A stretch of DNA of 47,939 bases from a virus. Below, piece after piece: positions 1 to 47,939 of this stretch. Made by a program: the position numbers and the translations under genes. The stretch is from positions 7,924 to 55,862 of the IMG/VR virus record IMGVR_UViG_3300030108_003593. One strand, given 5' to 3'. Below the pieces are notes generated by a model. That model searched no databases, was not told the DNA's origin, and worked only from the letters and a program-made list of their open reading frames with translations. The number at the start of each line of letters is the position of its first letter. Positions within the stretch are counted from its first letter, which is position 1.

Positions 1-883
1 AGATTTGTGATTGTTTGGTTAGTTTTGATGCCTCCATTACAGAAATACCCAATTCTTTTCTCAACTCTACTGCACTCTTTACGATTGATGCGACATATGC
101 AACAGTTAGAAGTGCAGCTGCACCTAAGGCCATCATTTGTAATTTACCTGCCTCTATATTTTTCGCCTTGTCTTTTGTCTTCTTTTCTGATTCTGTGAAT
201 AGATCTAATTGCTCTCCAGCACCTTTTGTAACTTCTTTCGTAGACTTAGATGCATCTTTACTGGCTTTTGCAACTTTGTCGGCTCCCTCAGCTGCTCCTT
301 CAATAGTTTCTTCCATTTTCACACCACCCATTTCAGAAAAAGCTGCTTGAGCACCAGCAACAGTATCTTCAATACCTTGTTTTAACTTTTCCACAAAAGG
401 TAAATTTAAAAATGTCTTTTTAACTTGTTCATTTAGGTCATCAAATATTTGACTCAATCCCATTGCCTCAGATAAGGTTTGTCCAAACATACCTTCCATA
501 AAACCTTTTGCTTTTTCTAATGGACCAAGTAATAATTTTGCCTGTGCATCAAGTTTTTTTGCAGTAGCCAATGCACCTTGATACGCCTTCAAATGTGAAT
601 TCAGTACTACTGCTTGGTCTTTATTTGTTTTTGCTACTTTTGCAATTTGTTTTTGTAGAGTCTTGGTGTTGTCCATTATCAAAAATGTAGACTCACCAAT
701 ATCATCAAAACTTGTTACAATTTCAGAAATTGAATCAGTAATGGAGTCAAAGGTAGACAACATTTTCTTGACATCTTGACCTGCCTCCTTAAAAGCTTTG
801 GCTGAACCGACAACGGCGTCTTTATATAATTTTGCACCTTTGGTTAATTCGTCCTGATTCCTAACTTCTTGATTAGTTGCCAT
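1..883 (-). CDS. Tape measure protein, N-terminal part (runs off the window)
   Basis: Open minus-strand frame of 294 codons starting at the ATG at 881-883 and continuing past the left edge, so only the N-terminus is visible. The protein is Lys/Ala/Glu-rich and mostly helical, with long stretches suited to coiled coil. A hydrophobic segment (MMALGAAALLTVAYVASIV) lies at about residues 250-270. Helical build plus an internal membrane-like segment, placed directly after the tail tube and a tail-assembly chaperone, is the usual picture for a tape measure, which sets tail length inside the tube and may help DNA cross the inner membrane. No clear Shine-Dalgarno sequence is seen; the leader is A-rich. 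The T4 counterpart would be gp29, but I see no sequence match strong enough to use that name. It could also be another large baseplate-hub protein. Confidence 0.6.
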   Translation of the reverse strand, partial: MATNQEVRNQDELTKGAKLYKDAVVGSAKAFKEAGQDVKKMLSTFDSITDSISEIVTSFDDIGESTFLIMDNTKTLQKQIAKVAKTNKDQAVVLNSHLKAYQGALATAKKLDAQAKLLLGPLEKAKGFMEGMFGQTLSEAMGLSQIFDDLNEQVKKTFLNLPFVEKLKQGIEDTVAGAQAAFSEMGGVKMEETIEGAAEGADKVAKASKDASKSTKEVTKGAGEQLDLFTESEKKTKDKAKNIEAGKLQMMALGAAALLTVAYVASIVKSAVELRKELGISVMEASKLTKQSQI

Positions 884-935
884 ATTTTTTTTCTTTTAGT
901 TGAATTTTGAAATACTATGATTTCTGAAGAACTTA

Positions 936-1175
936 TTATAGATTACGATATTTTCTCAAATCGGATAAAGCTTTCTTTGCACTTGGACTACCTTGTTTTG
1001 CTAATTTCACTAAGGTTTGCTCCCAAGTATCGAGAGCCTCTTCTGTTTCTTTCGTGGCTTTCTGTATTGTAGGGTCATTATTAAATGCCTTATTTAGGGC
1101 GTTAGAACGACCTTTCAATATCAATTTTAATATTCCGTCAAGAATACCCTCTGTTAGTTTTCCACGAGTTTTCAT
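936..1175 (-). CDS. Small conserved phage protein between chaperone and tape measure
   Basis: 79 residues beginning MKTRGKLTEG. I chose the ATG at 1173-1175 rather than the TTG four codons upstream, because GGAG lies 6-7 bases before this ATG. It is a basic, helical protein with no membrane segment, cysteine motif or known catalytic residues. It sits between the chaperone frame (ending at 1212) and the tape measure (starting at 883), a place where myophages often carry a small tail-assembly factor. A copy of the window's putative promoter motif lies 17 bases upstream. The function is unknown; a role in tail assembly is inferred only from position. Confidence 0.6.
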   Translation of the reverse strand: MKTRGKLTEGILDGILKLILKGRSNALNKAFNNDPTIQKATKETEEALDTWEQTLVKLAKQGSPSAKKALSDLRKYRNL

Positions 1176-1192
1176 AAGATTCTCCAATATAG

Positions 1193-1203
1193 TTATAAAT
1201 ATC
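1193..1203 (-). promoter_or_regulatory. Putative late promoter motif (coding strand GATATTTATAA)
   Basis: Best-consensus copy of the recurrent intergenic motif, 17 bases upstream of the 79-aa gene and just before its GGAG site. The plus strand reads TTATAAATATC, which contains TATAAATA. Confidence 0.5.
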
Positions 1204-1211
1204 GTGAAATA

Positions 1212-1436
1212 CTATTTTCTCGTTATTCCAGGCTTAGAAATACCTTGAGTTTTTTTGGTTTGTTTGTCCATATATTCTTTTTCTTTTTGGTTTTGTTCTT
1301 CGTATTTCTTTATGTAAAACCTACGAAGATAGATGGGCAGGGTATACACTTGGTCAAATGTAAATTGGCCCTGTCCGAGGTAGAGGAGATACCATATCTC
1401 AGAATGCAAGTCCGCCTTATATTGCGGACTCGGGCC
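1212..1436 (-). CDS. Frameshifted C-terminal extension of the tail-assembly chaperone
   Basis: This frame reads G-P-S-P-Q-Y-K-A-D then LHSEIWYLLYLGQGQFTF and ends in a charged helix (KKYEEQNQKEKEY) before a stop at 1212. It is open through the T7 run at 1437-1443 of the preceding 256-codon gene and is the +1 (equivalently -2) frame relative to it. Slippage on the T7 run would give a fusion of about 324-325 residues. The only start inside is a TTG at 1407-1409 with AAGGCGG three bases upstream, so separate initiation cannot be excluded. Its position before the tape measure is where many tailed phages make a short chaperone and a frameshifted longer one (lambda G/GT type). The frame geometry is seen directly; that it is used is inference. 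Confidence 0.6.
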   Translation of the reverse strand, partial: GPSPQYKADLHSEIWYLLYLGQGQFTFDQVYTLPIYLRRFYIKKYEEQNQKEKEYMDKQTKKTQGISKPGITRK

Positions 1437-2187
1437 AAAAAAACTTGGTGGTGATGGGTAGTTGTAAGGTGTGATTTACTCCGTCTTCATCCATATAGTC
1501 CCAACTTAAGTCTATATCAGGTGTTACCATTCTCGCATGTTCACGCAATGCTACGGCATCCCTTGAAAGAAGATAATTATCGACAAACTCCGTGATAGTT
1601 GCCTTTTCGGAATCTCCATTTACAGATGTAATGAGTCTCTTTAGACGAGTAGTTACTCCCCTATCGACTCCATCTACTTTTGATATTTTTTTCAAACCCT
1701 CAAGTTCTCTTGTTACTTCATCTTCATCCAATGCAGTAAGTAACTTGAAAGTAACCTCTATTTTTGAATTAGGTAGCTTAAATGGTATATCACTCCCACT
1801 TTTTGGTAATAAACTTTCATCTATGATTTTATCTTTGAATGAAGTCAAATCAATTGTGTCTGATACTTTCTGACCATTAGTCGGATGTTCAAACTCAACT
1901 TCATATTTCTTACCATATGCAAGTATTCTTGCAGCTATCATAATTGCGTTTTTATCACCAATCAAAAGTTCACTATATTTTATTTTCTTATCAACAATAA
2001 GATTCTGTATGAATTTGTCAATAACTTGACCCTTTCTTACGAGATTTACTGATGTTAGAATATCCTCGTCTTTTGCGGTAGGATATCTTATTTCAATAGT
2101 ACCTTTTGCTAATGGTGATTCTTTTGGATAGAGTTTACCTTGTGACGGCAAATCTACCACTTCAGTTGGAAACTGAAAGTCAGCCAT
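1417..2187 (-). CDS. Tail-assembly chaperone / baseplate-hub assembly protein (T4 gp26-related?)
   Basis: 256 residues beginning MADFQFPTEVVDLPSQGKLY, with AGGAG before the ATG. A soluble alpha/beta protein with no signal or membrane segment. The N-terminal ...LPSQGKLYP... followed by a long helical region (KFIQNLIVDKK, KNAIMIAARILAYG) resembles proteins that T4-like marine phages carry between tail tube and tape measure, usually annotated as baseplate-hub assembly or gp26-like. I am confident of the class by position, less so of the T4 number. The 3' end holds T7 (1437-1443) within the codons for Lys-Phe-Phe-Trp. The next frame is open across this run, so a minority of ribosomes may make a longer form. 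In the zero frame the protein ends W-P-E-S-A-I. Confidence 0.6.
   Translation of the reverse strand: MADFQFPTEVVDLPSQGKLYPKESPLAKGTIEIRYPTAKDEDILTSVNLVRKGQVIDKFIQNLIVDKKIKYSELLIGDKNAIMIAARILAYGKKYEVEFEHPTNGQKVSDTIDLTSFKDKIIDESLLPKSGSDIPFKLPNSKIEVTFKLLTALDEDEVTRELEGLKKISKVDGVDRGVTTRLKRLITSVNGDSEKATITEFVDNYLLSRDAVALREHARMVTPDIDLSWDYMDEDGVNHTLQLPITTKFFWPESAI
1437..1443 (-). promoter_or_regulatory. Possible programmed frameshift (slippery) site, T7
   Basis: Seven consecutive T on the coding strand, read in zero frame as G-TTT-TTT-TGG. A +1 slip of the P-site tRNA-Phe (to TTT GGC) or a -2 slip (adding one Phe) both enter the 75-codon downstream frame, which is open from about 30 bases upstream of the run to 1212. 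A homopolymer of this length placed exactly in the frame overlap is the main evidence. Confidence 0.5.
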
Positions 2188-2271
2188 TGCTATACTCCTA
2201 TGTTATTATACTATACTAAAACCATTTATATAACTATACTTTTGGAAAAAATGCCAGATATAAAAGTATTG

Positions 2272-2763
2272 TTAGAATTGTAATATTGCGTAATCGTATT
2301 GTAATGTTAGTGTTATGTCTACTGGATCAGTTCCATTACCCCAATCCAAATCATTGAAAGCTGCATTCTGTATGTATGCCCCTTTCAATGTCCATTCTTC
2401 TACAACATCACCAACAGGTCCGAGTAGATTGAATGTTACATCTTTTTTATAAAAGTCTGAATATCCATCACGACCCGTAACAGACTCGTGTGATAATCTA
2501 ACCCATTCCATTACTGCCTGTGCAGCCGATGGAACAACTGGGTCGTAAAGTGTTATGTCTATAGTTTGCCAAGCACCTTTACCCTTGACATATCTTTTCA
2601 CATTTATGTGATCTAATTCTATTGTATCAAACTGAATAGATGGTCTATTTGCCGCTTTGATAAGGTAAGACGGAATTCCTTCAATGTACATTACATATCG
2701 GTTTTTAGTCTTCGGTTCAAACGGTGTGAACATTATTTCAGAAGGATCTAATAAATCTGGCAT
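2272..2763 (-). CDS. gp19: Tail tube protein (T4 gp19 homologue)
   Basis: 163 residues beginning MPDLLDPSEIMFTPFEPK, GGAGA eight bases before the ATG. The length equals that of T4 gp19 (163 aa). Features shared with T4-type tube subunits are the N-terminal disordered arm, the early beta strand KNRYVMYIEGIPSYLIKAA, the central RYVKGKGAWQTIDITLYDP strand pair and the C-terminal beta strand (DITLTLQYDYAILQF). Subunits of this family stack as hexameric rings inside the sheath and form the DNA channel. It follows the sheath gene, separated by a terminator and a promoter motif, so it may be transcribed separately at high level, as needed for a very abundant virion protein. Confidence 0.92.
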   Translation of the reverse strand: MPDLLDPSEIMFTPFEPKTKNRYVMYIEGIPSYLIKAANRPSIQFDTIELDHINVKRYVKGKGAWQTIDITLYDPVVPSAAQAVMEWVRLSHESVTGRDGYSDFYKKDVTFNLLGPVGDVVEEWTLKGAYIQNAAFNDLDWGNGTDPVDITLTLQYDYAILQF

Positions 2764-2797
2764 TTGATTTCTCCAATTAAAAAATTTCTTATTTCAG

Positions 2798-2808
2798 TAA
2801 TAAATATC
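2798..2808 (-). promoter_or_regulatory. Putative late promoter motif (coding strand GATATTTATTA)
   Basis: Recurrent motif 34 bases upstream of the tail tube start. It lies just after the terminator that closes the sheath transcript, the arrangement expected if it restarts transcription. Confidence 0.55.
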
Positions 2809-2880
2809 AGTATTCTAAAAAATCGTCTGATTTGTTTTGGTATCATTTTTCATAGTTTTTTCATAGTTTTATTCTTAAAC

Positions 2881-2908
2881 AAAAAACCCCACGAATGTGG
2901 GGCTTTTT
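2881..2908 (-). terminator. Rho-independent terminator after the tail sheath gene
   Basis: Hairpin with arms CCCCAC and GTGGGG around a four-base loop. On the minus strand it is preceded by AAAAAG and followed by a run of T, and it begins 17 bases after the sheath stop codon. Confidence 0.85.
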
Positions 2909-2925
2909 GAAATGTAATTGACTAA

Positions 2926-5406
2926 TTACTCTGGAAAAGAAGCTCCAGTTGGTTGTACAATAAAGTCAAGTACAATGAACTCTGCAGTTCTTGTTGGTTG
3001 AATGAAGATTTGTCCAACTAACCTATTTCTGTCTACGACATCAGGTGTGTTGTTTGAATCGTCCATTACAACTCTGAACGCTGACAGACCACTATTAGCC
3101 TGTACTGATTCTAAGAACGGATTCACAATGTTCAAGAAACGATTTCTTGTAGAGATTGTGTTCTGTTCAAATACCAAGAACCTTGAAGAACTTGAGATAA
3201 ACTTCTTAAGTCTAATCAACAATCTTCTTACATTTACCCTATCCAATGCAGATGGTTTTGCTTGTAAGGTCTTTTGACCCCAAACACAAACACCTTGACC
3301 AGGAAATGTTGCGATTGGATTGACTCTACCTTCGTATAAGTCATCTCTTTCTTCGTGAGTCAATCGTGTTTTAGCTTCTGTTACAGAAGTCAAACCACCA
3401 CGATTCAAACCAGCAGGTGCGAACCATTCGTGTGCCACTTTATCAGTAAAAGATATTACACCAGGTAATACTACTGAAGGCGGAACCCAAGTAGGTAGAT
3501 TTGTATTTAAGTCTACAATCTTTACCCACGGATAATAAGTTGCCGCATAATTAGTGTCGAATTTTTCTACCTCACCAGTTACTGTACTGATTGTATCACC
3601 CCAAGCTGCTGAATCCATTACATAAAATGTATCTGCTCTTTCTTCCACTTTAGTGATAGCATGATTAGTTACATTAGAGTGTAATCTTGAAATCACACCA
3701 GGTGTTACCAACATATTGATATCAAACTCATCAGCATTACTTATTGCATTTAGTGCCCTCTTATAAGCAACTGAACCACTTGCAGTAGAACTTGATAAAT
3801 CAAATCCAGAACTATTTGCAGAAGTGATTTCAGCACCAACATAAGGTACTAACGCAGGATTGTTACCATCGAATCCAAACTGAAATGGTACTTGGAATTT
3901 TCTTTGTCTGATATGTGAAGCAGTCAAAGTAATTGATTCAGTTGCATCAGATGATGTTCCATCAAGTGCTGCAGCTGCTTCTGCACTTCCTAATTGGTCT
4001 TCCAATGAGAAAGTAACATTGTTACCATTACCAGCATCTTTTGGAATCGGATTTAGATACTCTCTACTATCAAAGTTAGAGAAGTCAAATCCATAAGCTT
4101 TTGCAGCCTGATACTGACCTGTTACTGAGTTTACCTGAGTAGTCACAAAAGAAGCACTTGGTACATTTGTTGTACCAGGAACAGGATTGAATACTTTTCC
4201 AAAACCCATAGGTACTACAGATTTTGCTAATGAATTCAATGCACTTCCGTTACTTCCTTGGTCTGTGTAGTCACCAACTCTGATATACTTTGATTTATTT
4301 GGATAGTCACCATAATAGGTAAGTTTACCATTTGCATCAATCTCAACATATCTGTCACCAATAACTCTTGCGAAATATTGTGGTGATGTTGGGTCAAAGT
4401 TTAGGTTATCAAACTCCTCAAGTGTAACATTATCGTCAAATTGGTCTGGATTATATTTCTTCACTTGTAATGCGAAAGAACCATAATCAGAACCAAGAAT
4501 TGAACCAGCAGCTTTTATCTGACTAATTTCAATCCTAAATTGTTGATTCATTTCAGCACCGTGATTTCTTGTGTACACCCTAAATAGATTCTTAGCAGTT
4601 CCACCTATTCTTTGTGATAAAATATAAGGTGTTCTTGCATTTGAATATGAAGAGTTTCCAGTCCAAGTATTTGCACTTCCATAAGTATCATAAGATTGTG
4701 TACCAGATTTGAAATCTAATGTACCACTTCCAGTTACAATATATGATGAGGAAAGACTTGGTAATGCACTTTCAGTTTGTGCAGCCAGTTGATCCTTATG
4801 TACGACATGCGAATTTTTGAAACTTGCTAACAAGTAAACCGATGAATCTTGATTCAAAGGGTCTCTTGAGATAACATTTTCAATATAATTTGCACTTGAT
4901 GTGTCGAATGACAAAGTATAAGTTTCAGCAGCGACATTAGAACCAGATACTGTCAATACAAATTCAGACGAAGCTGAAGCTGCACTACTCAAACCAACTC
5001 CTGTAAATCCTATGTCGGAAATACCTGAGTTAGATTTAGCAGATGGTGCTAAGGTTGCAGCAACTTTACCATTGAACGAGGATTGGAAGTTGGAATCACC
5101 ATCATTCTTATATTCAAGATTGATGTAATCAACTTCATACCCACCTATGTGTAAAACTCTAACTACGGTTACAGTACCTGCACTTCGTAGATATTCTCTT
5201 ACAGCATATGGAGTATAAAACCTCTTATCCGTGGATCCAAACATCTCTTCAAACTCAGAGAAGTTACGAATAAGGGTTGGAACAAATGCCGGCCCTTTTA
5301 CTGTTGGCCCGATAATAGCAGCTCCTATTTCCGCAATACCTTGCGGTAGGAATGATATGTCGGTTTCACGAGTAAAAACGCCTGGACTTACTATTCGTTC
5401 AGCCAT
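2926..5406 (-). CDS. gp18: Tail sheath protein (T4 gp18 homologue)
   Basis: 826 residues (T4 gp18 is 659), start MAERIVSPGVFTRETD, GGGAG eight bases before the ATG. The N-terminus is the family hallmark: SPGVFTRETDISF and the domain that inserts into neighbouring subunits (GPTVKGPAFVPTLI, then a FxEFEEMFG segment). The conserved C-terminal core holds RVNVRRLLIRLKKFI, FVFEQNT-like and LVGQIFIQPTRTAEFIVLDF strands. The middle (about residues 100-560) is the variable, surface-exposed protrusion region and is rich in Ser/Asn/Gly, which explains the extra length. The protein forms the contractile sheath around the tube. A terminator follows directly. Confidence 0.95.
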   Translation of the reverse strand: MAERIVSPGVFTRETDISFLPQGIAEIGAAIIGPTVKGPAFVPTLIRNFSEFEEMFGSTDKRFYTPYAVREYLRSAGTVTVVRVLHIGGYEVDYINLEYKNDGDSNFQSSFNGKVAATLAPSAKSNSGISDIGFTGVGLSSAASASSEFVLTVSGSNVAAETYTLSFDTSSANYIENVISRDPLNQDSSVYLLASFKNSHVVHKDQLAAQTESALPSLSSSYIVTGSGTLDFKSGTQSYDTYGSANTWTGNSSYSNARTPYILSQRIGGTAKNLFRVYTRNHGAEMNQQFRIEISQIKAAGSILGSDYGSFALQVKKYNPDQFDDNVTLEEFDNLNFDPTSPQYFARVIGDRYVEIDANGKLTYYGDYPNKSKYIRVGDYTDQGSNGSALNSLAKSVVPMGFGKVFNPVPGTTNVPSASFVTTQVNSVTGQYQAAKAYGFDFSNFDSREYLNPIPKDAGNGNNVTFSLEDQLGSAEAAAALDGTSSDATESITLTASHIRQRKFQVPFQFGFDGNNPALVPYVGAEITSANSSGFDLSSSTASGSVAYKRALNAISNADEFDINMLVTPGVISRLHSNVTNHAITKVEERADTFYVMDSAAWGDTISTVTGEVEKFDTNYAATYYPWVKIVDLNTNLPTWVPPSVVLPGVISFTDKVAHEWFAPAGLNRGGLTSVTEAKTRLTHEERDDLYEGRVNPIATFPGQGVCVWGQKTLQAKPSALDRVNVRRLLIRLKKFISSSSRFLVFEQNTISTRNRFLNIVNPFLESVQANSGLSAFRVVMDDSNNTPDVVDRNRLVGQIFIQPTRTAEFIVLDFIVQPTGASFPE

Positions 5407-5449
5407 TTAATTCTCCCAATTGGTTATAGTTGTTGTTAAATTTTTATAT

Positions 5450-5460
5450 AAGTAAATATC
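5450..5460 (-). promoter_or_regulatory. Putative late promoter motif, variant (GATATTTACTT)
   Basis: Two-base variant of the recurrent motif, 43 bases upstream of the sheath start in an 89-base AT-rich gap. Confidence 0.4.
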
Positions 5461-5495
5461 AAATAAAATTCCCAAAATCACTTTCTGTACGAAAT

Positions 5496-5792
5496 TTATT
5501 TACTCTCTCCTTGAGTATCACTTTCACTCGGTGTAAAAACACCTGTGTTTGGGTCTAATGTACCTGGTCCATATTTCTCGGTTATCTTATTAGTCAATTC
5601 TACTTCTTCTTTTTGAGTTTCTTCAAACTTCTTTATCATATCAGAATGAGCTTGACTAAGTGCAGCTTGTCGTTGAGAATTCAGTAATTTCTGAACTTCA
5701 ATCTCACCAAGTCTATTTGTACACTCTACATAGTCTGTTTTTAATTGATTTAGTTTACTTACTTCTTCTTCCGTGAATTTTATATCACTCAT
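5496..5792 (-). CDS. Small coiled-coil protein before the tail sheath
   Basis: 98 residues beginning MSDIKFTEEEVSKLNQLK, AGGAG eight bases before the ATG. The first 75 residues are highly charged with heptad-like Leu/Ile spacing (likely coiled coil). They are followed by a turn (YGPGTLDPNTGVFTP) and a polar tail. Small proteins with this helix plus YGxGxLDxxxGxFTP ending recur in marine phage genomes; their role is not known to me. The position between the last fibre gene and the sheath suggests a fibre-assembly or structural accessory role, which is inference. No catalytic motif is visible. Confidence 0.7.
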   Translation of the reverse strand: MSDIKFTEEEVSKLNQLKTDYVECTNRLGEIEVQKLLNSQRQAALSQAHSDMIKKFEETQKEEVELTNKITEKYGPGTLDPNTGVFTPSESDTQGESK

Positions 5793-5812
5793 TTATAACT
5801 CCTAAATTATCT

Positions 5813-5823
5813 TATATAAATAG
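5813..5823 (-). promoter_or_regulatory. Putative late promoter motif, variant (CTATTTATATA)
   Basis: Variant of the recurrent motif, 20 bases upstream of the 98-aa gene. Confidence 0.35.
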
Positions 5824-5850
5824 TTTTAAAACTTCTGTAAATAGTATTTT

Positions 5851-8583
5851 TTATGCAATTCTCGTTATAATACCATTAGATATTGTCATAGTTTTTGTTG
5901 TCCTACTATCTTGTAAAAATCTTTGACTTGTATTCAAACTACCACTACCAGCTGGGCCTTGAGGTCCTGGAGGTCCTGCGGGACCTTGAGGGCCTGGAGG
6001 TCCTTGTACTGAGACTCCACTTGTTCCACTCGAACCACTTGCACCAGTTGGTCCTTGTGCTCCTCTATCACCTGGTGCTCCTCTATCACCTTGAGGTCCT
6101 GGAGGGCCTTGTACTGAGACTCCACTTGTTCCACTCGAACCACTTGCACCAGTTGCACCTTGTCCACCTTGTGCACCTTGAGGTCCTGGAGGTCCTGGAG
6201 GTCCTTGAGGTCCTGTACCACCATCTCTACCACTTGTTCCACTCGAACCACTTGCACCAGTTGGTCCTTGTGGGCCTGGAGGTCCTGCAGGTCCTTGTGG
6301 GCCTGTTCCACCTGGAGGGCCTTGTACCGAAACTCCACTCGTTCCACTACTTCCACTTGCACCTTGTGGTCCTGGAGGTCCTTGAGGGCCTGGAGGGCCT
6401 TGTACGGAAACTCCACTTGTTCCACTCGAACCACTTGCACCTGGAGGTCCTGGAGGGCCTTGTACCGAGACTCCACTCGTACCACTTGAACCACTATTAC
6501 CATCTCTACCATCAGTACCGTTTCTACCATCAGTACCACTTGTACCACTTGTACCACTACTTCCACTCGTTCCACTACTTCCATTTGCACCTGGAGGTCC
6601 TTGTGGGCCTGCTACACCTTGTGCACCTTGAGGGCCTTGAGCTCCTTGAGGTCCTGTAATACTTCTTCCACTTGTTCCACTTGAACCATCAGCTCCTCTA
6701 CCACCTTGTGGGCCTTGTGGGCCTGGAGGACCTTGTACCGAAACTCCACTTGTTCCACTACTTCCACTTGTCCCACTTGTTCCACTCGTACCACTTGAAC
6801 CACTTGGGCCTTGTGCACCTGTTCCACCTTGAAGTCCTTGAGCTCCTCTATCACCTTGTGAGCCTTGTGGTCCTGTTCTTCCACTTGTACCACTTGAACC
6901 ACTTGAACCACTCGTACCACTTGTACCCGAAGTCCCACTCGTACCACTTGTACCACTTGAACCACTTGGGCCTTGTCCACCTTGTGCACCTTGAGGGCCT
7001 TGAGGACCTGTAGCTCCTCTATCACCTTGTCTACCATCAACACCACTTGTTCCTGAAGAACCACTTGAACCACTTGTGCCACTTGTTCCACTCGAACCAC
7101 TCGTACCACTTGTACCTGAAGTTCCACTTGTACCACTTGAACCACTTGGGCCTTGTGCACCTGTACCACCTTGTGGACCTTGAAGTCCTGTAGCTCCTCT
7201 ATCACCTTGAGGTCCAGTTCGTCCACTTGTTCCACTACTTCCACTTGAACCACTTGTACCACTTGTACCTGAAGTTCCACTTGTTCCACTCGAACCATTA
7301 ACACCAGCAGCACCTTGAGGTCCTTGGTCACCTTGAAGTCCTTGAGGGCCTTGTGGTCCTGGTGGTCCTGTACCACCATCTCTACCACTCGTACCACTAC
7401 TTCCACTTACTCCACTCGTACCACTCGAACCACTTGTTCCACTTGAGCCAGATGTTCCACTTGTACCTGAACTTCCACTTACCCCACTTGTACCACTTGA
7501 GCCAGATGTTCCACTTGTGCCTGAAGTTCCACTTGTTCCACTCGAACCACTATCACCTTTATCACCAGTTCTTGCGAATGTAACTATAACAAACTCACCA
7601 TTACTAAATGGTGAACTATCAGAATTAGCAACTACTCCACCATCAACTGTAAAGTAACCACTCTCTTCGGAAATACGAGTAATTGTCATCAAAATAAATT
7701 GTGATGAATCTGTAAGATTTGAAATTCTAAAATGTCCTTTTATGGTTGATGTAGAGTCATCTATTGTTCTTAGATATGTTTGTATGTCTTCTGAATTACT
7801 ATCCGCATCATCGATAATCATACGAGTTGCAGAACTTTGTGTAGAATTATTTAGTCTTATTATACCAGAACCAGGATCACTTGTAGTTGTAGAAGTACTA
7901 AATCTATATCTAAATGTTGCTCCACCAAAGTTACCATCTTGTCCACTTGTACCAGATGTTCCACTTGTACCACTTGTTCCACTACTACCACTTGTACCAC
8001 TTGTACCGCTTGACCCACTTACTCCACTCGTACCACTTGAACCACTATTACCACTCGTACCACTCGAACCACTCGTTCCACTTGTTCCACTACTTCCACT
8101 TGTACCACTTGAACCAGGATTTCCACCTCTACCATCTTGTCCACTTGTACCACTTGTGCCACTCGAACCACTCGTTCCACTTGTTCCACTACTTCCACTT
8201 GTTCCGCTTGAACCAGATGTTCCACTCGTACCACTCGTACCAGATGTCCCACTTGTTCCACTCGTACCACTTGAAAAATTTGTACCTTGTACATATGTGT
8301 CTATTGCATCTAAATCTTGTTGCATCTCATCAATCAGAAATGCTATAGGACCTACGAAATCTGAAAAACCATCATCTTCCAACCAACGACCTTTTGCAAC
8401 AGATTCGGATGCAGCATTATGTACACTTTCGGTAACATAAAAGGCCAAATCTGTTTGGTCATAAGTTACACCTTTATCGGAAGCTACATCACCTCGACTT
8501 CTCGCAGAAGATATCTTCGTTTTTTGATCAGAAGTTTCTGCTAATTTGAATATCCGTTTTCGTGCTTTTCTTGTTATTGCCAT
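5851..8583 (-). CDS. Collagen-like fibre protein (910 aa)
   Basis: Start [19 protein letters not shown] with a basic N-terminal head of about 100 residues. Next comes a Gly-X-Y tract of the GTS/GSS type (8275-7935) and a globular module of about 125 residues (7932-7552). Then follows a long mixed Gly-X-Y region (about 530 residues) alternating GTSGSS blocks with Pro-rich collagen blocks such as [10 protein letters not shown]. The C-terminus is short ([13 protein letters not shown]...NGIITRIA). Gly at every third residue implies a trimeric triple-helical stalk; phage proteins of this kind are fibres or surface decorations. The N-terminus probably anchors it to the virion. It is the smallest and most Pro-rich of three tandem fibre genes. 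Whether it is a tail fibre, neck whisker or head decoration cannot be told from sequence. Confidence 0.85.
7552..7932 (-). repeat. Fibre module copy 1 ([13 protein letters not shown] domain)
   Basis: Globular domain of about 125 residues running from NFGGATF to FARTGDKGD, flanked on both sides by Gly-X-Y tracts. Signature segments are [19 protein letters not shown] and GYFTVDGG. Three more copies occur in the two larger fibre genes. The last Gly-Asp-Lys-Gly-Asp runs directly into collagen phase. Confidence 0.9.
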
Positions 8584-8599
8584 TTATGTTTCCAATTTC

Positions 8600-8610
8600 T
8601 AATAAATATC
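8600..8610 (-). promoter_or_regulatory. Putative late promoter motif (GATATTTATTA)
   Basis: Perfect copy of the recurrent motif, 16 bases upstream of the 910-aa fibre start, inside the 30-base gap between two fibre genes. Confidence 0.5.
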
Positions 8611-8613
8611 ATT

Positions 8614-11600
8614 TTATTGTAAACTATATGCATCTAAATACCACCACAATGTTACTATCGTGTCGTTTTGGTCATTTGTTGGGTCTATACTAACAGCAAT
8701 AGTATCAGTACTTGCGAATGTAGATGTTGCTGAAAATGTTGCAAACCCATTAGTATTAGAGGTCATACCAAGTATAGTTTCACTTTCTGTTGCAGTTGTA
8801 CTTGGATTTGCAAAATTATCACCTGCCTCGTGATATCCAACCACAGTATTACCTGGTGAAGATTCTGACCTTATCACTGCCTTATGTAATTGTCCTGCAA
8901 CTCCTGGTGCCTGTTTGTGATAATAACTAATCGAAGTTATTTCACTCAAACTATTCCAAGGTACATAAACTTTTGTACCTGCAGTATATCCATAATTGTA
9001 ATTATGAAATGTAGGATATAATTGAAATGCTGCAAATCTACCTTTTGAAAATCCAGCCTCTACATCACCATCATATGAAAATAATAAATTGTTATTTGCT
9101 GCAGTATTGATAACAAAGTCATTTTGTGTGGCTCCAGTATATCTATTTGAACTTCTTTCCAATTGGAGAGTTGCCTGTTCGGTATCTCTATCATCTAAAT
9201 CATAGAACCCAATCATTGCATACTTACTATCAGTATCAGCCTTTAATAGAAGTTTAGGAATACCACCACCACTCTGTAGAGTTAGATATGGTCCTCCACC
9301 AGCACCACTCGTAGTGGTCATCATCATTCCGTGAGGATTTCCTGTACTATCAAAACTTGCAGTTATTTGATTGATGGAGTTGAATTTGAATATTTCTGTT
9401 GAATCATCATAGGTTAGAGTTGAGTGTGCAGTTGCCGTACCATCTCCATCCATTGTTATTAATCTCGTGTCTGCATCATTAGCAACTGAGATTGAACCAG
9501 CAGGGCCAGCAGGTCCTTGTGGTCCTGGTGGTCCACTACCTCCAGAAGGTCCTTGTGGGCCAGCAGGTCCTTGTGGGCCAGCTGGGCCTTGTGGGCCAGG
9601 AGGTCCTGCAGGTCCTGCAGGTCCTTGTGGTCCTGGTGGTCCACCACCTGTTGTGAATTCGTGATAAGTACCAGTTGTACCCTCGTATACTTTTAAAGAA
9701 TTAGCTGATGCATCAAACCATATCACACCACTTCTTACCTGTGGCCCTTTTGGTGCGAATTGTGGTAATTGTAAGGTATTCAAACCCATAATATGAAAGT
9801 TAGAGTCGAGTACTGACCTGACTATACTATTAGGTTCTTCCATTGATATGAAAGACGAACCTAAACTTGTACCCATAAAAAATCTCATAGCACCAGGTCT
9901 ATTTGCTGTTCCATCATTTGGTATTAGATGCCACATAGCTCCTCTTGTGGGTGTTCCTGCAGCATAAGATTGTGATACTCTTTTGAATCCACCCAATGAT
10001 GAAAATGAACCAGTACCTATTGAGAACATTGAACCAGATACATCATCAATCACAGTATTTATTTCGGCCTGTGTGATTGATTGTGATACAAGTCTCATCG
10101 TATCTCGTAGTCGATAGTTACTTCCAGCTAAAAAGTTATTACCATTATTTGCACCATTCAAAAAGAATGTGTCGGTTGCTGGCATTCCTTTACCAGGTGT
10201 ATTAGATAGAGCTGACATCTTTCTAAAAGCTATTGATTCTGGATCTAACTTACCATCTGGCATACTAACCATATTTATTTCTGCATTTGTCAATACACCA
10301 GGATCGGCAAAGGTAGACATCGATATAGCCGCAACTGATACTGCAGTTCCAACTGCATCAACATCTGAAATTAGTATTCCACTCTTATCTTGATAACCAG
10401 CATCCAATTTCATCCTTGCCATAGTTTTTAAGGCACTTGAAACACCATCATAATAATCTACTGATTGACCAGCTAGAGTATTAGTGTATCTATGTAATCT
10501 ATCTTCCTTTATTTGCCAACCAGAAATTGTATTTCCATCTTCACCTATTTTGAAAACTTCTGTTCCACCATCTTGTAATGATTCATCATACCCAACTATA
10601 CCCCACGAACCAGTAGTACCAGATGAACCAATCTTACCAATCTTTATTCGTGGATTATTTTTATATCCACCAACCTCTAATGATTCTCCAAAGAATCCCA
10701 TATTAGCCGTAACTGTTTCTGCATCAACTCCTGCAGTCAATAAAATATTTGAGGCGGTTACATCACCAGCAGGAGATACTCTAAAGAAAGAAGTACTTAT
10801 CTCACCACTCGAACTTATATATAAATTAGGTCTATCACTTGTACCACCAACTGATAATTGGTCGTTGAAAAATCCAAAGTTTGCACTAACACCATCTGCA
10901 GTCAATCCACCACTCAAGTCCATATTTGATGCAGTAACAGTACCAGTTGCAGATACTTTGAAATTACTTGAAGATATAATCAATCCCTCACCAGTTTCTG
11001 CTGGAGTAAAGTTTCCACCAATCTGTCCACTAACAGTCAAGTCACCTGTAACTGCTACAGTACTACCATCGAATGTGAAGTTAGACTCAGCGTTAGCAGA
11101 AGAACCATTTATATCAGTTAATACTCTGTTATTTCCTGAGTTTGATATATTAATAACTCCACTTGTTCCACTCGAACCACTTGTTCCACTTGAACCACTA
11201 TTACCACTCGTACCAGATGAACCGCTATTACCACTCGTACCACTTGAACCACTTGTACCACTTGAACCACTTGTACCACTTGAACCGCTATTACCACTCG
11301 TACCAGATGAACCGCTATTACCACTTGTTCCACTCGAACCACTATTACCACTTGTTCCACTCGAACCACTTACTCCGCTTGTTCCACTTGAGCCAGATGA
11401 CCCACTTGAACCACTTGTTCCACTTGAGCCATTTGCACCTGGAGGTCCTTGTACTGAGATTCCACTTGTTCCACTCGAACCACTTACTCCACTTGTACCA
11501 CTACTACCACTTACTCCACTTGTACCAGATGAACCACTATTACCACTCGTACCACTTGACCCACTTGTACCACTTGAACCACTTGGGCCTTGTGCACCAA

Positions 11601-14600
11601 TATCACCAGTTCTTGCAAATGTGACAACTACAGAATTTGAATTACTAAATGGATTTGAAGCAGATGAACCTATGTTCGATACGGTAATATCAAAGTAACC
11701 ACTATTTTCTGATAATGAACTTATTGTGAATAATAAAAATTTTGAAGAATCAAACCTTTTTGAAATCTTTACATGCCCTTTTATTGTACTTGTGGAATCA
11801 TCAATTGTTCTCAAGAATGCCTGTATATCGACACTATTTGCATCATTATCATCAATGTAAATTCCTGTTGCAGAACTTTGTGTACCATTATCTAATCGTA
11901 AAGTACCATTACCTGGATCACTATTTGTTGTTGTGGTAGAGAAAGTATATTGAAAAGAAGCACCACCAAAGTTACCACTCGAACCACTTGTACCACTTGA
12001 ACCACTCGTACCACTCGAACCACTTGTTCCACTTGAGCCAGATGTTCCACTTGAACCACTTACTCCACTTGTTCCACTTGACCCACTCGTACCACTTGAA
12101 CCAGATGTTCCACTTGTACCTGAACTTCCACTTACTCCACTTGTTCCACTCGAACCACTTGTACCTGAACTTCCACTTACTCCACTCGTACCACTTGAAC
12201 CACTCGTACCTGATGAACCACTTGTCCCACTTGTTCCACTTGTGCCACTACTTCCACTTGAACCACTCGTACCTGATGAACCACTTGTCCCACTTGAACC
12301 ACTTACTCCACTTGTACCACTTGAGCCTGATGTTCCACTTGTCCCACTCGTTCCACTTGTTCCACTTGAGCCTGATGAACCACTTGTTCCACTTGTTCCA
12401 CTTGAGCCAGATGTTCCACTCGAACCATTATTACCTGGAGGTCCTTGAGGTCCTGTTTGTCCACTTGTTCCACTACTTCCGCTTGAACCAGATGTTCCAC
12501 TTGTCCCACTCGTTCCACTTGAGCCAGATGTTCCACTTGACCCACTTACTCCACTTGTACCACTTGAGCCAGATGTTCCACTTGTTCCACTCGAGCCTGA
12601 TGAACCACTTGTTCCACTCGAACCACTCGTTCCACTTGTACCAGATGTTCCACTTGTACCAGATGTACCACTTGTCCCACTTGAACCAGAAGAACCACTT
12701 GTTCCACTTGACCCACTTGAACCAGAAGTACCTGATGAACCACTTGTTCCACTCGTACCACTTGTTCCACTTGTGCCTGATGTTCCACTTGAACCACTCG
12801 TACCTGAACTTCCACTCGAACCACTTGTACCAGATGTTCCACTCGTACCACTTGTACCACTTGAGCCAGATGTACCTGAAGAACCACTACTACCACTTGT
12901 TCCACTACTACCACTCGTACCACTTGAGCCAGATGTTCCACTTGTTCCATTCGTACCACTTGTACCTGAAGAACCACTATCACCTTTATCACCAGTTCTT
13001 GCGAATGTAATTATGATTTCCTCACCAGCACTAAATGGTGAAGTTTCTGAAGAATCTATAGGACTTACAGTTATATCAAAATAACCACTAAGTTCTGATA
13101 AACTTGAGATAGTAAATAATAAGAATTGACCACTATCTTGTTTGTTTGAAATTTTTACATGCCCTTTTATTGTACTTGTTGAGTCATCAATGGTACGCAT
13201 AAAAGCTTGTATGTCATTACCATCCTCATCAGTATCACAAATATAAATACCTGTAGCGGCATTCTGTGTAGCATTGTCTAATCTTATATCACCAGCGCCT
13301 GGATTTGCATTATTGGTATTTGTCTCGAAAGTATAGAAGAAAGCTGCTCCACCAAAATTACCATCAGCACCACTTGTTCCACTACTACCACTCGTACCAC
13401 TTGAACCGCTAGTACCACTTGTGCCTGAACTTCCACTTGTGCCTGAAGAACCACTATCTCCACTTGTTCCACTCGAACCACTTGAGCCAGATGTTCCACT
13501 CGTACCTGATGAACCACTTGAACCACTTGTTCCACTCGTTCCGCTCGTACCACTTGTTCCACTTGAGCCAGATGTTCCACTACTTCCACTTACTCCACTT
13601 GACCCACTCGAACCACTTGTTCCACTTGTTCCGCTAGTACCACTTGAGCCAGATGTTCCACTTGAGCCAGATGTTCCACTTGAGCCACTTGAACCACTTG
13701 TACCTGAACTTCCACTTACTCCACTTGTTCCACTCGAACCACTTGTACCACTTGTACCAGATGTACCTGCAGTACCAGAAGAACCTGATGAACCACTCGT
13801 TCCACTACTACCACTCGAACCACTTGAGCCAGATGTACCTGAAGAACCACTTGAACCCGATGTTCCACTTGTTCCACTTGTTCCGTTTGTACCTGAAGTA
13901 CCCGAAGTACCAGAAGAACCACTCGTACCACTTGAACCGCTATCTCCACTTGTTCCACTTGACCCACTCGAACCACTTGTTCCACTTGAACCACTCGAAC
14001 CAGATGTTCCACTTGTTCCACTTGAACCAGATGTTCCACTCGTACCAGAACTTCCACTTGTGCCTGAAGAACCACTATCTCCACTTGTTCCACTTGACCC
14101 ACTTGAACCACTTGTTCCACTCGTACCTGAAGAACCACTTACTCCACTTGAACCACTACTACCACTTGTTCCACTTGAACCTGAAGAACCACTTGTTCCG
14201 TTTGTACCACTTGTTCCTGATGAACCACTTGTGCCTGAAGAACCAGAAGTTCCACTCGTACCACTTGTTCCACTTGTTCCACTTGAACCTGCAGCAACCT
14301 CAAATCCTGTGGGTGTTCCTCTGTATATATTATTGTCGTGTGTACTAAAAGCTATTTGACCAGGTTTTGGTGTAATGGTTGTTGCATTTGCCACAATCGG
14401 TATAACAAAACTACCAGTTACATCCAATGAACCTGAAAATCTATGAGTATCAGTTAGAGTATCTCCAAATATATTTGAACCCTCTGAAAAACTCTGTGTA
14501 AAATATGATGTAGATGAGGATACAATTTGATTTTCAGCAATAACATCCCCACTTACTCGTAAACTACCAAGTAAATTTAGATAGTCTCCATCTTTGTTGA

Positions 14601-14685
14601 ATGTCGCTACATTTTGTCCCTCTACTTGGACTACAATAGCCGCTGATGATGATATAATCCCATCTTCTATATGAATTTTACCCAT
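8614..14685 (-). CDS. Giant collagen-like fibre protein (2023 aa)
   Basis: Start [19 protein letters not shown], directly after the TAG of the previous fibre gene, with AGGAAAG upstream. Order of parts: N-terminal domain (about 130 residues, similar to that of the 2334-aa fibre); GTS/GSS Gly-X-Y tract; RTIDD module; long Gly-X-Y tract with a GPQGPPG insert; second RTIDD module; Gly-X-Y tract; a [11 protein letters not shown] cap; two VTAS...GFF...VGG repeats; a mixed globular region; a classic collagen block [13 protein letters not shown] (about 9490-9655); and a C-terminal head of about 290 residues beginning SISVANDAD. The head could be the receptor-binding or trimerisation end, but no known lectin or peptidase motif was recognised. 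The gene is probably translated from the same mRNA as its upstream neighbour. Confidence 0.85.
9490..9655 (-). repeat. Pro-rich collagen block
   Basis: About 55 residues of strict Gly-X-Y with GPP, GPQ, GPA triplets. It differs from the GTS/GSS triplets elsewhere in this gene and leads into the C-terminal head domain. Such Pro-rich triplets are better formers of triple helix than GTS. Confidence 0.85.
11600..11973 (-). repeat. Fibre module copy 2 ([13 protein letters not shown] domain)
   Basis: From NFGGASF to [11 protein letters not shown] in the 2023-aa fibre. It contains [19 protein letters not shown] and FDITVSNIG. Gly-X-Y tracts lie on both sides. Confidence 0.9.
12980..13359 (-). repeat. 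Fibre module copy 3 ([13 protein letters not shown] domain)
   Basis: From NFGGAAF to FARTGDKGD in the 2023-aa fibre. It contains [19 protein letters not shown] and FDITVSPID. It is closest to copy 2 in the same gene (shared [11 protein letters not shown]), suggesting duplication within the gene. Confidence 0.9.
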
Positions 14686-17600
14686 CTACACTTTCCTAAT
14701 CATTGCTAGTATTGAAAAACTTTCACCCTCACCACTCTCAAGTGATTGAGCGATTACAGAACCAAACATCTGTACATTAGATAAATATTGATTTTCTACA
14801 GATTTACCATGCCCAATTACATCTGATGTGACAATCCAATCACCAACATTTACTTTTCCAGTAACCAATATAGGTTCAGCACCAAGTATAATTGGTTCAT
14901 CTTTACCTTGTTTACTAACTCCCATTACAAGAGTATCAAAATTCTTTTCACAAGGAATTAATTTTTTACCATCCCATACCAATATAGTTCCTGTTGGTAA
15001 TTTACCAATTCCTTCTGTTCGTAAGTTAGTTTCAAAAATACCACCAGTAGTAGTTTGTGTAGCAAATACATCACCCCATCTCTTTTCAGCCGTACCAAGT
15101 GTCATAGAAGAATCATCAGTTCTTGGTATAAACACACCATTCAAGTCTAAAATACTACCATCAAATGTCAATGAAGCTTCTGCAGTTCCAGTACCATCTC
15201 CATCCGATGTCAATACTCTATTCTCACCATCTGATGCAATTGATATTACACCACTTGTTCCACTTGACCCACTTGAACCAGATGTTCCACTTGACCCACT
15301 TGTTCCACTTGTACCAGATGTTCCACTCGAACCACTTGAACCACTTGTGCCAGATGTTCCACTTGTACCACTCGTACCTGAAGAACCACTTACTCCGCTT
15401 GAACCACTACTACCACTTGTTCCACTCGTACCACTCGTACCACTTGTACCAGATGTTCCACTCGAACCACTTATTCCACTTGAACCGCTTGAGCCAGATG
15501 TTCCACTTGACCCACTTGTTCCACTTGAGCCAGAGACTCCACTTGAACCACTTGAACCGCTAGTACCACTTGTACCTGATGACCCACTTGTTCCACTCGA
15601 ACCACTTGTTCCACTTGAGCCAGAGGAACCAGATGTTCCACTTGAACCACTTGAGCCAGATGTTCCACTTGTACCTGATGTTCCACTTGTTCCACTCGAA
15701 CCACTTACTCCACTTGAACCACTACTACCACTTGTTCCACTTGACCCGCTTGAACCACTTGTTCCACTTGAACCACTTGTACCCGAAGAACCACTATCTC
15801 CACTTGTTCCACTACTTCCGCTTGTACCAGATGTTCCAGATGTTCCACTTGTTCCACTCGTACCTGATGAACCACTTGAACCACTTGTTCCACTTGAACC
15901 TGAAGAACCACTTGTTCCACTTGTTCCAGATGTTCCACTTGAACCACTTGTACCAGATGTTCCACTTGTTCCACTCGAACCACTACTTCCACTCGTACCA
16001 CTTGAACCTGATGTACCACTTGAACCAGATGTTCCACTTGTTCCACTTGTTCCACTACTTCCACTTGAACCACTTGTACCTGAAGAACCACTACTTCCAC
16101 TTGTACCAGATGTTCCACTTGAACCACTTGTTCCACTTGAACCTGAACTTCCACTCGTTCCACTTGAACCACTTGAGCCAGATGTTCCACTCGTACCACT
16201 TGTTCCACTCGTACCACTTGAACCAGATGTTCCACTTGTTCCACTTGTTCCAGCATCAGGATCTGATGCAGTTGATGTAGCACCATCTGAAACCAAACCA
16301 CCAGTTGCAGTAACAGTATTTGCAGTCAATGATTCAGCAGTTATTGATGCACCATTTATTTCTAAACCATCACGAGTTAGTTTTATGTAACTACTTGGTG
16401 ATGCAAATATCAATAACCCATCAGGCATCAATTCAATTTTTGCCTCGACTTGTTTTAGTACGAATGAATCAAACTGAAGTTCTGTGTATGGTGTTCCATC
16501 ATTTCCTAACTCCGAAGTTGGGTTCAACGAACCACTAACTTTTACTAAAATATTTGTAGTGTCTTTTGGTAGTTCAGCATTTAGATTTATCTGTGAGAAA
16601 TTCTTACCAGGTAAGAAACTCTTTCCTACAGGACTACTTCCATCCACACTACCAGATGGGCCGAACATATAATAAGCTGATGCTGATTCATACCACAATG
16701 AAACAAATTGGTTTGGTACAGATCTGTTTGTTCCAGCACCTTGTAAACTATGACTCATTCTTGTGTTGAATGAAGTATAAATTGTTTTACCTTCTGAGAA
16801 TGAACCAGTAATACTTGAAGATATTATGTAATTATGAGTCTCACCCAATACATAAGAACCACTTGGTACAAAAATATCAAGTGTATTATTACCTTCTTGT
16901 GCACTTTGACCAACACTACCATATTGATTTCTTCTTGTTATCGAAGAACTAACTCTTGCACCAAGTTCAATAGACCAAGAAACAAGACTATTCGGTGAAG
17001 ATATAGTTCCAATGTTCTGTCCACCAAATGGTGGTGTTCCAGCGTTTGAATTTGCACCTGTATCGATTATTTCTATTCCACCATTTATAAATAAATCCGT
17101 ACCAGCTGCCTCATTACTCAAAGATGCAGATGCAACTTTTACAACGGTATCTCCAAATTGATTGTCTATTTCTAAACCAGGTAATGATGAATTTAATGCT
17201 ACAGTTCCTTTACTTATAGAACCATCTTCTATTTTCCAACCAGCAATATCACCAGCTGATGCAGTCATCTCTCCTGCAGGTGATACTTGGAAATTAGATG
17301 CAGATACAAACCCACTTGATGATATTATAAAATTAGGTATTGCTTCTGTACCACCTACTTTTAGTGTATCTCCAAAAAATCCAAAGTTTGCGTGAACCGA
17401 ATCTGCCTGTACATCAGAACCTATCAACATTCTTGAAGCAGTTACCGCACCATATTGGTCTACTCTAAAGAATGATGCGGATATTTCACCACTCGAACTT
17501 ACATAAACATTAGGTTCTGCTTCAGTGCCTCCTACTAATAATTTATCCCCAAAGAAACCAAGTGTAGCGTGTACAGAATCTGCCTGAACATCATTACCAA

Positions 17601-20600
17601 TCAACATCCTTGATGCAGTAACAGCACCATATTGGTCTACTCTAAAGAATGATGCAGAGATTTCTCCACTTGAACTAATATACACATTAGGTTCTGCTTC
17701 TGTACCACCAACTAATAATCTGTCTCCAAAGAAACCAAGATTTGCGTGTACTGAATCAGCCTGTACATCATTACCAATCAACATTCTTGAGGCAGTTACT
17801 GCTCCGTGTTGGTCTACTCTGAAGAAAGAAGCTGAAATCTCACCACTTGATGAAATATAAACATTTGGTTCAGCCTCAGTTCCACCAACTAATAATCTGT
17901 CTCCAAAGAAACCAAGATTTGCGTGTACCGAGTCTGCTTGTACATCGTTACCAATCAACATTCGAGATGCAGTTACCGCACCATATTGGTCTACTCTAAA
18001 GAATGAAGCTGAAATCTCACCACTTGAACTTATATAAACATTTGGAGCATCAACACTTCCACCGACTAACATTCTATCTTCAAAGAAACCAAAGTTTGCG
18101 TGTACTGAATCTGCCTTGACATCTTGTGCAATCAAGATACGAGATGCAGTTACTGCTCCTTCTGTATCAATTCTGAAATGAGATGCGGATATTTCACCAC
18201 TTGAACTTACATAAACACTTGGTTCTTCAACAGTACCACCAACTAATAATTTATCTTCAAAGAAACCAAGTGTTGCGGTAATATCATCTGTTAGTAATAT
18301 ACTTGATGCAGTAACATTACCATCTGCATCTACTTTGAAGTTACTTGAACTTACCACATATGTAGCATCAGGTGATAATTCAAATTGACCTGTTTTTGCA
18401 AGTTTATCTGAGTTGATTGTCCACCCACCAATATTACCACTATCGGCATCTAAATTTGTTAGAGTTACATTGTTGAAATTTACATTATCTAAAATATTTA
18501 TATCACTATTACCAGCAATATTTGAAGCCTGTATTCTACCAAACGAACCAGTTGAGGTTGATGAACCACTAATCCCAGCAGATGCATCGACTCTACCAAA
18601 CGAACCAGTTGAAGTTGATGTACCTTCTAATTTATTTTGTTCAAACGACCAATAGGTTGTATTACCAGCAGTGTTCTGAAGTTTTAATGCTGTTGAAAAT
18701 TGTCTTAATTCTGCACCAAAGGAAGAATTGAATCTCAACTGATTGTATATTTGTCCTGGATTACCAGGTATTCTTTGGTCTAATACTAATGGATTACCAG
18801 ACAAACTCTTTATTGTCGGTGTATCAGAAGTCTCTATTAGAAAAGTATCACCATTTTGTGTGATATCCCCACCAATAGTTGCATTACTATCAATTATTAG
18901 TTCACCAAATGAACCCGTTGATTGTGCAGAACCACTTACAGAACCGTGAGTATCTACACCCATACTTGAACCTGTTATAAACAATGAACCAGTTAGTCGT
19001 AAATTTGCTCCATCAAAAGTAAGGTTAGCTTCTGCAGTTCCAGTTCCATCACCATCGGATGTTATAATTCTATTCTCACCCTCACTAGCTAGTTGAATTA
19101 CACCACTTGTTCCACTCGAACCTGAACTTCCACTTGTTCCACTTGTACCACTTGACCCACTATCACCTTTATCACCAGTTCTTGCAAATGTTGCAATAAC
19201 ATCTTCTGTATTACTAAATGGAGCTGCAGCTGATGAATCTACAGCACTTATAGTAACTTTATGGTAACCTGTTTCTTCAGAAGATGCTGATATTGTAAAT
19301 AAAATAAATTGTGAACTATCTGTTTTATTTGTTATTCTAACATGCCCCTTTATCGTAGAGGTCGAATCATCTATAGTTCGTAAATAAGTTTGTATATCTG
19401 TACCATTGACATCAGTATCATCAATGTACATTTCTGTTGCATTATTTTGAGTTGCATTGTTTAGTGCTAATTTTCCTGCACCAGGATCTGAATCTGATGT
19501 AGCAGTATTGAAATCAAACTCAAATGCTGCACCACCAAAATTACCATCAGCACCACTTGTTCCACTACTACCACTCGTACCACTTGACCCACTTGTACCA
19601 CTTGACCCACTCGTACCACTTGAGCCAGAACTTCCACTTGTTCCACTTGTTCCTGATGTACCACTTGTCCCACTTGAGCCAGAACTTCCACTTGTCCCAC
19701 TTGAACCACTTGAACCGCTTGTTCCGTTTGTACCACTCGTTCCACTTGAACCACTTGTTCCACTTGAACCATCACCCCCATCTATTCCACTTGTACCTGA
19801 AGAACCACTCGAACCACTTGTGCCAGATGTTCCACTTGTACCACTTGACCCACTTGAACCACTTGTGCCAGATGACCCACTTGAACCACTTGTTCCACTT
19901 GTTCCATTTGTACCTGAAGTACCAGAAGAACCACTCGTACCACTTGAACCATCTTCCCCACTTGTGCCTGACGAACCACTTGTTCCACTTGTACCTGATG
20001 AACCACTCGTTCCACTTGTTCCACTCGTACCAGAAGAACCTGATGAACCACTTGTTCCACTCGAACCTGAACTTCCACTTGTTCCACTTGTACCACTTGA
20101 ACCATCTATTCCACTTGTACCACTTGAACCACTTGTTCCACTACTTCCACTCGAACCGCTTGTTCCACTTGAGCCTGAAGAACCAGAAGTTCCACTTGTC
20201 CCACTCGAACCACTTGTTCCACTTGAGCCAGATGTTCCACTTGTGCCAGATGAACCTGATGTTCCACTCGAACCATCTATACCACTTGTGCCAGATGAAC
20301 CACTTGACCCACTCGTACCACTTGAGCCTGAAGAACCACTTGTTCCACTACTTCCACTTGAACCAGCCGTTCCACTTGAACCACTTGAACCACTCGTGCC
20401 AGATGTTCCACTTGTTCCGTCTACACCACTTGTTCCACTTGAACCAGATGTTCCACTTGTACCACTTGAACCTGAACTTCCACTTGTACCACTTGAGCCT
20501 GAAGAACCACTTGTGCCAGATGTTCCACTCGTACCTGAAGAACCACTTGTACCACTTGTGCCTGAAGAACCACTTGTACCACTCGAACCATCTATTCCAC

Positions 20601-21690
20601 TTGTTCCACTTGAGCCAGAACTTCCACTTGTACCACTTGTTCCACTTGAACCTGAAGAACCACTTGTTCCACTCGTACCACTCGTACCTGAACTTCCACT
20701 TGTGCCAGATGTACCACTCGAACCATCTATTCCACTTGTACCACTTGAACCACTTGAACCACTTGTACCCGAAGTCCCACTGCTACCACTCGTACCACTA
20801 CTACCACTTGAGCCAGATGTTCCACTCGTACCACTTGAGCCAGATGTTCCACTTGTACCCGAAGAACCACTATCCCCACTTGTTCCACTTGAACCACTTG
20901 AGCCAGATGTTCCACTTGAGCCAGATGTTCCACTTGAACCACTTGTACCAGATGTTCCACTCGTACCACTTGAGCCCGAAGAACCACTTGTTCCGTTTGT
21001 ACCACTTGTCCCACTTGAACCACTCGTACCACTTGACCCACTTGTACCTGATGTACCTGCAGTTCCACTCGTACCACTTGTACCACTTGTGGATATTGCA
21101 TTGAAACCATCTGATGATGCACCACTATAAACATATACTTGTTTAGATGGTCTTGATGGAGTTCCTCCAGTTCCCTCATCAAAATAAAATATAGAACCTG
21201 ATTTGAACGGTTTGTCTGCAGAACTTGTAGGAAATGTATCTACAACTGGTATTACCATAGAACCAGTGAATATTAATGAACCTGTAAATTCGTGAGTATC
21301 GTCTAAAGTATCCCCAAAAACAGTAGAACCACTTGAGAATGATTGTGTCATATGGGTTACGGAGGAACTAACTATAAAGGATTCTGCAGTTATGTCACCA
21401 CCAACAGTTAGACCATTGGTTATACTCAGACCTGCAAATGTTGGTGTATTAGTTTCACCTAATTGTTGTGGACTATCACCTTCTATGGTATCAAGTCTAT
21501 CACCAAGAGATTCAGATATGTCCGAAAAAGGTTGTTTAGCAGGGCCAAATGTTAGGTTATCTCCCTCACCTTTGAATGAACCAGAGATAGAACCTGTAAT
21601 AGAACTATCGGAAGATAATTGTAGACTTCCTGATAACTCGAATGATCCTGTAAGTAGTGGTAATAGTTGTTTACTATCAAGTTTTGCCAT
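14686..21690 (-). CDS. Giant collagen-like fibre protein (2334 aa)
   Basis: Start MAKLDSKQLLPLLTGSFELS; the Shine-Dalgarno sequence is weak. Order of parts: N-terminal domain of about 200 residues ending FNAISTSG; Gly-X-Y (GTS/GSS) tract of about 500 residues with rare GID, GED, GVD triplets; RTIDD module; short Gly-X-Y; a DGDGTGTAEANLTFDG cap; a globular stretch; six tandem repeats of about 59 residues; a beta-rich region (about 17250-16255) with GSYVLGETHNYI and a C-terminal KLTRDGLEING strand; a second Gly-X-Y tract of about 335 residues; a second DGDGTG cap; and a C-terminal domain (about 190 residues) with GTAEKRWGDVFA and VNVGDWIVTSDVIGHG. That domain resembles fibre tips that hold an intramolecular chaperone or shaft end. 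This is the largest gene in the window and probably the first of the fibre transcript. The receptor is unknown. Confidence 0.85.
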   Translation of the reverse strand: MAKLDSKQLLPLLTGSFELSGSLQLSSDSSITGSISGSFKGEGDNLTFGPAKQPFSDISESLGDRLDTIEGDSPQQLGETNTPTFAGLSITNGLTVGGDITAESFIVSSSVTHMTQSFSSGSTVFGDTLDDTHEFTGSLIFTGSMVIPVVDTFPTSSADKPFKSGSIFYFDEGTGGTPSRPSKQVYVYSGASSDGFNAISTSGTSGTSGTAGTSGTSGSSGTSGSSGTSGTNGTSGSSGSSGTSGTSGTSGSSGTSGSSGTSGSSGSSGTSGDSGSSGTSGTSGSSGTSGTSGSSGSSGTSGSSGTSGTSGSSGSSGTSGIDGSSGTSGTSGSSGTSGTSGTSGSSGSSGTSGTSGSSGSSGTSGIDGSSGTSGSSGTSGTSGSSGTSGTSGTSGSSGSSGTSGSSGSSGTSGTSGSSGTSGVDGTSGTSGTSGSSGSSGTAGSSGSSGTSGSSGSSGTSGSSGSSGTSGIDGSSGTSGSSGTSGTSGSSGTSGSSGTSGTSGSSGSSGTSGSSGSSGTSGSSGTSGIDGSSGTSGTSGSSGSSGTSGSSGSSGTSGTSGTSGSSGTSGTSGSSGTSGEDGSSGTSGSSGTSGTNGTSGTSGSSGSSGTSGSSGSSGTSGTSGTSGSSGSSGTSGIDGGDGSSGTSGSSGTSGTNGTSGSSGSSGTSGSSGSSGTSGTSGTSGTSGSSGSSGTSGSSGTSGSSGTSGSSGTSGADGNFGGAAFEFDFNTATSDSDPGAGKLALNNATQNNATEMYIDDTDVNGTDIQTYLRTIDDSTSTIKGHVRITNKTDSSQFILFTISASSEETGYHKVTISAVDSSAAAPFSNTEDVIATFARTGDKGDSGSSGTSGTSGSSGSSGTSGVIQLASEGENRIITSDGDGTGTAEANLTFDGANLRLTGSLFITGSSMGVDTHGSVSGSAQSTGSFGELIIDSNATIGGDITQNGDTFLIETSDTPTIKSLSGNPLVLDQRIPGNPGQIYNQLRFNSSFGAELRQFSTALKLQNTAGNTTYWSFEQNKLEGTSTSTGSFGRVDASAGISGSSTSTGSFGRIQASNIAGNSDINILDNVNFNNVTLTNLDADSGNIGGWTINSDKLAKTGQFELSPDATYVVSSSNFKVDADGNVTASSILLTDDITATLGFFEDKLLVGGTVEEPSVYVSSSGEISASHFRIDTEGAVTASRILIAQDVKADSVHANFGFFEDRMLVGGSVDAPNVYISSSGEISASFFRVDQYGAVTASRMLIGNDVQADSVHANLGFFGDRLLVGGTEAEPNVYISSSGEISASFFRVDQHGAVTASRMLIGNDVQADSVHANLGFFGDRLLVGGTEAEPNVYISSSGEISASFFRVDQYGAVTASRMLIGNDVQADSVHATLGFFGDKLLVGGTEAEPNVYVSSSGEISASFFRVDQYGAVTASRMLIGSDVQADSVHANFGFFGDTLKVGGTEAIPNFIISSSGFVSASNFQVSPAGEMTASAGDIAGWKIEDGSISKGTVALNSSLPGLEIDNQFGDTVVKVASASLSNEAAGTDLFINGGIEIIDTGANSNAGTPPFGGQNIGTISSPNSLVSWSIELGARVSSSITRRNQYGSVGQSAQEGNNTLDIFVPSGSYVLGETHNYIISSSITGSFSEGKTIYTSFNTRMSHSLQGAGTNRSVPNQFVSLWYESASAYYMFGPSGSVDGSSPVGKSFLPGKNFSQINLNAELPKDTTNILVKVSGSLNPTSELGNDGTPYTELQFDSFVLKQVEAKIELMPDGLLIFASPSSYIKLTRDGLEINGASITAESLTANTVTATGGLVSDGATSTASDPDAGTSGTSGTSGSSGTSGTSGTSGTSGSSGSSGTSGSSGSSGTSGSSGTSGTSGSSGSSGTSGSSGSSGTSGTSGTSGSSGTSGSSGTSGSSGSSGTSGTSGTSGSSGTSGTSGTSGSSGSSGTSGSSGSSGTSGTSGTSGTSGTSGSSGTSGDSGSSGTSGSSGTSGSSGSSGTSGSSGSSGVSGSSGTSGTSGTSGTSGSSGSSGTSGSSGSSGTSGSSGTSGSSGTSGTSGSSGSSGVSGSSGTSGSSGTSGSSGSSGISGSSGTSGTSGTSGTSGTSGSSGSSGVSGSSGTSGTSGTSGTSGSSGSSGTSGTSGTSGSSGTSGSSGSSGTSGVISIASDGENRVLTSDGDGTGTAEASLTFDGSILDLNGVFIPRTDDSSMTLGTAEKRWGDVFATQTTTGGIFETNLRTEGIGKLPTGTILVWDGKKLIPCEKNFDTLVMGVSKQGKDEPIILGAEPILVTGKVNVGDWIVTSDVIGHGKSVENQYLSNVQMFGSVIAQSLESGEGESFSILAMIRKV
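15250..16255 (-). repeat. Gly-X-Y (GTS/GSS) collagen-like tract
   Basis: About 335 residues of near-pure GTS and GSS triplets with occasional GVS, GIS, GDS. At DNA level it is 9-base units built on AGTGGTACA-like codons, with synonymous third-base variation (GGT/GGA/GGC, ACA/ACG/ACC, TCA/TCG). Confidence 0.9.
17250..18316 (-). repeat. Six tandem 177-bp repeats in the 2334-aa fibre
   Basis: Units of about 59 residues carry VTASRMLIGNDVQADS, GFFGDRLLVGG and SSSGEISASFFRV. The central three or four units are nearly identical; the outer ones (ITATLGFFEDKL at one end, FGFFGDTLKVGG at the other) have diverged. The unit starts recur at spacing 177 bases (near 17430, 17607, 17784, 17961 and 18138). 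Two diverged copies occur in the 2023-aa fibre (about 10650-11030). Confidence 0.9.
19162..19542 (-). repeat. Fibre module copy 4 ([13 protein letters not shown] domain)
   Basis: From NFGGAAFEF to FARTGDKGD in the 2334-aa fibre. It contains [19 protein letters not shown] and resembles copy 1 in the 910-aa gene (shared QTYLRTIDD and SSQFIL). Confidence 0.9.
19555..21090 (-). repeat. Gly-X-Y (GTS/GSS) collagen-like tract, longest in the window
   Basis: About 510 residues of Gly at every third position, mostly GTS and GSS, broken by single GID, GED, GVD and GTN/GTA triplets. Exact short repeats occur throughout, so this tract is prone to assembly error and replication slippage in whole 9-base units. 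Confidence 0.9.
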
Positions 21691-21730
21691 ATATGGTAAT
21701 TCCGTTATTTTAGATGTATAAGCTTATCAT

Positions 21731-21741
21731 CTATAAATATT
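21731..21741 (-). promoter_or_regulatory. Putative late promoter motif (AATATTTATAG)
   Basis: Recurrent motif, 40 bases upstream of the first giant fibre gene. The plus strand holds TATAAATA. Confidence 0.5.
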
Positions 21742-21763
21742 TGTTTTTCAAATTCTAATAAAA

Positions 21764-22741
21764 TTATGAGTTAAATTTTCCGTGTGCAATTATTTCATCG
21801 TCACTTTCTAAAGTGTATCCTATCTCATCAGAATCAACTTTTAGTAGAAATTGTCCCCCATCTTGTTGTATTGTTAATGCATCGTGTTCCATATAGGCAC
21901 CATTGATAAAGAATGAAAAGTCTTGTTCATTTGTAGCCGTCAATGAACCTGGTGCAGATGCGGTTACTGCAGTAAAACTTGCAGTTGTTGCATTAATAGT
22001 ACCAGCCTTTTTAACAAAATTCTTTCTAAAGTATACACCAAATTCACCTGAACCAAGTGCGGCATCTACATAAGCTTTAGTGGTGTATTCATTATCGTGT
22101 TGTGCATATCTACCACCTCTTATAAATCCACCATCGAGTGTCAATGAAGCAGATGTTGCCAAGGTAGAATTTGCTAATCCTGTTATAGTTTTATTTGTCA
22201 ATGTATCAGTTGAATCTACACTAACCAAAGTACTATATGCATTTAGTCCAACATCAACTCTCCACCTATCAGATGATTCTTCAAATACAATTTTTGCTGG
22301 ATTACTACCCGACCTAGCAATTCTCAAACCACCATAGTCACTATCGGTCAATCCTTGTTCCGCTGAACCAGAATAATTCAAATCTAATATTGGGTCTTTT
22401 ACAACCATAGACTCTACATTCTGTTGTGTAGTATTTCCTCTTACAATCAAATCACCTTGTACGATTACAGAACCAGTAGAAAAAGGCCCATCAGGACCAT
22501 TAGATGGTAAAATTCTTATAGCTTCTTCTTGACCATTAGAACCAGTAGCATATATTGCAGTTGCTATCAAATGATTACCAATACCCAAATCAAAAGAACC
22601 AGTTGATAATAAGTCAATTGAGATATCATCCCATTTTATTCTAAAAGTTCCTGTAGCAGATTCTGTTACTGCAGTAGTGGTCAATACCTTAGATGGTACT
22701 TGTGGTGGTAAAGCCTGTGTTGTTAAATCTATTAATGCCAT
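21764..22741 (-). CDS. Putative fibre or neck-appendage structural protein (325 aa)
   Basis: Start MALIDLTTQALPPQVPSK; the ATG overlaps the stop of the upstream gene (TAATG), indicating coupled translation. The protein is Ser/Thr/Gly-rich and beta-type. It holds phage-fibre signatures: GDLIVRGNTTQQN, VVKDPILDLNYSG, DYGGLRIARSG and DTLTNKTITG. The C-terminal part (FFINGAYMEHDAL...) is weakly like the ING domain of the two upstream products. No collagen repeat is present. Position after the neck genes and before three giant fibres suggests an adaptor or short fibre that links fibres to the virion; this is inference. Confidence 0.6.
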   Translation of the reverse strand: MALIDLTTQALPPQVPSKVLTTTAVTESATGTFRIKWDDISIDLLSTGSFDLGIGNHLIATAIYATGSNGQEEAIRILPSNGPDGPFSTGSVIVQGDLIVRGNTTQQNVESMVVKDPILDLNYSGSAEQGLTDSDYGGLRIARSGSNPAKIVFEESSDRWRVDVGLNAYSTLVSVDSTDTLTNKTITGLANSTLATSASLTLDGGFIRGGRYAQHDNEYTTKAYVDAALGSGEFGVYFRKNFVKKAGTINATTASFTAVTASAPGSLTATNEQDFSFFINGAYMEHDALTIQQDGGQFLLKVDSDEIGYTLESDDEIIAHGKFNS

Positions 22742-23286
22742 TACATACTCTCCTGTGAATATTTGACTTCTATTTCATCTGAAAAATAACTACCAGATCT
22801 AATCTCATATCCATAAAAATTATAATATCTTGTAGCACCAGAACCATCTGTATATGGGTCACCTGGTCTTGGTTTATACAATCTTATCTTTGATAAGGTT
22901 GCATCTAAAGAAAAATCTACACCTTCACTTTTTCGTGGGTCAAGATGATTTGTTCTTTGTTGTACTCCATTTATTTTCAATCTTACTGTGCCTGGTTTTA
23001 ATTCATAACCTTCGGTCAAATCTGGTTCAAAATCATAGAAGTCACTATTCTGAAAATAAATATCCTGATACTTAAATCTTTGAACTCTTCTTGTAAAATT
23101 ATTATCACCACCCTCAAAATTTACAACATCTGTTCTTGTCTTTGGTCCTCCTGACCTCATATTCATTGAGTATTCTATTGGATTCTTATCAGAATCTCTA
23201 AATACCAATACATCACCACTAAATTTAGATTCGGATACTGGTTTTATAAATTCGTGTTTTACACCTTTCAAATAATTTTGTGCCAT
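22741..23286 (-). CDS. Virion protein related to the C-terminal domain of the gp15-like protein
   Basis: 181 residues, start MAQNYLKGVKHEFIKPVSE, coupled by TAATG to the genes on both sides. No enzyme motif or membrane segment. Its C-terminal half (LKPGTVRLKINGVQQ...VDFSLDATLSKIRLYKPRPGDPY) aligns by eye with the C-terminus of the preceding 461-aa protein (LRNGSLNISINGVDL...VDFFISSS...LVRKPTVEDPF). The same INGV-VDF-KP-DP order and spacing suggests a duplicated beta domain. It probably sits at the neck or tail top and may bind fibres or whiskers; that role is inferred from position and the shared domain only. Confidence 0.6.
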   Translation of the reverse strand: MAQNYLKGVKHEFIKPVSESKFSGDVLVFRDSDKNPIEYSMNMRSGGPKTRTDVVNFEGGDNNFTRRVQRFKYQDIYFQNSDFYDFEPDLTEGYELKPGTVRLKINGVQQRTNHLDPRKSEGVDFSLDATLSKIRLYKPRPGDPYTDGSGATRYYNFYGYEIRSGSYFSDEIEVKYSQESM

Positions 23287-24671
23287 TAGAATACCTTTTC
23301 TTGTTGAAATCTAATGGTTAGAAATTCTGTTTGGTCTATATTATGTCCGTGAAATGGGTCTTCTACTGTTGGTTTACGAACTAAAAATTCTTGTTGTGAT
23401 GAACTTATAAAGAAATCAACAGAGCCAGATTGTAATTGATTTTGTTCAGAACTCAAATCAACTCCATTTATAGATATATTCAAACTACCATTTCGTAACT
23501 GAAATCCAGTATCGATTGATGATGTCAATGAATATACTGAAGCAGTCTGTTGTGATTGGTCTGGAATATTATATAAGGATGAACTTGAACTTCCTGATAT
23601 CACAAAACTCTTCAATTCATAATTAGATTCAGCGAATCCAAATTGTAATACTGCCGTAGTATCTGCAGAACTCGTTGGTTCTCCACCATTTCTCATAGTA
23701 TATAAAGTTTCACCACCAAATGTATTTGTAAATTGTATGTCTTGTGCCTCACCACCACCACTTCTTGTAGCACCTCTCATAAAATCTGTTGCACCACCAA
23801 GTTGATTTGGTATACCACTTCCTTTTGCCTGTGTATGTAAGACTTCTAATTTATTTCCACCTATACCAAAATTAGGTGTAAATTGTAATCCTGTGTTATC
23901 TTCTATGTCGATTCTACTTGGTGTAAAATACTTTTGAGTATTCATAAATTCATTGAAACTCTCAGGTATTAGATATCCTCTAAAACTAAAATTGAATGTA
24001 GTTTTTATAATTCTTTCATTGTCTCCAAATTCTGTACTATCTTCAAAACTATCTATATTTACTTTGAACTTGAATTTGTTTGGTTCTCCCCAATATGCAC
24101 CATCAGAAAAATTTATCTTCTCTACCAACTGATTCATTTGAGCAACATAAGAAGTCCAAATTATTGCCTCATAATTCATAGTCATATAATCTGGTACTGC
24201 AACATTATAATATTCTTTTTGTTGTAATAATCCTATTTGTTGTGAAAATCTATCATATCTATTTTTTTGAGAATACTTTTGTTCAAATGTATAAAATAAT
24301 TTTGGTTTGGTTGGGTCGAATTTATCTACAGCAATAGTATCATCTTTTTGTATACTCGTTCTACGAAATACAACCAATGGAGTTATAATACTTCTTTTTG
24401 AATCTCGTATATATCCATCTTTATTTATTGACTTCCATCTCTCAGGATTAGAATACAATACAGGAACTTTTATCTGTTCATCTCCCTCAACCACAGTTGG
24501 TTTTATCACCTCATTGAAGTAAAACATAATGGCGGAATCGTGGTCAATAAGAGATACTTGTACATTTTTTGTAGTATCATTATCTCTTCGTAACTCATAT
24601 CCCCTATTACTCGGTACATCTCGTTGGATGTTTCTTTGAGTTCTTGGAACTGGTTTAGATTTACTTGCCAT
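23286..24671 (-). CDS. gp15: Tail terminator / sheath stabiliser (T4 gp15-like), with C-terminal extension
   Basis: 461 residues, start MASKSKPVPRTQRNIQRD, TAATG overlap with the upstream gene. The first 290 residues follow the T4 gp15 pattern: a short helical start (AIMFYFNEVIKPTV), a conserved strand with IKVPVLYSNPERW, then VPDYMTMNYEAIIWTSYVAQM, FKFKVNIDSFEDSTEFGDN and FSFRGYLIPE. T4 gp15 (272 aa) caps the tail tube and sheath as a hexamer and joins the tail to the head. The remaining 170 residues are not in T4 gp15 and end in an INGV-type beta domain that resembles the next gene product. The extension may bind neck-attached fibres. Confidence 0.72.
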   Translation of the reverse strand: MASKSKPVPRTQRNIQRDVPSNRGYELRRDNDTTKNVQVSLIDHDSAIMFYFNEVIKPTVVEGDEQIKVPVLYSNPERWKSINKDGYIRDSKRSIITPLVVFRRTSIQKDDTIAVDKFDPTKPKLFYTFEQKYSQKNRYDRFSQQIGLLQQKEYYNVAVPDYMTMNYEAIIWTSYVAQMNQLVEKINFSDGAYWGEPNKFKFKVNIDSFEDSTEFGDNERIIKTTFNFSFRGYLIPESFNEFMNTQKYFTPSRIDIEDNTGLQFTPNFGIGGNKLEVLHTQAKGSGIPNQLGGATDFMRGATRSGGGEAQDIQFTNTFGGETLYTMRNGGEPTSSADTTAVLQFGFAESNYELKSFVISGSSSSSLYNIPDQSQQTASVYSLTSSIDTGFQLRNGSLNISINGVDLSSEQNQLQSGSVDFFISSSQQEFLVRKPTVEDPFHGHNIDQTEFLTIRFQQEKVF

Positions 24672-25159
24672 TATATACTTCTAATCCTCTCAATATTCAG
24701 TGCACTTTTTCTAATTAGATGAGTATTACATACTACTGAAAAGTTCTCATCATATTTTCCACCAATCAATTGATTTTCATTTATTGAATTTATTTCCCAA
24801 TGAGCGTGATTCCAATCAATAATATCACCAATTTCTGGTCTGAAATCAGCCTCTATCAAAGTATCTCTCATAAAACTATACACCACAGTTTGTCGTAAAT
24901 CAGGACCAAACTCATCCGTATTGAAATCGAAATCATCTGCCTGTATAGTACAAGGTAACTCAACACCAGGTGAAAATGTTTTTACTCCACCTACTGCCTC
25001 ACCATATAAGTTTGTTTTAGTATCAGATGCAGATATTTGAAATATCTTTACAAGTTGATTTATTATACCATCTTTATCTCGTTTTAAATCACCAACTAAT
25101 TCTCTGTTGAAACGAGTAAATTGTTCTATGTCTCTTGAAGATAAAAACCGACTAGCCAT
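24671..25159 (-). CDS. Neck / head-completion protein (T4 gp14-like)
   Basis: 162 residues, start MASRFLSSRDIEQFTRFNRE, overlapping the next gene by TAATG. The second half carries a segment FRPEIGDIIDWNHAHWEIN followed by NENQLIGG. This resembles the T4 gp14 segment in which a 'GD(I/L)I' strand precedes an aromatic 'FEIN' strand, and lies in the same order before a gp15-like gene. T4 gp14 joins gp13 on the portal vertex to form the neck that receives the tail. It is shorter than T4 gp14 (256 aa). Gene order supports the call; sequence similarity by eye is modest. Confidence 0.55.
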   Translation of the reverse strand: MASRFLSSRDIEQFTRFNRELVGDLKRDKDGIINQLVKIFQISASDTKTNLYGEAVGGVKTFSPGVELPCTIQADDFDFNTDEFGPDLRQTVVYSFMRDTLIEADFRPEIGDIIDWNHAHWEINSINENQLIGGKYDENFSVVCNTHLIRKSALNIERIRSI

Positions 25160-25163
25160 CAGA

Positions 25164-26321
25164 TTATCCTACATATATGTTTATTGGTATTCTACCTAAC
25201 TTATCTTGTAGATATTCACTCTCATCTCTTTCGGCTTCCATCAATGACCTACGAGATGATTGGTCTAAGTACTCACGAAGTTGGGTTATCAACTGTTCCT
25301 TCTCAGCATTTGCCTCACTCCTCAATGTCTCACCATCGAGATTTACTTCGGCATTTGGTATAGGAACTGATGAATATTTACTACGAATCATACCCAATAA
25401 TTCTTTTGCTAAAGCTAATCCATATTTACGAATCCATTGTTTACCAACATCGTTTATCTGTGTATAAACCATATTCTCATATGGTGCATTGGAAACATCA
25501 CTAACCACACCAAGTGTAGAACCACCGTGTGGAGCTTTCAATGATGAGTCCTTTTCACTCTTTACCATATATTGAAAATGTATTGTGTCATCTCCTGTTG
25601 GGTTTGGAAAGATTTTAAGTTTATTATTTACCAATTCAAATGAATAAGCAGATTTTCTAATCATATCATTGAATTCAATTGCTTGAACTCTCAACAAATC
25701 TGCATATATTGGCATCATAAGAAAAGTTACTGCAGGTGAATAATTTCCAAATCCAAATCCATCCAACATATTTATAGTACCTTGACCAGTTCCTGCATAT
25801 GGGTCAAAGTATCTTTGAATAGATGGTGCGGCCTCGTGAAATACTCGTCTAACTTCAATTGCCTCTCCACTTTCAGATACATCAGCCCACAATGTATTCA
25901 AATCATACTCTTGTGAACCTGAGTTTATTTGTATTGAACCGTGTTTCAAATCAGTAGTACCACCCACTAAAGCTTCTGTACCATATTGTTCTGATATCTG
26001 TATGGTTCTACCAAATGTTTGAGTGACATTTCTATGTGTCAAATTAGAACCTGTAGATTGTCCTTGTAAAGAAAGTAGATTGTCTTTTATATTGTACTGA
26101 TTTACTTGTGCAGAATATTCAGTTATAGATTCTTCAAGTATTGCGTAGAATGAACCTGAGTTCAATTCCACATCCATAATTGGATAACCTAATCTTTTTG
26201 CACACCACTTCGCAAAGTTATCAGCCTCAGTTTGGAAATCTGAATCTGTATCATAGAATCCAAATGGTGTAGAACCTGTTGTAAAGGTAGAACTACCATC
26301 CCATATTGATGCTTGTGGCAT
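25164..26321 (-). CDS. Neck / head-completion protein (gp13-like by position)
   Basis: 385 residues, start MPQASIWDGSSTFTTGSTPF, AGGAG eight bases before the ATG. It holds a helix WCAKRLGYPIMDVELNSGSFYAILEESITEYSAQVN, a middle beta region and a helical C-terminal half (EFNDMIRKSAYSFELVNNKLKIFP; QWIRKYGLALAKELLGMIR; LREYLDQSSRRSLMEAERDE). Helical connector-type proteins of this length directly after gp23 and before a gp14-like protein are expected to be the portal-binding neck ring (T4 gp13). I see no direct sequence match to T4 gp13, so this is mainly by order. A terminator and promoter motif separate it from the capsid gene; it opens a new transcript. Confidence 0.5.
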   Translation of the reverse strand: MPQASIWDGSSTFTTGSTPFGFYDTDSDFQTEADNFAKWCAKRLGYPIMDVELNSGSFYAILEESITEYSAQVNQYNIKDNLLSLQGQSTGSNLTHRNVTQTFGRTIQISEQYGTEALVGGTTDLKHGSIQINSGSQEYDLNTLWADVSESGEAIEVRRVFHEAAPSIQRYFDPYAGTGQGTINMLDGFGFGNYSPAVTFLMMPIYADLLRVQAIEFNDMIRKSAYSFELVNNKLKIFPNPTGDDTIHFQYMVKSEKDSSLKAPHGGSTLGVVSDVSNAPYENMVYTQINDVGKQWIRKYGLALAKELLGMIRSKYSSVPIPNAEVNLDGETLRSEANAEKEQLITQLREYLDQSSRRSLMEAERDESEYLQDKLGRIPINIYVG

Positions 26322-26357
26322 TTATTTCTCCTAATTAGAATGTATGTAATATTACAG

Positions 26358-26368
26358 TAATAAATATA
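26358..26368 (-). promoter_or_regulatory. Putative late promoter motif (TATATTTATTA)
   Basis: Recurrent motif immediately after the capsid terminator and 36 bases upstream of the neck gene, as expected for a promoter restarting transcription. Confidence 0.55.
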
Positions 26369-26374
26369 ACAGGC

Positions 26375-26407
26375 AAAAAAAGAGGGGAGTTTTTACTCCC
26401 CTCTTTT
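26375..26407 (-). terminator. Rho-independent terminator after the major capsid gene
   Basis: Perfect hairpin: AAAGAGGGGAGT, four-base loop, ACTCCCCTCTTT, followed on the minus strand by a T run. It lies 50 bases past the capsid stop codon. This is the strongest terminator in the window. Confidence 0.93.
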
Positions 26408-26456
26408 AAGTTTGGTCAATATAAGTCTAAACCAGCCTTACACTAACCTATTTGGT

Positions 26457-28094
26457 TTACACCAAATCAACATCAGCAACGATGACTTTTCCGTAGAACT
26501 CAGGTCTTACGACTTTCTTCGCATAACGAGTCATCACACCTTTACGCGGAGTAAAGTTGGTTGGGTCGTATACGAGAGGTGTCATAATCAATGGTACATA
26601 CGGAGCATACACGGCACCTGATTCGAGGAAGTTAGAACCTCTAAATCCACATAGAATCTGGTTTTCGATCATATAAGGGTTCTTGTAAACAGTATATCTG
26701 TTATTTAGAGCCCCTACTTTTTGTACGCCCATCGCGTATTGATTGTTAGTTGCAGCACCATCGGAATCAGCTGCGAATCCAGGAATAGACTCAATGATGG
26801 TAGCAGTTTCAGGAGAAACTACGATAAAGTTAGCACCACCTCTGAGGGTCTTCTGATGAATTGCATTTGAAACAGATTGTAACTTGTTTCCAAGAGTCTG
26901 GAACCAAGTTCCTTTAGTGTAAGCAGACTGGTTTGTTGCAGTCTCAGCGAAAGCACCAGTACCAGAATTATACTCATTAGCAATTTTTGCTGACCAGTAT
27001 TCTGTCTTAGCGTTAGCATTTACCAATAACAAGTCAAGGATTTCTAAATCGATTTCCATTGAAATGTACTCGGATAGAAGTGAAGTCAATTCAGCTTCTG
27101 CATCAACACTATGATAAGCATTTAGGTCTTGAGCAAGTTCTGGAGTCCAGACAGCTTTCAACTTACGAGTTTTCGCAACAATCGGAATACTTCTTAGAGA
27201 AATATCGATTTCTGGTATTCCAGCATCACCTTCACCAGAGAAACCACCATCTGAACCAGCAGTTGGTGAAGCTTCAAAGTCACCACGAGTGATATCAGTA
27301 GGTTGTTTATGATACTTGAATTTTGCTGTATCATTCTTCGCATTCTCATCAACGACAAAACGAATGTGAGTAGCAGCGTCAGCAGCAACAACTTCATTAG
27401 AAGAGTTAGCTGGTTTGGTAAACGCAGGATACCAAGTTGTTAGTGCACTATCGTTACCAACAGGTTCCCAAGCACGAATGCCACCAATGTCACCATTGGA
27501 AGAACCAGAAATAGGTAGTAGATAGTACTTTAAGTTAGCAATAGATTCTGAAACAGTGTTATCAAAATCAATCATTGCAAGAGTTGCAGATCCAGTAAGA
27601 GCAGCGATAGCATGGTTACCTGATTCGGCTTCGTTTATAGAATATCCGAATTTACCAGCACCATAAAGACCACCAGAAGCATCACCAGAACCTGAAGTGT
27701 TACCAAACACATCAGAGTTTTGAGTGAAACCAGGTTGTGCACTACCATACTTGAAGTCAAGATAGAAGATAAGACCACTTGGTAGGTTCATAGGTTGAAC
27801 ACTAACAAAGTCTTGAGCAGCTAATTCACCAAAAATTCTACGAACTAATGGTAAAGCAACACCTGCCCATTCTTCAGAATTAGATTGAGTACCAGTTTTG
27901 GAAGCCTCATCAATTAATTGACGAGCTTGGTTTTCCAAAAGAACAGCCATTCCGTGTGTCTTGTTCTCTTCGGTAATACCTTCCAATAAACCAGTTGGCT
28001 CCCACTTCTTGACTAACTTACGGGTCTGTTCCATTAAGGCACGGTGTGGGTTATACCCATCCATTATACCTTTAATTGAATCAAAATTAGACAT
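26457..28094 (-). CDS. gp23: Major capsid protein (T4 gp23 homologue)
   Basis: 545 residues (T4 gp23 is 521), start MSNFDSIKGIMDGYNPHRAL, AGGGAG before the ATG. The N-terminal region is helical and ends at ARQLIDEASKTG. I61-D62-E63 before A64 is a plausible prohead protease site, placed as in T4 gp23 (cleaved after residue 65). Then comes the gp23-type core: ALPLVRRIFGELAAQDFVSVQPMNLPSGLIFYLDFKYGS, an Asn/Gly-rich insertion, and KTRKLKAVWTPELAQDLNAYHSVDAEAELTSLLSEYISMEIDLEIL. The C-terminus has VSPETATIIESIPGF and GFRGSNFLESGAVYAPYVPLIMTP. It forms the icosahedral shell. It lies 11 bases after the scaffold gene and is followed by a strong terminator. Confidence 0.96.
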   Translation of the reverse strand: MSNFDSIKGIMDGYNPHRALMEQTRKLVKKWEPTGLLEGITEENKTHGMAVLLENQARQLIDEASKTGTQSNSEEWAGVALPLVRRIFGELAAQDFVSVQPMNLPSGLIFYLDFKYGSAQPGFTQNSDVFGNTSGSGDASGGLYGAGKFGYSINEAESGNHAIAALTGSATLAMIDFDNTVSESIANLKYYLLPISGSSNGDIGGIRAWEPVGNDSALTTWYPAFTKPANSSNEVVAADAATHIRFVVDENAKNDTAKFKYHKQPTDITRGDFEASPTAGSDGGFSGEGDAGIPEIDISLRSIPIVAKTRKLKAVWTPELAQDLNAYHSVDAEAELTSLLSEYISMEIDLEILDLLLVNANAKTEYWSAKIANEYNSGTGAFAETATNQSAYTKGTWFQTLGNKLQSVSNAIHQKTLRGGANFIVVSPETATIIESIPGFAADSDGAATNNQYAMGVQKVGALNNRYTVYKNPYMIENQILCGFRGSNFLESGAVYAPYVPLIMTPLVYDPTNFTPRKGVMTRYAKKVVRPEFYGKVIVADVDLV

Positions 28095-28105
28095 TATAGT
28101 CTCCC

Positions 28106-29203
28106 TTATATTATGTTAGCTAATTTCTTAAACCTATTCTTCAGATCAGTACCTTCAGAAATCACTTTCGATTCATTCTTAGGTTTGGTTGAAGCAACAG
28201 GTTTAGAAGATTTGCCTTTGGATTCTTGAATTTTAGGCTTTTGACCAAAGGATTCAGCAAGAGTAGCGTAAACAAGTTTCACTTCTCTCAAATTCTTTGC
28301 TCTGTCAAAAGTCTCTACGACACGATACTTATCACCTTCAGATAATCCGAATGCACGGAATAATTTGTTAGTGAATAATAGTTTCGCGTTTAGCAAGTTA
28401 ACTTCATTAAGTTTGCCTCGCATATATTTGACGGCATTGCGATACTCTTCGAGTTCAGATTTCAACTGAGTGATTTCCTCGACATTCTCTTCGACTTCTT
28501 CATCTTCGTCTTCGACTTCAGATAAAGCTTTCAAGATTTCTTCAAGGTCGATATCTTCGTCCACTTCTTCATCATCGTGTTCACCTTCGTCTTCTACACC
28601 TTCGGTATGTTTAGCTTTATCAGCTTTACCGATATCAGAAGAAGATTCAGCATCTTTGTCAAGTTTATTATCAGCAGCTCCGACATCAGAAGACTTAAGT
28701 TCTTCTTCAAGTTCTTCATCTTCATCAGCGTGTGAAACTTCTTCGACTTCATCGTCTTCGTCCTCAACTTCTTTTTCTAACTCTCTCAAGATAGATTCAA
28801 GGTCAAGGTCGTCATCTTCATCATCGTGTTCACCTTCGTCTTCGATTTCAGCGACTTCTTCATCTTCATCTTCAACTTCATCGTGGACTTCTTCGACTTC
28901 TTCGCCTTCATCCTCAACTTCATCTTCGATTTCTTTGACTTCTTCGCCTTCATCTTCGTGCTCACCCTCATCTCCGTATCCCTCTTCTACTTCTTCACCT
29001 TCATCTTCAACTTCGTCATCCATAGCTTCATCTTTCATTTCATCTTCTTGATTTTCATCTTCGACTTCCTGACGAATCTTCTGTGTTAACATCGATTGGA
29101 TTTTAGGTGTAAAAGCTTCAGCGAGTGCAAGACGAGCGTTTTCAACAGCTGTATCTCTGACTACTTTAGCATCTGCAATGGCCTCTTTTAAAAGGTCATC
29201 CAT
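28106..29203 (-). CDS. gp22: Prohead core scaffold protein (T4 gp22-like), highly acidic
   Basis: 365 residues, start MDDLLKEAIADAKVVRDTAV, GGAG eight bases before the ATG. The N-terminal helix (to about residue 48) leads into some 190 residues made mostly of Asp, Glu and Val (repeats like EVEDEGEEVEEV). Then comes a helical part with VEEITQLKSELEEYRNAVKYMRGKLNEVN and a basic C-terminus. L27-A28-E29 before A30 fits the gp21-type cleavage rule. Core scaffolds fill the prohead and are degraded by the protease to peptides before packaging; in T4 the highly acidic product peptides stay in the head. Position between protease and capsid fits gp22. The acidic tract is much longer than in T4. Confidence 0.85.
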   Translation of the reverse strand: MDDLLKEAIADAKVVRDTAVENARLALAEAFTPKIQSMLTQKIRQEVEDENQEDEMKDEAMDDEVEDEGEEVEEGYGDEGEHEDEGEEVKEIEDEVEDEGEEVEEVHDEVEDEDEEVAEIEDEGEHDDEDDDLDLESILRELEKEVEDEDDEVEEVSHADEDEELEEELKSSDVGAADNKLDKDAESSSDIGKADKAKHTEGVEDEGEHDDEEVDEDIDLEEILKALSEVEDEDEEVEENVEEITQLKSELEEYRNAVKYMRGKLNEVNLLNAKLLFTNKLFRAFGLSEGDKYRVVETFDRAKNLREVKLVYATLAESFGQKPKIQESKGKSSKPVASTKPKNESKVISEGTDLKNRFKKLANII

Positions 29204-29302
29204 TTTAATCTCCAGATTGGATTTTAGTATTGTTATTAGGGGAACAATAATAGAATTATTATTTCAGGTACACTATAAAGAAAAAATAGTGTATTTATTT
29301 TT

Positions 29303-29313
29303 ATATAAATATA
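29303..29313 (-). promoter_or_regulatory. Putative late promoter motif, variant (TATATTTATAT)
   Basis: In the 124-base AT-rich gap between bS21 and the scaffold gene, 99 bases upstream of the scaffold start. The spacing is longer than at other sites, so this copy is less sure. Confidence 0.35.
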
Positions 29314-29327
29314 TAGAATTTAGAAAA

Positions 29328-29528
29328 TTAGTCCATTTCGGCCAATATTTTTTTAAATCGTAATTTAGCCTTTATATTCTTTCTTCTCTTTACTTCAGAT
29401 TTTTTAGTATAAAATTGTCGTTCTTTATACTCTACTAACACCTTACTCTCTTTTACTTTTCTTTTGAAAATACTGAGAGCCTTTTCAACACTGTTGTTTT
29501 TTACAACTACAGAGACATTTGTTGCCAT
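29328..29528 (-). CDS. rpsU: Ribosomal protein bS21 (phage-encoded)
   Basis: 66 residues, start MATNVSVVVKNNSVEKALSI, AGAGGT seven bases before the ATG. It aligns along its length with bacterial bS21: an N-terminal strand VSVVVKNNSVEKAL, helix FKRKVKESKVLVEYKERQFY and a basic C-terminal helix KKSEVKRRKNIKAKLRFKK. In E. coli bS21 the same order is IKVRENEPFDVALRRFKR...EVRRREFYEKP...RKRAKA. bS21 binds the 30S platform near the anti-Shine-Dalgarno sequence and affects start selection. Phage bS21 genes are known, including from pelagiphages and metagenomic phages. Placed between head genes, it should be expressed late. It may replace host bS21 to favour phage mRNAs; that is a hypothesis. Confidence 0.9.
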   Translation of the reverse strand: MATNVSVVVKNNSVEKALSIFKRKVKESKVLVEYKERQFYTKKSEVKRRKNIKAKLRFKKILAEMD

Positions 29529-29536
29529 TTATACCT

Positions 29537-30067
29537 CTACTTATTATTTTTCTGTGTAATCAATTTTGAGAACTTTACTTTCTGTTCTTTTACTTTTGAA
29601 TTTGTGTCCTCACCAATTGTATAATAACGACCTAAAATGTGTCCCATATCTTCATACAAAACAGCCATTCTTTCTTGTAGGTCTTGTGCCTCAGTAGCAA
29701 TCTTTCCAAAGTTACCACCAAGTTTTTTCAATTCTTTCATATTACGAGAAACGGTTACTTTATCAAACCATCCATCTAACTCATTTACTGCATGTCTTGA
29801 AGCAGTTTCACAAACCCAGCCTAAATGGGATGCAAGTTCTTTCAAGGATGTCTTTCTATAAAGTTCTTCACCGATATTATTGAAATTGTTTACGGATTCC
29901 ATAAATTTCTTTTCATCGATAGGTTCTTCTTTTTCTTCGTCTTCAACCTCAACGATGGGTTTATCTTTCATATTTGTCTTGAAAGTTTGTCCAACTCCAA
30001 GTGCAGGTGTTGATACTATCCCACCAGCGATAAAGTGTTCTTCTAATAAATCTTTTAATTTAGGCAT
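29537..30067 (-). CDS. Putative internal head protein with capsid-targeting-like leader (176 aa)
   Basis: Start MPKLKDLLEEHF, CGGAG before the ATG. The leader has the x-K-L-K-x-L-L-x-E pattern with E10 in the place where T4 internal proteins are cleaved, as in two neighbouring proteins. Then a Gly/Val-rich stretch (IAGGIVSTPALGVG), a short acidic region (VEVEDEEKEEPIDEKK) and a helical domain from about residue 55 (SLKELASHLGWVCETASRHAVNELDGWFDK...). No enzyme motif is seen. It could be a packaged internal protein or a core component; the latter is possible as it is next to the scaffold. A promoter motif lies 20 bases upstream. Confidence 0.6.
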   Translation of the reverse strand: MPKLKDLLEEHFIAGGIVSTPALGVGQTFKTNMKDKPIVEVEDEEKEEPIDEKKFMESVNNFNNIGEELYRKTSLKELASHLGWVCETASRHAVNELDGWFDKVTVSRNMKELKKLGGNFGKIATEAQDLQERMAVLYEDMGHILGRYYTIGEDTNSKVKEQKVKFSKLITQKNNK

Positions 30068-30087
30068 TGTTGTTCTCCGTTATATAA

Positions 30088-30098
30088 GTATAAATATC
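30088..30098 (-). promoter_or_regulatory. Putative late promoter motif (GATATTTATAC)
   Basis: Recurrent motif 20 bases upstream of the 176-aa gene; it touches the stop codon of the previous gene. The plus strand holds TATAAATA. Confidence 0.5.
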
Positions 30099-30988
30099 TA
30101 CTTTTTAGTTTTTTTACCAAGTAATTGTGACATCACACTTTTGTAAGTAGATTCTTTTAGTTTCTTATGTACATACAATTTATCTACATCGTGCATCACA
30201 CTCTTTCCACCCTTTTGAAATTGTCTATATCCACTTGAACTACCAGCTTTTTTCGATCCTGGTTCGGGTGTTGCAGGTATTCCACCACTCACACTTCCCT
30301 CAGGTGGTGTGGTTGGTTTTTTCAAAACATCTGCAGTGTGTACCATATCGTGTGTTTCTAAAGGAATAGTGTACTCTGGATTCTTACCAAAAGCTCTTCT
30401 TCCATAAATTCTTTGTTTAGGTGACAATGGTGGTGTATCATCCCTCAACTCGTGTGGGTCTATCACTACCATTTTCTTTTTATTCTCAGGATTCATTTTA
30501 GATTGTGTTATGGTCTTTCTTCCACCATCTCCACCATAGACCACATCAGCCTTTGGTACATCTATTTGAACCATACCTCGTGGCATCCCACCAGGTCCTA
30601 CAATTCTTTCCTCACCATACTTTGTAAAAATACCATCAGGCCAAGCATCACCTGTGTTCAATCCATATCCTGTTGTTGTTCCTGAGTACTCATTTATAAG
30701 TTTTGCTAACCCATCAACTCCATATTCTTCTAATAATATTCTCAAATCTTCTTTTGATATTGATTCCATTGGTGTAAATTTTCTTTTCAAATATGATAAG
30801 AAATACTTTTTTGCCTTATCATCACTACTATGTCTACCCAACTCTATCTCATATCTTGCTTTACTTTTTGCTATAACAACCCCAAAATAATCATTTTTAG
30901 GTTTATCTTTTTTATACACCCAAGCTTTTCTAACAGGTCTAAAATCTACATCACCAACAAATTCAGCATCTAAATATTGTTTACTCAT
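30098..30988 (-). CDS. Unknown phage protein (296 aa), probable virion component
   Basis: Start MSKQYLDAEFVGDVDFRPVR, coupled to the upstream gene by TAATG. I do not recognise a family. The first 110 residues are a mixed, basic fold (RKAWVYKKDKPKNDYFGVVIAKSKARYEIEL). The middle is Gly/Pro-rich (GTTTGYGLNTGDAWPDGIF, GGMPRGMVQIDVP). The part after about residue 215 is Pro/Gly/Ser-rich linker (PEGSVSGGIPATPEPGSKK) and ends in a basic helix. Low-complexity linkers with basic ends are common in virion proteins. The gene lies in the head-maturation cluster between two leader-bearing proteins, so a head or core role is likely but unproven. Confidence 0.55.
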   Translation of the reverse strand: MSKQYLDAEFVGDVDFRPVRKAWVYKKDKPKNDYFGVVIAKSKARYEIELGRHSSDDKAKKYFLSYLKRKFTPMESISKEDLRILLEEYGVDGLAKLINEYSGTTTGYGLNTGDAWPDGIFTKYGEERIVGPGGMPRGMVQIDVPKADVVYGGDGGRKTITQSKMNPENKKKMVVIDPHELRDDTPPLSPKQRIYGRRAFGKNPEYTIPLETHDMVHTADVLKKPTTPPEGSVSGGIPATPEPGSKKAGSSSGYRQFQKGGKSVMHDVDKLYVHKKLKESTYKSVMSQLLGKKTKK

Positions 30989-31500
30989 TATAACCTCGAT
31001 TTCAAACTTACATATGTTCCAGCCATTGATGGTGTAAAATATAATGCATATGTATTACCACCCTTGTGTAGTGTAAAATGAGTTTTTACAGAAGTCTTTT
31101 TCAATTTATATCCACCCATCTTTTTTACATCTTTCAAAAAGTCTTTGAGTGTATATAATGCATATTCTTCATTACCTGGTACTACATCACTTCCTACTTG
31201 TATGGAAGATTCTATAGTCTTAATTTTTTCAAATTTTATTGGTTTATCAAATCCTGCAGGTTCAGATACTTGATATCTCGATTCTTTTTTATCTATTCTT
31301 GAAGTTCCTGCCTTTATACCTTGACCTTGACCACCTGCCCACCAAGAATTTTTTGGGTGTCTACCTTGTTCTAAAGATACTTTCTTGAATACTTTTTCAA
31401 AATCTTTTATTGCACCTTTTGACGCACCATCTTTAGAATCTGTTGCATAATTCTGATAAGATATTGGGCCTTCAGATAATAATGTTTTTAGTTTTATCAT
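30988..31500 (-). CDS. Putative internal head protein with capsid-targeting-like leader (170 aa)
   Basis: I chose the ATG at 31498-31500 (MIKLKTLLSEGP). The longer frame would begin at a TTG inside the preceding gene. L8-S9-E10 is a gp21-type cleavage pattern at the same residue as in T4 internal proteins. The mature part has SYQNYATDSKDGASKGAIKDFEKVFKK, a Gly-rich loop (WWAGGQGQGIKAGTSR) and a beta-rich C-terminus (YKLKKTSVKTHFTLHKGGNTYALYFTP). No known catalytic motif. The first 15 bases are identical to those of the next upstream gene, and the two genes lie in tandem. Probably packaged into the head; the activity is unknown. Confidence 0.6.
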   Translation of the reverse strand: MIKLKTLLSEGPISYQNYATDSKDGASKGAIKDFEKVFKKVSLEQGRHPKNSWWAGGQGQGIKAGTSRIDKKESRYQVSEPAGFDKPIKFEKIKTIESSIQVGSDVVPGNEEYALYTLKDFLKDVKKMGGYKLKKTSVKTHFTLHKGGNTYALYFTPSMAGTYVSLKSRL

Positions 31501-31504
31501 ATTA

Positions 31505-31801
31505 TTACTTACGAAATTGTTGAGCAATACTTATCATTTTCTTTGGTGGCATTGACCGAAACATCTTTTGTAGTCTTGGATTTTTATCGTATGCCTTATC
31601 TATCGTTACGATTAGATTTGCAGTTTGCATATCCATACCCTTTTCCATCGTTTGATTCTTCAAAACTCTTTTGGCCAAATCAACTCCACTTTCGGATGCC
31701 TCTTGGTGTAATTTCATAACACTATCCAATGTAGGTAATGATTCACCAAACTCTCTTTTTAGGTATTCACTTTCTGTCAATAATTTTTTTAGTTTTATCA
31801 T
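31505..31801 (-). CDS. Putative internal head protein with capsid-targeting-like leader (98 aa)
   Basis: The open frame extends upstream into the 522-aa gene, but the ATG at 31799-31801 gives MIKLKKLLTESEYLKREFGE. This start is 4 bases after the upstream stop and matches the leader of the neighbouring gene, so I chose it. L8-T9-E10 fits a prohead protease site. The rest is helical: SLPTLDSVMKLHQEASESGVDLAKRVLK, MQTANLIVTIDKAYDKNPRLQKMF, MPPKKMISIAQQFRK. Small, helical and basic, like T4 internal proteins IPI-III in size. Function beyond possible packaging is unknown. Confidence 0.6.
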   Translation of the reverse strand: MIKLKKLLTESEYLKREFGESLPTLDSVMKLHQEASESGVDLAKRVLKNQTMEKGMDMQTANLIVTIDKAYDKNPRLQKMFRSMPPKKMISIAQQFRK

Positions 31802-31805
31802 AATC

Positions 31806-33374
31806 TTACCTATATCTATACAACCAACCACCGTGGACATCATACTTCTTCCAAGTGTCTGATTTGAATATGTTTCCTCGTACACCTTTAGCGGGTGCTC
31901 TAAAACTTGCAGGTTTGTAAATATCACCTGTTGCTCTATCTACAAAAAATGAAACTGCACCAGCTCTCTTGTTTCTGACATTTACAATCTTATCAAATTT
32001 TATACCAGGTCTCAATAAATCTGGATACTCCCATGCACCCATATCATATAATTTAGGTAATTCAGTTTTATAGTAGTTTTCGGCTTTCTTTTGCATATAC
32101 TTCAACATTTTCTTCATAGCCGCATCATATCCCTTTGGTGTTGGAGCGGGTCCTCTACCAAAAGATTCTTCGTAATATTTTTGGTCTAAATCTGTTTTCT
32201 TGAAACTTTTTAGATTCTTTATCACCTTTAGAATTTGACCATATTTTCCTACTATGAATTGGTCTGAAGATACACCTAAGTCAATCATACCTTTAGGATT
32301 TACATAAAATGGTAATACATCAGTTCCGTTAGCAGATTTTACAGTATAGAATCCACCCCAAATCTGACTTTGGATAAATGATTTCTTCATAGGTTGATAT
32401 TTTACAACTTTGATTCCTGAAAGTTTTAGTGCCTTATCAATGAATCCTTTTATGTGTTCATCCTTTACCTCAACTCCATCAATTTTGTTTTCAATTATTT
32501 CATTTTTTTTCTTATACAAATACTGAAATACATTTGCCCAACCTGGTAATCCATCAAATTTATAAAATGTTTTTGAACCAAAGGTATCTGAATCTACCTT
32601 TTCTGGTCTACCACCAAGTTTATCTTCATTCTTACCTTTCCAATCTAACCACTTGACATAGGCCTTCATCAAGTTACCTTTCAAATATGGTTTCATAGAT
32701 GGTTCAACTTTTTTATATTTCTTTAGAAATGCCTCAACTCTTTTGGGTTGTACATCATATACCAAGAAATCTCTTTCGGTAAGTAAATGTTCTTTCATTG
32801 ATAATCTAACTCCCTCATTCTTTTTATATTGAGGGTCAATTTTTTTCATCTTGATTAGAATATCACGAACTCTTTCTCTATCTAAACTATCACCAGTAAA
32901 GGTGTCAGCGGAATACTTTTTAAGATATACCGATAGTGCAACATTTATATCATTTACTTTGAGAGGTCTTCCCCTTTTATCAGGATATATACCTTTTTGA
33001 CCATAAAAGTCTTGCATATATCGGTAAAACGATTGTAAATTTTCTTTTATTTTTTCTTTAGATTCTTTGATAGGTTCGTAGTGTTCTTCTACTCTATTTG
33101 CTAAATTATCTTTATTCTTTTTTAGAGCATCACCAGGTTCCCATTTCCATTTTTTCTTCTTTTGCATACTTCCAAGAAACTGAGAATCACCTCTACCAAG
33201 ATTCAAGTATACTTCTACATACCCTATATCTCCACCAACTCTGTTTTTCTTTGAGACATATTTTGTTATTTTAGGTATTACAACTTTTAGTTTAGTTCCA
33301 TTCATAGGAATAGGAAATGGTCTTCTTCCTCTTGTACTAATATCTTTGTATATATCTACCTCAAAATTAGCCAT
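31806..33374 (-). CDS. Mosaic virion protein of unknown function (522 aa)
   Basis: Start MANFEVDIYKDISTRGRRPF, TAATG overlap with the protease gene. Lys/Tyr-rich. It has a basic N-terminal beta part and a helical region with NLQSFYRYMQDFYGQKGIYPDKRGRP. An internal MKEHLLTERDFLVYD looks like a buried leader-type segment with L-T-E. The C-terminal 60 residues (SFFVDRATGDIYKPASFRAPAKGVRGNIF...GGWLYRYR) are a short module that I recognise from many marine phage virion proteins, usually worded FVDKxTGDxYKPASWKAPAKG. Its role is unknown. Position right after the protease suggests a head or packaged protein. Confidence 0.6.
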   Translation of the reverse strand: MANFEVDIYKDISTRGRRPFPIPMNGTKLKVVIPKITKYVSKKNRVGGDIGYVEVYLNLGRGDSQFLGSMQKKKKWKWEPGDALKKNKDNLANRVEEHYEPIKESKEKIKENLQSFYRYMQDFYGQKGIYPDKRGRPLKVNDINVALSVYLKKYSADTFTGDSLDRERVRDILIKMKKIDPQYKKNEGVRLSMKEHLLTERDFLVYDVQPKRVEAFLKKYKKVEPSMKPYLKGNLMKAYVKWLDWKGKNEDKLGGRPEKVDSDTFGSKTFYKFDGLPGWANVFQYLYKKKNEIIENKIDGVEVKDEHIKGFIDKALKLSGIKVVKYQPMKKSFIQSQIWGGFYTVKSANGTDVLPFYVNPKGMIDLGVSSDQFIVGKYGQILKVIKNLKSFKKTDLDQKYYEESFGRGPAPTPKGYDAAMKKMLKYMQKKAENYYKTELPKLYDMGAWEYPDLLRPGIKFDKIVNVRNKRAGAVSFFVDRATGDIYKPASFRAPAKGVRGNIFKSDTWKKYDVHGGWLYRYR

Positions 33375-33988
33375 TATTTTCCTCCGATAATGTCTCTCAA
33401 TGTATACTCTACTTTACACCATTTATCACAAGACTCACCAAGTTGTCTTCTTGACTTATCGATTGACTCATTTACAGGATGTAAAAATGCACCTTGAGTA
33501 GATGGATTAGATACGAAGTCAAAAGCAATTAGTTCAAAATCATCCCCAACTTTATTTGCCTCAGTACCTTCAAATTTTATTGTCTCTACCGAACCAAGTC
33601 CACGAGAACTAATTCCCAACTTGATACCAGCCTTGAATAACTCTTTTAGAATATTACCACTTGGTGTTGTCAAAACTTCTACCGTACCAACTAAATCATC
33701 TCCGTCCCACTTCATACCAGTAACATTATGTGAAACATTTTGTAAATTAACCACAGAGGAATCGGGATGGTCTAATTCACCTAACGCTCTTTTTTCTTTT
33801 ATAAATGTATCCGAATATTTTTTGGCCTCTCTCATCAATATGTCTTTTGGATAGACACGACCATTTTGGTTTTTGGAGTCTGCTCTTTGTAAGACACCAG
33901 TAACGGTAAAGGGTTTATTGTCGTGAACACCCTCCGATATTGTTTTGGCCTCAAATGGCCTGTATTCTAATAATAAATTTTTACTCAT
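33374..33988 (-). CDS. gp21: Prohead maturation protease (T4 gp21 homologue)
   Basis: 204 residues (T4 gp21 is 212), start MSKNLLLEYRPFEAKTISEG, AGAGGA before the ATG. This is a herpesvirus-assemblin-fold serine protease (peptidase family U9/S77 type). Seen here: the NGRVYPKDILMREA entry strand, catalytic His74 in GELDHPDS, catalytic Ser at S127/S128 in GIKLGISSRGLGSV, and Asp157 in LIAFDFVSNPST. It cleaves scaffold, capsid and internal proteins after (L/I)-x-Glu. Matching sites are visible in this window in gp22, gp23 and the leader-bearing small proteins. A promoter motif lies 36 bases upstream in the end of the previous gene. Confidence 0.95.
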   Translation of the reverse strand: MSKNLLLEYRPFEAKTISEGVHDNKPFTVTGVLQRADSKNQNGRVYPKDILMREAKKYSDTFIKEKRALGELDHPDSSVVNLQNVSHNVTGMKWDGDDLVGTVEVLTTPSGNILKELFKAGIKLGISSRGLGSVETIKFEGTEANKVGDDFELIAFDFVSNPSTQGAFLHPVNESIDKSRRQLGESCDKWCKVEYTLRDIIGGK

Positions 33989-33992
33989 AGCG

Positions 33993-34307
33993 TTATTCCT
34001 CTGAAAAGTTCTTTTCTAACTCATCTATAAATATAGTGGCAATTTGTTTTACCTCATTTTGCATCAAGACAAATGTATCATCAAATTTTCTCATATACTT
34101 TCTATATGCATCTTTTACGATTCCTTCCATATTCTTTATAGCTCTATTTCGTCTGTACTTTCCCTCTTTGTAAATAACCGTATGTGTTTTATAAAATGGG
34201 GATAGTCTTGCTCTGTAGAATGCAGAGTCATTTTGCATATAATCAGAAATTATATTTACATTTTGAAATTCGTTAGTATGGGGAAATAGTAATCTTTTTA
34301 GTCTCAT
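33993..34307 (-). CDS. Small basic phage protein between portal and protease (104 aa)
   Basis: Start MRLKRLLFPHTNEFQNVNII; six bases separate it from the upstream stop. Helical, rich in Arg/Lys/Phe/Tyr: FYRARLSPFYKTHTVIYKEGKYRRNRAIKNMEGIVKDAYRKYMRKFDD. No known domain. The N-terminus LKRLL loosely resembles the leader of the internal head proteins but lacks the Glu at position 10. It lies where T4 has small genes 67 and 68 (core proteins between portal and protease), so a core role is possible by position only. Confidence 0.6.
   Translation of the reverse strand: MRLKRLLFPHTNEFQNVNIISDYMQNDSAFYRARLSPFYKTHTVIYKEGKYRRNRAIKNMEGIVKDAYRKYMRKFDDTFVLMQNEVKQIATIFIDELEKNFSEE
34025..34035 (-). promoter_or_regulatory. 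Putative late promoter motif (TATATTTATAG)
   Basis: Recurrent motif lying within the last codons of the 104-aa gene, 36 bases upstream of the protease start. The plus strand holds TATAAATA. Confidence 0.35.
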
Positions 34308-34313
34308 TGTTCA

Positions 34314-34751
34314 TCAGTATAGTTGTCCAAGCTTTTGAGCCATTGTGATAAGTTTTTCAGAAACAGTTTGTAATTGTTTATGTGTTCGTTTCCAATATTG
34401 TCGAGAATCAACATTCATCTCTTTTTTCAAACGAACATTCATAGCAATAACTCTATCGAGTTCCTTTATGGCGTCTCTTATCTCCTTTACTGATTGTCCA
34501 ATTTTTACTTTAGGAGTTCTATCAGGATCGTTTTTATATGTATAATATCGATTTTCTGCTAACTCATAACCACCAGAAACTTTTACCATTTTCTTTTTCT
34601 TCTTTTTCTCATCACCCTTTTTAGTAAAAGCGTATGGAGTTCTTGGTGGTCCTTCTCCACCATCAAGAGCACCAGTAGTAGATGCTTCGGCTAACTCTTG
34701 TCTTATAAGTTCTCTTATTATTTCTTTTAATTTACTTAGAGGAAACGACAT
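34314..34751 (-). CDS. Head-region protein with STTGALDGGEGPP module (145 aa)
   Basis: Start MSFPLSKLKEIIRELIRQEL; the first 20 bases overlap the end of the upstream gene. The N-terminal amphipathic helix ends in L20-A21-E22 before ASTTGALDGGEGPPRTPYAF. That segment is one I recognise as recurring in marine T4-like phage head proteins. The helix plus L-A-E resembles a longer capsid-targeting leader. A Lys run (KKGDEKKKKKK) follows, then a helical C-terminal domain (VKEIRDAIKELDRVIAMNVRLKKEM...YWKRTHKQLQTVSEKL). Probably core or packaged; no enzyme motif seen. Confidence 0.6.
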   Translation of the reverse strand: MSFPLSKLKEIIRELIRQELAEASTTGALDGGEGPPRTPYAFTKKGDEKKKKKKMVKVSGGYELAENRYYTYKNDPDRTPKVKIGQSVKEIRDAIKELDRVIAMNVRLKKEMNVDSRQYWKRTHKQLQTVSEKLITMAQKLGQLY

Positions 34752-35604
34752 CTTTTATCTCTTTGACTAATTGATACCATCTCATCAAAGAAACAACTTG
34801 ACTATCCTTTACGACACCACCACTATTTAGTTTTTCTAATAATTTGGAGGCCTCAGAGAGTTTTATTTTTACAATCTTGTCGTCTACTTTAGATATGTTG
34901 TCCTTTATATATTTTTTGATACTGACAACTTCTTTGGATATGAACTCTTTCAATGTACCTGTGTTTGCAACATTGTTGATGTACATTTTGAGTAATTTTC
35001 TTTGACTTTCATCTAAACCATTATATTTCTTATTGAAGTTATCAACTAATACTTTATAGGTTAGTAGTCTTACATCCTCATTCTGTTCTTTGAATTCTTT
35101 AAGTTTTTCACTTTCAAATTTTTTAGTGACTTTTTTAGATGTTATATTTTCTATTATTACAGATTTTGAACTAATGATATCATTTATAGTAGCACTATCC
35201 TCACTTCTTGTCTCAAATAATTTATAAATAGAAGCATATAGTTTATAATTTGGTATAGTGGTTTTGAAAAAATCTGTAGGATTATAGTTTTCTCTTATCT
35301 TTTTGATAAGATTATACTTTTCATTTCTCAATTTTGAATTGGAAATTTTCTTACGAGCAGTCAATGTCAATTCAATCAATTGTTCTGCCTTAGTAACTGA
35401 CTTATACTTTGTTTCAGAAAGTAATTTTATCAAGTCTAATTCCTTCCCCATAGATGTGTTCTTGGAAAAAAATTCTTTAACAAGAGAAACAGATGCAGAC
35501 TTATTGTTATCCTTACCCTCAAGGATATCTGCGGTAATTTGTCTTGTTAGTAACTCGAATAATATTCCTGTATTTTTGATTTTATTATGTTTTATTTTTG
35601 ACAT
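34732..35604 (-). CDS. Conserved phage protein after the portal gene (290 aa)
   Basis: Start MSKIKHNKIKNTGILFELLT, GAGGA before the ATG. All-helical and Lys-rich: GILFELLTRQITADILEGK, VSLVKEFFSKNTSM, LIELTLTARKKISNSKLRNEKYNLIKKIRENYN, then LPNYKLYASIYKLF-like helices. The N-terminal pattern KHNKxxNTxxLxExLxRxxT is shared with proteins in the same place in other marine myoviruses, as far as I recall. No catalytic residues or membrane segment. The protein may serve in portal or core assembly, by position only. Confidence 0.6.
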   Translation of the reverse strand: MSKIKHNKIKNTGILFELLTRQITADILEGKDNNKSASVSLVKEFFSKNTSMGKELDLIKLLSETKYKSVTKAEQLIELTLTARKKISNSKLRNEKYNLIKKIRENYNPTDFFKTTIPNYKLYASIYKLFETRSEDSATINDIISSKSVIIENITSKKVTKKFESEKLKEFKEQNEDVRLLTYKVLVDNFNKKYNGLDESQRKLLKMYINNVANTGTLKEFISKEVVSIKKYIKDNISKVDDKIVKIKLSEASKLLEKLNSGGVVKDSQVVSLMRWYQLVKEIKDVVSSK

Positions 35605-35639
35605 TTTGTCCTCGTTCTAATCACTAACTTCTTGGTTGA

Positions 35640-35650
35640 TAATAAATATA
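35640..35650 (-). promoter_or_regulatory. Putative late promoter motif (TATATTTATTA)
   Basis: Recurrent motif 35 bases upstream of the 290-aa gene, in the 72-base gap after the portal gene. Confidence 0.45.
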
Positions 35651-35676
35651 TGAAAGTATAAAAAACTACAAATAAT

Positions 35677-37539
35677 CTACTTATCTATCTTCATTTCATC
35701 AATATCTTTATCATACTCTGTTTGAGTGTCGTTCAACTCCTCATTCAATACTGATATTGACTTTCCTTTGTACTTTTTCATATTCTTTTCCATTGCATCA
35801 AAGTGTGCAAGAGCTAGTGGACTACCACCTCTGAACTCTCCATCCCTTCCTCTTTGATACTTACCAGTAGAATTCTTTTCATAATCTCTTTTACCAAGTG
35901 GGTCTCTACCACGAGCACTTCCATCCTTACCATACTTAGGGCCCTCTTCAGGTCTTCCACCTTCTTCTTCTGGTTTTAAATCTTTATCCAAATCACGAGC
36001 ATCAAATTCTAACTCACGACCTGTTCTTCCCATTGCTAAATCTGCGGGAGTTCCTTGTGATTGACCACTTTTTGCTGGGTCATTACCCTCATTTTCAATC
36101 TGAGATTGTCTAAAGGCATTGAATTTATCAAATATCATCTCGTCATTCATTTTAGATATTTCTGCATCTGTAAATCCAAAAACATTTTTATATATCCAAA
36201 GTGAAGATACCAAATTATCTCTTTTTGCAGTTTCTGCCAATCCTAATTTAGTATTCCATAATTCAAGTTTTTCTTGTTCATATATTGTAGATGGATTAGT
36301 TAGACCCAACTCAAAATTTACAAGGTCTTTATCTTGATAACCTTGTGCATATAAATGAACAATTGCAATCTTAGTCAATTCACTAACTACAATTCTCTGT
36401 ATTCTCTCGATGGTACGAGCAAATCTAACATCTTCGGCAGCTAATGTTGCCTTACTACCAACCTCTTCCTCATATCCAAGATATGCTTTTGGTACTCTCA
36501 ATGCAGCTAATAGTTTATTTTTCAAATATTCTATATCATCTATTGCATTGAATTCAAGACCAGGTAGATTTTCTAATTGTGTACCACTATCTCCACCACG
36601 AACTGGTAGATAAAAATCTTCTGTTAGGTTTTGCATATTATATTTTAGATTATACTCACCAGTTGCCTCATCAATAACAGGTGCCTTTTTCATCTTGTTG
36701 ATGATTCTTTGCATATAGTTATCAACTTCTGCAGGTGGAATATTTCCTATATCAATTTTGAATATTCTCTTTTCTGGTGCTCTCATAATACGATGTATCA
36801 ACATAGCATCTTCCATCAATGTAACTTGTTTCCATATCTGTCTTGCCTGTTCAATCATAGACTTTCCATATGGTAGATAATTTGAATCTGATAACATTCT
36901 AAAATGTGCTACTTCATAATTTTCAAATTCTTCTTTTGCAGCATTGTTTTGATGTCGTTGGTCTGTTGATTCCAAGATAAATTTTACATACTCAGGATTT
37001 TCTGGATCATCACCCTCAACACGAGTGATATCGTAAGCAGACATTGGGATAACATTTGTTATACCATACTTTTCATTGATTTCTAATTTCAAAAAGAAGT
37101 CACCATACTTCACCATATTACGAACCCACGGCCATAAATTGAATTCTATATTCAGTATGTCATAAAATAGGTTATGTAAAATATCTTTCAAATCATTATT
37201 ATCAGAAGTAATGTTTAGTACATCACCATACTCTGATTTCATTGTTGATTCATCTGCATATATGTCAAGTGCAGAAGCAATAATTGGGTCTACATCCATA
37301 GCCTCATAATCTCTGAACAACCCAAGTCTTTGAGTCTTCTGATATAATGAATAATTATATCCACTTGTACCAGCATATGATGTGTATAATTTTGTATATC
37401 TATCAACAAGACTTGCTTTTGGATTAGTCTGAATTCTTGATGTATCAGTAACCTTTAACTTTCTACCACCAACATTTCTTACGATAACATTGGAAGAAAA
37501 AAGTCTTCTTAGTCTTGTGTATATATTTTTATCTGCCAT
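35677..37539 (-). CDS. gp20: Portal protein (T4 gp20 homologue)
   Basis: 620 residues (T4 gp20 is 524), start MADKNIYTRLRRLFSSNVIV, GAGG before the ATG. Family signatures: GLFRDYEAMDVDPIIASALDIYADEST near residue 90, WPWVRNMVKYGDFFLKLEI, a clip/stem region with VPAYxx-like MSAYDITRVEGD, and KLLAALRVPKAYLGYEEEVGSKATLAAEDVRFARTIERIQRIV near residue 370. The portal dodecamer sits at one vertex, starts prohead assembly and is the DNA channel for packaging. The last 130 residues are a Gly/Asp/Arg-rich low-complexity tail (RGRDPLGKRDYEKNSTGKYQRG) absent from T4, which accounts for the extra length. Confidence 0.95.
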   Translation of the reverse strand: MADKNIYTRLRRLFSSNVIVRNVGGRKLKVTDTSRIQTNPKASLVDRYTKLYTSYAGTSGYNYSLYQKTQRLGLFRDYEAMDVDPIIASALDIYADESTMKSEYGDVLNITSDNNDLKDILHNLFYDILNIEFNLWPWVRNMVKYGDFFLKLEINEKYGITNVIPMSAYDITRVEGDDPENPEYVKFILESTDQRHQNNAAKEEFENYEVAHFRMLSDSNYLPYGKSMIEQARQIWKQVTLMEDAMLIHRIMRAPEKRIFKIDIGNIPPAEVDNYMQRIINKMKKAPVIDEATGEYNLKYNMQNLTEDFYLPVRGGDSGTQLENLPGLEFNAIDDIEYLKNKLLAALRVPKAYLGYEEEVGSKATLAAEDVRFARTIERIQRIVVSELTKIAIVHLYAQGYQDKDLVNFELGLTNPSTIYEQEKLELWNTKLGLAETAKRDNLVSSLWIYKNVFGFTDAEISKMNDEMIFDKFNAFRQSQIENEGNDPAKSGQSQGTPADLAMGRTGRELEFDARDLDKDLKPEEEGGRPEEGPKYGKDGSARGRDPLGKRDYEKNSTGKYQRGRDGEFRGGSPLALAHFDAMEKNMKKYKGKSISVLNEELNDTQTEYDKDIDEMKIDK

Positions 37540-37548
37540 AATTTAACC

Positions 37549-39120
37549 TCAAAGTAGCCAATCTAATTTTTCTGTTTCCTTTCCTACATTCATATTCCAA
37601 GAGTCATTCTGATTTGTATTGTTAGAATAAACTCCCTCATTAGAACTAAAGTAAGAAAGTGATTTTTTTGTCAATTCAATTCCCTCTTGTCTTAGACGAA
37701 GAGCAGTTTCACGAACCCAAAGTCCAATAGCCAAACTCATTACTAAATCATCATTATATCCACCCATAGCTTCGGCTTTCTGTCCATTATATATAAATAC
37801 AAACAATTCATCAATTAATCGATTAGAATGTACAATTACTGACTTTTCTCTAAAAAATTCCTCTAATTTAGAAATTACCAATGGTCTTGTCTTCATAGTC
37901 ATAGAAAAACCAGGTACCATTTGTCTTTCTGAACGATTTATTTTATTATTTATTGTATTTAGTGTATCCACATATTGTAAATCTTTACTCATATAAAACA
38001 GATTATCGTATTGTCTGTCTATACATTGTTGTATTGCAGCCCAACCAATTGATGCATTCTCAATAATTAGTAAGGCATTGTTGTACTCTGTTGATATATT
38101 TACCAACATATTACCAAAATCTTTGGGAGACACTTTTCCTTTATATTCACCAACTTGTTCTACCTTTTCCACATCAATGATATGAAATGCACTATAGTCT
38201 TGACCATCACCACGACTAACATCAGCACATACTATATAGTCTTTTGTATAATTTGGAGGCTCCCATATCCAAATATTACTATCAATTCCTCTTTTCTCCA
38301 TAGGTTCTCTAACCGTAGTATTTCTACATTCCTCTAAAAGTACACCATCAACCACAGATTGACCAGAAGTAATAAAGTCACAATCACACTCTTGTGCAGC
38401 TAATGAAGGACCTAACAATCCATCTTGTTCTCTTCTCCAACTTTCATCTCTATCAGGATGTACAGTCCAATGAAGTTTGATAAAGTTAAATTTATTAGTA
38501 CCAGCCTCTGCATCTGCCCAAGTTCTATGAAACCAATTTCCAACACCATTTGGTGTAGATAGTGCGATACATTGTCCACCAGTCGATAATGTCTGTTGTG
38601 CTGCAGCCCATATTGTGTCAATCTTATCTATGAATGCCGCCTCATCAAGTATCAATAATGATAGAGCTTCTGAACGACCTGCCTCACCACTACTTGCTAC
38701 TGCTTTTATTTGTGAACCATTTTTATATCGTAATGATAACTTATTATCCTCAACACACATATTCTTCAACCAAGATGGTAGATTTGCATGCATCACTCGT
38801 ACTTTAGTAACAAGGTTTTTTGCAGTATCTTGTTTGGTAGCAATTACCAATATATTTTTATCTTGATGAAATGTCATCATCCATAATGAATATCCAGCAA
38901 CAAGAGTTGAAATACCCAACTGACGAGCTTTTAGAACGACATTATAATCATTTTGTTCAAACTCTTGAATTGATTTTTCTTGAAATGGATATAGATGAAA
39001 TGGTATCTTACCTCTCAATGGGTGTTGAATAACACAATATTTTTTTAAAAAGTATACAGGATTTTGTGCAGATTTTAGGTATTCTTCCCGAATTACTTTT
39101 TTTAGTCTTTCGGGTTTCAT
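37549..39120 (-). CDS. gp17: Terminase large subunit (T4 gp17 homologue)
   Basis: 523 residues from the ATG at 39118-39120 (MKPERLKKVI), which overlaps the upstream stop as TAATG; the longer frame begins at a TTG within the upstream gene. ATPase domain: adenine-binding YPFQEKSI, Walker A variant K64-ARQLGIST72, Walker B LLILDE (155-160) and coupling motif LSTP (187-190). RNase-H-like nuclease: D300 in CADVSRGDGQDYS, E354 in LIIENASIG and D457/D458 in GYNDDLVMS. It pumps DNA through the portal and cuts the concatemer. T4 gp17 is 610 aa. No small terminase (gp16) gene is recognisable in the window. Confidence 0.96.
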   Translation of the reverse strand: MKPERLKKVIREEYLKSAQNPVYFLKKYCVIQHPLRGKIPFHLYPFQEKSIQEFEQNDYNVVLKARQLGISTLVAGYSLWMMTFHQDKNILVIATKQDTAKNLVTKVRVMHANLPSWLKNMCVEDNKLSLRYKNGSQIKAVASSGEAGRSEALSLLILDEAAFIDKIDTIWAAAQQTLSTGGQCIALSTPNGVGNWFHRTWADAEAGTNKFNFIKLHWTVHPDRDESWRREQDGLLGPSLAAQECDCDFITSGQSVVDGVLLEECRNTTVREPMEKRGIDSNIWIWEPPNYTKDYIVCADVSRGDGQDYSAFHIIDVEKVEQVGEYKGKVSPKDFGNMLVNISTEYNNALLIIENASIGWAAIQQCIDRQYDNLFYMSKDLQYVDTLNTINNKINRSERQMVPGFSMTMKTRPLVISKLEEFFREKSVIVHSNRLIDELFVFIYNGQKAEAMGGYNDDLVMSLAIGLWVRETALRLRQEGIELTKKSLSYFSSNEGVYSNNTNQNDSWNMNVGKETEKLDWLL

Positions 39121-39536
39121 TACAGCTTTCCGAATATAAAACCTATAACCAACCAAAGGTATTGATTTTCATACCATTTTGGTTCTACTAATTTTACCAA
39201 TTTTTCATTTGCCTCATCACGAGATTTCAATAAACCAATTTGTTTTTTCTGAGCAACTAACATTAGAGAATCAACATTAGTTTGTTCTTCTAATTTTACC
39301 ACTAAAGTTTCACAATCACTAATAGTAACTTTTTGAGATTCTATCAATGAATCTGCTTTTGATAATTTAGATTCCCATTGTGCATCACGAGCTTTCAACA
39401 TTTCTAATGCTTCATCATAAGTAAATGTCTTTGGTGTCTTTCCATCTTTCTTTATTTCTTGACCATCAACAATTGTTAGGACAAAAAAAGATATTATAAA
39501 GTATTTGATTATTTTTATACTAAAGTAATTTTTCAT
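39120..39536 (-). CDS. Membrane-anchored coiled-coil protein, possible spanin (138 aa)
   Basis: Start MKNYFSIKIIKYFIISFFVLTIVDGQE: a signal-like hydrophobic segment (residues 9-23) with a possible cleavage after VDG. Then about 90 residues of charged coiled coil (DEALEMLKARDAQWESKLSKADSLIE...) and a C-terminal hydrophobic segment (YLWLVIGFIFGKL). A periplasmic coiled coil with membrane ends is the topology of a unimolecular spanin, but the lipobox cysteine is absent, so this remains tentative. No Shine-Dalgarno sequence precedes the ATG, and a promoter-like motif almost touches it. The stop is coupled (TAATG) to terminase. Confidence 0.6.
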   Translation of the reverse strand: MKNYFSIKIIKYFIISFFVLTIVDGQEIKKDGKTPKTFTYDEALEMLKARDAQWESKLSKADSLIESQKVTISDCETLVVKLEEQTNVDSLMLVAQKKQIGLLKSRDEANEKLVKLVEPKWYENQYLWLVIGFIFGKL

Positions 39537-39538
39537 AA

Positions 39539-39549
39539 ATATAAATATA
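39539..39549 (-). promoter_or_regulatory. Promoter-motif-like site next to a start codon (TATATTTATAT)
   Basis: Only two bases upstream of the ATG of the 138-aa gene. If it is a true promoter the mRNA would be leaderless or start inside the gene, so it may be a chance AT-rich match. Confidence 0.2.
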
Positions 39550-39553
39550 TAGT

Positions 39554-39859
39554 TTATTTACTAAACTTCCTTAAAAATTCTTCCGCAGATTCCACTTCAT
39601 CATTATCATATATTTCTTGTAGTTTCTGAGTTTTTTTCTTGGAATTAGTAAGTTTTCGTTTTATATTACCAATTTCTCTTTTGGATGAAGTTTTAGCCTT
39701 CTCCAATTCTTTGATTTGTTTTTCAACTTTTTTCTCTTCTTTCTTATTTTGGTCAATAACTTTTTTCAGTTTCTTTACCTCTTTACTTTTGGCCTGAGAA
39801 GCTGCAAATAGTCCACCAACTACACCAAGAAATCCAAGTATAAGTTTCCAAAATTTCAT
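39554..39859 (-). CDS. Small membrane coiled-coil protein, possible inner-membrane spanin (101 aa)
   Basis: I chose the ATG at 39857-39859 (MKFWKLILGFLGVVGGLF), preceded by AAGGAG at good spacing, over an upstream start that overlaps the previous gene. One N-terminal membrane segment (residues 5-22) is followed by a long Lys/Glu coiled coil (KEVKKLKKVIDQNKKEEKKVEKQIKELEKAK...) to the end. This is the topology of an i-spanin (Rz type): short cytoplasmic start, one membrane helix, periplasmic coiled coil. The next gene is also membrane plus coiled coil. Function is inferred from topology only. Confidence 0.65.
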   Translation of the reverse strand: MKFWKLILGFLGVVGGLFAASQAKSKEVKKLKKVIDQNKKEEKKVEKQIKELEKAKTSSKREIGNIKRKLTNSKKKTQKLQEIYDNDEVESAEEFLRKFSK

Positions 39860-39860
39860 T

Positions 39861-40433
39861 TTATTCTCCTTGATTATAAATATCTTTGAGTTCTTTTTCA
39901 ATCTTTTCCAACTCTTTTTGAAACTCTTCTATTGCCTCACCACCTACTTTTGGTCTATCTATATTATCTTCCCACTTTTCTTCATCAATAACACGAGTAT
40001 CTATGGCAGTTTGGTTTAAAAATTTTAATGGAGATTGAGTTATCCACTCCTCTACAGATTGTATTTGGTCTTTTAGAAATGCCTTTTTATTCTCAAGTAC
40101 CTTTGTTTTTTCCCATTCGTCATATTTTCCTTCCACACGAAGTTTGTGTTCAAAGTCTATCTGACAATCAAAACAATGACCATATAATCTCCACATTTTA
40201 TTATCAAGTCTTTTTTTCATCACAACATCACACTTAGGACAAAACATTGGCATTCTTACCTCTTTCATTATGTCTGTTAGTGGACTTTCGATATCACCTT
40301 TTGGTTGTTTCTTTCCCTCATAACCAACTTGTATAGTCTTTTCAACCTCTTCTCCTGCAAGAATAGATTTCATAGCTTTCATTTGCTTGGCTCTCTCCTT
40401 GAGAGAAGCATCCATCATTGGATTTTTACTCAT
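39861..40433 (-). CDS. Zinc-ribbon phage protein of unknown function (190 aa)
   Basis: Start MSKNPMMDASLKERAKQMKA, GAGG before the ATG. Two CxxC pairs at C65/C68 (FCPKCD) and C87/C90 (HCFDCQ) make a four-cysteine zinc ribbon. It is followed by a helix (DFEHKLRVEGKYDEWEKTKVLENKKAFLKDQIQS) and a charged C-terminal coiled coil. Proteins with this CPKC-CFDC-EHKLRVEGKY arrangement occur near the terminase in marine T4-like phages as I recall. The role is not established; zinc ribbons often bind nucleic acid, so packaging or late transcription are options. Confidence 0.65.
   Translation of the reverse strand: MSKNPMMDASLKERAKQMKAMKSILAGEEVEKTIQVGYEGKKQPKGDIESPLTDIMKEVRMPMFCPKCDVVMKKRLDNKMWRLYGHCFDCQIDFEHKLRVEGKYDEWEKTKVLENKKAFLKDQIQSVEEWITQSPLKFLNQTAIDTRVIDEEKWEDNIDRPKVGGEAIEEFQKELEKIEKELKDIYNQGE
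39874..39884 (-). promoter_or_regulatory. Putative late promoter motif (GATATTTATAA)
   Basis: Perfect copy of the recurrent motif, 14 bases upstream of the 101-aa membrane protein. It lies in the coding end of the zinc-ribbon gene, just before the AAGGAG site. Confidence 0.45.
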
Positions 40434-40446
40434 AATAACCTCTTCA

Positions 40447-43400
40447 TTAAAAGTACATTAGTCCCGTAATCTGATTGATTGGGGCAAATGCACCTGTTAG
40501 TTTGTATGTATTTCCGTTATATTTAAAAACAAGTCCCTCTGTTGGAACTACTGCACCCAAACCACCAATGGCATTTAGTTTCTCCATTTGTGCTTTTAGT
40601 GTATTTAATTTCTTTAGGTCTCCACCTTTTTTCACTACATTGATTGCCTTTTCAACTTGTTTCTTGACATTCTGTACTGAAGCTTTAGGGTTTACTGCCA
40701 AGAATCCACTCAAGTTCTTTAGTATTTCTGCACCAACTTCAAACAATAAAGTTTCAAATGGTTTCATATTTTGTTTTACCATTTTTGAGTGGTCTTGTTT
40801 GTCGGTACTCAACACCCAATCTAAAAATTTAGGATGTTCTTTTAGGTCTCTTTTTATCATCGGTATTGTGTAACTCTTATCAAAAAATGCCCATCTCTTC
40901 ATTAGTGCATATACAACATTATCAGGTGGATTTGGATAATCAGTTTGGTTTGCACCATTGAGTATCCACTCTAACCAATAGTGTTGATGATAAACTGACA
41001 ATTTATCACTATCAGATAGTTTATATTGATTTCTCAATCTGTCTAATTTAGCAAAAAAGTAAGCTCTTTGTTTTGAGTAATCTTGTGATTTAGTCATCTT
41101 CAATACATTTGGTCCTCTAATACTAAACTTCTTACCGATATTAGCACCAATTTGTTTTATCATTCCTGCCAATATTCTACCACTACCTGGTACTTCACCA
41201 ATTGCCTCTCCACCTTTGTACTTTAGTGCTCCGTGAAAGACAATTATTGGTGCATCATAATTTATCACATTAGCTGATGCTGGATACATAACTTCTAAAT
41301 TCATATAATTGTTACCATCATCAAATATCTTTTTCTTTTGTGCATCAGTTAATTTACCGATGGACTTACTCAAGTCATCAAGTGCATATGAGAAAGCTTT
41401 TTCAATATTACCTCTACCTTTAAATTTTGCTTTTATAGAACCAACTGATGCACCACCTCGTTTTATATCTCCTTTATTTCTAGCAACTACGAGATTCTTA
41501 CCTTTCCAACTTATCATTAGATTTTGACCATCTAATTTTTCTTGTACTCCAGATTCAGCATCAAGTTTACCTTGTAACCCTAAATCAATAATATTTTTTA
41601 TATCCCCAAATGTCAAATTTTTATCATCAAAGGGATGTGCCATATGTCCGTATGCACCACCCATAAGTAATAACTCTTTTCCTTTATAATCTTCGTTAGA
41701 TAATACTTCAACTATCTCCTTAGTATAAATATCAAGTTGTTCATCCAAACCCAAATAAAAATCAATCTCAGATTCTATCACACCATCTACTTTTTGACCA
41801 CCAACACCTTTGTTTTCAGTTCCAATAAATTTTAGAATTTTCATTCCCATAGTATTTGCTAATTCTTTCATATATGAAATGTGTTTTGGAAATGGATTAT
41901 CAGAACTTGCATAGTTCTTAGTATTTTGATTTACAGTTCTTCCAAATGTTACCGTTGGTGTTCTTTCATATTCATATGTAAAGTCGTTTTCCATAACATC
42001 TTTTTTATCAATCAAATGTCCAATTACCTCAAATCCTGCCAATATATTGGCGTGTTTTGGTGAAACTCTTTCGTAATCATCATATGATTTGAAAAAGTCA
42101 TATAGTCCCTCATCTGATAAATTTGGAACACTTACAGAACCTTCTTTCATCAAAAATTCTTTTATTTTTTTATCTGGTATTATATGGTCTACAAGTCCTT
42201 TGAACTTATTAGTTAGCATCTTATAAATACCCTCATCATAATATCCAAATAATTTTTTGAAAACTTTTGGTCTTTCCGAATCTTTTATCTTAGAAGAACC
42301 CAATACTTTTCTCATTGTAGTACCTGATATTTCCATACCAGCAATTTTCATACTAACATGCGGTGCAGTCAAGAAATATCCGTGTTCTTCAAATCCCTTT
42401 AGATTACCCCTATGTTTTTTATAATCTTGAAAATATCCCAATGAACCATCTTTCTTTCGACCACCTGCTAATCTACCTGCATCTTTTTCACCAAATATAT
42501 AAACTACTGCAGTTGTTTTTGGGTCAAATTTAGATAAAAGATTATTTGCAACTAATGGTGATTTTTCTTTTATGACTTTATTGGGTGATATTCCCATTTT
42601 AGCCATATGTCTAATTTTTTCTTTGTAATTCAATGGATGTCTTGGTGGTTTCTTGATATCACTTGTAGTTATATATGCATCATCTGTTTTTGATTGTAAC
42701 CACTCAAATGTTTTTTTATGATGTGGGCCAAATGGTTGAAACCTACCACCATACACACCAATTACTTTTTTTATTTTATTTTCATTTAAGGCGTTTTTCT
42801 CATTTTCCATACCTAAATATACATCATTTTCACTATATAAGTCAAGCTTTTTTTCATTCATTTTTTTGTAACCACTACCATATGGAACAGAAGTATGTCC
42901 TTTCTTTTTCATCTTCTTTACCATCTTACGACTTGGTGATGGTATTCCAATTTCGTTTTTCTTTTTAGTCTTCTCTTTCATCTGATTGATGTATTTTCTA
43001 TAAACTCCTGCAGCACTTTTCTTTCCCATCTCCTTTGCTCTTTGTTCCATAGCAACTGCTGCTTGTATTTTATGAGCGTGAGATTTACCACTACTCTTTA
43101 TTTTATTTACAGATTTTTCTGCGTCCTTTACGGTTGCAAATTTCAATCCGTGTATTGTACCTTTTGGATTCTCGTCTGTATATAAATCTGAATGATTTGG
43201 TGAGTTTCTATGTTGTCCTTTCTTACGAGGTTTTCTATCTGCCTCATTCTTTATACAATTAGGATATCTCTTACCAAACAATATTTTTGTCTTACGAGTA
43301 GGATGTATTTTATATCCTTTCCAACATTTTTCACATAGACATTCCCCACAATATGATTCACCTATAACATCATATCCTATGAGTGCCATTGCCAAATCTC

Positions 43401-43749
43401 TATCTGAATCTCCTCTGAACTTTTGTGCAACCTTTTTATAATTTTTCTTTATCATTTTTGAAGCTGCATTTTTAGATTGTCCATACATCTGTAGAAGTCT
43501 AAGTATGTTACCAATTTGTTCTTTACTTTCCTTTACGGATTTTACCATTCTAAATTTTAATGCAGGTCTCCCATTGATTAGTAAGTCTCCTTTTTCATTA
43601 TAATCAATGGATTTTACTATAACTTTTTTATTCTTGAAACGACCCATCATTACCGTATCACCAACATTGATAGGTAACTTTACATCCTCGGTAATCTCAG
43701 ATGATTGTCCGAGAAGTAAATTATTGGCCAACCATTCTCCTAATTTCAT
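40447..43749 (-). CDS. Multidomain protein: nucleotidylyltransferase fused to ATP-grasping ligase-like domain, with virion modules
   Basis: 1100 residues, ATGA overlap with the upstream gene. Parts in order: residues 80-127, helical module (LLQMYGQSKNAASKMIKKNYKK); 134-165, Cys-rich segment CGECLCEKCWKGYKIHPTRKTK ending YPNC; 205-256, module DAEKSVNKIK...HKIQAAVAMEQRAKE; about 328-510, HxGH-type nucleotidylyltransferase with GVYGGRFQPFGPHHKKT and ISGTTMR (474-480); about 730-1100, covalent nucleotidyltransferase/ligase signature. In the last, motif I is K738-L-D-G, followed by ARNKG; motif III-like is MNLEVMYP; motif IV is E1071-GLVFKY and motif V is YKLTG. The first enzyme resembles NMN or related adenylyltransferases; the second RNA/DNA ligases. 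Substrates are unknown. The N-terminal modules recur in marine phage virion proteins, so the protein may be packaged or bound to the virion. Confidence 0.7.
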   Translation of the reverse strand: MKLGEWLANNLLLGQSSEITEDVKLPINVGDTVMMGRFKNKKVIVKSIDYNEKGDLLINGRPALKFRMVKSVKESKEQIGNILRLLQMYGQSKNAASKMIKKNYKKVAQKFRGDSDRDLAMALIGYDVIGESYCGECLCEKCWKGYKIHPTRKTKILFGKRYPNCIKNEADRKPRKKGQHRNSPNHSDLYTDENPKGTIHGLKFATVKDAEKSVNKIKSSGKSHAHKIQAAVAMEQRAKEMGKKSAAGVYRKYINQMKEKTKKKNEIGIPSPSRKMVKKMKKKGHTSVPYGSGYKKMNEKKLDLYSENDVYLGMENEKNALNENKIKKVIGVYGGRFQPFGPHHKKTFEWLQSKTDDAYITTSDIKKPPRHPLNYKEKIRHMAKMGISPNKVIKEKSPLVANNLLSKFDPKTTAVVYIFGEKDAGRLAGGRKKDGSLGYFQDYKKHRGNLKGFEEHGYFLTAPHVSMKIAGMEISGTTMRKVLGSSKIKDSERPKVFKKLFGYYDEGIYKMLTNKFKGLVDHIIPDKKIKEFLMKEGSVSVPNLSDEGLYDFFKSYDDYERVSPKHANILAGFEVIGHLIDKKDVMENDFTYEYERTPTVTFGRTVNQNTKNYASSDNPFPKHISYMKELANTMGMKILKFIGTENKGVGGQKVDGVIESEIDFYLGLDEQLDIYTKEIVEVLSNEDYKGKELLLMGGAYGHMAHPFDDKNLTFGDIKNIIDLGLQGKLDAESGVQEKLDGQNLMISWKGKNLVVARNKGDIKRGGASVGSIKAKFKGRGNIEKAFSYALDDLSKSIGKLTDAQKKKIFDDGNNYMNLEVMYPASANVINYDAPIIVFHGALKYKGGEAIGEVPGSGRILAGMIKQIGANIGKKFSIRGPNVLKMTKSQDYSKQRAYFFAKLDRLRNQYKLSDSDKLSVYHQHYWLEWILNGANQTDYPNPPDNVVYALMKRWAFFDKSYTIPMIKRDLKEHPKFLDWVLSTDKQDHSKMVKQNMKPFETLLFEVGAEILKNLSGFLAVNPKASVQNVKKQVEKAINVVKKGGDLKKLNTLKAQMEKLNAIGGLGAVVPTEGLVFKYNGNTYKLTGAFAPINQITGLMYF

Positions 43750-44774
43750 ACTGGTTCATAGCCTCGTTTTTTCTTGTCTTTTTCTTTGTTCTGAACACCA
43801 CCCTCTTTACCATCTTGGTCATCCCAATCATATGTATCAGGTTCTGCACCTTGTCCAGTTATATGAGGTCCCGAATGTGACTTGTGATGTTTATAGAATT
43901 GTTTTAGTCTTTTTTTTTCGCTCGATGGAGCTGGTTTCATTTTTTTGAATTTATCACTAACTTTATTTGGTAATGACTCTCCCAAGTTTTCTTGGAACTT
44001 ATCATCCAACCCATCCTTACCATCTAAGTAATTATAAACACTCTGTAGGTAATCTTCAGCCTTAGTCAATTTAGATTGAACCCACGCTGGAAAACCTACT
44101 TCTCCACCCTTACCAACATTATCAATTATTTTATAAATCATTTTAGCATACTTCATACTTCTTTCAAGTTGAGATTTTGCCATAGAACCCTCGTGGTCTT
44201 TCAATTCTGATATAGATTCGTCCTTACCAAATATCTTTCTCATCTTTTTTCTAAATCCAGCACTTGTCCATAATTGTGATGCCTCATACGAATAAGGTTC
44301 TATTCCCTTTTTATTCCTCAACTTATTGAATTCACTATCAAGCTTATTTACAGCTTTTTCTTGTGCTGGAGTCCAAACTCTTTCACTTACTTTTTTCTTC
44401 TTCTTTGATGTTTTAGGATTATAATATCGATGTTCACCATCTTTTTGTATACCAGGTACATTACCTACATTCTTTAGATAATTAGGATAATTCAACATCT
44501 CTTTCATCTTACCCATACCTAATTTTTTCAATCTCTTCATAACAGATTCTATGGTATCAACATCAACAAATGGATATGGTCTTTGTGCTCTGTAAAGTCT
44601 ATACTCTTCTGCAATATGTCCTATTGCAATTGGTGCTCTTTTTGCCAAAGTAGGCATCTTTTTTGCCAAAAACTTTACGACCTTATTGAAATCTGCAACT
44701 TTATCAGGATCGAACTTTTTAAATTCTTTGTTCAGATTCTTGATAAGTGATATTGCTATAGTACGAAGTTTCAT
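43746..44774 (-). CDS. Mosaic virion protein with DHE-AWVQSK module (342 aa)
   Basis: Start MKLRTIAISLIKNLNKEFKK, directly after the TAG of the holin-like gene. Lys-rich and helical. Residues 191-252 (LKDHEGSMAKSQLERSMKYAK...GFPAWVQSKLTKAEDYLQSVYNYLDG) form a module that recurs in structural proteins of marine T4-like phages (DHE...WVQSKITKAxDYxxSVYxYL). Before it, RVWTPAQEKAVNKLDSEFNK is a second helical segment. The C-terminus is a charged tail with SHSGPHITGQGAEPD. No enzyme motif. It overlaps the 1100-aa gene by ATGA, so the two are likely made together. Confidence 0.65.
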   Translation of the reverse strand: MKLRTIAISLIKNLNKEFKKFDPDKVADFNKVVKFLAKKMPTLAKRAPIAIGHIAEEYRLYRAQRPYPFVDVDTIESVMKRLKKLGMGKMKEMLNYPNYLKNVGNVPGIQKDGEHRYYNPKTSKKKKKVSERVWTPAQEKAVNKLDSEFNKLRNKKGIEPYSYEASQLWTSAGFRKKMRKIFGKDESISELKDHEGSMAKSQLERSMKYAKMIYKIIDNVGKGGEVGFPAWVQSKLTKAEDYLQSVYNYLDGKDGLDDKFQENLGESLPNKVSDKFKKMKPAPSSEKKRLKQFYKHHKSHSGPHITGQGAEPDTYDWDDQDGKEGGVQNKEKDKKKRGYEPV

Positions 44775-44984
44775 CTATTTTTTTCCAAATTTTTCAGCTG
44801 CAGTAACTCCAAGTCCTACTACTGAGATATACATAAAACATTCTAAAATTTTATCCTTCACTTCAAATGCAGAAAAGGTATCAGCTCCCCAACTTGCTAT
44901 CAACATAGCAAAAGCCATAAAACCAACAAACCTCTTACTTGAAATTTTTGCATCACTTGAAAGCATTTCTCTAAAAAATTGCAT
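44775..44984 (-). CDS. Small membrane protein, possible holin (69 aa)
   Basis: I chose the ATG at 44982-44984 (MQFFREMLSSDAKISSKRF), with AGGAG eight bases upstream, over an earlier non-ATG start. Two membrane helices are visible: FVGFMAFAMLIASWGADTF and ILECFMYISVVGLGVTAAE, joined by a short charged loop, with a basic end (EKFGKK). Size, two helices and charged tail fit a class II-type holin, which makes the hole that lets endolysin reach the cell wall. An endolysin gene end lies about 2.6 kb upstream on the same strand. Other small membrane proteins would look the same. Confidence 0.55.
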   Translation of the reverse strand: MQFFREMLSSDAKISSKRFVGFMAFAMLIASWGADTFSAFEVKDKILECFMYISVVGLGVTAAEKFGKK

Positions 44985-44994
44985 TTTTATTCTC

Positions 44995-47010
44995 CTAAAA
45001 TTTGGTGTAAAAACCAGTTTCTTTTTCAAAGACTCTTATCATTTGTTCTACATCCAAACCTTTGAATGGACCAGATACTTTTTTCAAATTACCTTTGACT
45101 ATTTTGTGAAATGTCACATCATATAAATCTTTACCTCGGTCATACATTATTTCGACATAGTTTATTTTCTTTTTTGCACCACCACCGATTTTTATACCGA
45201 GACCTTTATTTTTTATATTGACTAATTGTTTTACACCAGTCATCATATTAAATCTTTTACCACCAAGTTGTTGATGTATAGTTTCAGGTACTCCCTCAGT
45301 TACTAATATTGATTCACCCAATACCTTTTTGGTTACTGACCAAGTATCCATCCACCAATCTTGTGCGGGACCGTGACCTGGTATCTGTAATCTTCTCACA
45401 TAAGGGTCTGGATAAGCACCTTTGATATCTTTATTAGCGTATTTTTTTAGATAATCTACAATACCCTTTTCTCTTTCTTTATCACTTTGTCCTCTTTTTA
45501 TAAATCCTCTCTTTTTTGCCATTTTTGCAAATTTTTCTGAGGATTCTTTTAAATCAGATACACCTGTGAGTTCCATACCTAATTGAGTGGCATTTTCTTT
45601 TCTCCACCTTTCAAATTTTTCTTTATCTTTTCCTTTTAGTTCTCCACCAAAACCCTCACCGACATTGTACATTTTCTTATAAAAATCTTGGTCTGTTTTA
45701 GACATCTTTTTTGGTTTATCGTCTTTCTTACCATTCTTCTTTTTGAATTTATCTAAGAATCTTTGAACTAAACTTTTTGCCTTACTGTGCATTTTATGAC
45801 CTTTATCATTCAAAGCAGTCTTTACTTTTGCATCCTTTGAAATCTGTTTATTCAATAATGCATTATATGCAGTTGGATTACTTACAGCCATTGGTGTGAC
45901 CAACTCATCTACCTTTCGTATATTGTTTTGATTCCAACTCTTATGGTCATCAAATCCAACTTCATCATAATTATCTGTCTTGACTAACTTATTATATAGT
46001 CTTTTTGCACCCATATGAGACAATCCGTGTTTTACAATCTTTCTACCCTTTACTCCACTACCAGTATAAACAACATATTTTTCTTCGTTTATAGATTCTT
46101 TTACTGGTACAAGATATGCAGCCTTATTACCACTTCTCATCATTTCCAATCCATATGGATTTGACATAGAAGAATGATTTGTATTTTTAGTATATAAATT
46201 ATACATAGTGATAAGTTCTCCACCCAATCGAGTTTTTACCTTATCAACTTTATAAATTTTTGCCCCACCAGTTTTTTGCATTGATTTGACTTTTTTTATA
46301 CCATCGGCTTTAGATAGAATATTTCGAGAACCTTTATGTTTAGAAACTTTCTTACCAATCATATCACCAAGTCCCTCGTTTGCAGCACGAAGAGCATCTT
46401 GAACTTGGGTATGTTTAGACATACCAGGAAAAAACTTCTCAATAGCCTTTACAGCACCTGTCATATTACCACTCATCTTTTTTGCTATCTTGATTGCTTT
46501 CTGTACCTTTACCTTTGGAAATAATGAATCAAGAAAATCTCCCTTTTTCTCATTTACTTCACCAACTGGTTTATCTTTCATACCTTGAGCAATTTTCATA
46601 ATAAAAGCAGTAACTTCTTTAGGTTGTCTTTTTTCATAGTTAGTAACTTTTCCATTAGGTGCAATATGAGCAATACTTTTATAATCACCAGCCTTCTCTA
46701 CATTACGATTCCATAATGTAATACCATTACCCTTTGAACCCATACCAATATCATAACGACCTATTTTTACTTCTTTGTAAATACCAACATCTTCAACCAC
46801 TTCACTCTTCTTCTTTTTCTCTTTTCTCCATCCACCACCAGCAGCCTTATATTGTTTTGCAGCCCATCCATTGGCATATGCAGATGGATAGACATCGAAT
46901 TTCTTTTTTGCTTGTGCTTTATAGTAGGCCCACTTACTTGGGTTAGTAGGTACATTCTTTTCTAAAAATAAGTCTATACCTTCTTCTACTCTTTTTCCAA
47001 ACATTGTCAT
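44995..47010 (-). CDS. Large mosaic virion protein built of short modules (671 aa)
   Basis: I chose the ATG at 47008-47010 (MTMFGKRVEEGIDLFLEKN) because GAGGAG lies seven bases before it; another ATG lies seven codons upstream. Residues 21-62 (PTNPSKWAYYKAQ, KFDVYPSAYANGWAAKQYK, GGGWR) are a module I recognise from many cyanophage and marine phage structural proteins. Further segments: LYTKNTN..MSNPYGLEMMRSGNKAAYLVPV; KYVVYTGSGVKGRKIV...DDHKSWNQ; DPYVRRLQIPGHGPAQDWW; and a C-terminal module of about 85 residues (RFNMMTGVKQLVNI...KKINYVEIMYDRGKDLYDVTF...FEKETGF). Modules are joined by short linkers with x-x-Glu-Ser (VKES, LKESS, LGES). It is highly basic. No catalytic motif was recognised. Confidence 0.65.
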   Translation of the reverse strand: MTMFGKRVEEGIDLFLEKNVPTNPSKWAYYKAQAKKKFDVYPSAYANGWAAKQYKAAGGGWRKEKKKKSEVVEDVGIYKEVKIGRYDIGMGSKGNGITLWNRNVEKAGDYKSIAHIAPNGKVTNYEKRQPKEVTAFIMKIAQGMKDKPVGEVNEKKGDFLDSLFPKVKVQKAIKIAKKMSGNMTGAVKAIEKFFPGMSKHTQVQDALRAANEGLGDMIGKKVSKHKGSRNILSKADGIKKVKSMQKTGGAKIYKVDKVKTRLGGELITMYNLYTKNTNHSSMSNPYGLEMMRSGNKAAYLVPVKESINEEKYVVYTGSGVKGRKIVKHGLSHMGAKRLYNKLVKTDNYDEVGFDDHKSWNQNNIRKVDELVTPMAVSNPTAYNALLNKQISKDAKVKTALNDKGHKMHSKAKSLVQRFLDKFKKKNGKKDDKPKKMSKTDQDFYKKMYNVGEGFGGELKGKDKEKFERWRKENATQLGMELTGVSDLKESSEKFAKMAKKRGFIKRGQSDKEREKGIVDYLKKYANKDIKGAYPDPYVRRLQIPGHGPAQDWWMDTWSVTKKVLGESILVTEGVPETIHQQLGGKRFNMMTGVKQLVNIKNKGLGIKIGGGAKKKINYVEIMYDRGKDLYDVTFHKIVKGNLKKVSGPFKGLDVEQMIRVFEKETGFYTKF

Positions 47011-47084
47011 AAGTTGCTCCTCGTGTTTCATCCCAACTGGATGTTCTTCCCCACTATATGGTCAAGTGTGGTATCCTTTCTTCA

Positions 47085-47570
47085 TTAATTGAGTACCTTT
47101 TGGACACCAAGTTTAAATTCTATAATATGTTTTTTATAAAGTCTCATTATTTCTGTAGCCTTTTTCTTATCTCTTATGGCTATACTTTTTATGGATTTTT
47201 TTATAGCATCCTCAAACATTCCTATTCTTGAGATAGCCAATTGTTTTTGTGAATCGTCATACATATTTTCTTTCATCAACCCCAATGATTTCAGAGATTT
47301 ATGTAGTCCTATCATCCAATTCTTTACCATTACTTTTGTGTCTGGATCTGTTCTGTAATTAGCAAGTAATTTATAAATTTGGTTGTGTTGTTTTTGGAGT
47401 GCTTTCATTAGGACAGGATCCATTTTTTCAGTTACACTCTCATTCTTACCCTTCCAATTTTTATCAATGTAATTGAAGAATTGTTTTTTCTTTTCAGGTG
47501 TTATATCATTGATAGATTTTATTCCAAATTTCTTCAATGCTTTTGTAAAAAATTGTTTATACGCAGACAT
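47085..47570 (-). CDS. Unknown helical phage protein (161 aa)
   Basis: Start MSAYKQFFTKALKKFGIKSI, AGGGAA before the ATG. The N-terminal 45 residues (FFTKALKKFGIKSINDITPEKKKQFFNYIDKNWKGKNE) are a short helical module that I recall from several marine phage virion proteins. The rest is helical and basic (LMKALQKQHNQIYKLLANYR, KSLKSLGLMKEN, FEDAIKKSIKSIAIRDKKKATEIMRLYKKHI). No membrane segment, signal or catalytic motif. A perfect promoter motif lies 26 bases upstream. Probable structural or packaged protein; this is inference. Confidence 0.6.
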   Translation of the reverse strand: MSAYKQFFTKALKKFGIKSINDITPEKKKQFFNYIDKNWKGKNESVTEKMDPVLMKALQKQHNQIYKLLANYRTDPDTKVMVKNWMIGLHKSLKSLGLMKENMYDDSQKQLAISRIGMFEDAIKKSIKSIAIRDKKKATEIMRLYKKHIIEFKLGVQKVLN

Positions 47571-47596
47571 ATAATTTTCCCTATAATGAGTTACAT

Positions 47597-47607
47597 TTAT
47601 AAATATC
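47597..47607 (-). promoter_or_regulatory. Putative late promoter motif (GATATTTATAA)
   Basis: Perfect copy of the recurrent motif, 26 bases upstream of the 161-aa gene and just after the endolysin stop. The plus strand holds TATAAATA. Confidence 0.5.
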
Positions 47608-47621
47608 AGTATAATATTTTT

Positions 47622-47939
47622 TTATACTTCTAATCCTCGCTTGAACCAACCAAAATAAAATTTTTCCAATTCTGGTCTACGAGTTACCAAGTCAGCATAG
47701 TATTTGATTCTATATGCCCTAACTCTATCTAACTCTACATTGGAATCAGATATTGCACCAATCGTTTTAGGTCCTAATCCACCATCTACTTTCAATTCAG
47801 CACCCTTTGCATTAGCTGCTCTTTGTAATATTTTTACAGCCCTACCCTTACCTTGATTCACACACATATCAAAATATATGTGTCTGAGTTGTAATGGTAG
47901 AGATTCTACCTTATTTTTATCCCAATAGTGTTCTTTGTA
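47622..47939 (-). CDS. Endolysin, glycoside hydrolase family 108 type, C-terminal part (runs off the window)
   Basis: The frame is open to the right edge; 105 residues are visible, starting inside the gene (YKEHYWDKNKVESLP). The segment LPLQLRHIYFDMCVNQGKGRAVKILQRA followed by KVDGGLGPKTIGAI is typical of GH108 N-acetylmuramidases with a built-in peptidoglycan-binding repeat, as is the ending RAYRIKYYADLVTRRPELEKFYFGWFKRGL. These enzymes cut the glycan strands of peptidoglycan for lysis. The catalytic Glu, expected near the N-terminus, is outside the window, so activity cannot be judged. An ATG inside the visible part (FDMCVNQG) is not the true start. Confidence 0.85.
   Translation of the reverse strand, partial: YKEHYWDKNKVESLPLQLRHIYFDMCVNQGKGRAVKILQRAANAKGAELKVDGGLGPKTIGAISDSNVELDRVRAYRIKYYADLVTRRPELEKFYFGWFKRGLEV

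Follow-up and report, generated by a model that had tools for sequence, protein, structure and literature searches.

Injected multidomain, or polyvalent, phage proteins are an established concept (PMC9503650), and within the portion of the literature consulted we found no description of a pair or fusion of a NadM-like nucleotidyltransferase and a ligase. In the T4 capsid-targeting leader, packaging is governed by residues 4 and 7, and processing by residues 8 and 10 (PMC9026906); T4 ipIII starts MKTYQEFIAE and Alt MELITELFDE, and the leader of IPI ends STITE/A, the slash marking the leader end here and below. Other T4-like phages have unfused pairs of HxGH and ligase-like genes. Of 80 loci of the cyanophage type, 77 have the HxGH gene beside DUF6267 (PF19782), with phrog_455 matching both parts of this pair.

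The window analysed here, the whole 47,939-nt stretch taken from IMG/VR virus record IMGVR_UViG_3300030108_003593, contains a minus-strand ORF (43749-40447) of 1100 aa that carries an HxGH nucleotidyltransferase domain and a ligase-like domain on one chain. We tentatively read it, with a rough probability of 0.45 for the joint reading, as a modular late protein that would be packaged in the head, injected, and active as an enzyme of the RNA-repair type. The gene and its accessory modules are as follows.

40447..43749, minus strand: whole gene, a modular HxGH nucleotidyltransferase and ligase-like protein of 1100 aa
43540..43686, minus strand: KOW/SH3-like module, residues 22-70 (weak KOW match)
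43354..43542, minus strand: small helical module, residues 70-132, which recurs elsewhere in the chain in L050, L053 and L054
42940..43254, minus strand: mobile module RKPRKKGQHR..., residues 166-270 (sequence matches to cyanophage proteins)
41680..42162, minus strand: optional module LigX, residues 530-690, missing or moved in some relatives

Upstream of the gene lie endolysin-like, late and holin-sized genes, and downstream of it those for terminase, portal, prohead (head maturation) protease and major capsid protein. These neighbours bear out the position in a virion gene cluster, next to terminase genes, that a preliminary description of this DNA had proposed; the holin identity of the holin-sized upstream gene received no support from PHROGs. 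Judged by sequence, the source virus belongs to an unusual branch of T4-like myoviruses, because its nearest isolate terminases, those of Microcystis phage Mel-JY01 and Flavobacterium phage immuto, match at only 55% and 54%, respectively. No tRNA genes were found in the window or in the sampled loci of relatives.

The protein is a member of a large, modular and conserved family and not an oddity of one genome: an initial IMG/VR scan found 72 relatives, and a profile scan at least 569 confirmed ones, nearly all with both domains in one ORF. The HxGH domain and a complete ligase occupied a single plus-strand ORF in 163 of the 208 loci with a family match, and the ligase-only cases first examined start at a contig edge, except for LR756500, where a separate 421-aa ligase gene stands directly before an HxGH-domain gene (GRFQPFTLGH ... 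ISASVVR). Fusion plus adjacency argues that the two activities would work together. Among 50,697 phage records the ligase part is encoded by only 3, those of Mel-JY01 and of two jumbo phages that are uncultured, and it was also present in five contigs from bacterial or archaeal MAG bins, which we read as viral contigs. Our reading would name a probable function class for this abundant, unannotated marine viral protein family.

Modularity was evident throughout the family. Residues 22-70 correspond to standalone ORFs (a gene of ~100 aa) in L064-L067 of the split lineage described below, residues 166-270 share ~72-76% identity with standalone hypothetical proteins of cyanophages, and relatives carry kinase, HD, C45 hydrolase and retropepsin-like modules in varying order; as in polyvalent proteins, several shuffled enzymatic domains thus stand on one late protein. 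Sequence searches of PDB with the kinase, Pol-beta and ART-like modules, the last so labelled by eye, yielded nothing usable. Decay of L100 and L193, considered on account of their in-frame stops, was rejected, as the stops are mostly TGA at Trp sites.

The first of the two enzymatic domains comprises the following features.

42196..42780, minus strand: HxGH nucleotidyltransferase domain, NadM-type, residues 324-518 (profile against PDB, AF2, Foldseek)
42718..42750, minus strand: sequence motif GGRFQPFGPHH, residues 334-344
42310..42330, minus strand: sequence motif ISGTTMR, residues 474-480

The preliminary description had recognized an HxGH-superfamily nucleotidylyltransferase in these two motifs, and both the profile and the predicted fold agree with it. 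The profile, built from 51 members, matched archaeal NMN adenylyltransferases in PDB (1f9a, E 7.2e-7; 4yp5, E 1.4e-6) over an alignment that takes in the GRFQPF and SGTxxR regions, while the AF2 model (pLDDT 88.5) has the alpha/beta nucleotidyltransferase fold of NadM-type enzymes and retrieved NadM, NadD and PPAT structures with Foldseek (2qjo, E 4.4e-6). These comparisons place it nearest the NMN adenylyltransferases of the archaeal NadM type. R336, H344, S475-G476-T477 and R480 were invariant in 41 non-redundant homologs, and R336, H344, R370 and R480, all invariant or nearly so, align with R11, H19, R47 and R136 of MTH150, which we take to be ATP-site residues. The second NadM signature, ISxTxxR, is thus present along with the ATP-site residues; the (H/T)xGH signature after GRFQPF is not, the window protein having GPHH at this place. 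The alteration of the motif (FGPHH) had also been pointed out beforehand, and it proved to be specific to one clade, the sister clade having canonical HSGH or HPGH and LR756508 having HRGH; the sister-clade member L072 exceeds the cut-offs of PF01467 and TIGR00125. Because the equivalents of the MTH150 ATP site are kept, the site, altered at one position (first His to Gly) and otherwise preserved, is not obviously dead.

The second domain occupies the C-terminal part of the chain.

41503..41679, minus strand: motif I segment GGAYGHMAHPFDD...EKLDGQNLMISW with K738, residues 691-749 (conservation; its own gene in the split lineage)
40450..41502, minus strand: rest of the ligase-like domain, residues 750-1100, with R757/ARNKG, motif III (E819), motif IIIa VFH, helical insertion and motifs IV and V (conservation, AF2, Foldseek)
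40600..41106, minus strand: helical insertion between motifs IIIa and IV, residues 882-1050 (~170 residues; AF2 secondary structure)
40495..40539, minus strand: motif IV EGLVF and motif V YKLT, residues 1071-1085 (conservation)

Its motifs are EKLDG at 737 (K738), NLEVMYP (motif III) at 817, EGLVFKY at 1071 and YKLTG at 1082, and K738, D740, G741, R757, N758, E819, E1071, G1072, K1083 and T1085 were invariant in 41 non-redundant homologs, so that motifs I, Ia, III and IV are all kept; most catalytic-motif residues of both domains were still invariant in relatives of 31-38% identity. Set against the Rnl enzymes, the KxDG/KxHG nucleophile of motif I (K738, D740, G741), the Glu of motif III (E819) and the EGxV of motif IV (E1071, G1072; V is T in one clade) are present, the KxK of motif V is replaced by K1083-x-T1085 with loss of the second lysine, and the motif IV lysine is variable among family members. 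The spacing between motifs I and IV, described beforehand as longer than in the T4 RNA ligases, is indeed 333 residues versus 128 in T4 Rnl1 and 169 in T4 Rnl2.

The AF2 model of this domain was good over residues ~705-1100, and the best eleven Foldseek matches in PDB were all ligases (Aquifex ligase, T4 Rnl1, archaeal Rnl and T4 Rnl2), with E values of at least 0.016 and low TM-scores. Against the BFVD viral models the order was family-like proteins, uncharacterised phage proteins (among them one of 389 aa from Ackermannviridae), and then RNA ligases of many viruses, the first of which was RM378 (E 1.5e-3). PF09414 (RNA_ligase) was the Pfam family touched by most members (26 of 74, weakly, best E 0.0079; the window protein was not among the reported matches). 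With hhalign, the T4 Rnl2 profile gave an E value of 0.0018, above 60 of 60 column shuffles and near noise, and the Rnl1 profile scored below it, with 1 of 60 shuffles higher; motif I was in register with both, motif III aligned with Rnl1, and among 59 single T4 proteins Rnl2 came first, barely. The sole PDB match of the ligase profile, ribosomal S6, was judged to be chance. Because these individually weak tests agree together, a ligase-type adenylation domain is likely. It does not qualify as an Rnl1 or an Rnl2. The ligase-like domain of the preliminary description is borne out at motifs I, III and IV and, weakly but consistently, in its likely fold; at motif V, K-x-T departs from the textbook set. 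The weak PDB and Pfam sequence matches of the window protein alone are what chance motif resemblance in an unrelated protein would give, a scarcely credible explanation already contradicted by the strict conservation in distant homologs and by the structure-based and profile matches.

Alternatively, both domains could be active nucleotidyltransferases, the second being no polynucleotide ligase but, as is possible for covalent nucleotidyltransferases, an enzyme that transfers AMP or GMP to a protein, a small molecule or an RNA 5' end (capping, AMPylation). Its motif V fits neither ligases nor capping enzymes, some of the weak structural matches are capping enzymes, and no C-terminal OB domain is recognisable in a chain that stops ~15 residues past motif V. 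The best-scoring named matches, however, are RNA ligases and not capping enzymes, and the leading Pfam family is likewise an RNA ligase family; we regard such a transferase as possible, if doubtful.

One lineage of the family encodes the ligase in two pieces. In seven contigs (L053, L054, L064-L067 and L151) the segment up to ...EKLDGQNLMISW plus one to three residues forms a separate downstream gene, and the remainder (K-L-x-AARNKG...) stays fused to the HxGH domain or, in L151, is a truncated upstream ORF. The break falls in the turn between predicted strands 742-749 and 752-756 of the AF2 model, the hairpin after motif I. Six split members form one clade (support 0.985), L151 being too fragmentary to place, and the motif I fragment with the catalytic lysine had dN/dS values mostly of ~0.02-0.08, which indicates strong constraint. 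Other causes of the split were considered and rejected: an intein, as there are no intein-like residues between the halves and each ORF has its own start and stop; an intron or trans-splicing, as the seven split loci gave no Rfam match; and assembly error, given seven contigs, one clade and the low dN/dS. The simplest reading of these loci is a two-chain enzyme, and few nucleotidyltransferases would resemble such a natural split in having the nucleophile on another polypeptide. The constraint on the separated fragment also bears on a structural role. The late head/lysis gene cluster, the short mobile modules and the variable architecture would suit a factor in virion assembly or structure that retains vestigial enzyme folds, much as T4 Rnl1 has a second role in tail-fibre attachment, but this is unlikely in view of that constraint and of catalytic residues that are invariant across many relatives.

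The N-terminus and its counterparts elsewhere in the window concern the route by which the protein might reach a host cell.

43687..43749, minus strand: candidate capsid-targeting leader MKLGEWLANNLLLGQSSEITE/D, residues 1-21 (hydrophobic-x-E leader end)
30988..31500, minus strand: unrelated late protein starting MIKLKTLLSE/G (leader match)
29537..30067, minus strand: unrelated late protein starting MPKLKDLLEE/H (leader match)
33374..33988, minus strand: prohead (head maturation) protease, which presumably cleaves the leader (phrog_207, E 1.1e-52)

Leaders ending in hydrophobic-x-E were found at 47 of 53 distinct family N-termini versus 30% at internal Met. Two traits of head-packaged T4-type effectors are thus present, a leader with an (L/I/F)-x-E end and a prohead protease encoded in the genome. 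Leaders like MNKLTEWLTKPFLEE stand ahead of a P-loop kinase, the KOW-like module, the RKPRKKGQHR module or the HxGH domain. The T4 leader spacing was seen in 50 of 1213 non-family genes, compared with 4.2 expected and a maximum of 11 in 200 shuffles, the proteins being partly related and the counts not independent; the typical form, MIKLKDLLxE, starts dozens of late proteins that are unrelated, kinases and a Nudix protein among them. This tag and its longer forms may list the proteins injected by such uncultured viruses. HxGH relatives have been detected by mass spectrometry in virions of the cyanophages S-SZBM1, S-CREM2, S-CBWM1 and S-SCSM1, with the authors' warning that abundant proteins may co-purify (PMC9146016, PMC10665884, PMC9602691), and the S-SZBM1 protein starts with a CTS-like MRFRQFIIE/A. 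Of the packaged or late enzyme proposed in the preliminary description, the late location is observed, while packaging is suggested by the leader and, by analogy, by these cyanophage particles. On these grounds the 1100-aa protein would probably be packaged in the head and injected.

Under the preferred reading of injected RNA repair, the leader would target the polyvalent protein into the prohead, where the protease would trim it, and the protein would be packaged with the DNA and then injected. The NadM-like domain would use ATP and a mononucleotide to form a dinucleotide such as NAD+, the divergent RNA-ligase-type domain would adenylylate its own K738 and act on the ends of nucleic acids by joining or adenylylating them, and early in infection the two would repair RNA (tRNA) cut by host defences. 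We infer RNA repair as the most likely job because kinase, CCA/poly(A)-polymerase, HD and Pol-beta modules are fused or nearby in relatives: an AAA_33 kinase occurs in 24 of 31 records and in 13 of them is part of a very long, family-sized ORF, a CCA-adding enzyme lies directly upstream in the split loci L065 and L066, and a CCA-type HD is fused in L053. Against it count the ligase homology, weak in every single test, T1085 in motif V, Gly for the first His, the lack of tRNA genes, and the rarity of the CCA-adding enzyme, found in only 3 of 31 records and in one of them distant from the ligase.

A kinase next to an NMN adenylyltransferase also fits NAD salvage, and the protein could be centred on NAD, the HxGH domain regenerating NAD+ from NMN, the ligase using NAD+ and releasing NMN for recycling, and linked kinases supplying NMN. 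The NadM-type profile, kinase genes in most records, and a leader-bearing Nudix protein beside the ligase in L211 are consistent with this, as is the account, in the part of the source consulted, of phages countering NAD+ depletion with NadM and NadR (PMC9503650). Upstream of motif I, however, the Ia domain of NAD+-dependent ligases was not recognised, and a conserved GHxxHPF block lies only ~36 residues ahead of K738; we consider an NAD-centred enzyme improbable. For the repair or nucleotide-cofactor enzyme first proposed for this gene, RNA repair is preferred and the cofactor role ranks lower. Quite unlikely, too, is a combined form of injected RNA repair in which the fused NMN adenylyltransferase would supply the ligase (NAD+ as adenylate donor, NMN recycled) and one lineage would use a two-chain ligase, its lysine supplied in trans to complete the motif I beta-hairpin.

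Among known systems, the cyanophage pair of DUF6267 and 'cytidyltransferase' (phrog_455, phrog_395) shows the same motif order and a motif V that likewise has no second Lys, but its genes are separate, whereas those of the window family are fused. By eye, DUF6267 contains KWDG, IVFH, PEGFVAI and KLV, arranged as in ligases; homology to the ligase-like domain was not borne out (hhalign E 0.1, wrong register), and we keep the likeness as a motif reading. The pair may perhaps be the same type of two-enzyme system, a possible explanation for a common and so far unexplained cyanophage gene pair. Separately, Stenotrophomonas phage Moby has a possible row of Pol-beta, ligase-like and HxGH genes, recognized by eye except for the HxGH gene.

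With NadM (MTH150, MJ0541), phage NadM-Nudix and NadR, the window protein has in common GRFQPF, [IVS]SGTxxR, the equivalents of R11, H19, R47 and R136, and the fold, but its partner is a ligase-like domain and not a Nudix domain or NR kinase, and the first His of HxGH in NadM is Gly in the window clade. With T4 Rnl1, Rnl2 (PF09414) and RM378 it shares N-L/F-E in motif III and an EGxV motif IV from which a hairpin leads to the K of motif V; the EKxDG.N of the family resembles EKIHGTN of Rnl2 in motif I, and its RNKG block resembles KSKG of Rnl1. Unlike these ligases, the family has a K-x-T motif V, the ~170-residue helical insertion, weak sequence scores, fusion to an HxGH domain and, in one lineage, a split ligase-like domain. 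Similarly, T4 Alt, IPI-III and the polyvalent effectors described by Iyer & Aravind share with the family multi-domain, shuffled enzymatic modules, late genes and a CTS-like leader, which in the family is extended, compared with Alt and IPI-III, to ~15-21 residues.

The ligase junction between residues ~646 and 693 of the window protein tolerates module insertion, since three related loci (L062, L063 and L068) carry large additional domains of about 340-375 aa there, immediately N-terminal to the GHxxHPF block, a conserved stretch preceding the motif I lysine. A further module lies nearer the N-terminus:

42952-43236, minus strand: residues 172-266, module shared by sequence identity with cyanophage proteins

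Phages of Synechococcus and Prochlorococcus encode standalone hypothetical proteins with which this segment shares 72-76% identity. Because it is far closer to these than the rest of the gene is, we regard it as mobile.

One relative carries in-frame TGA codons:

Contig IMGVR_UViG_3300022821_000315 (loci L100 and L193): in-frame TGA codons

Alignments placed three of them in its terminase-like gene at invariant Trp positions (Trp in 12/12 relatives per site) and one at an invariant Trp in the next, portal-like gene; in ligase motif III, TGA likewise fell opposite Tyr/Trp. TGA thus seems to encode Trp in this virus, unlike the window virus, where it is a stop codon.

A short element recurs upstream of genes:

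Minus strand, at 47605, 39547, 30096, 29311, 21739, 5822 and 1201: TATTTATA, read in the coding direction

On the window minus strand 7 of 15 copies were intergenic, though intergenic DNA makes up only ~3.5%, and across the pooled loci intergenic copies numbered 257 in coding orientation versus 62 for the reverse. Enriched in this way, it is a candidate late-promoter element.

Pol-beta-type domains were suggested at two loci:

L102:3127-3819: TGSISNYNWSKFSDVDLHL, putative Pol-beta nucleotidyltransferase
L282:8222-11855: gp089 and gp088 of Flavobacterium phage immuto, Pol-beta assignments mostly by eye

The first, an insertion adjoining the ligase downstream of a PF05618 protease-like module, is possibly a Pol-beta nucleotidyltransferase, with weak NTP_transf_2 and MTPAP matches. 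In immuto, gp089 resembles a further such enzyme, mostly by eye, and gp088, currently annotated as NadR, looks like a fusion of a Pol-beta-type domain (again mostly by eye), an HxGH nucleotidyltransferase domain and a metallopeptidase-like region.
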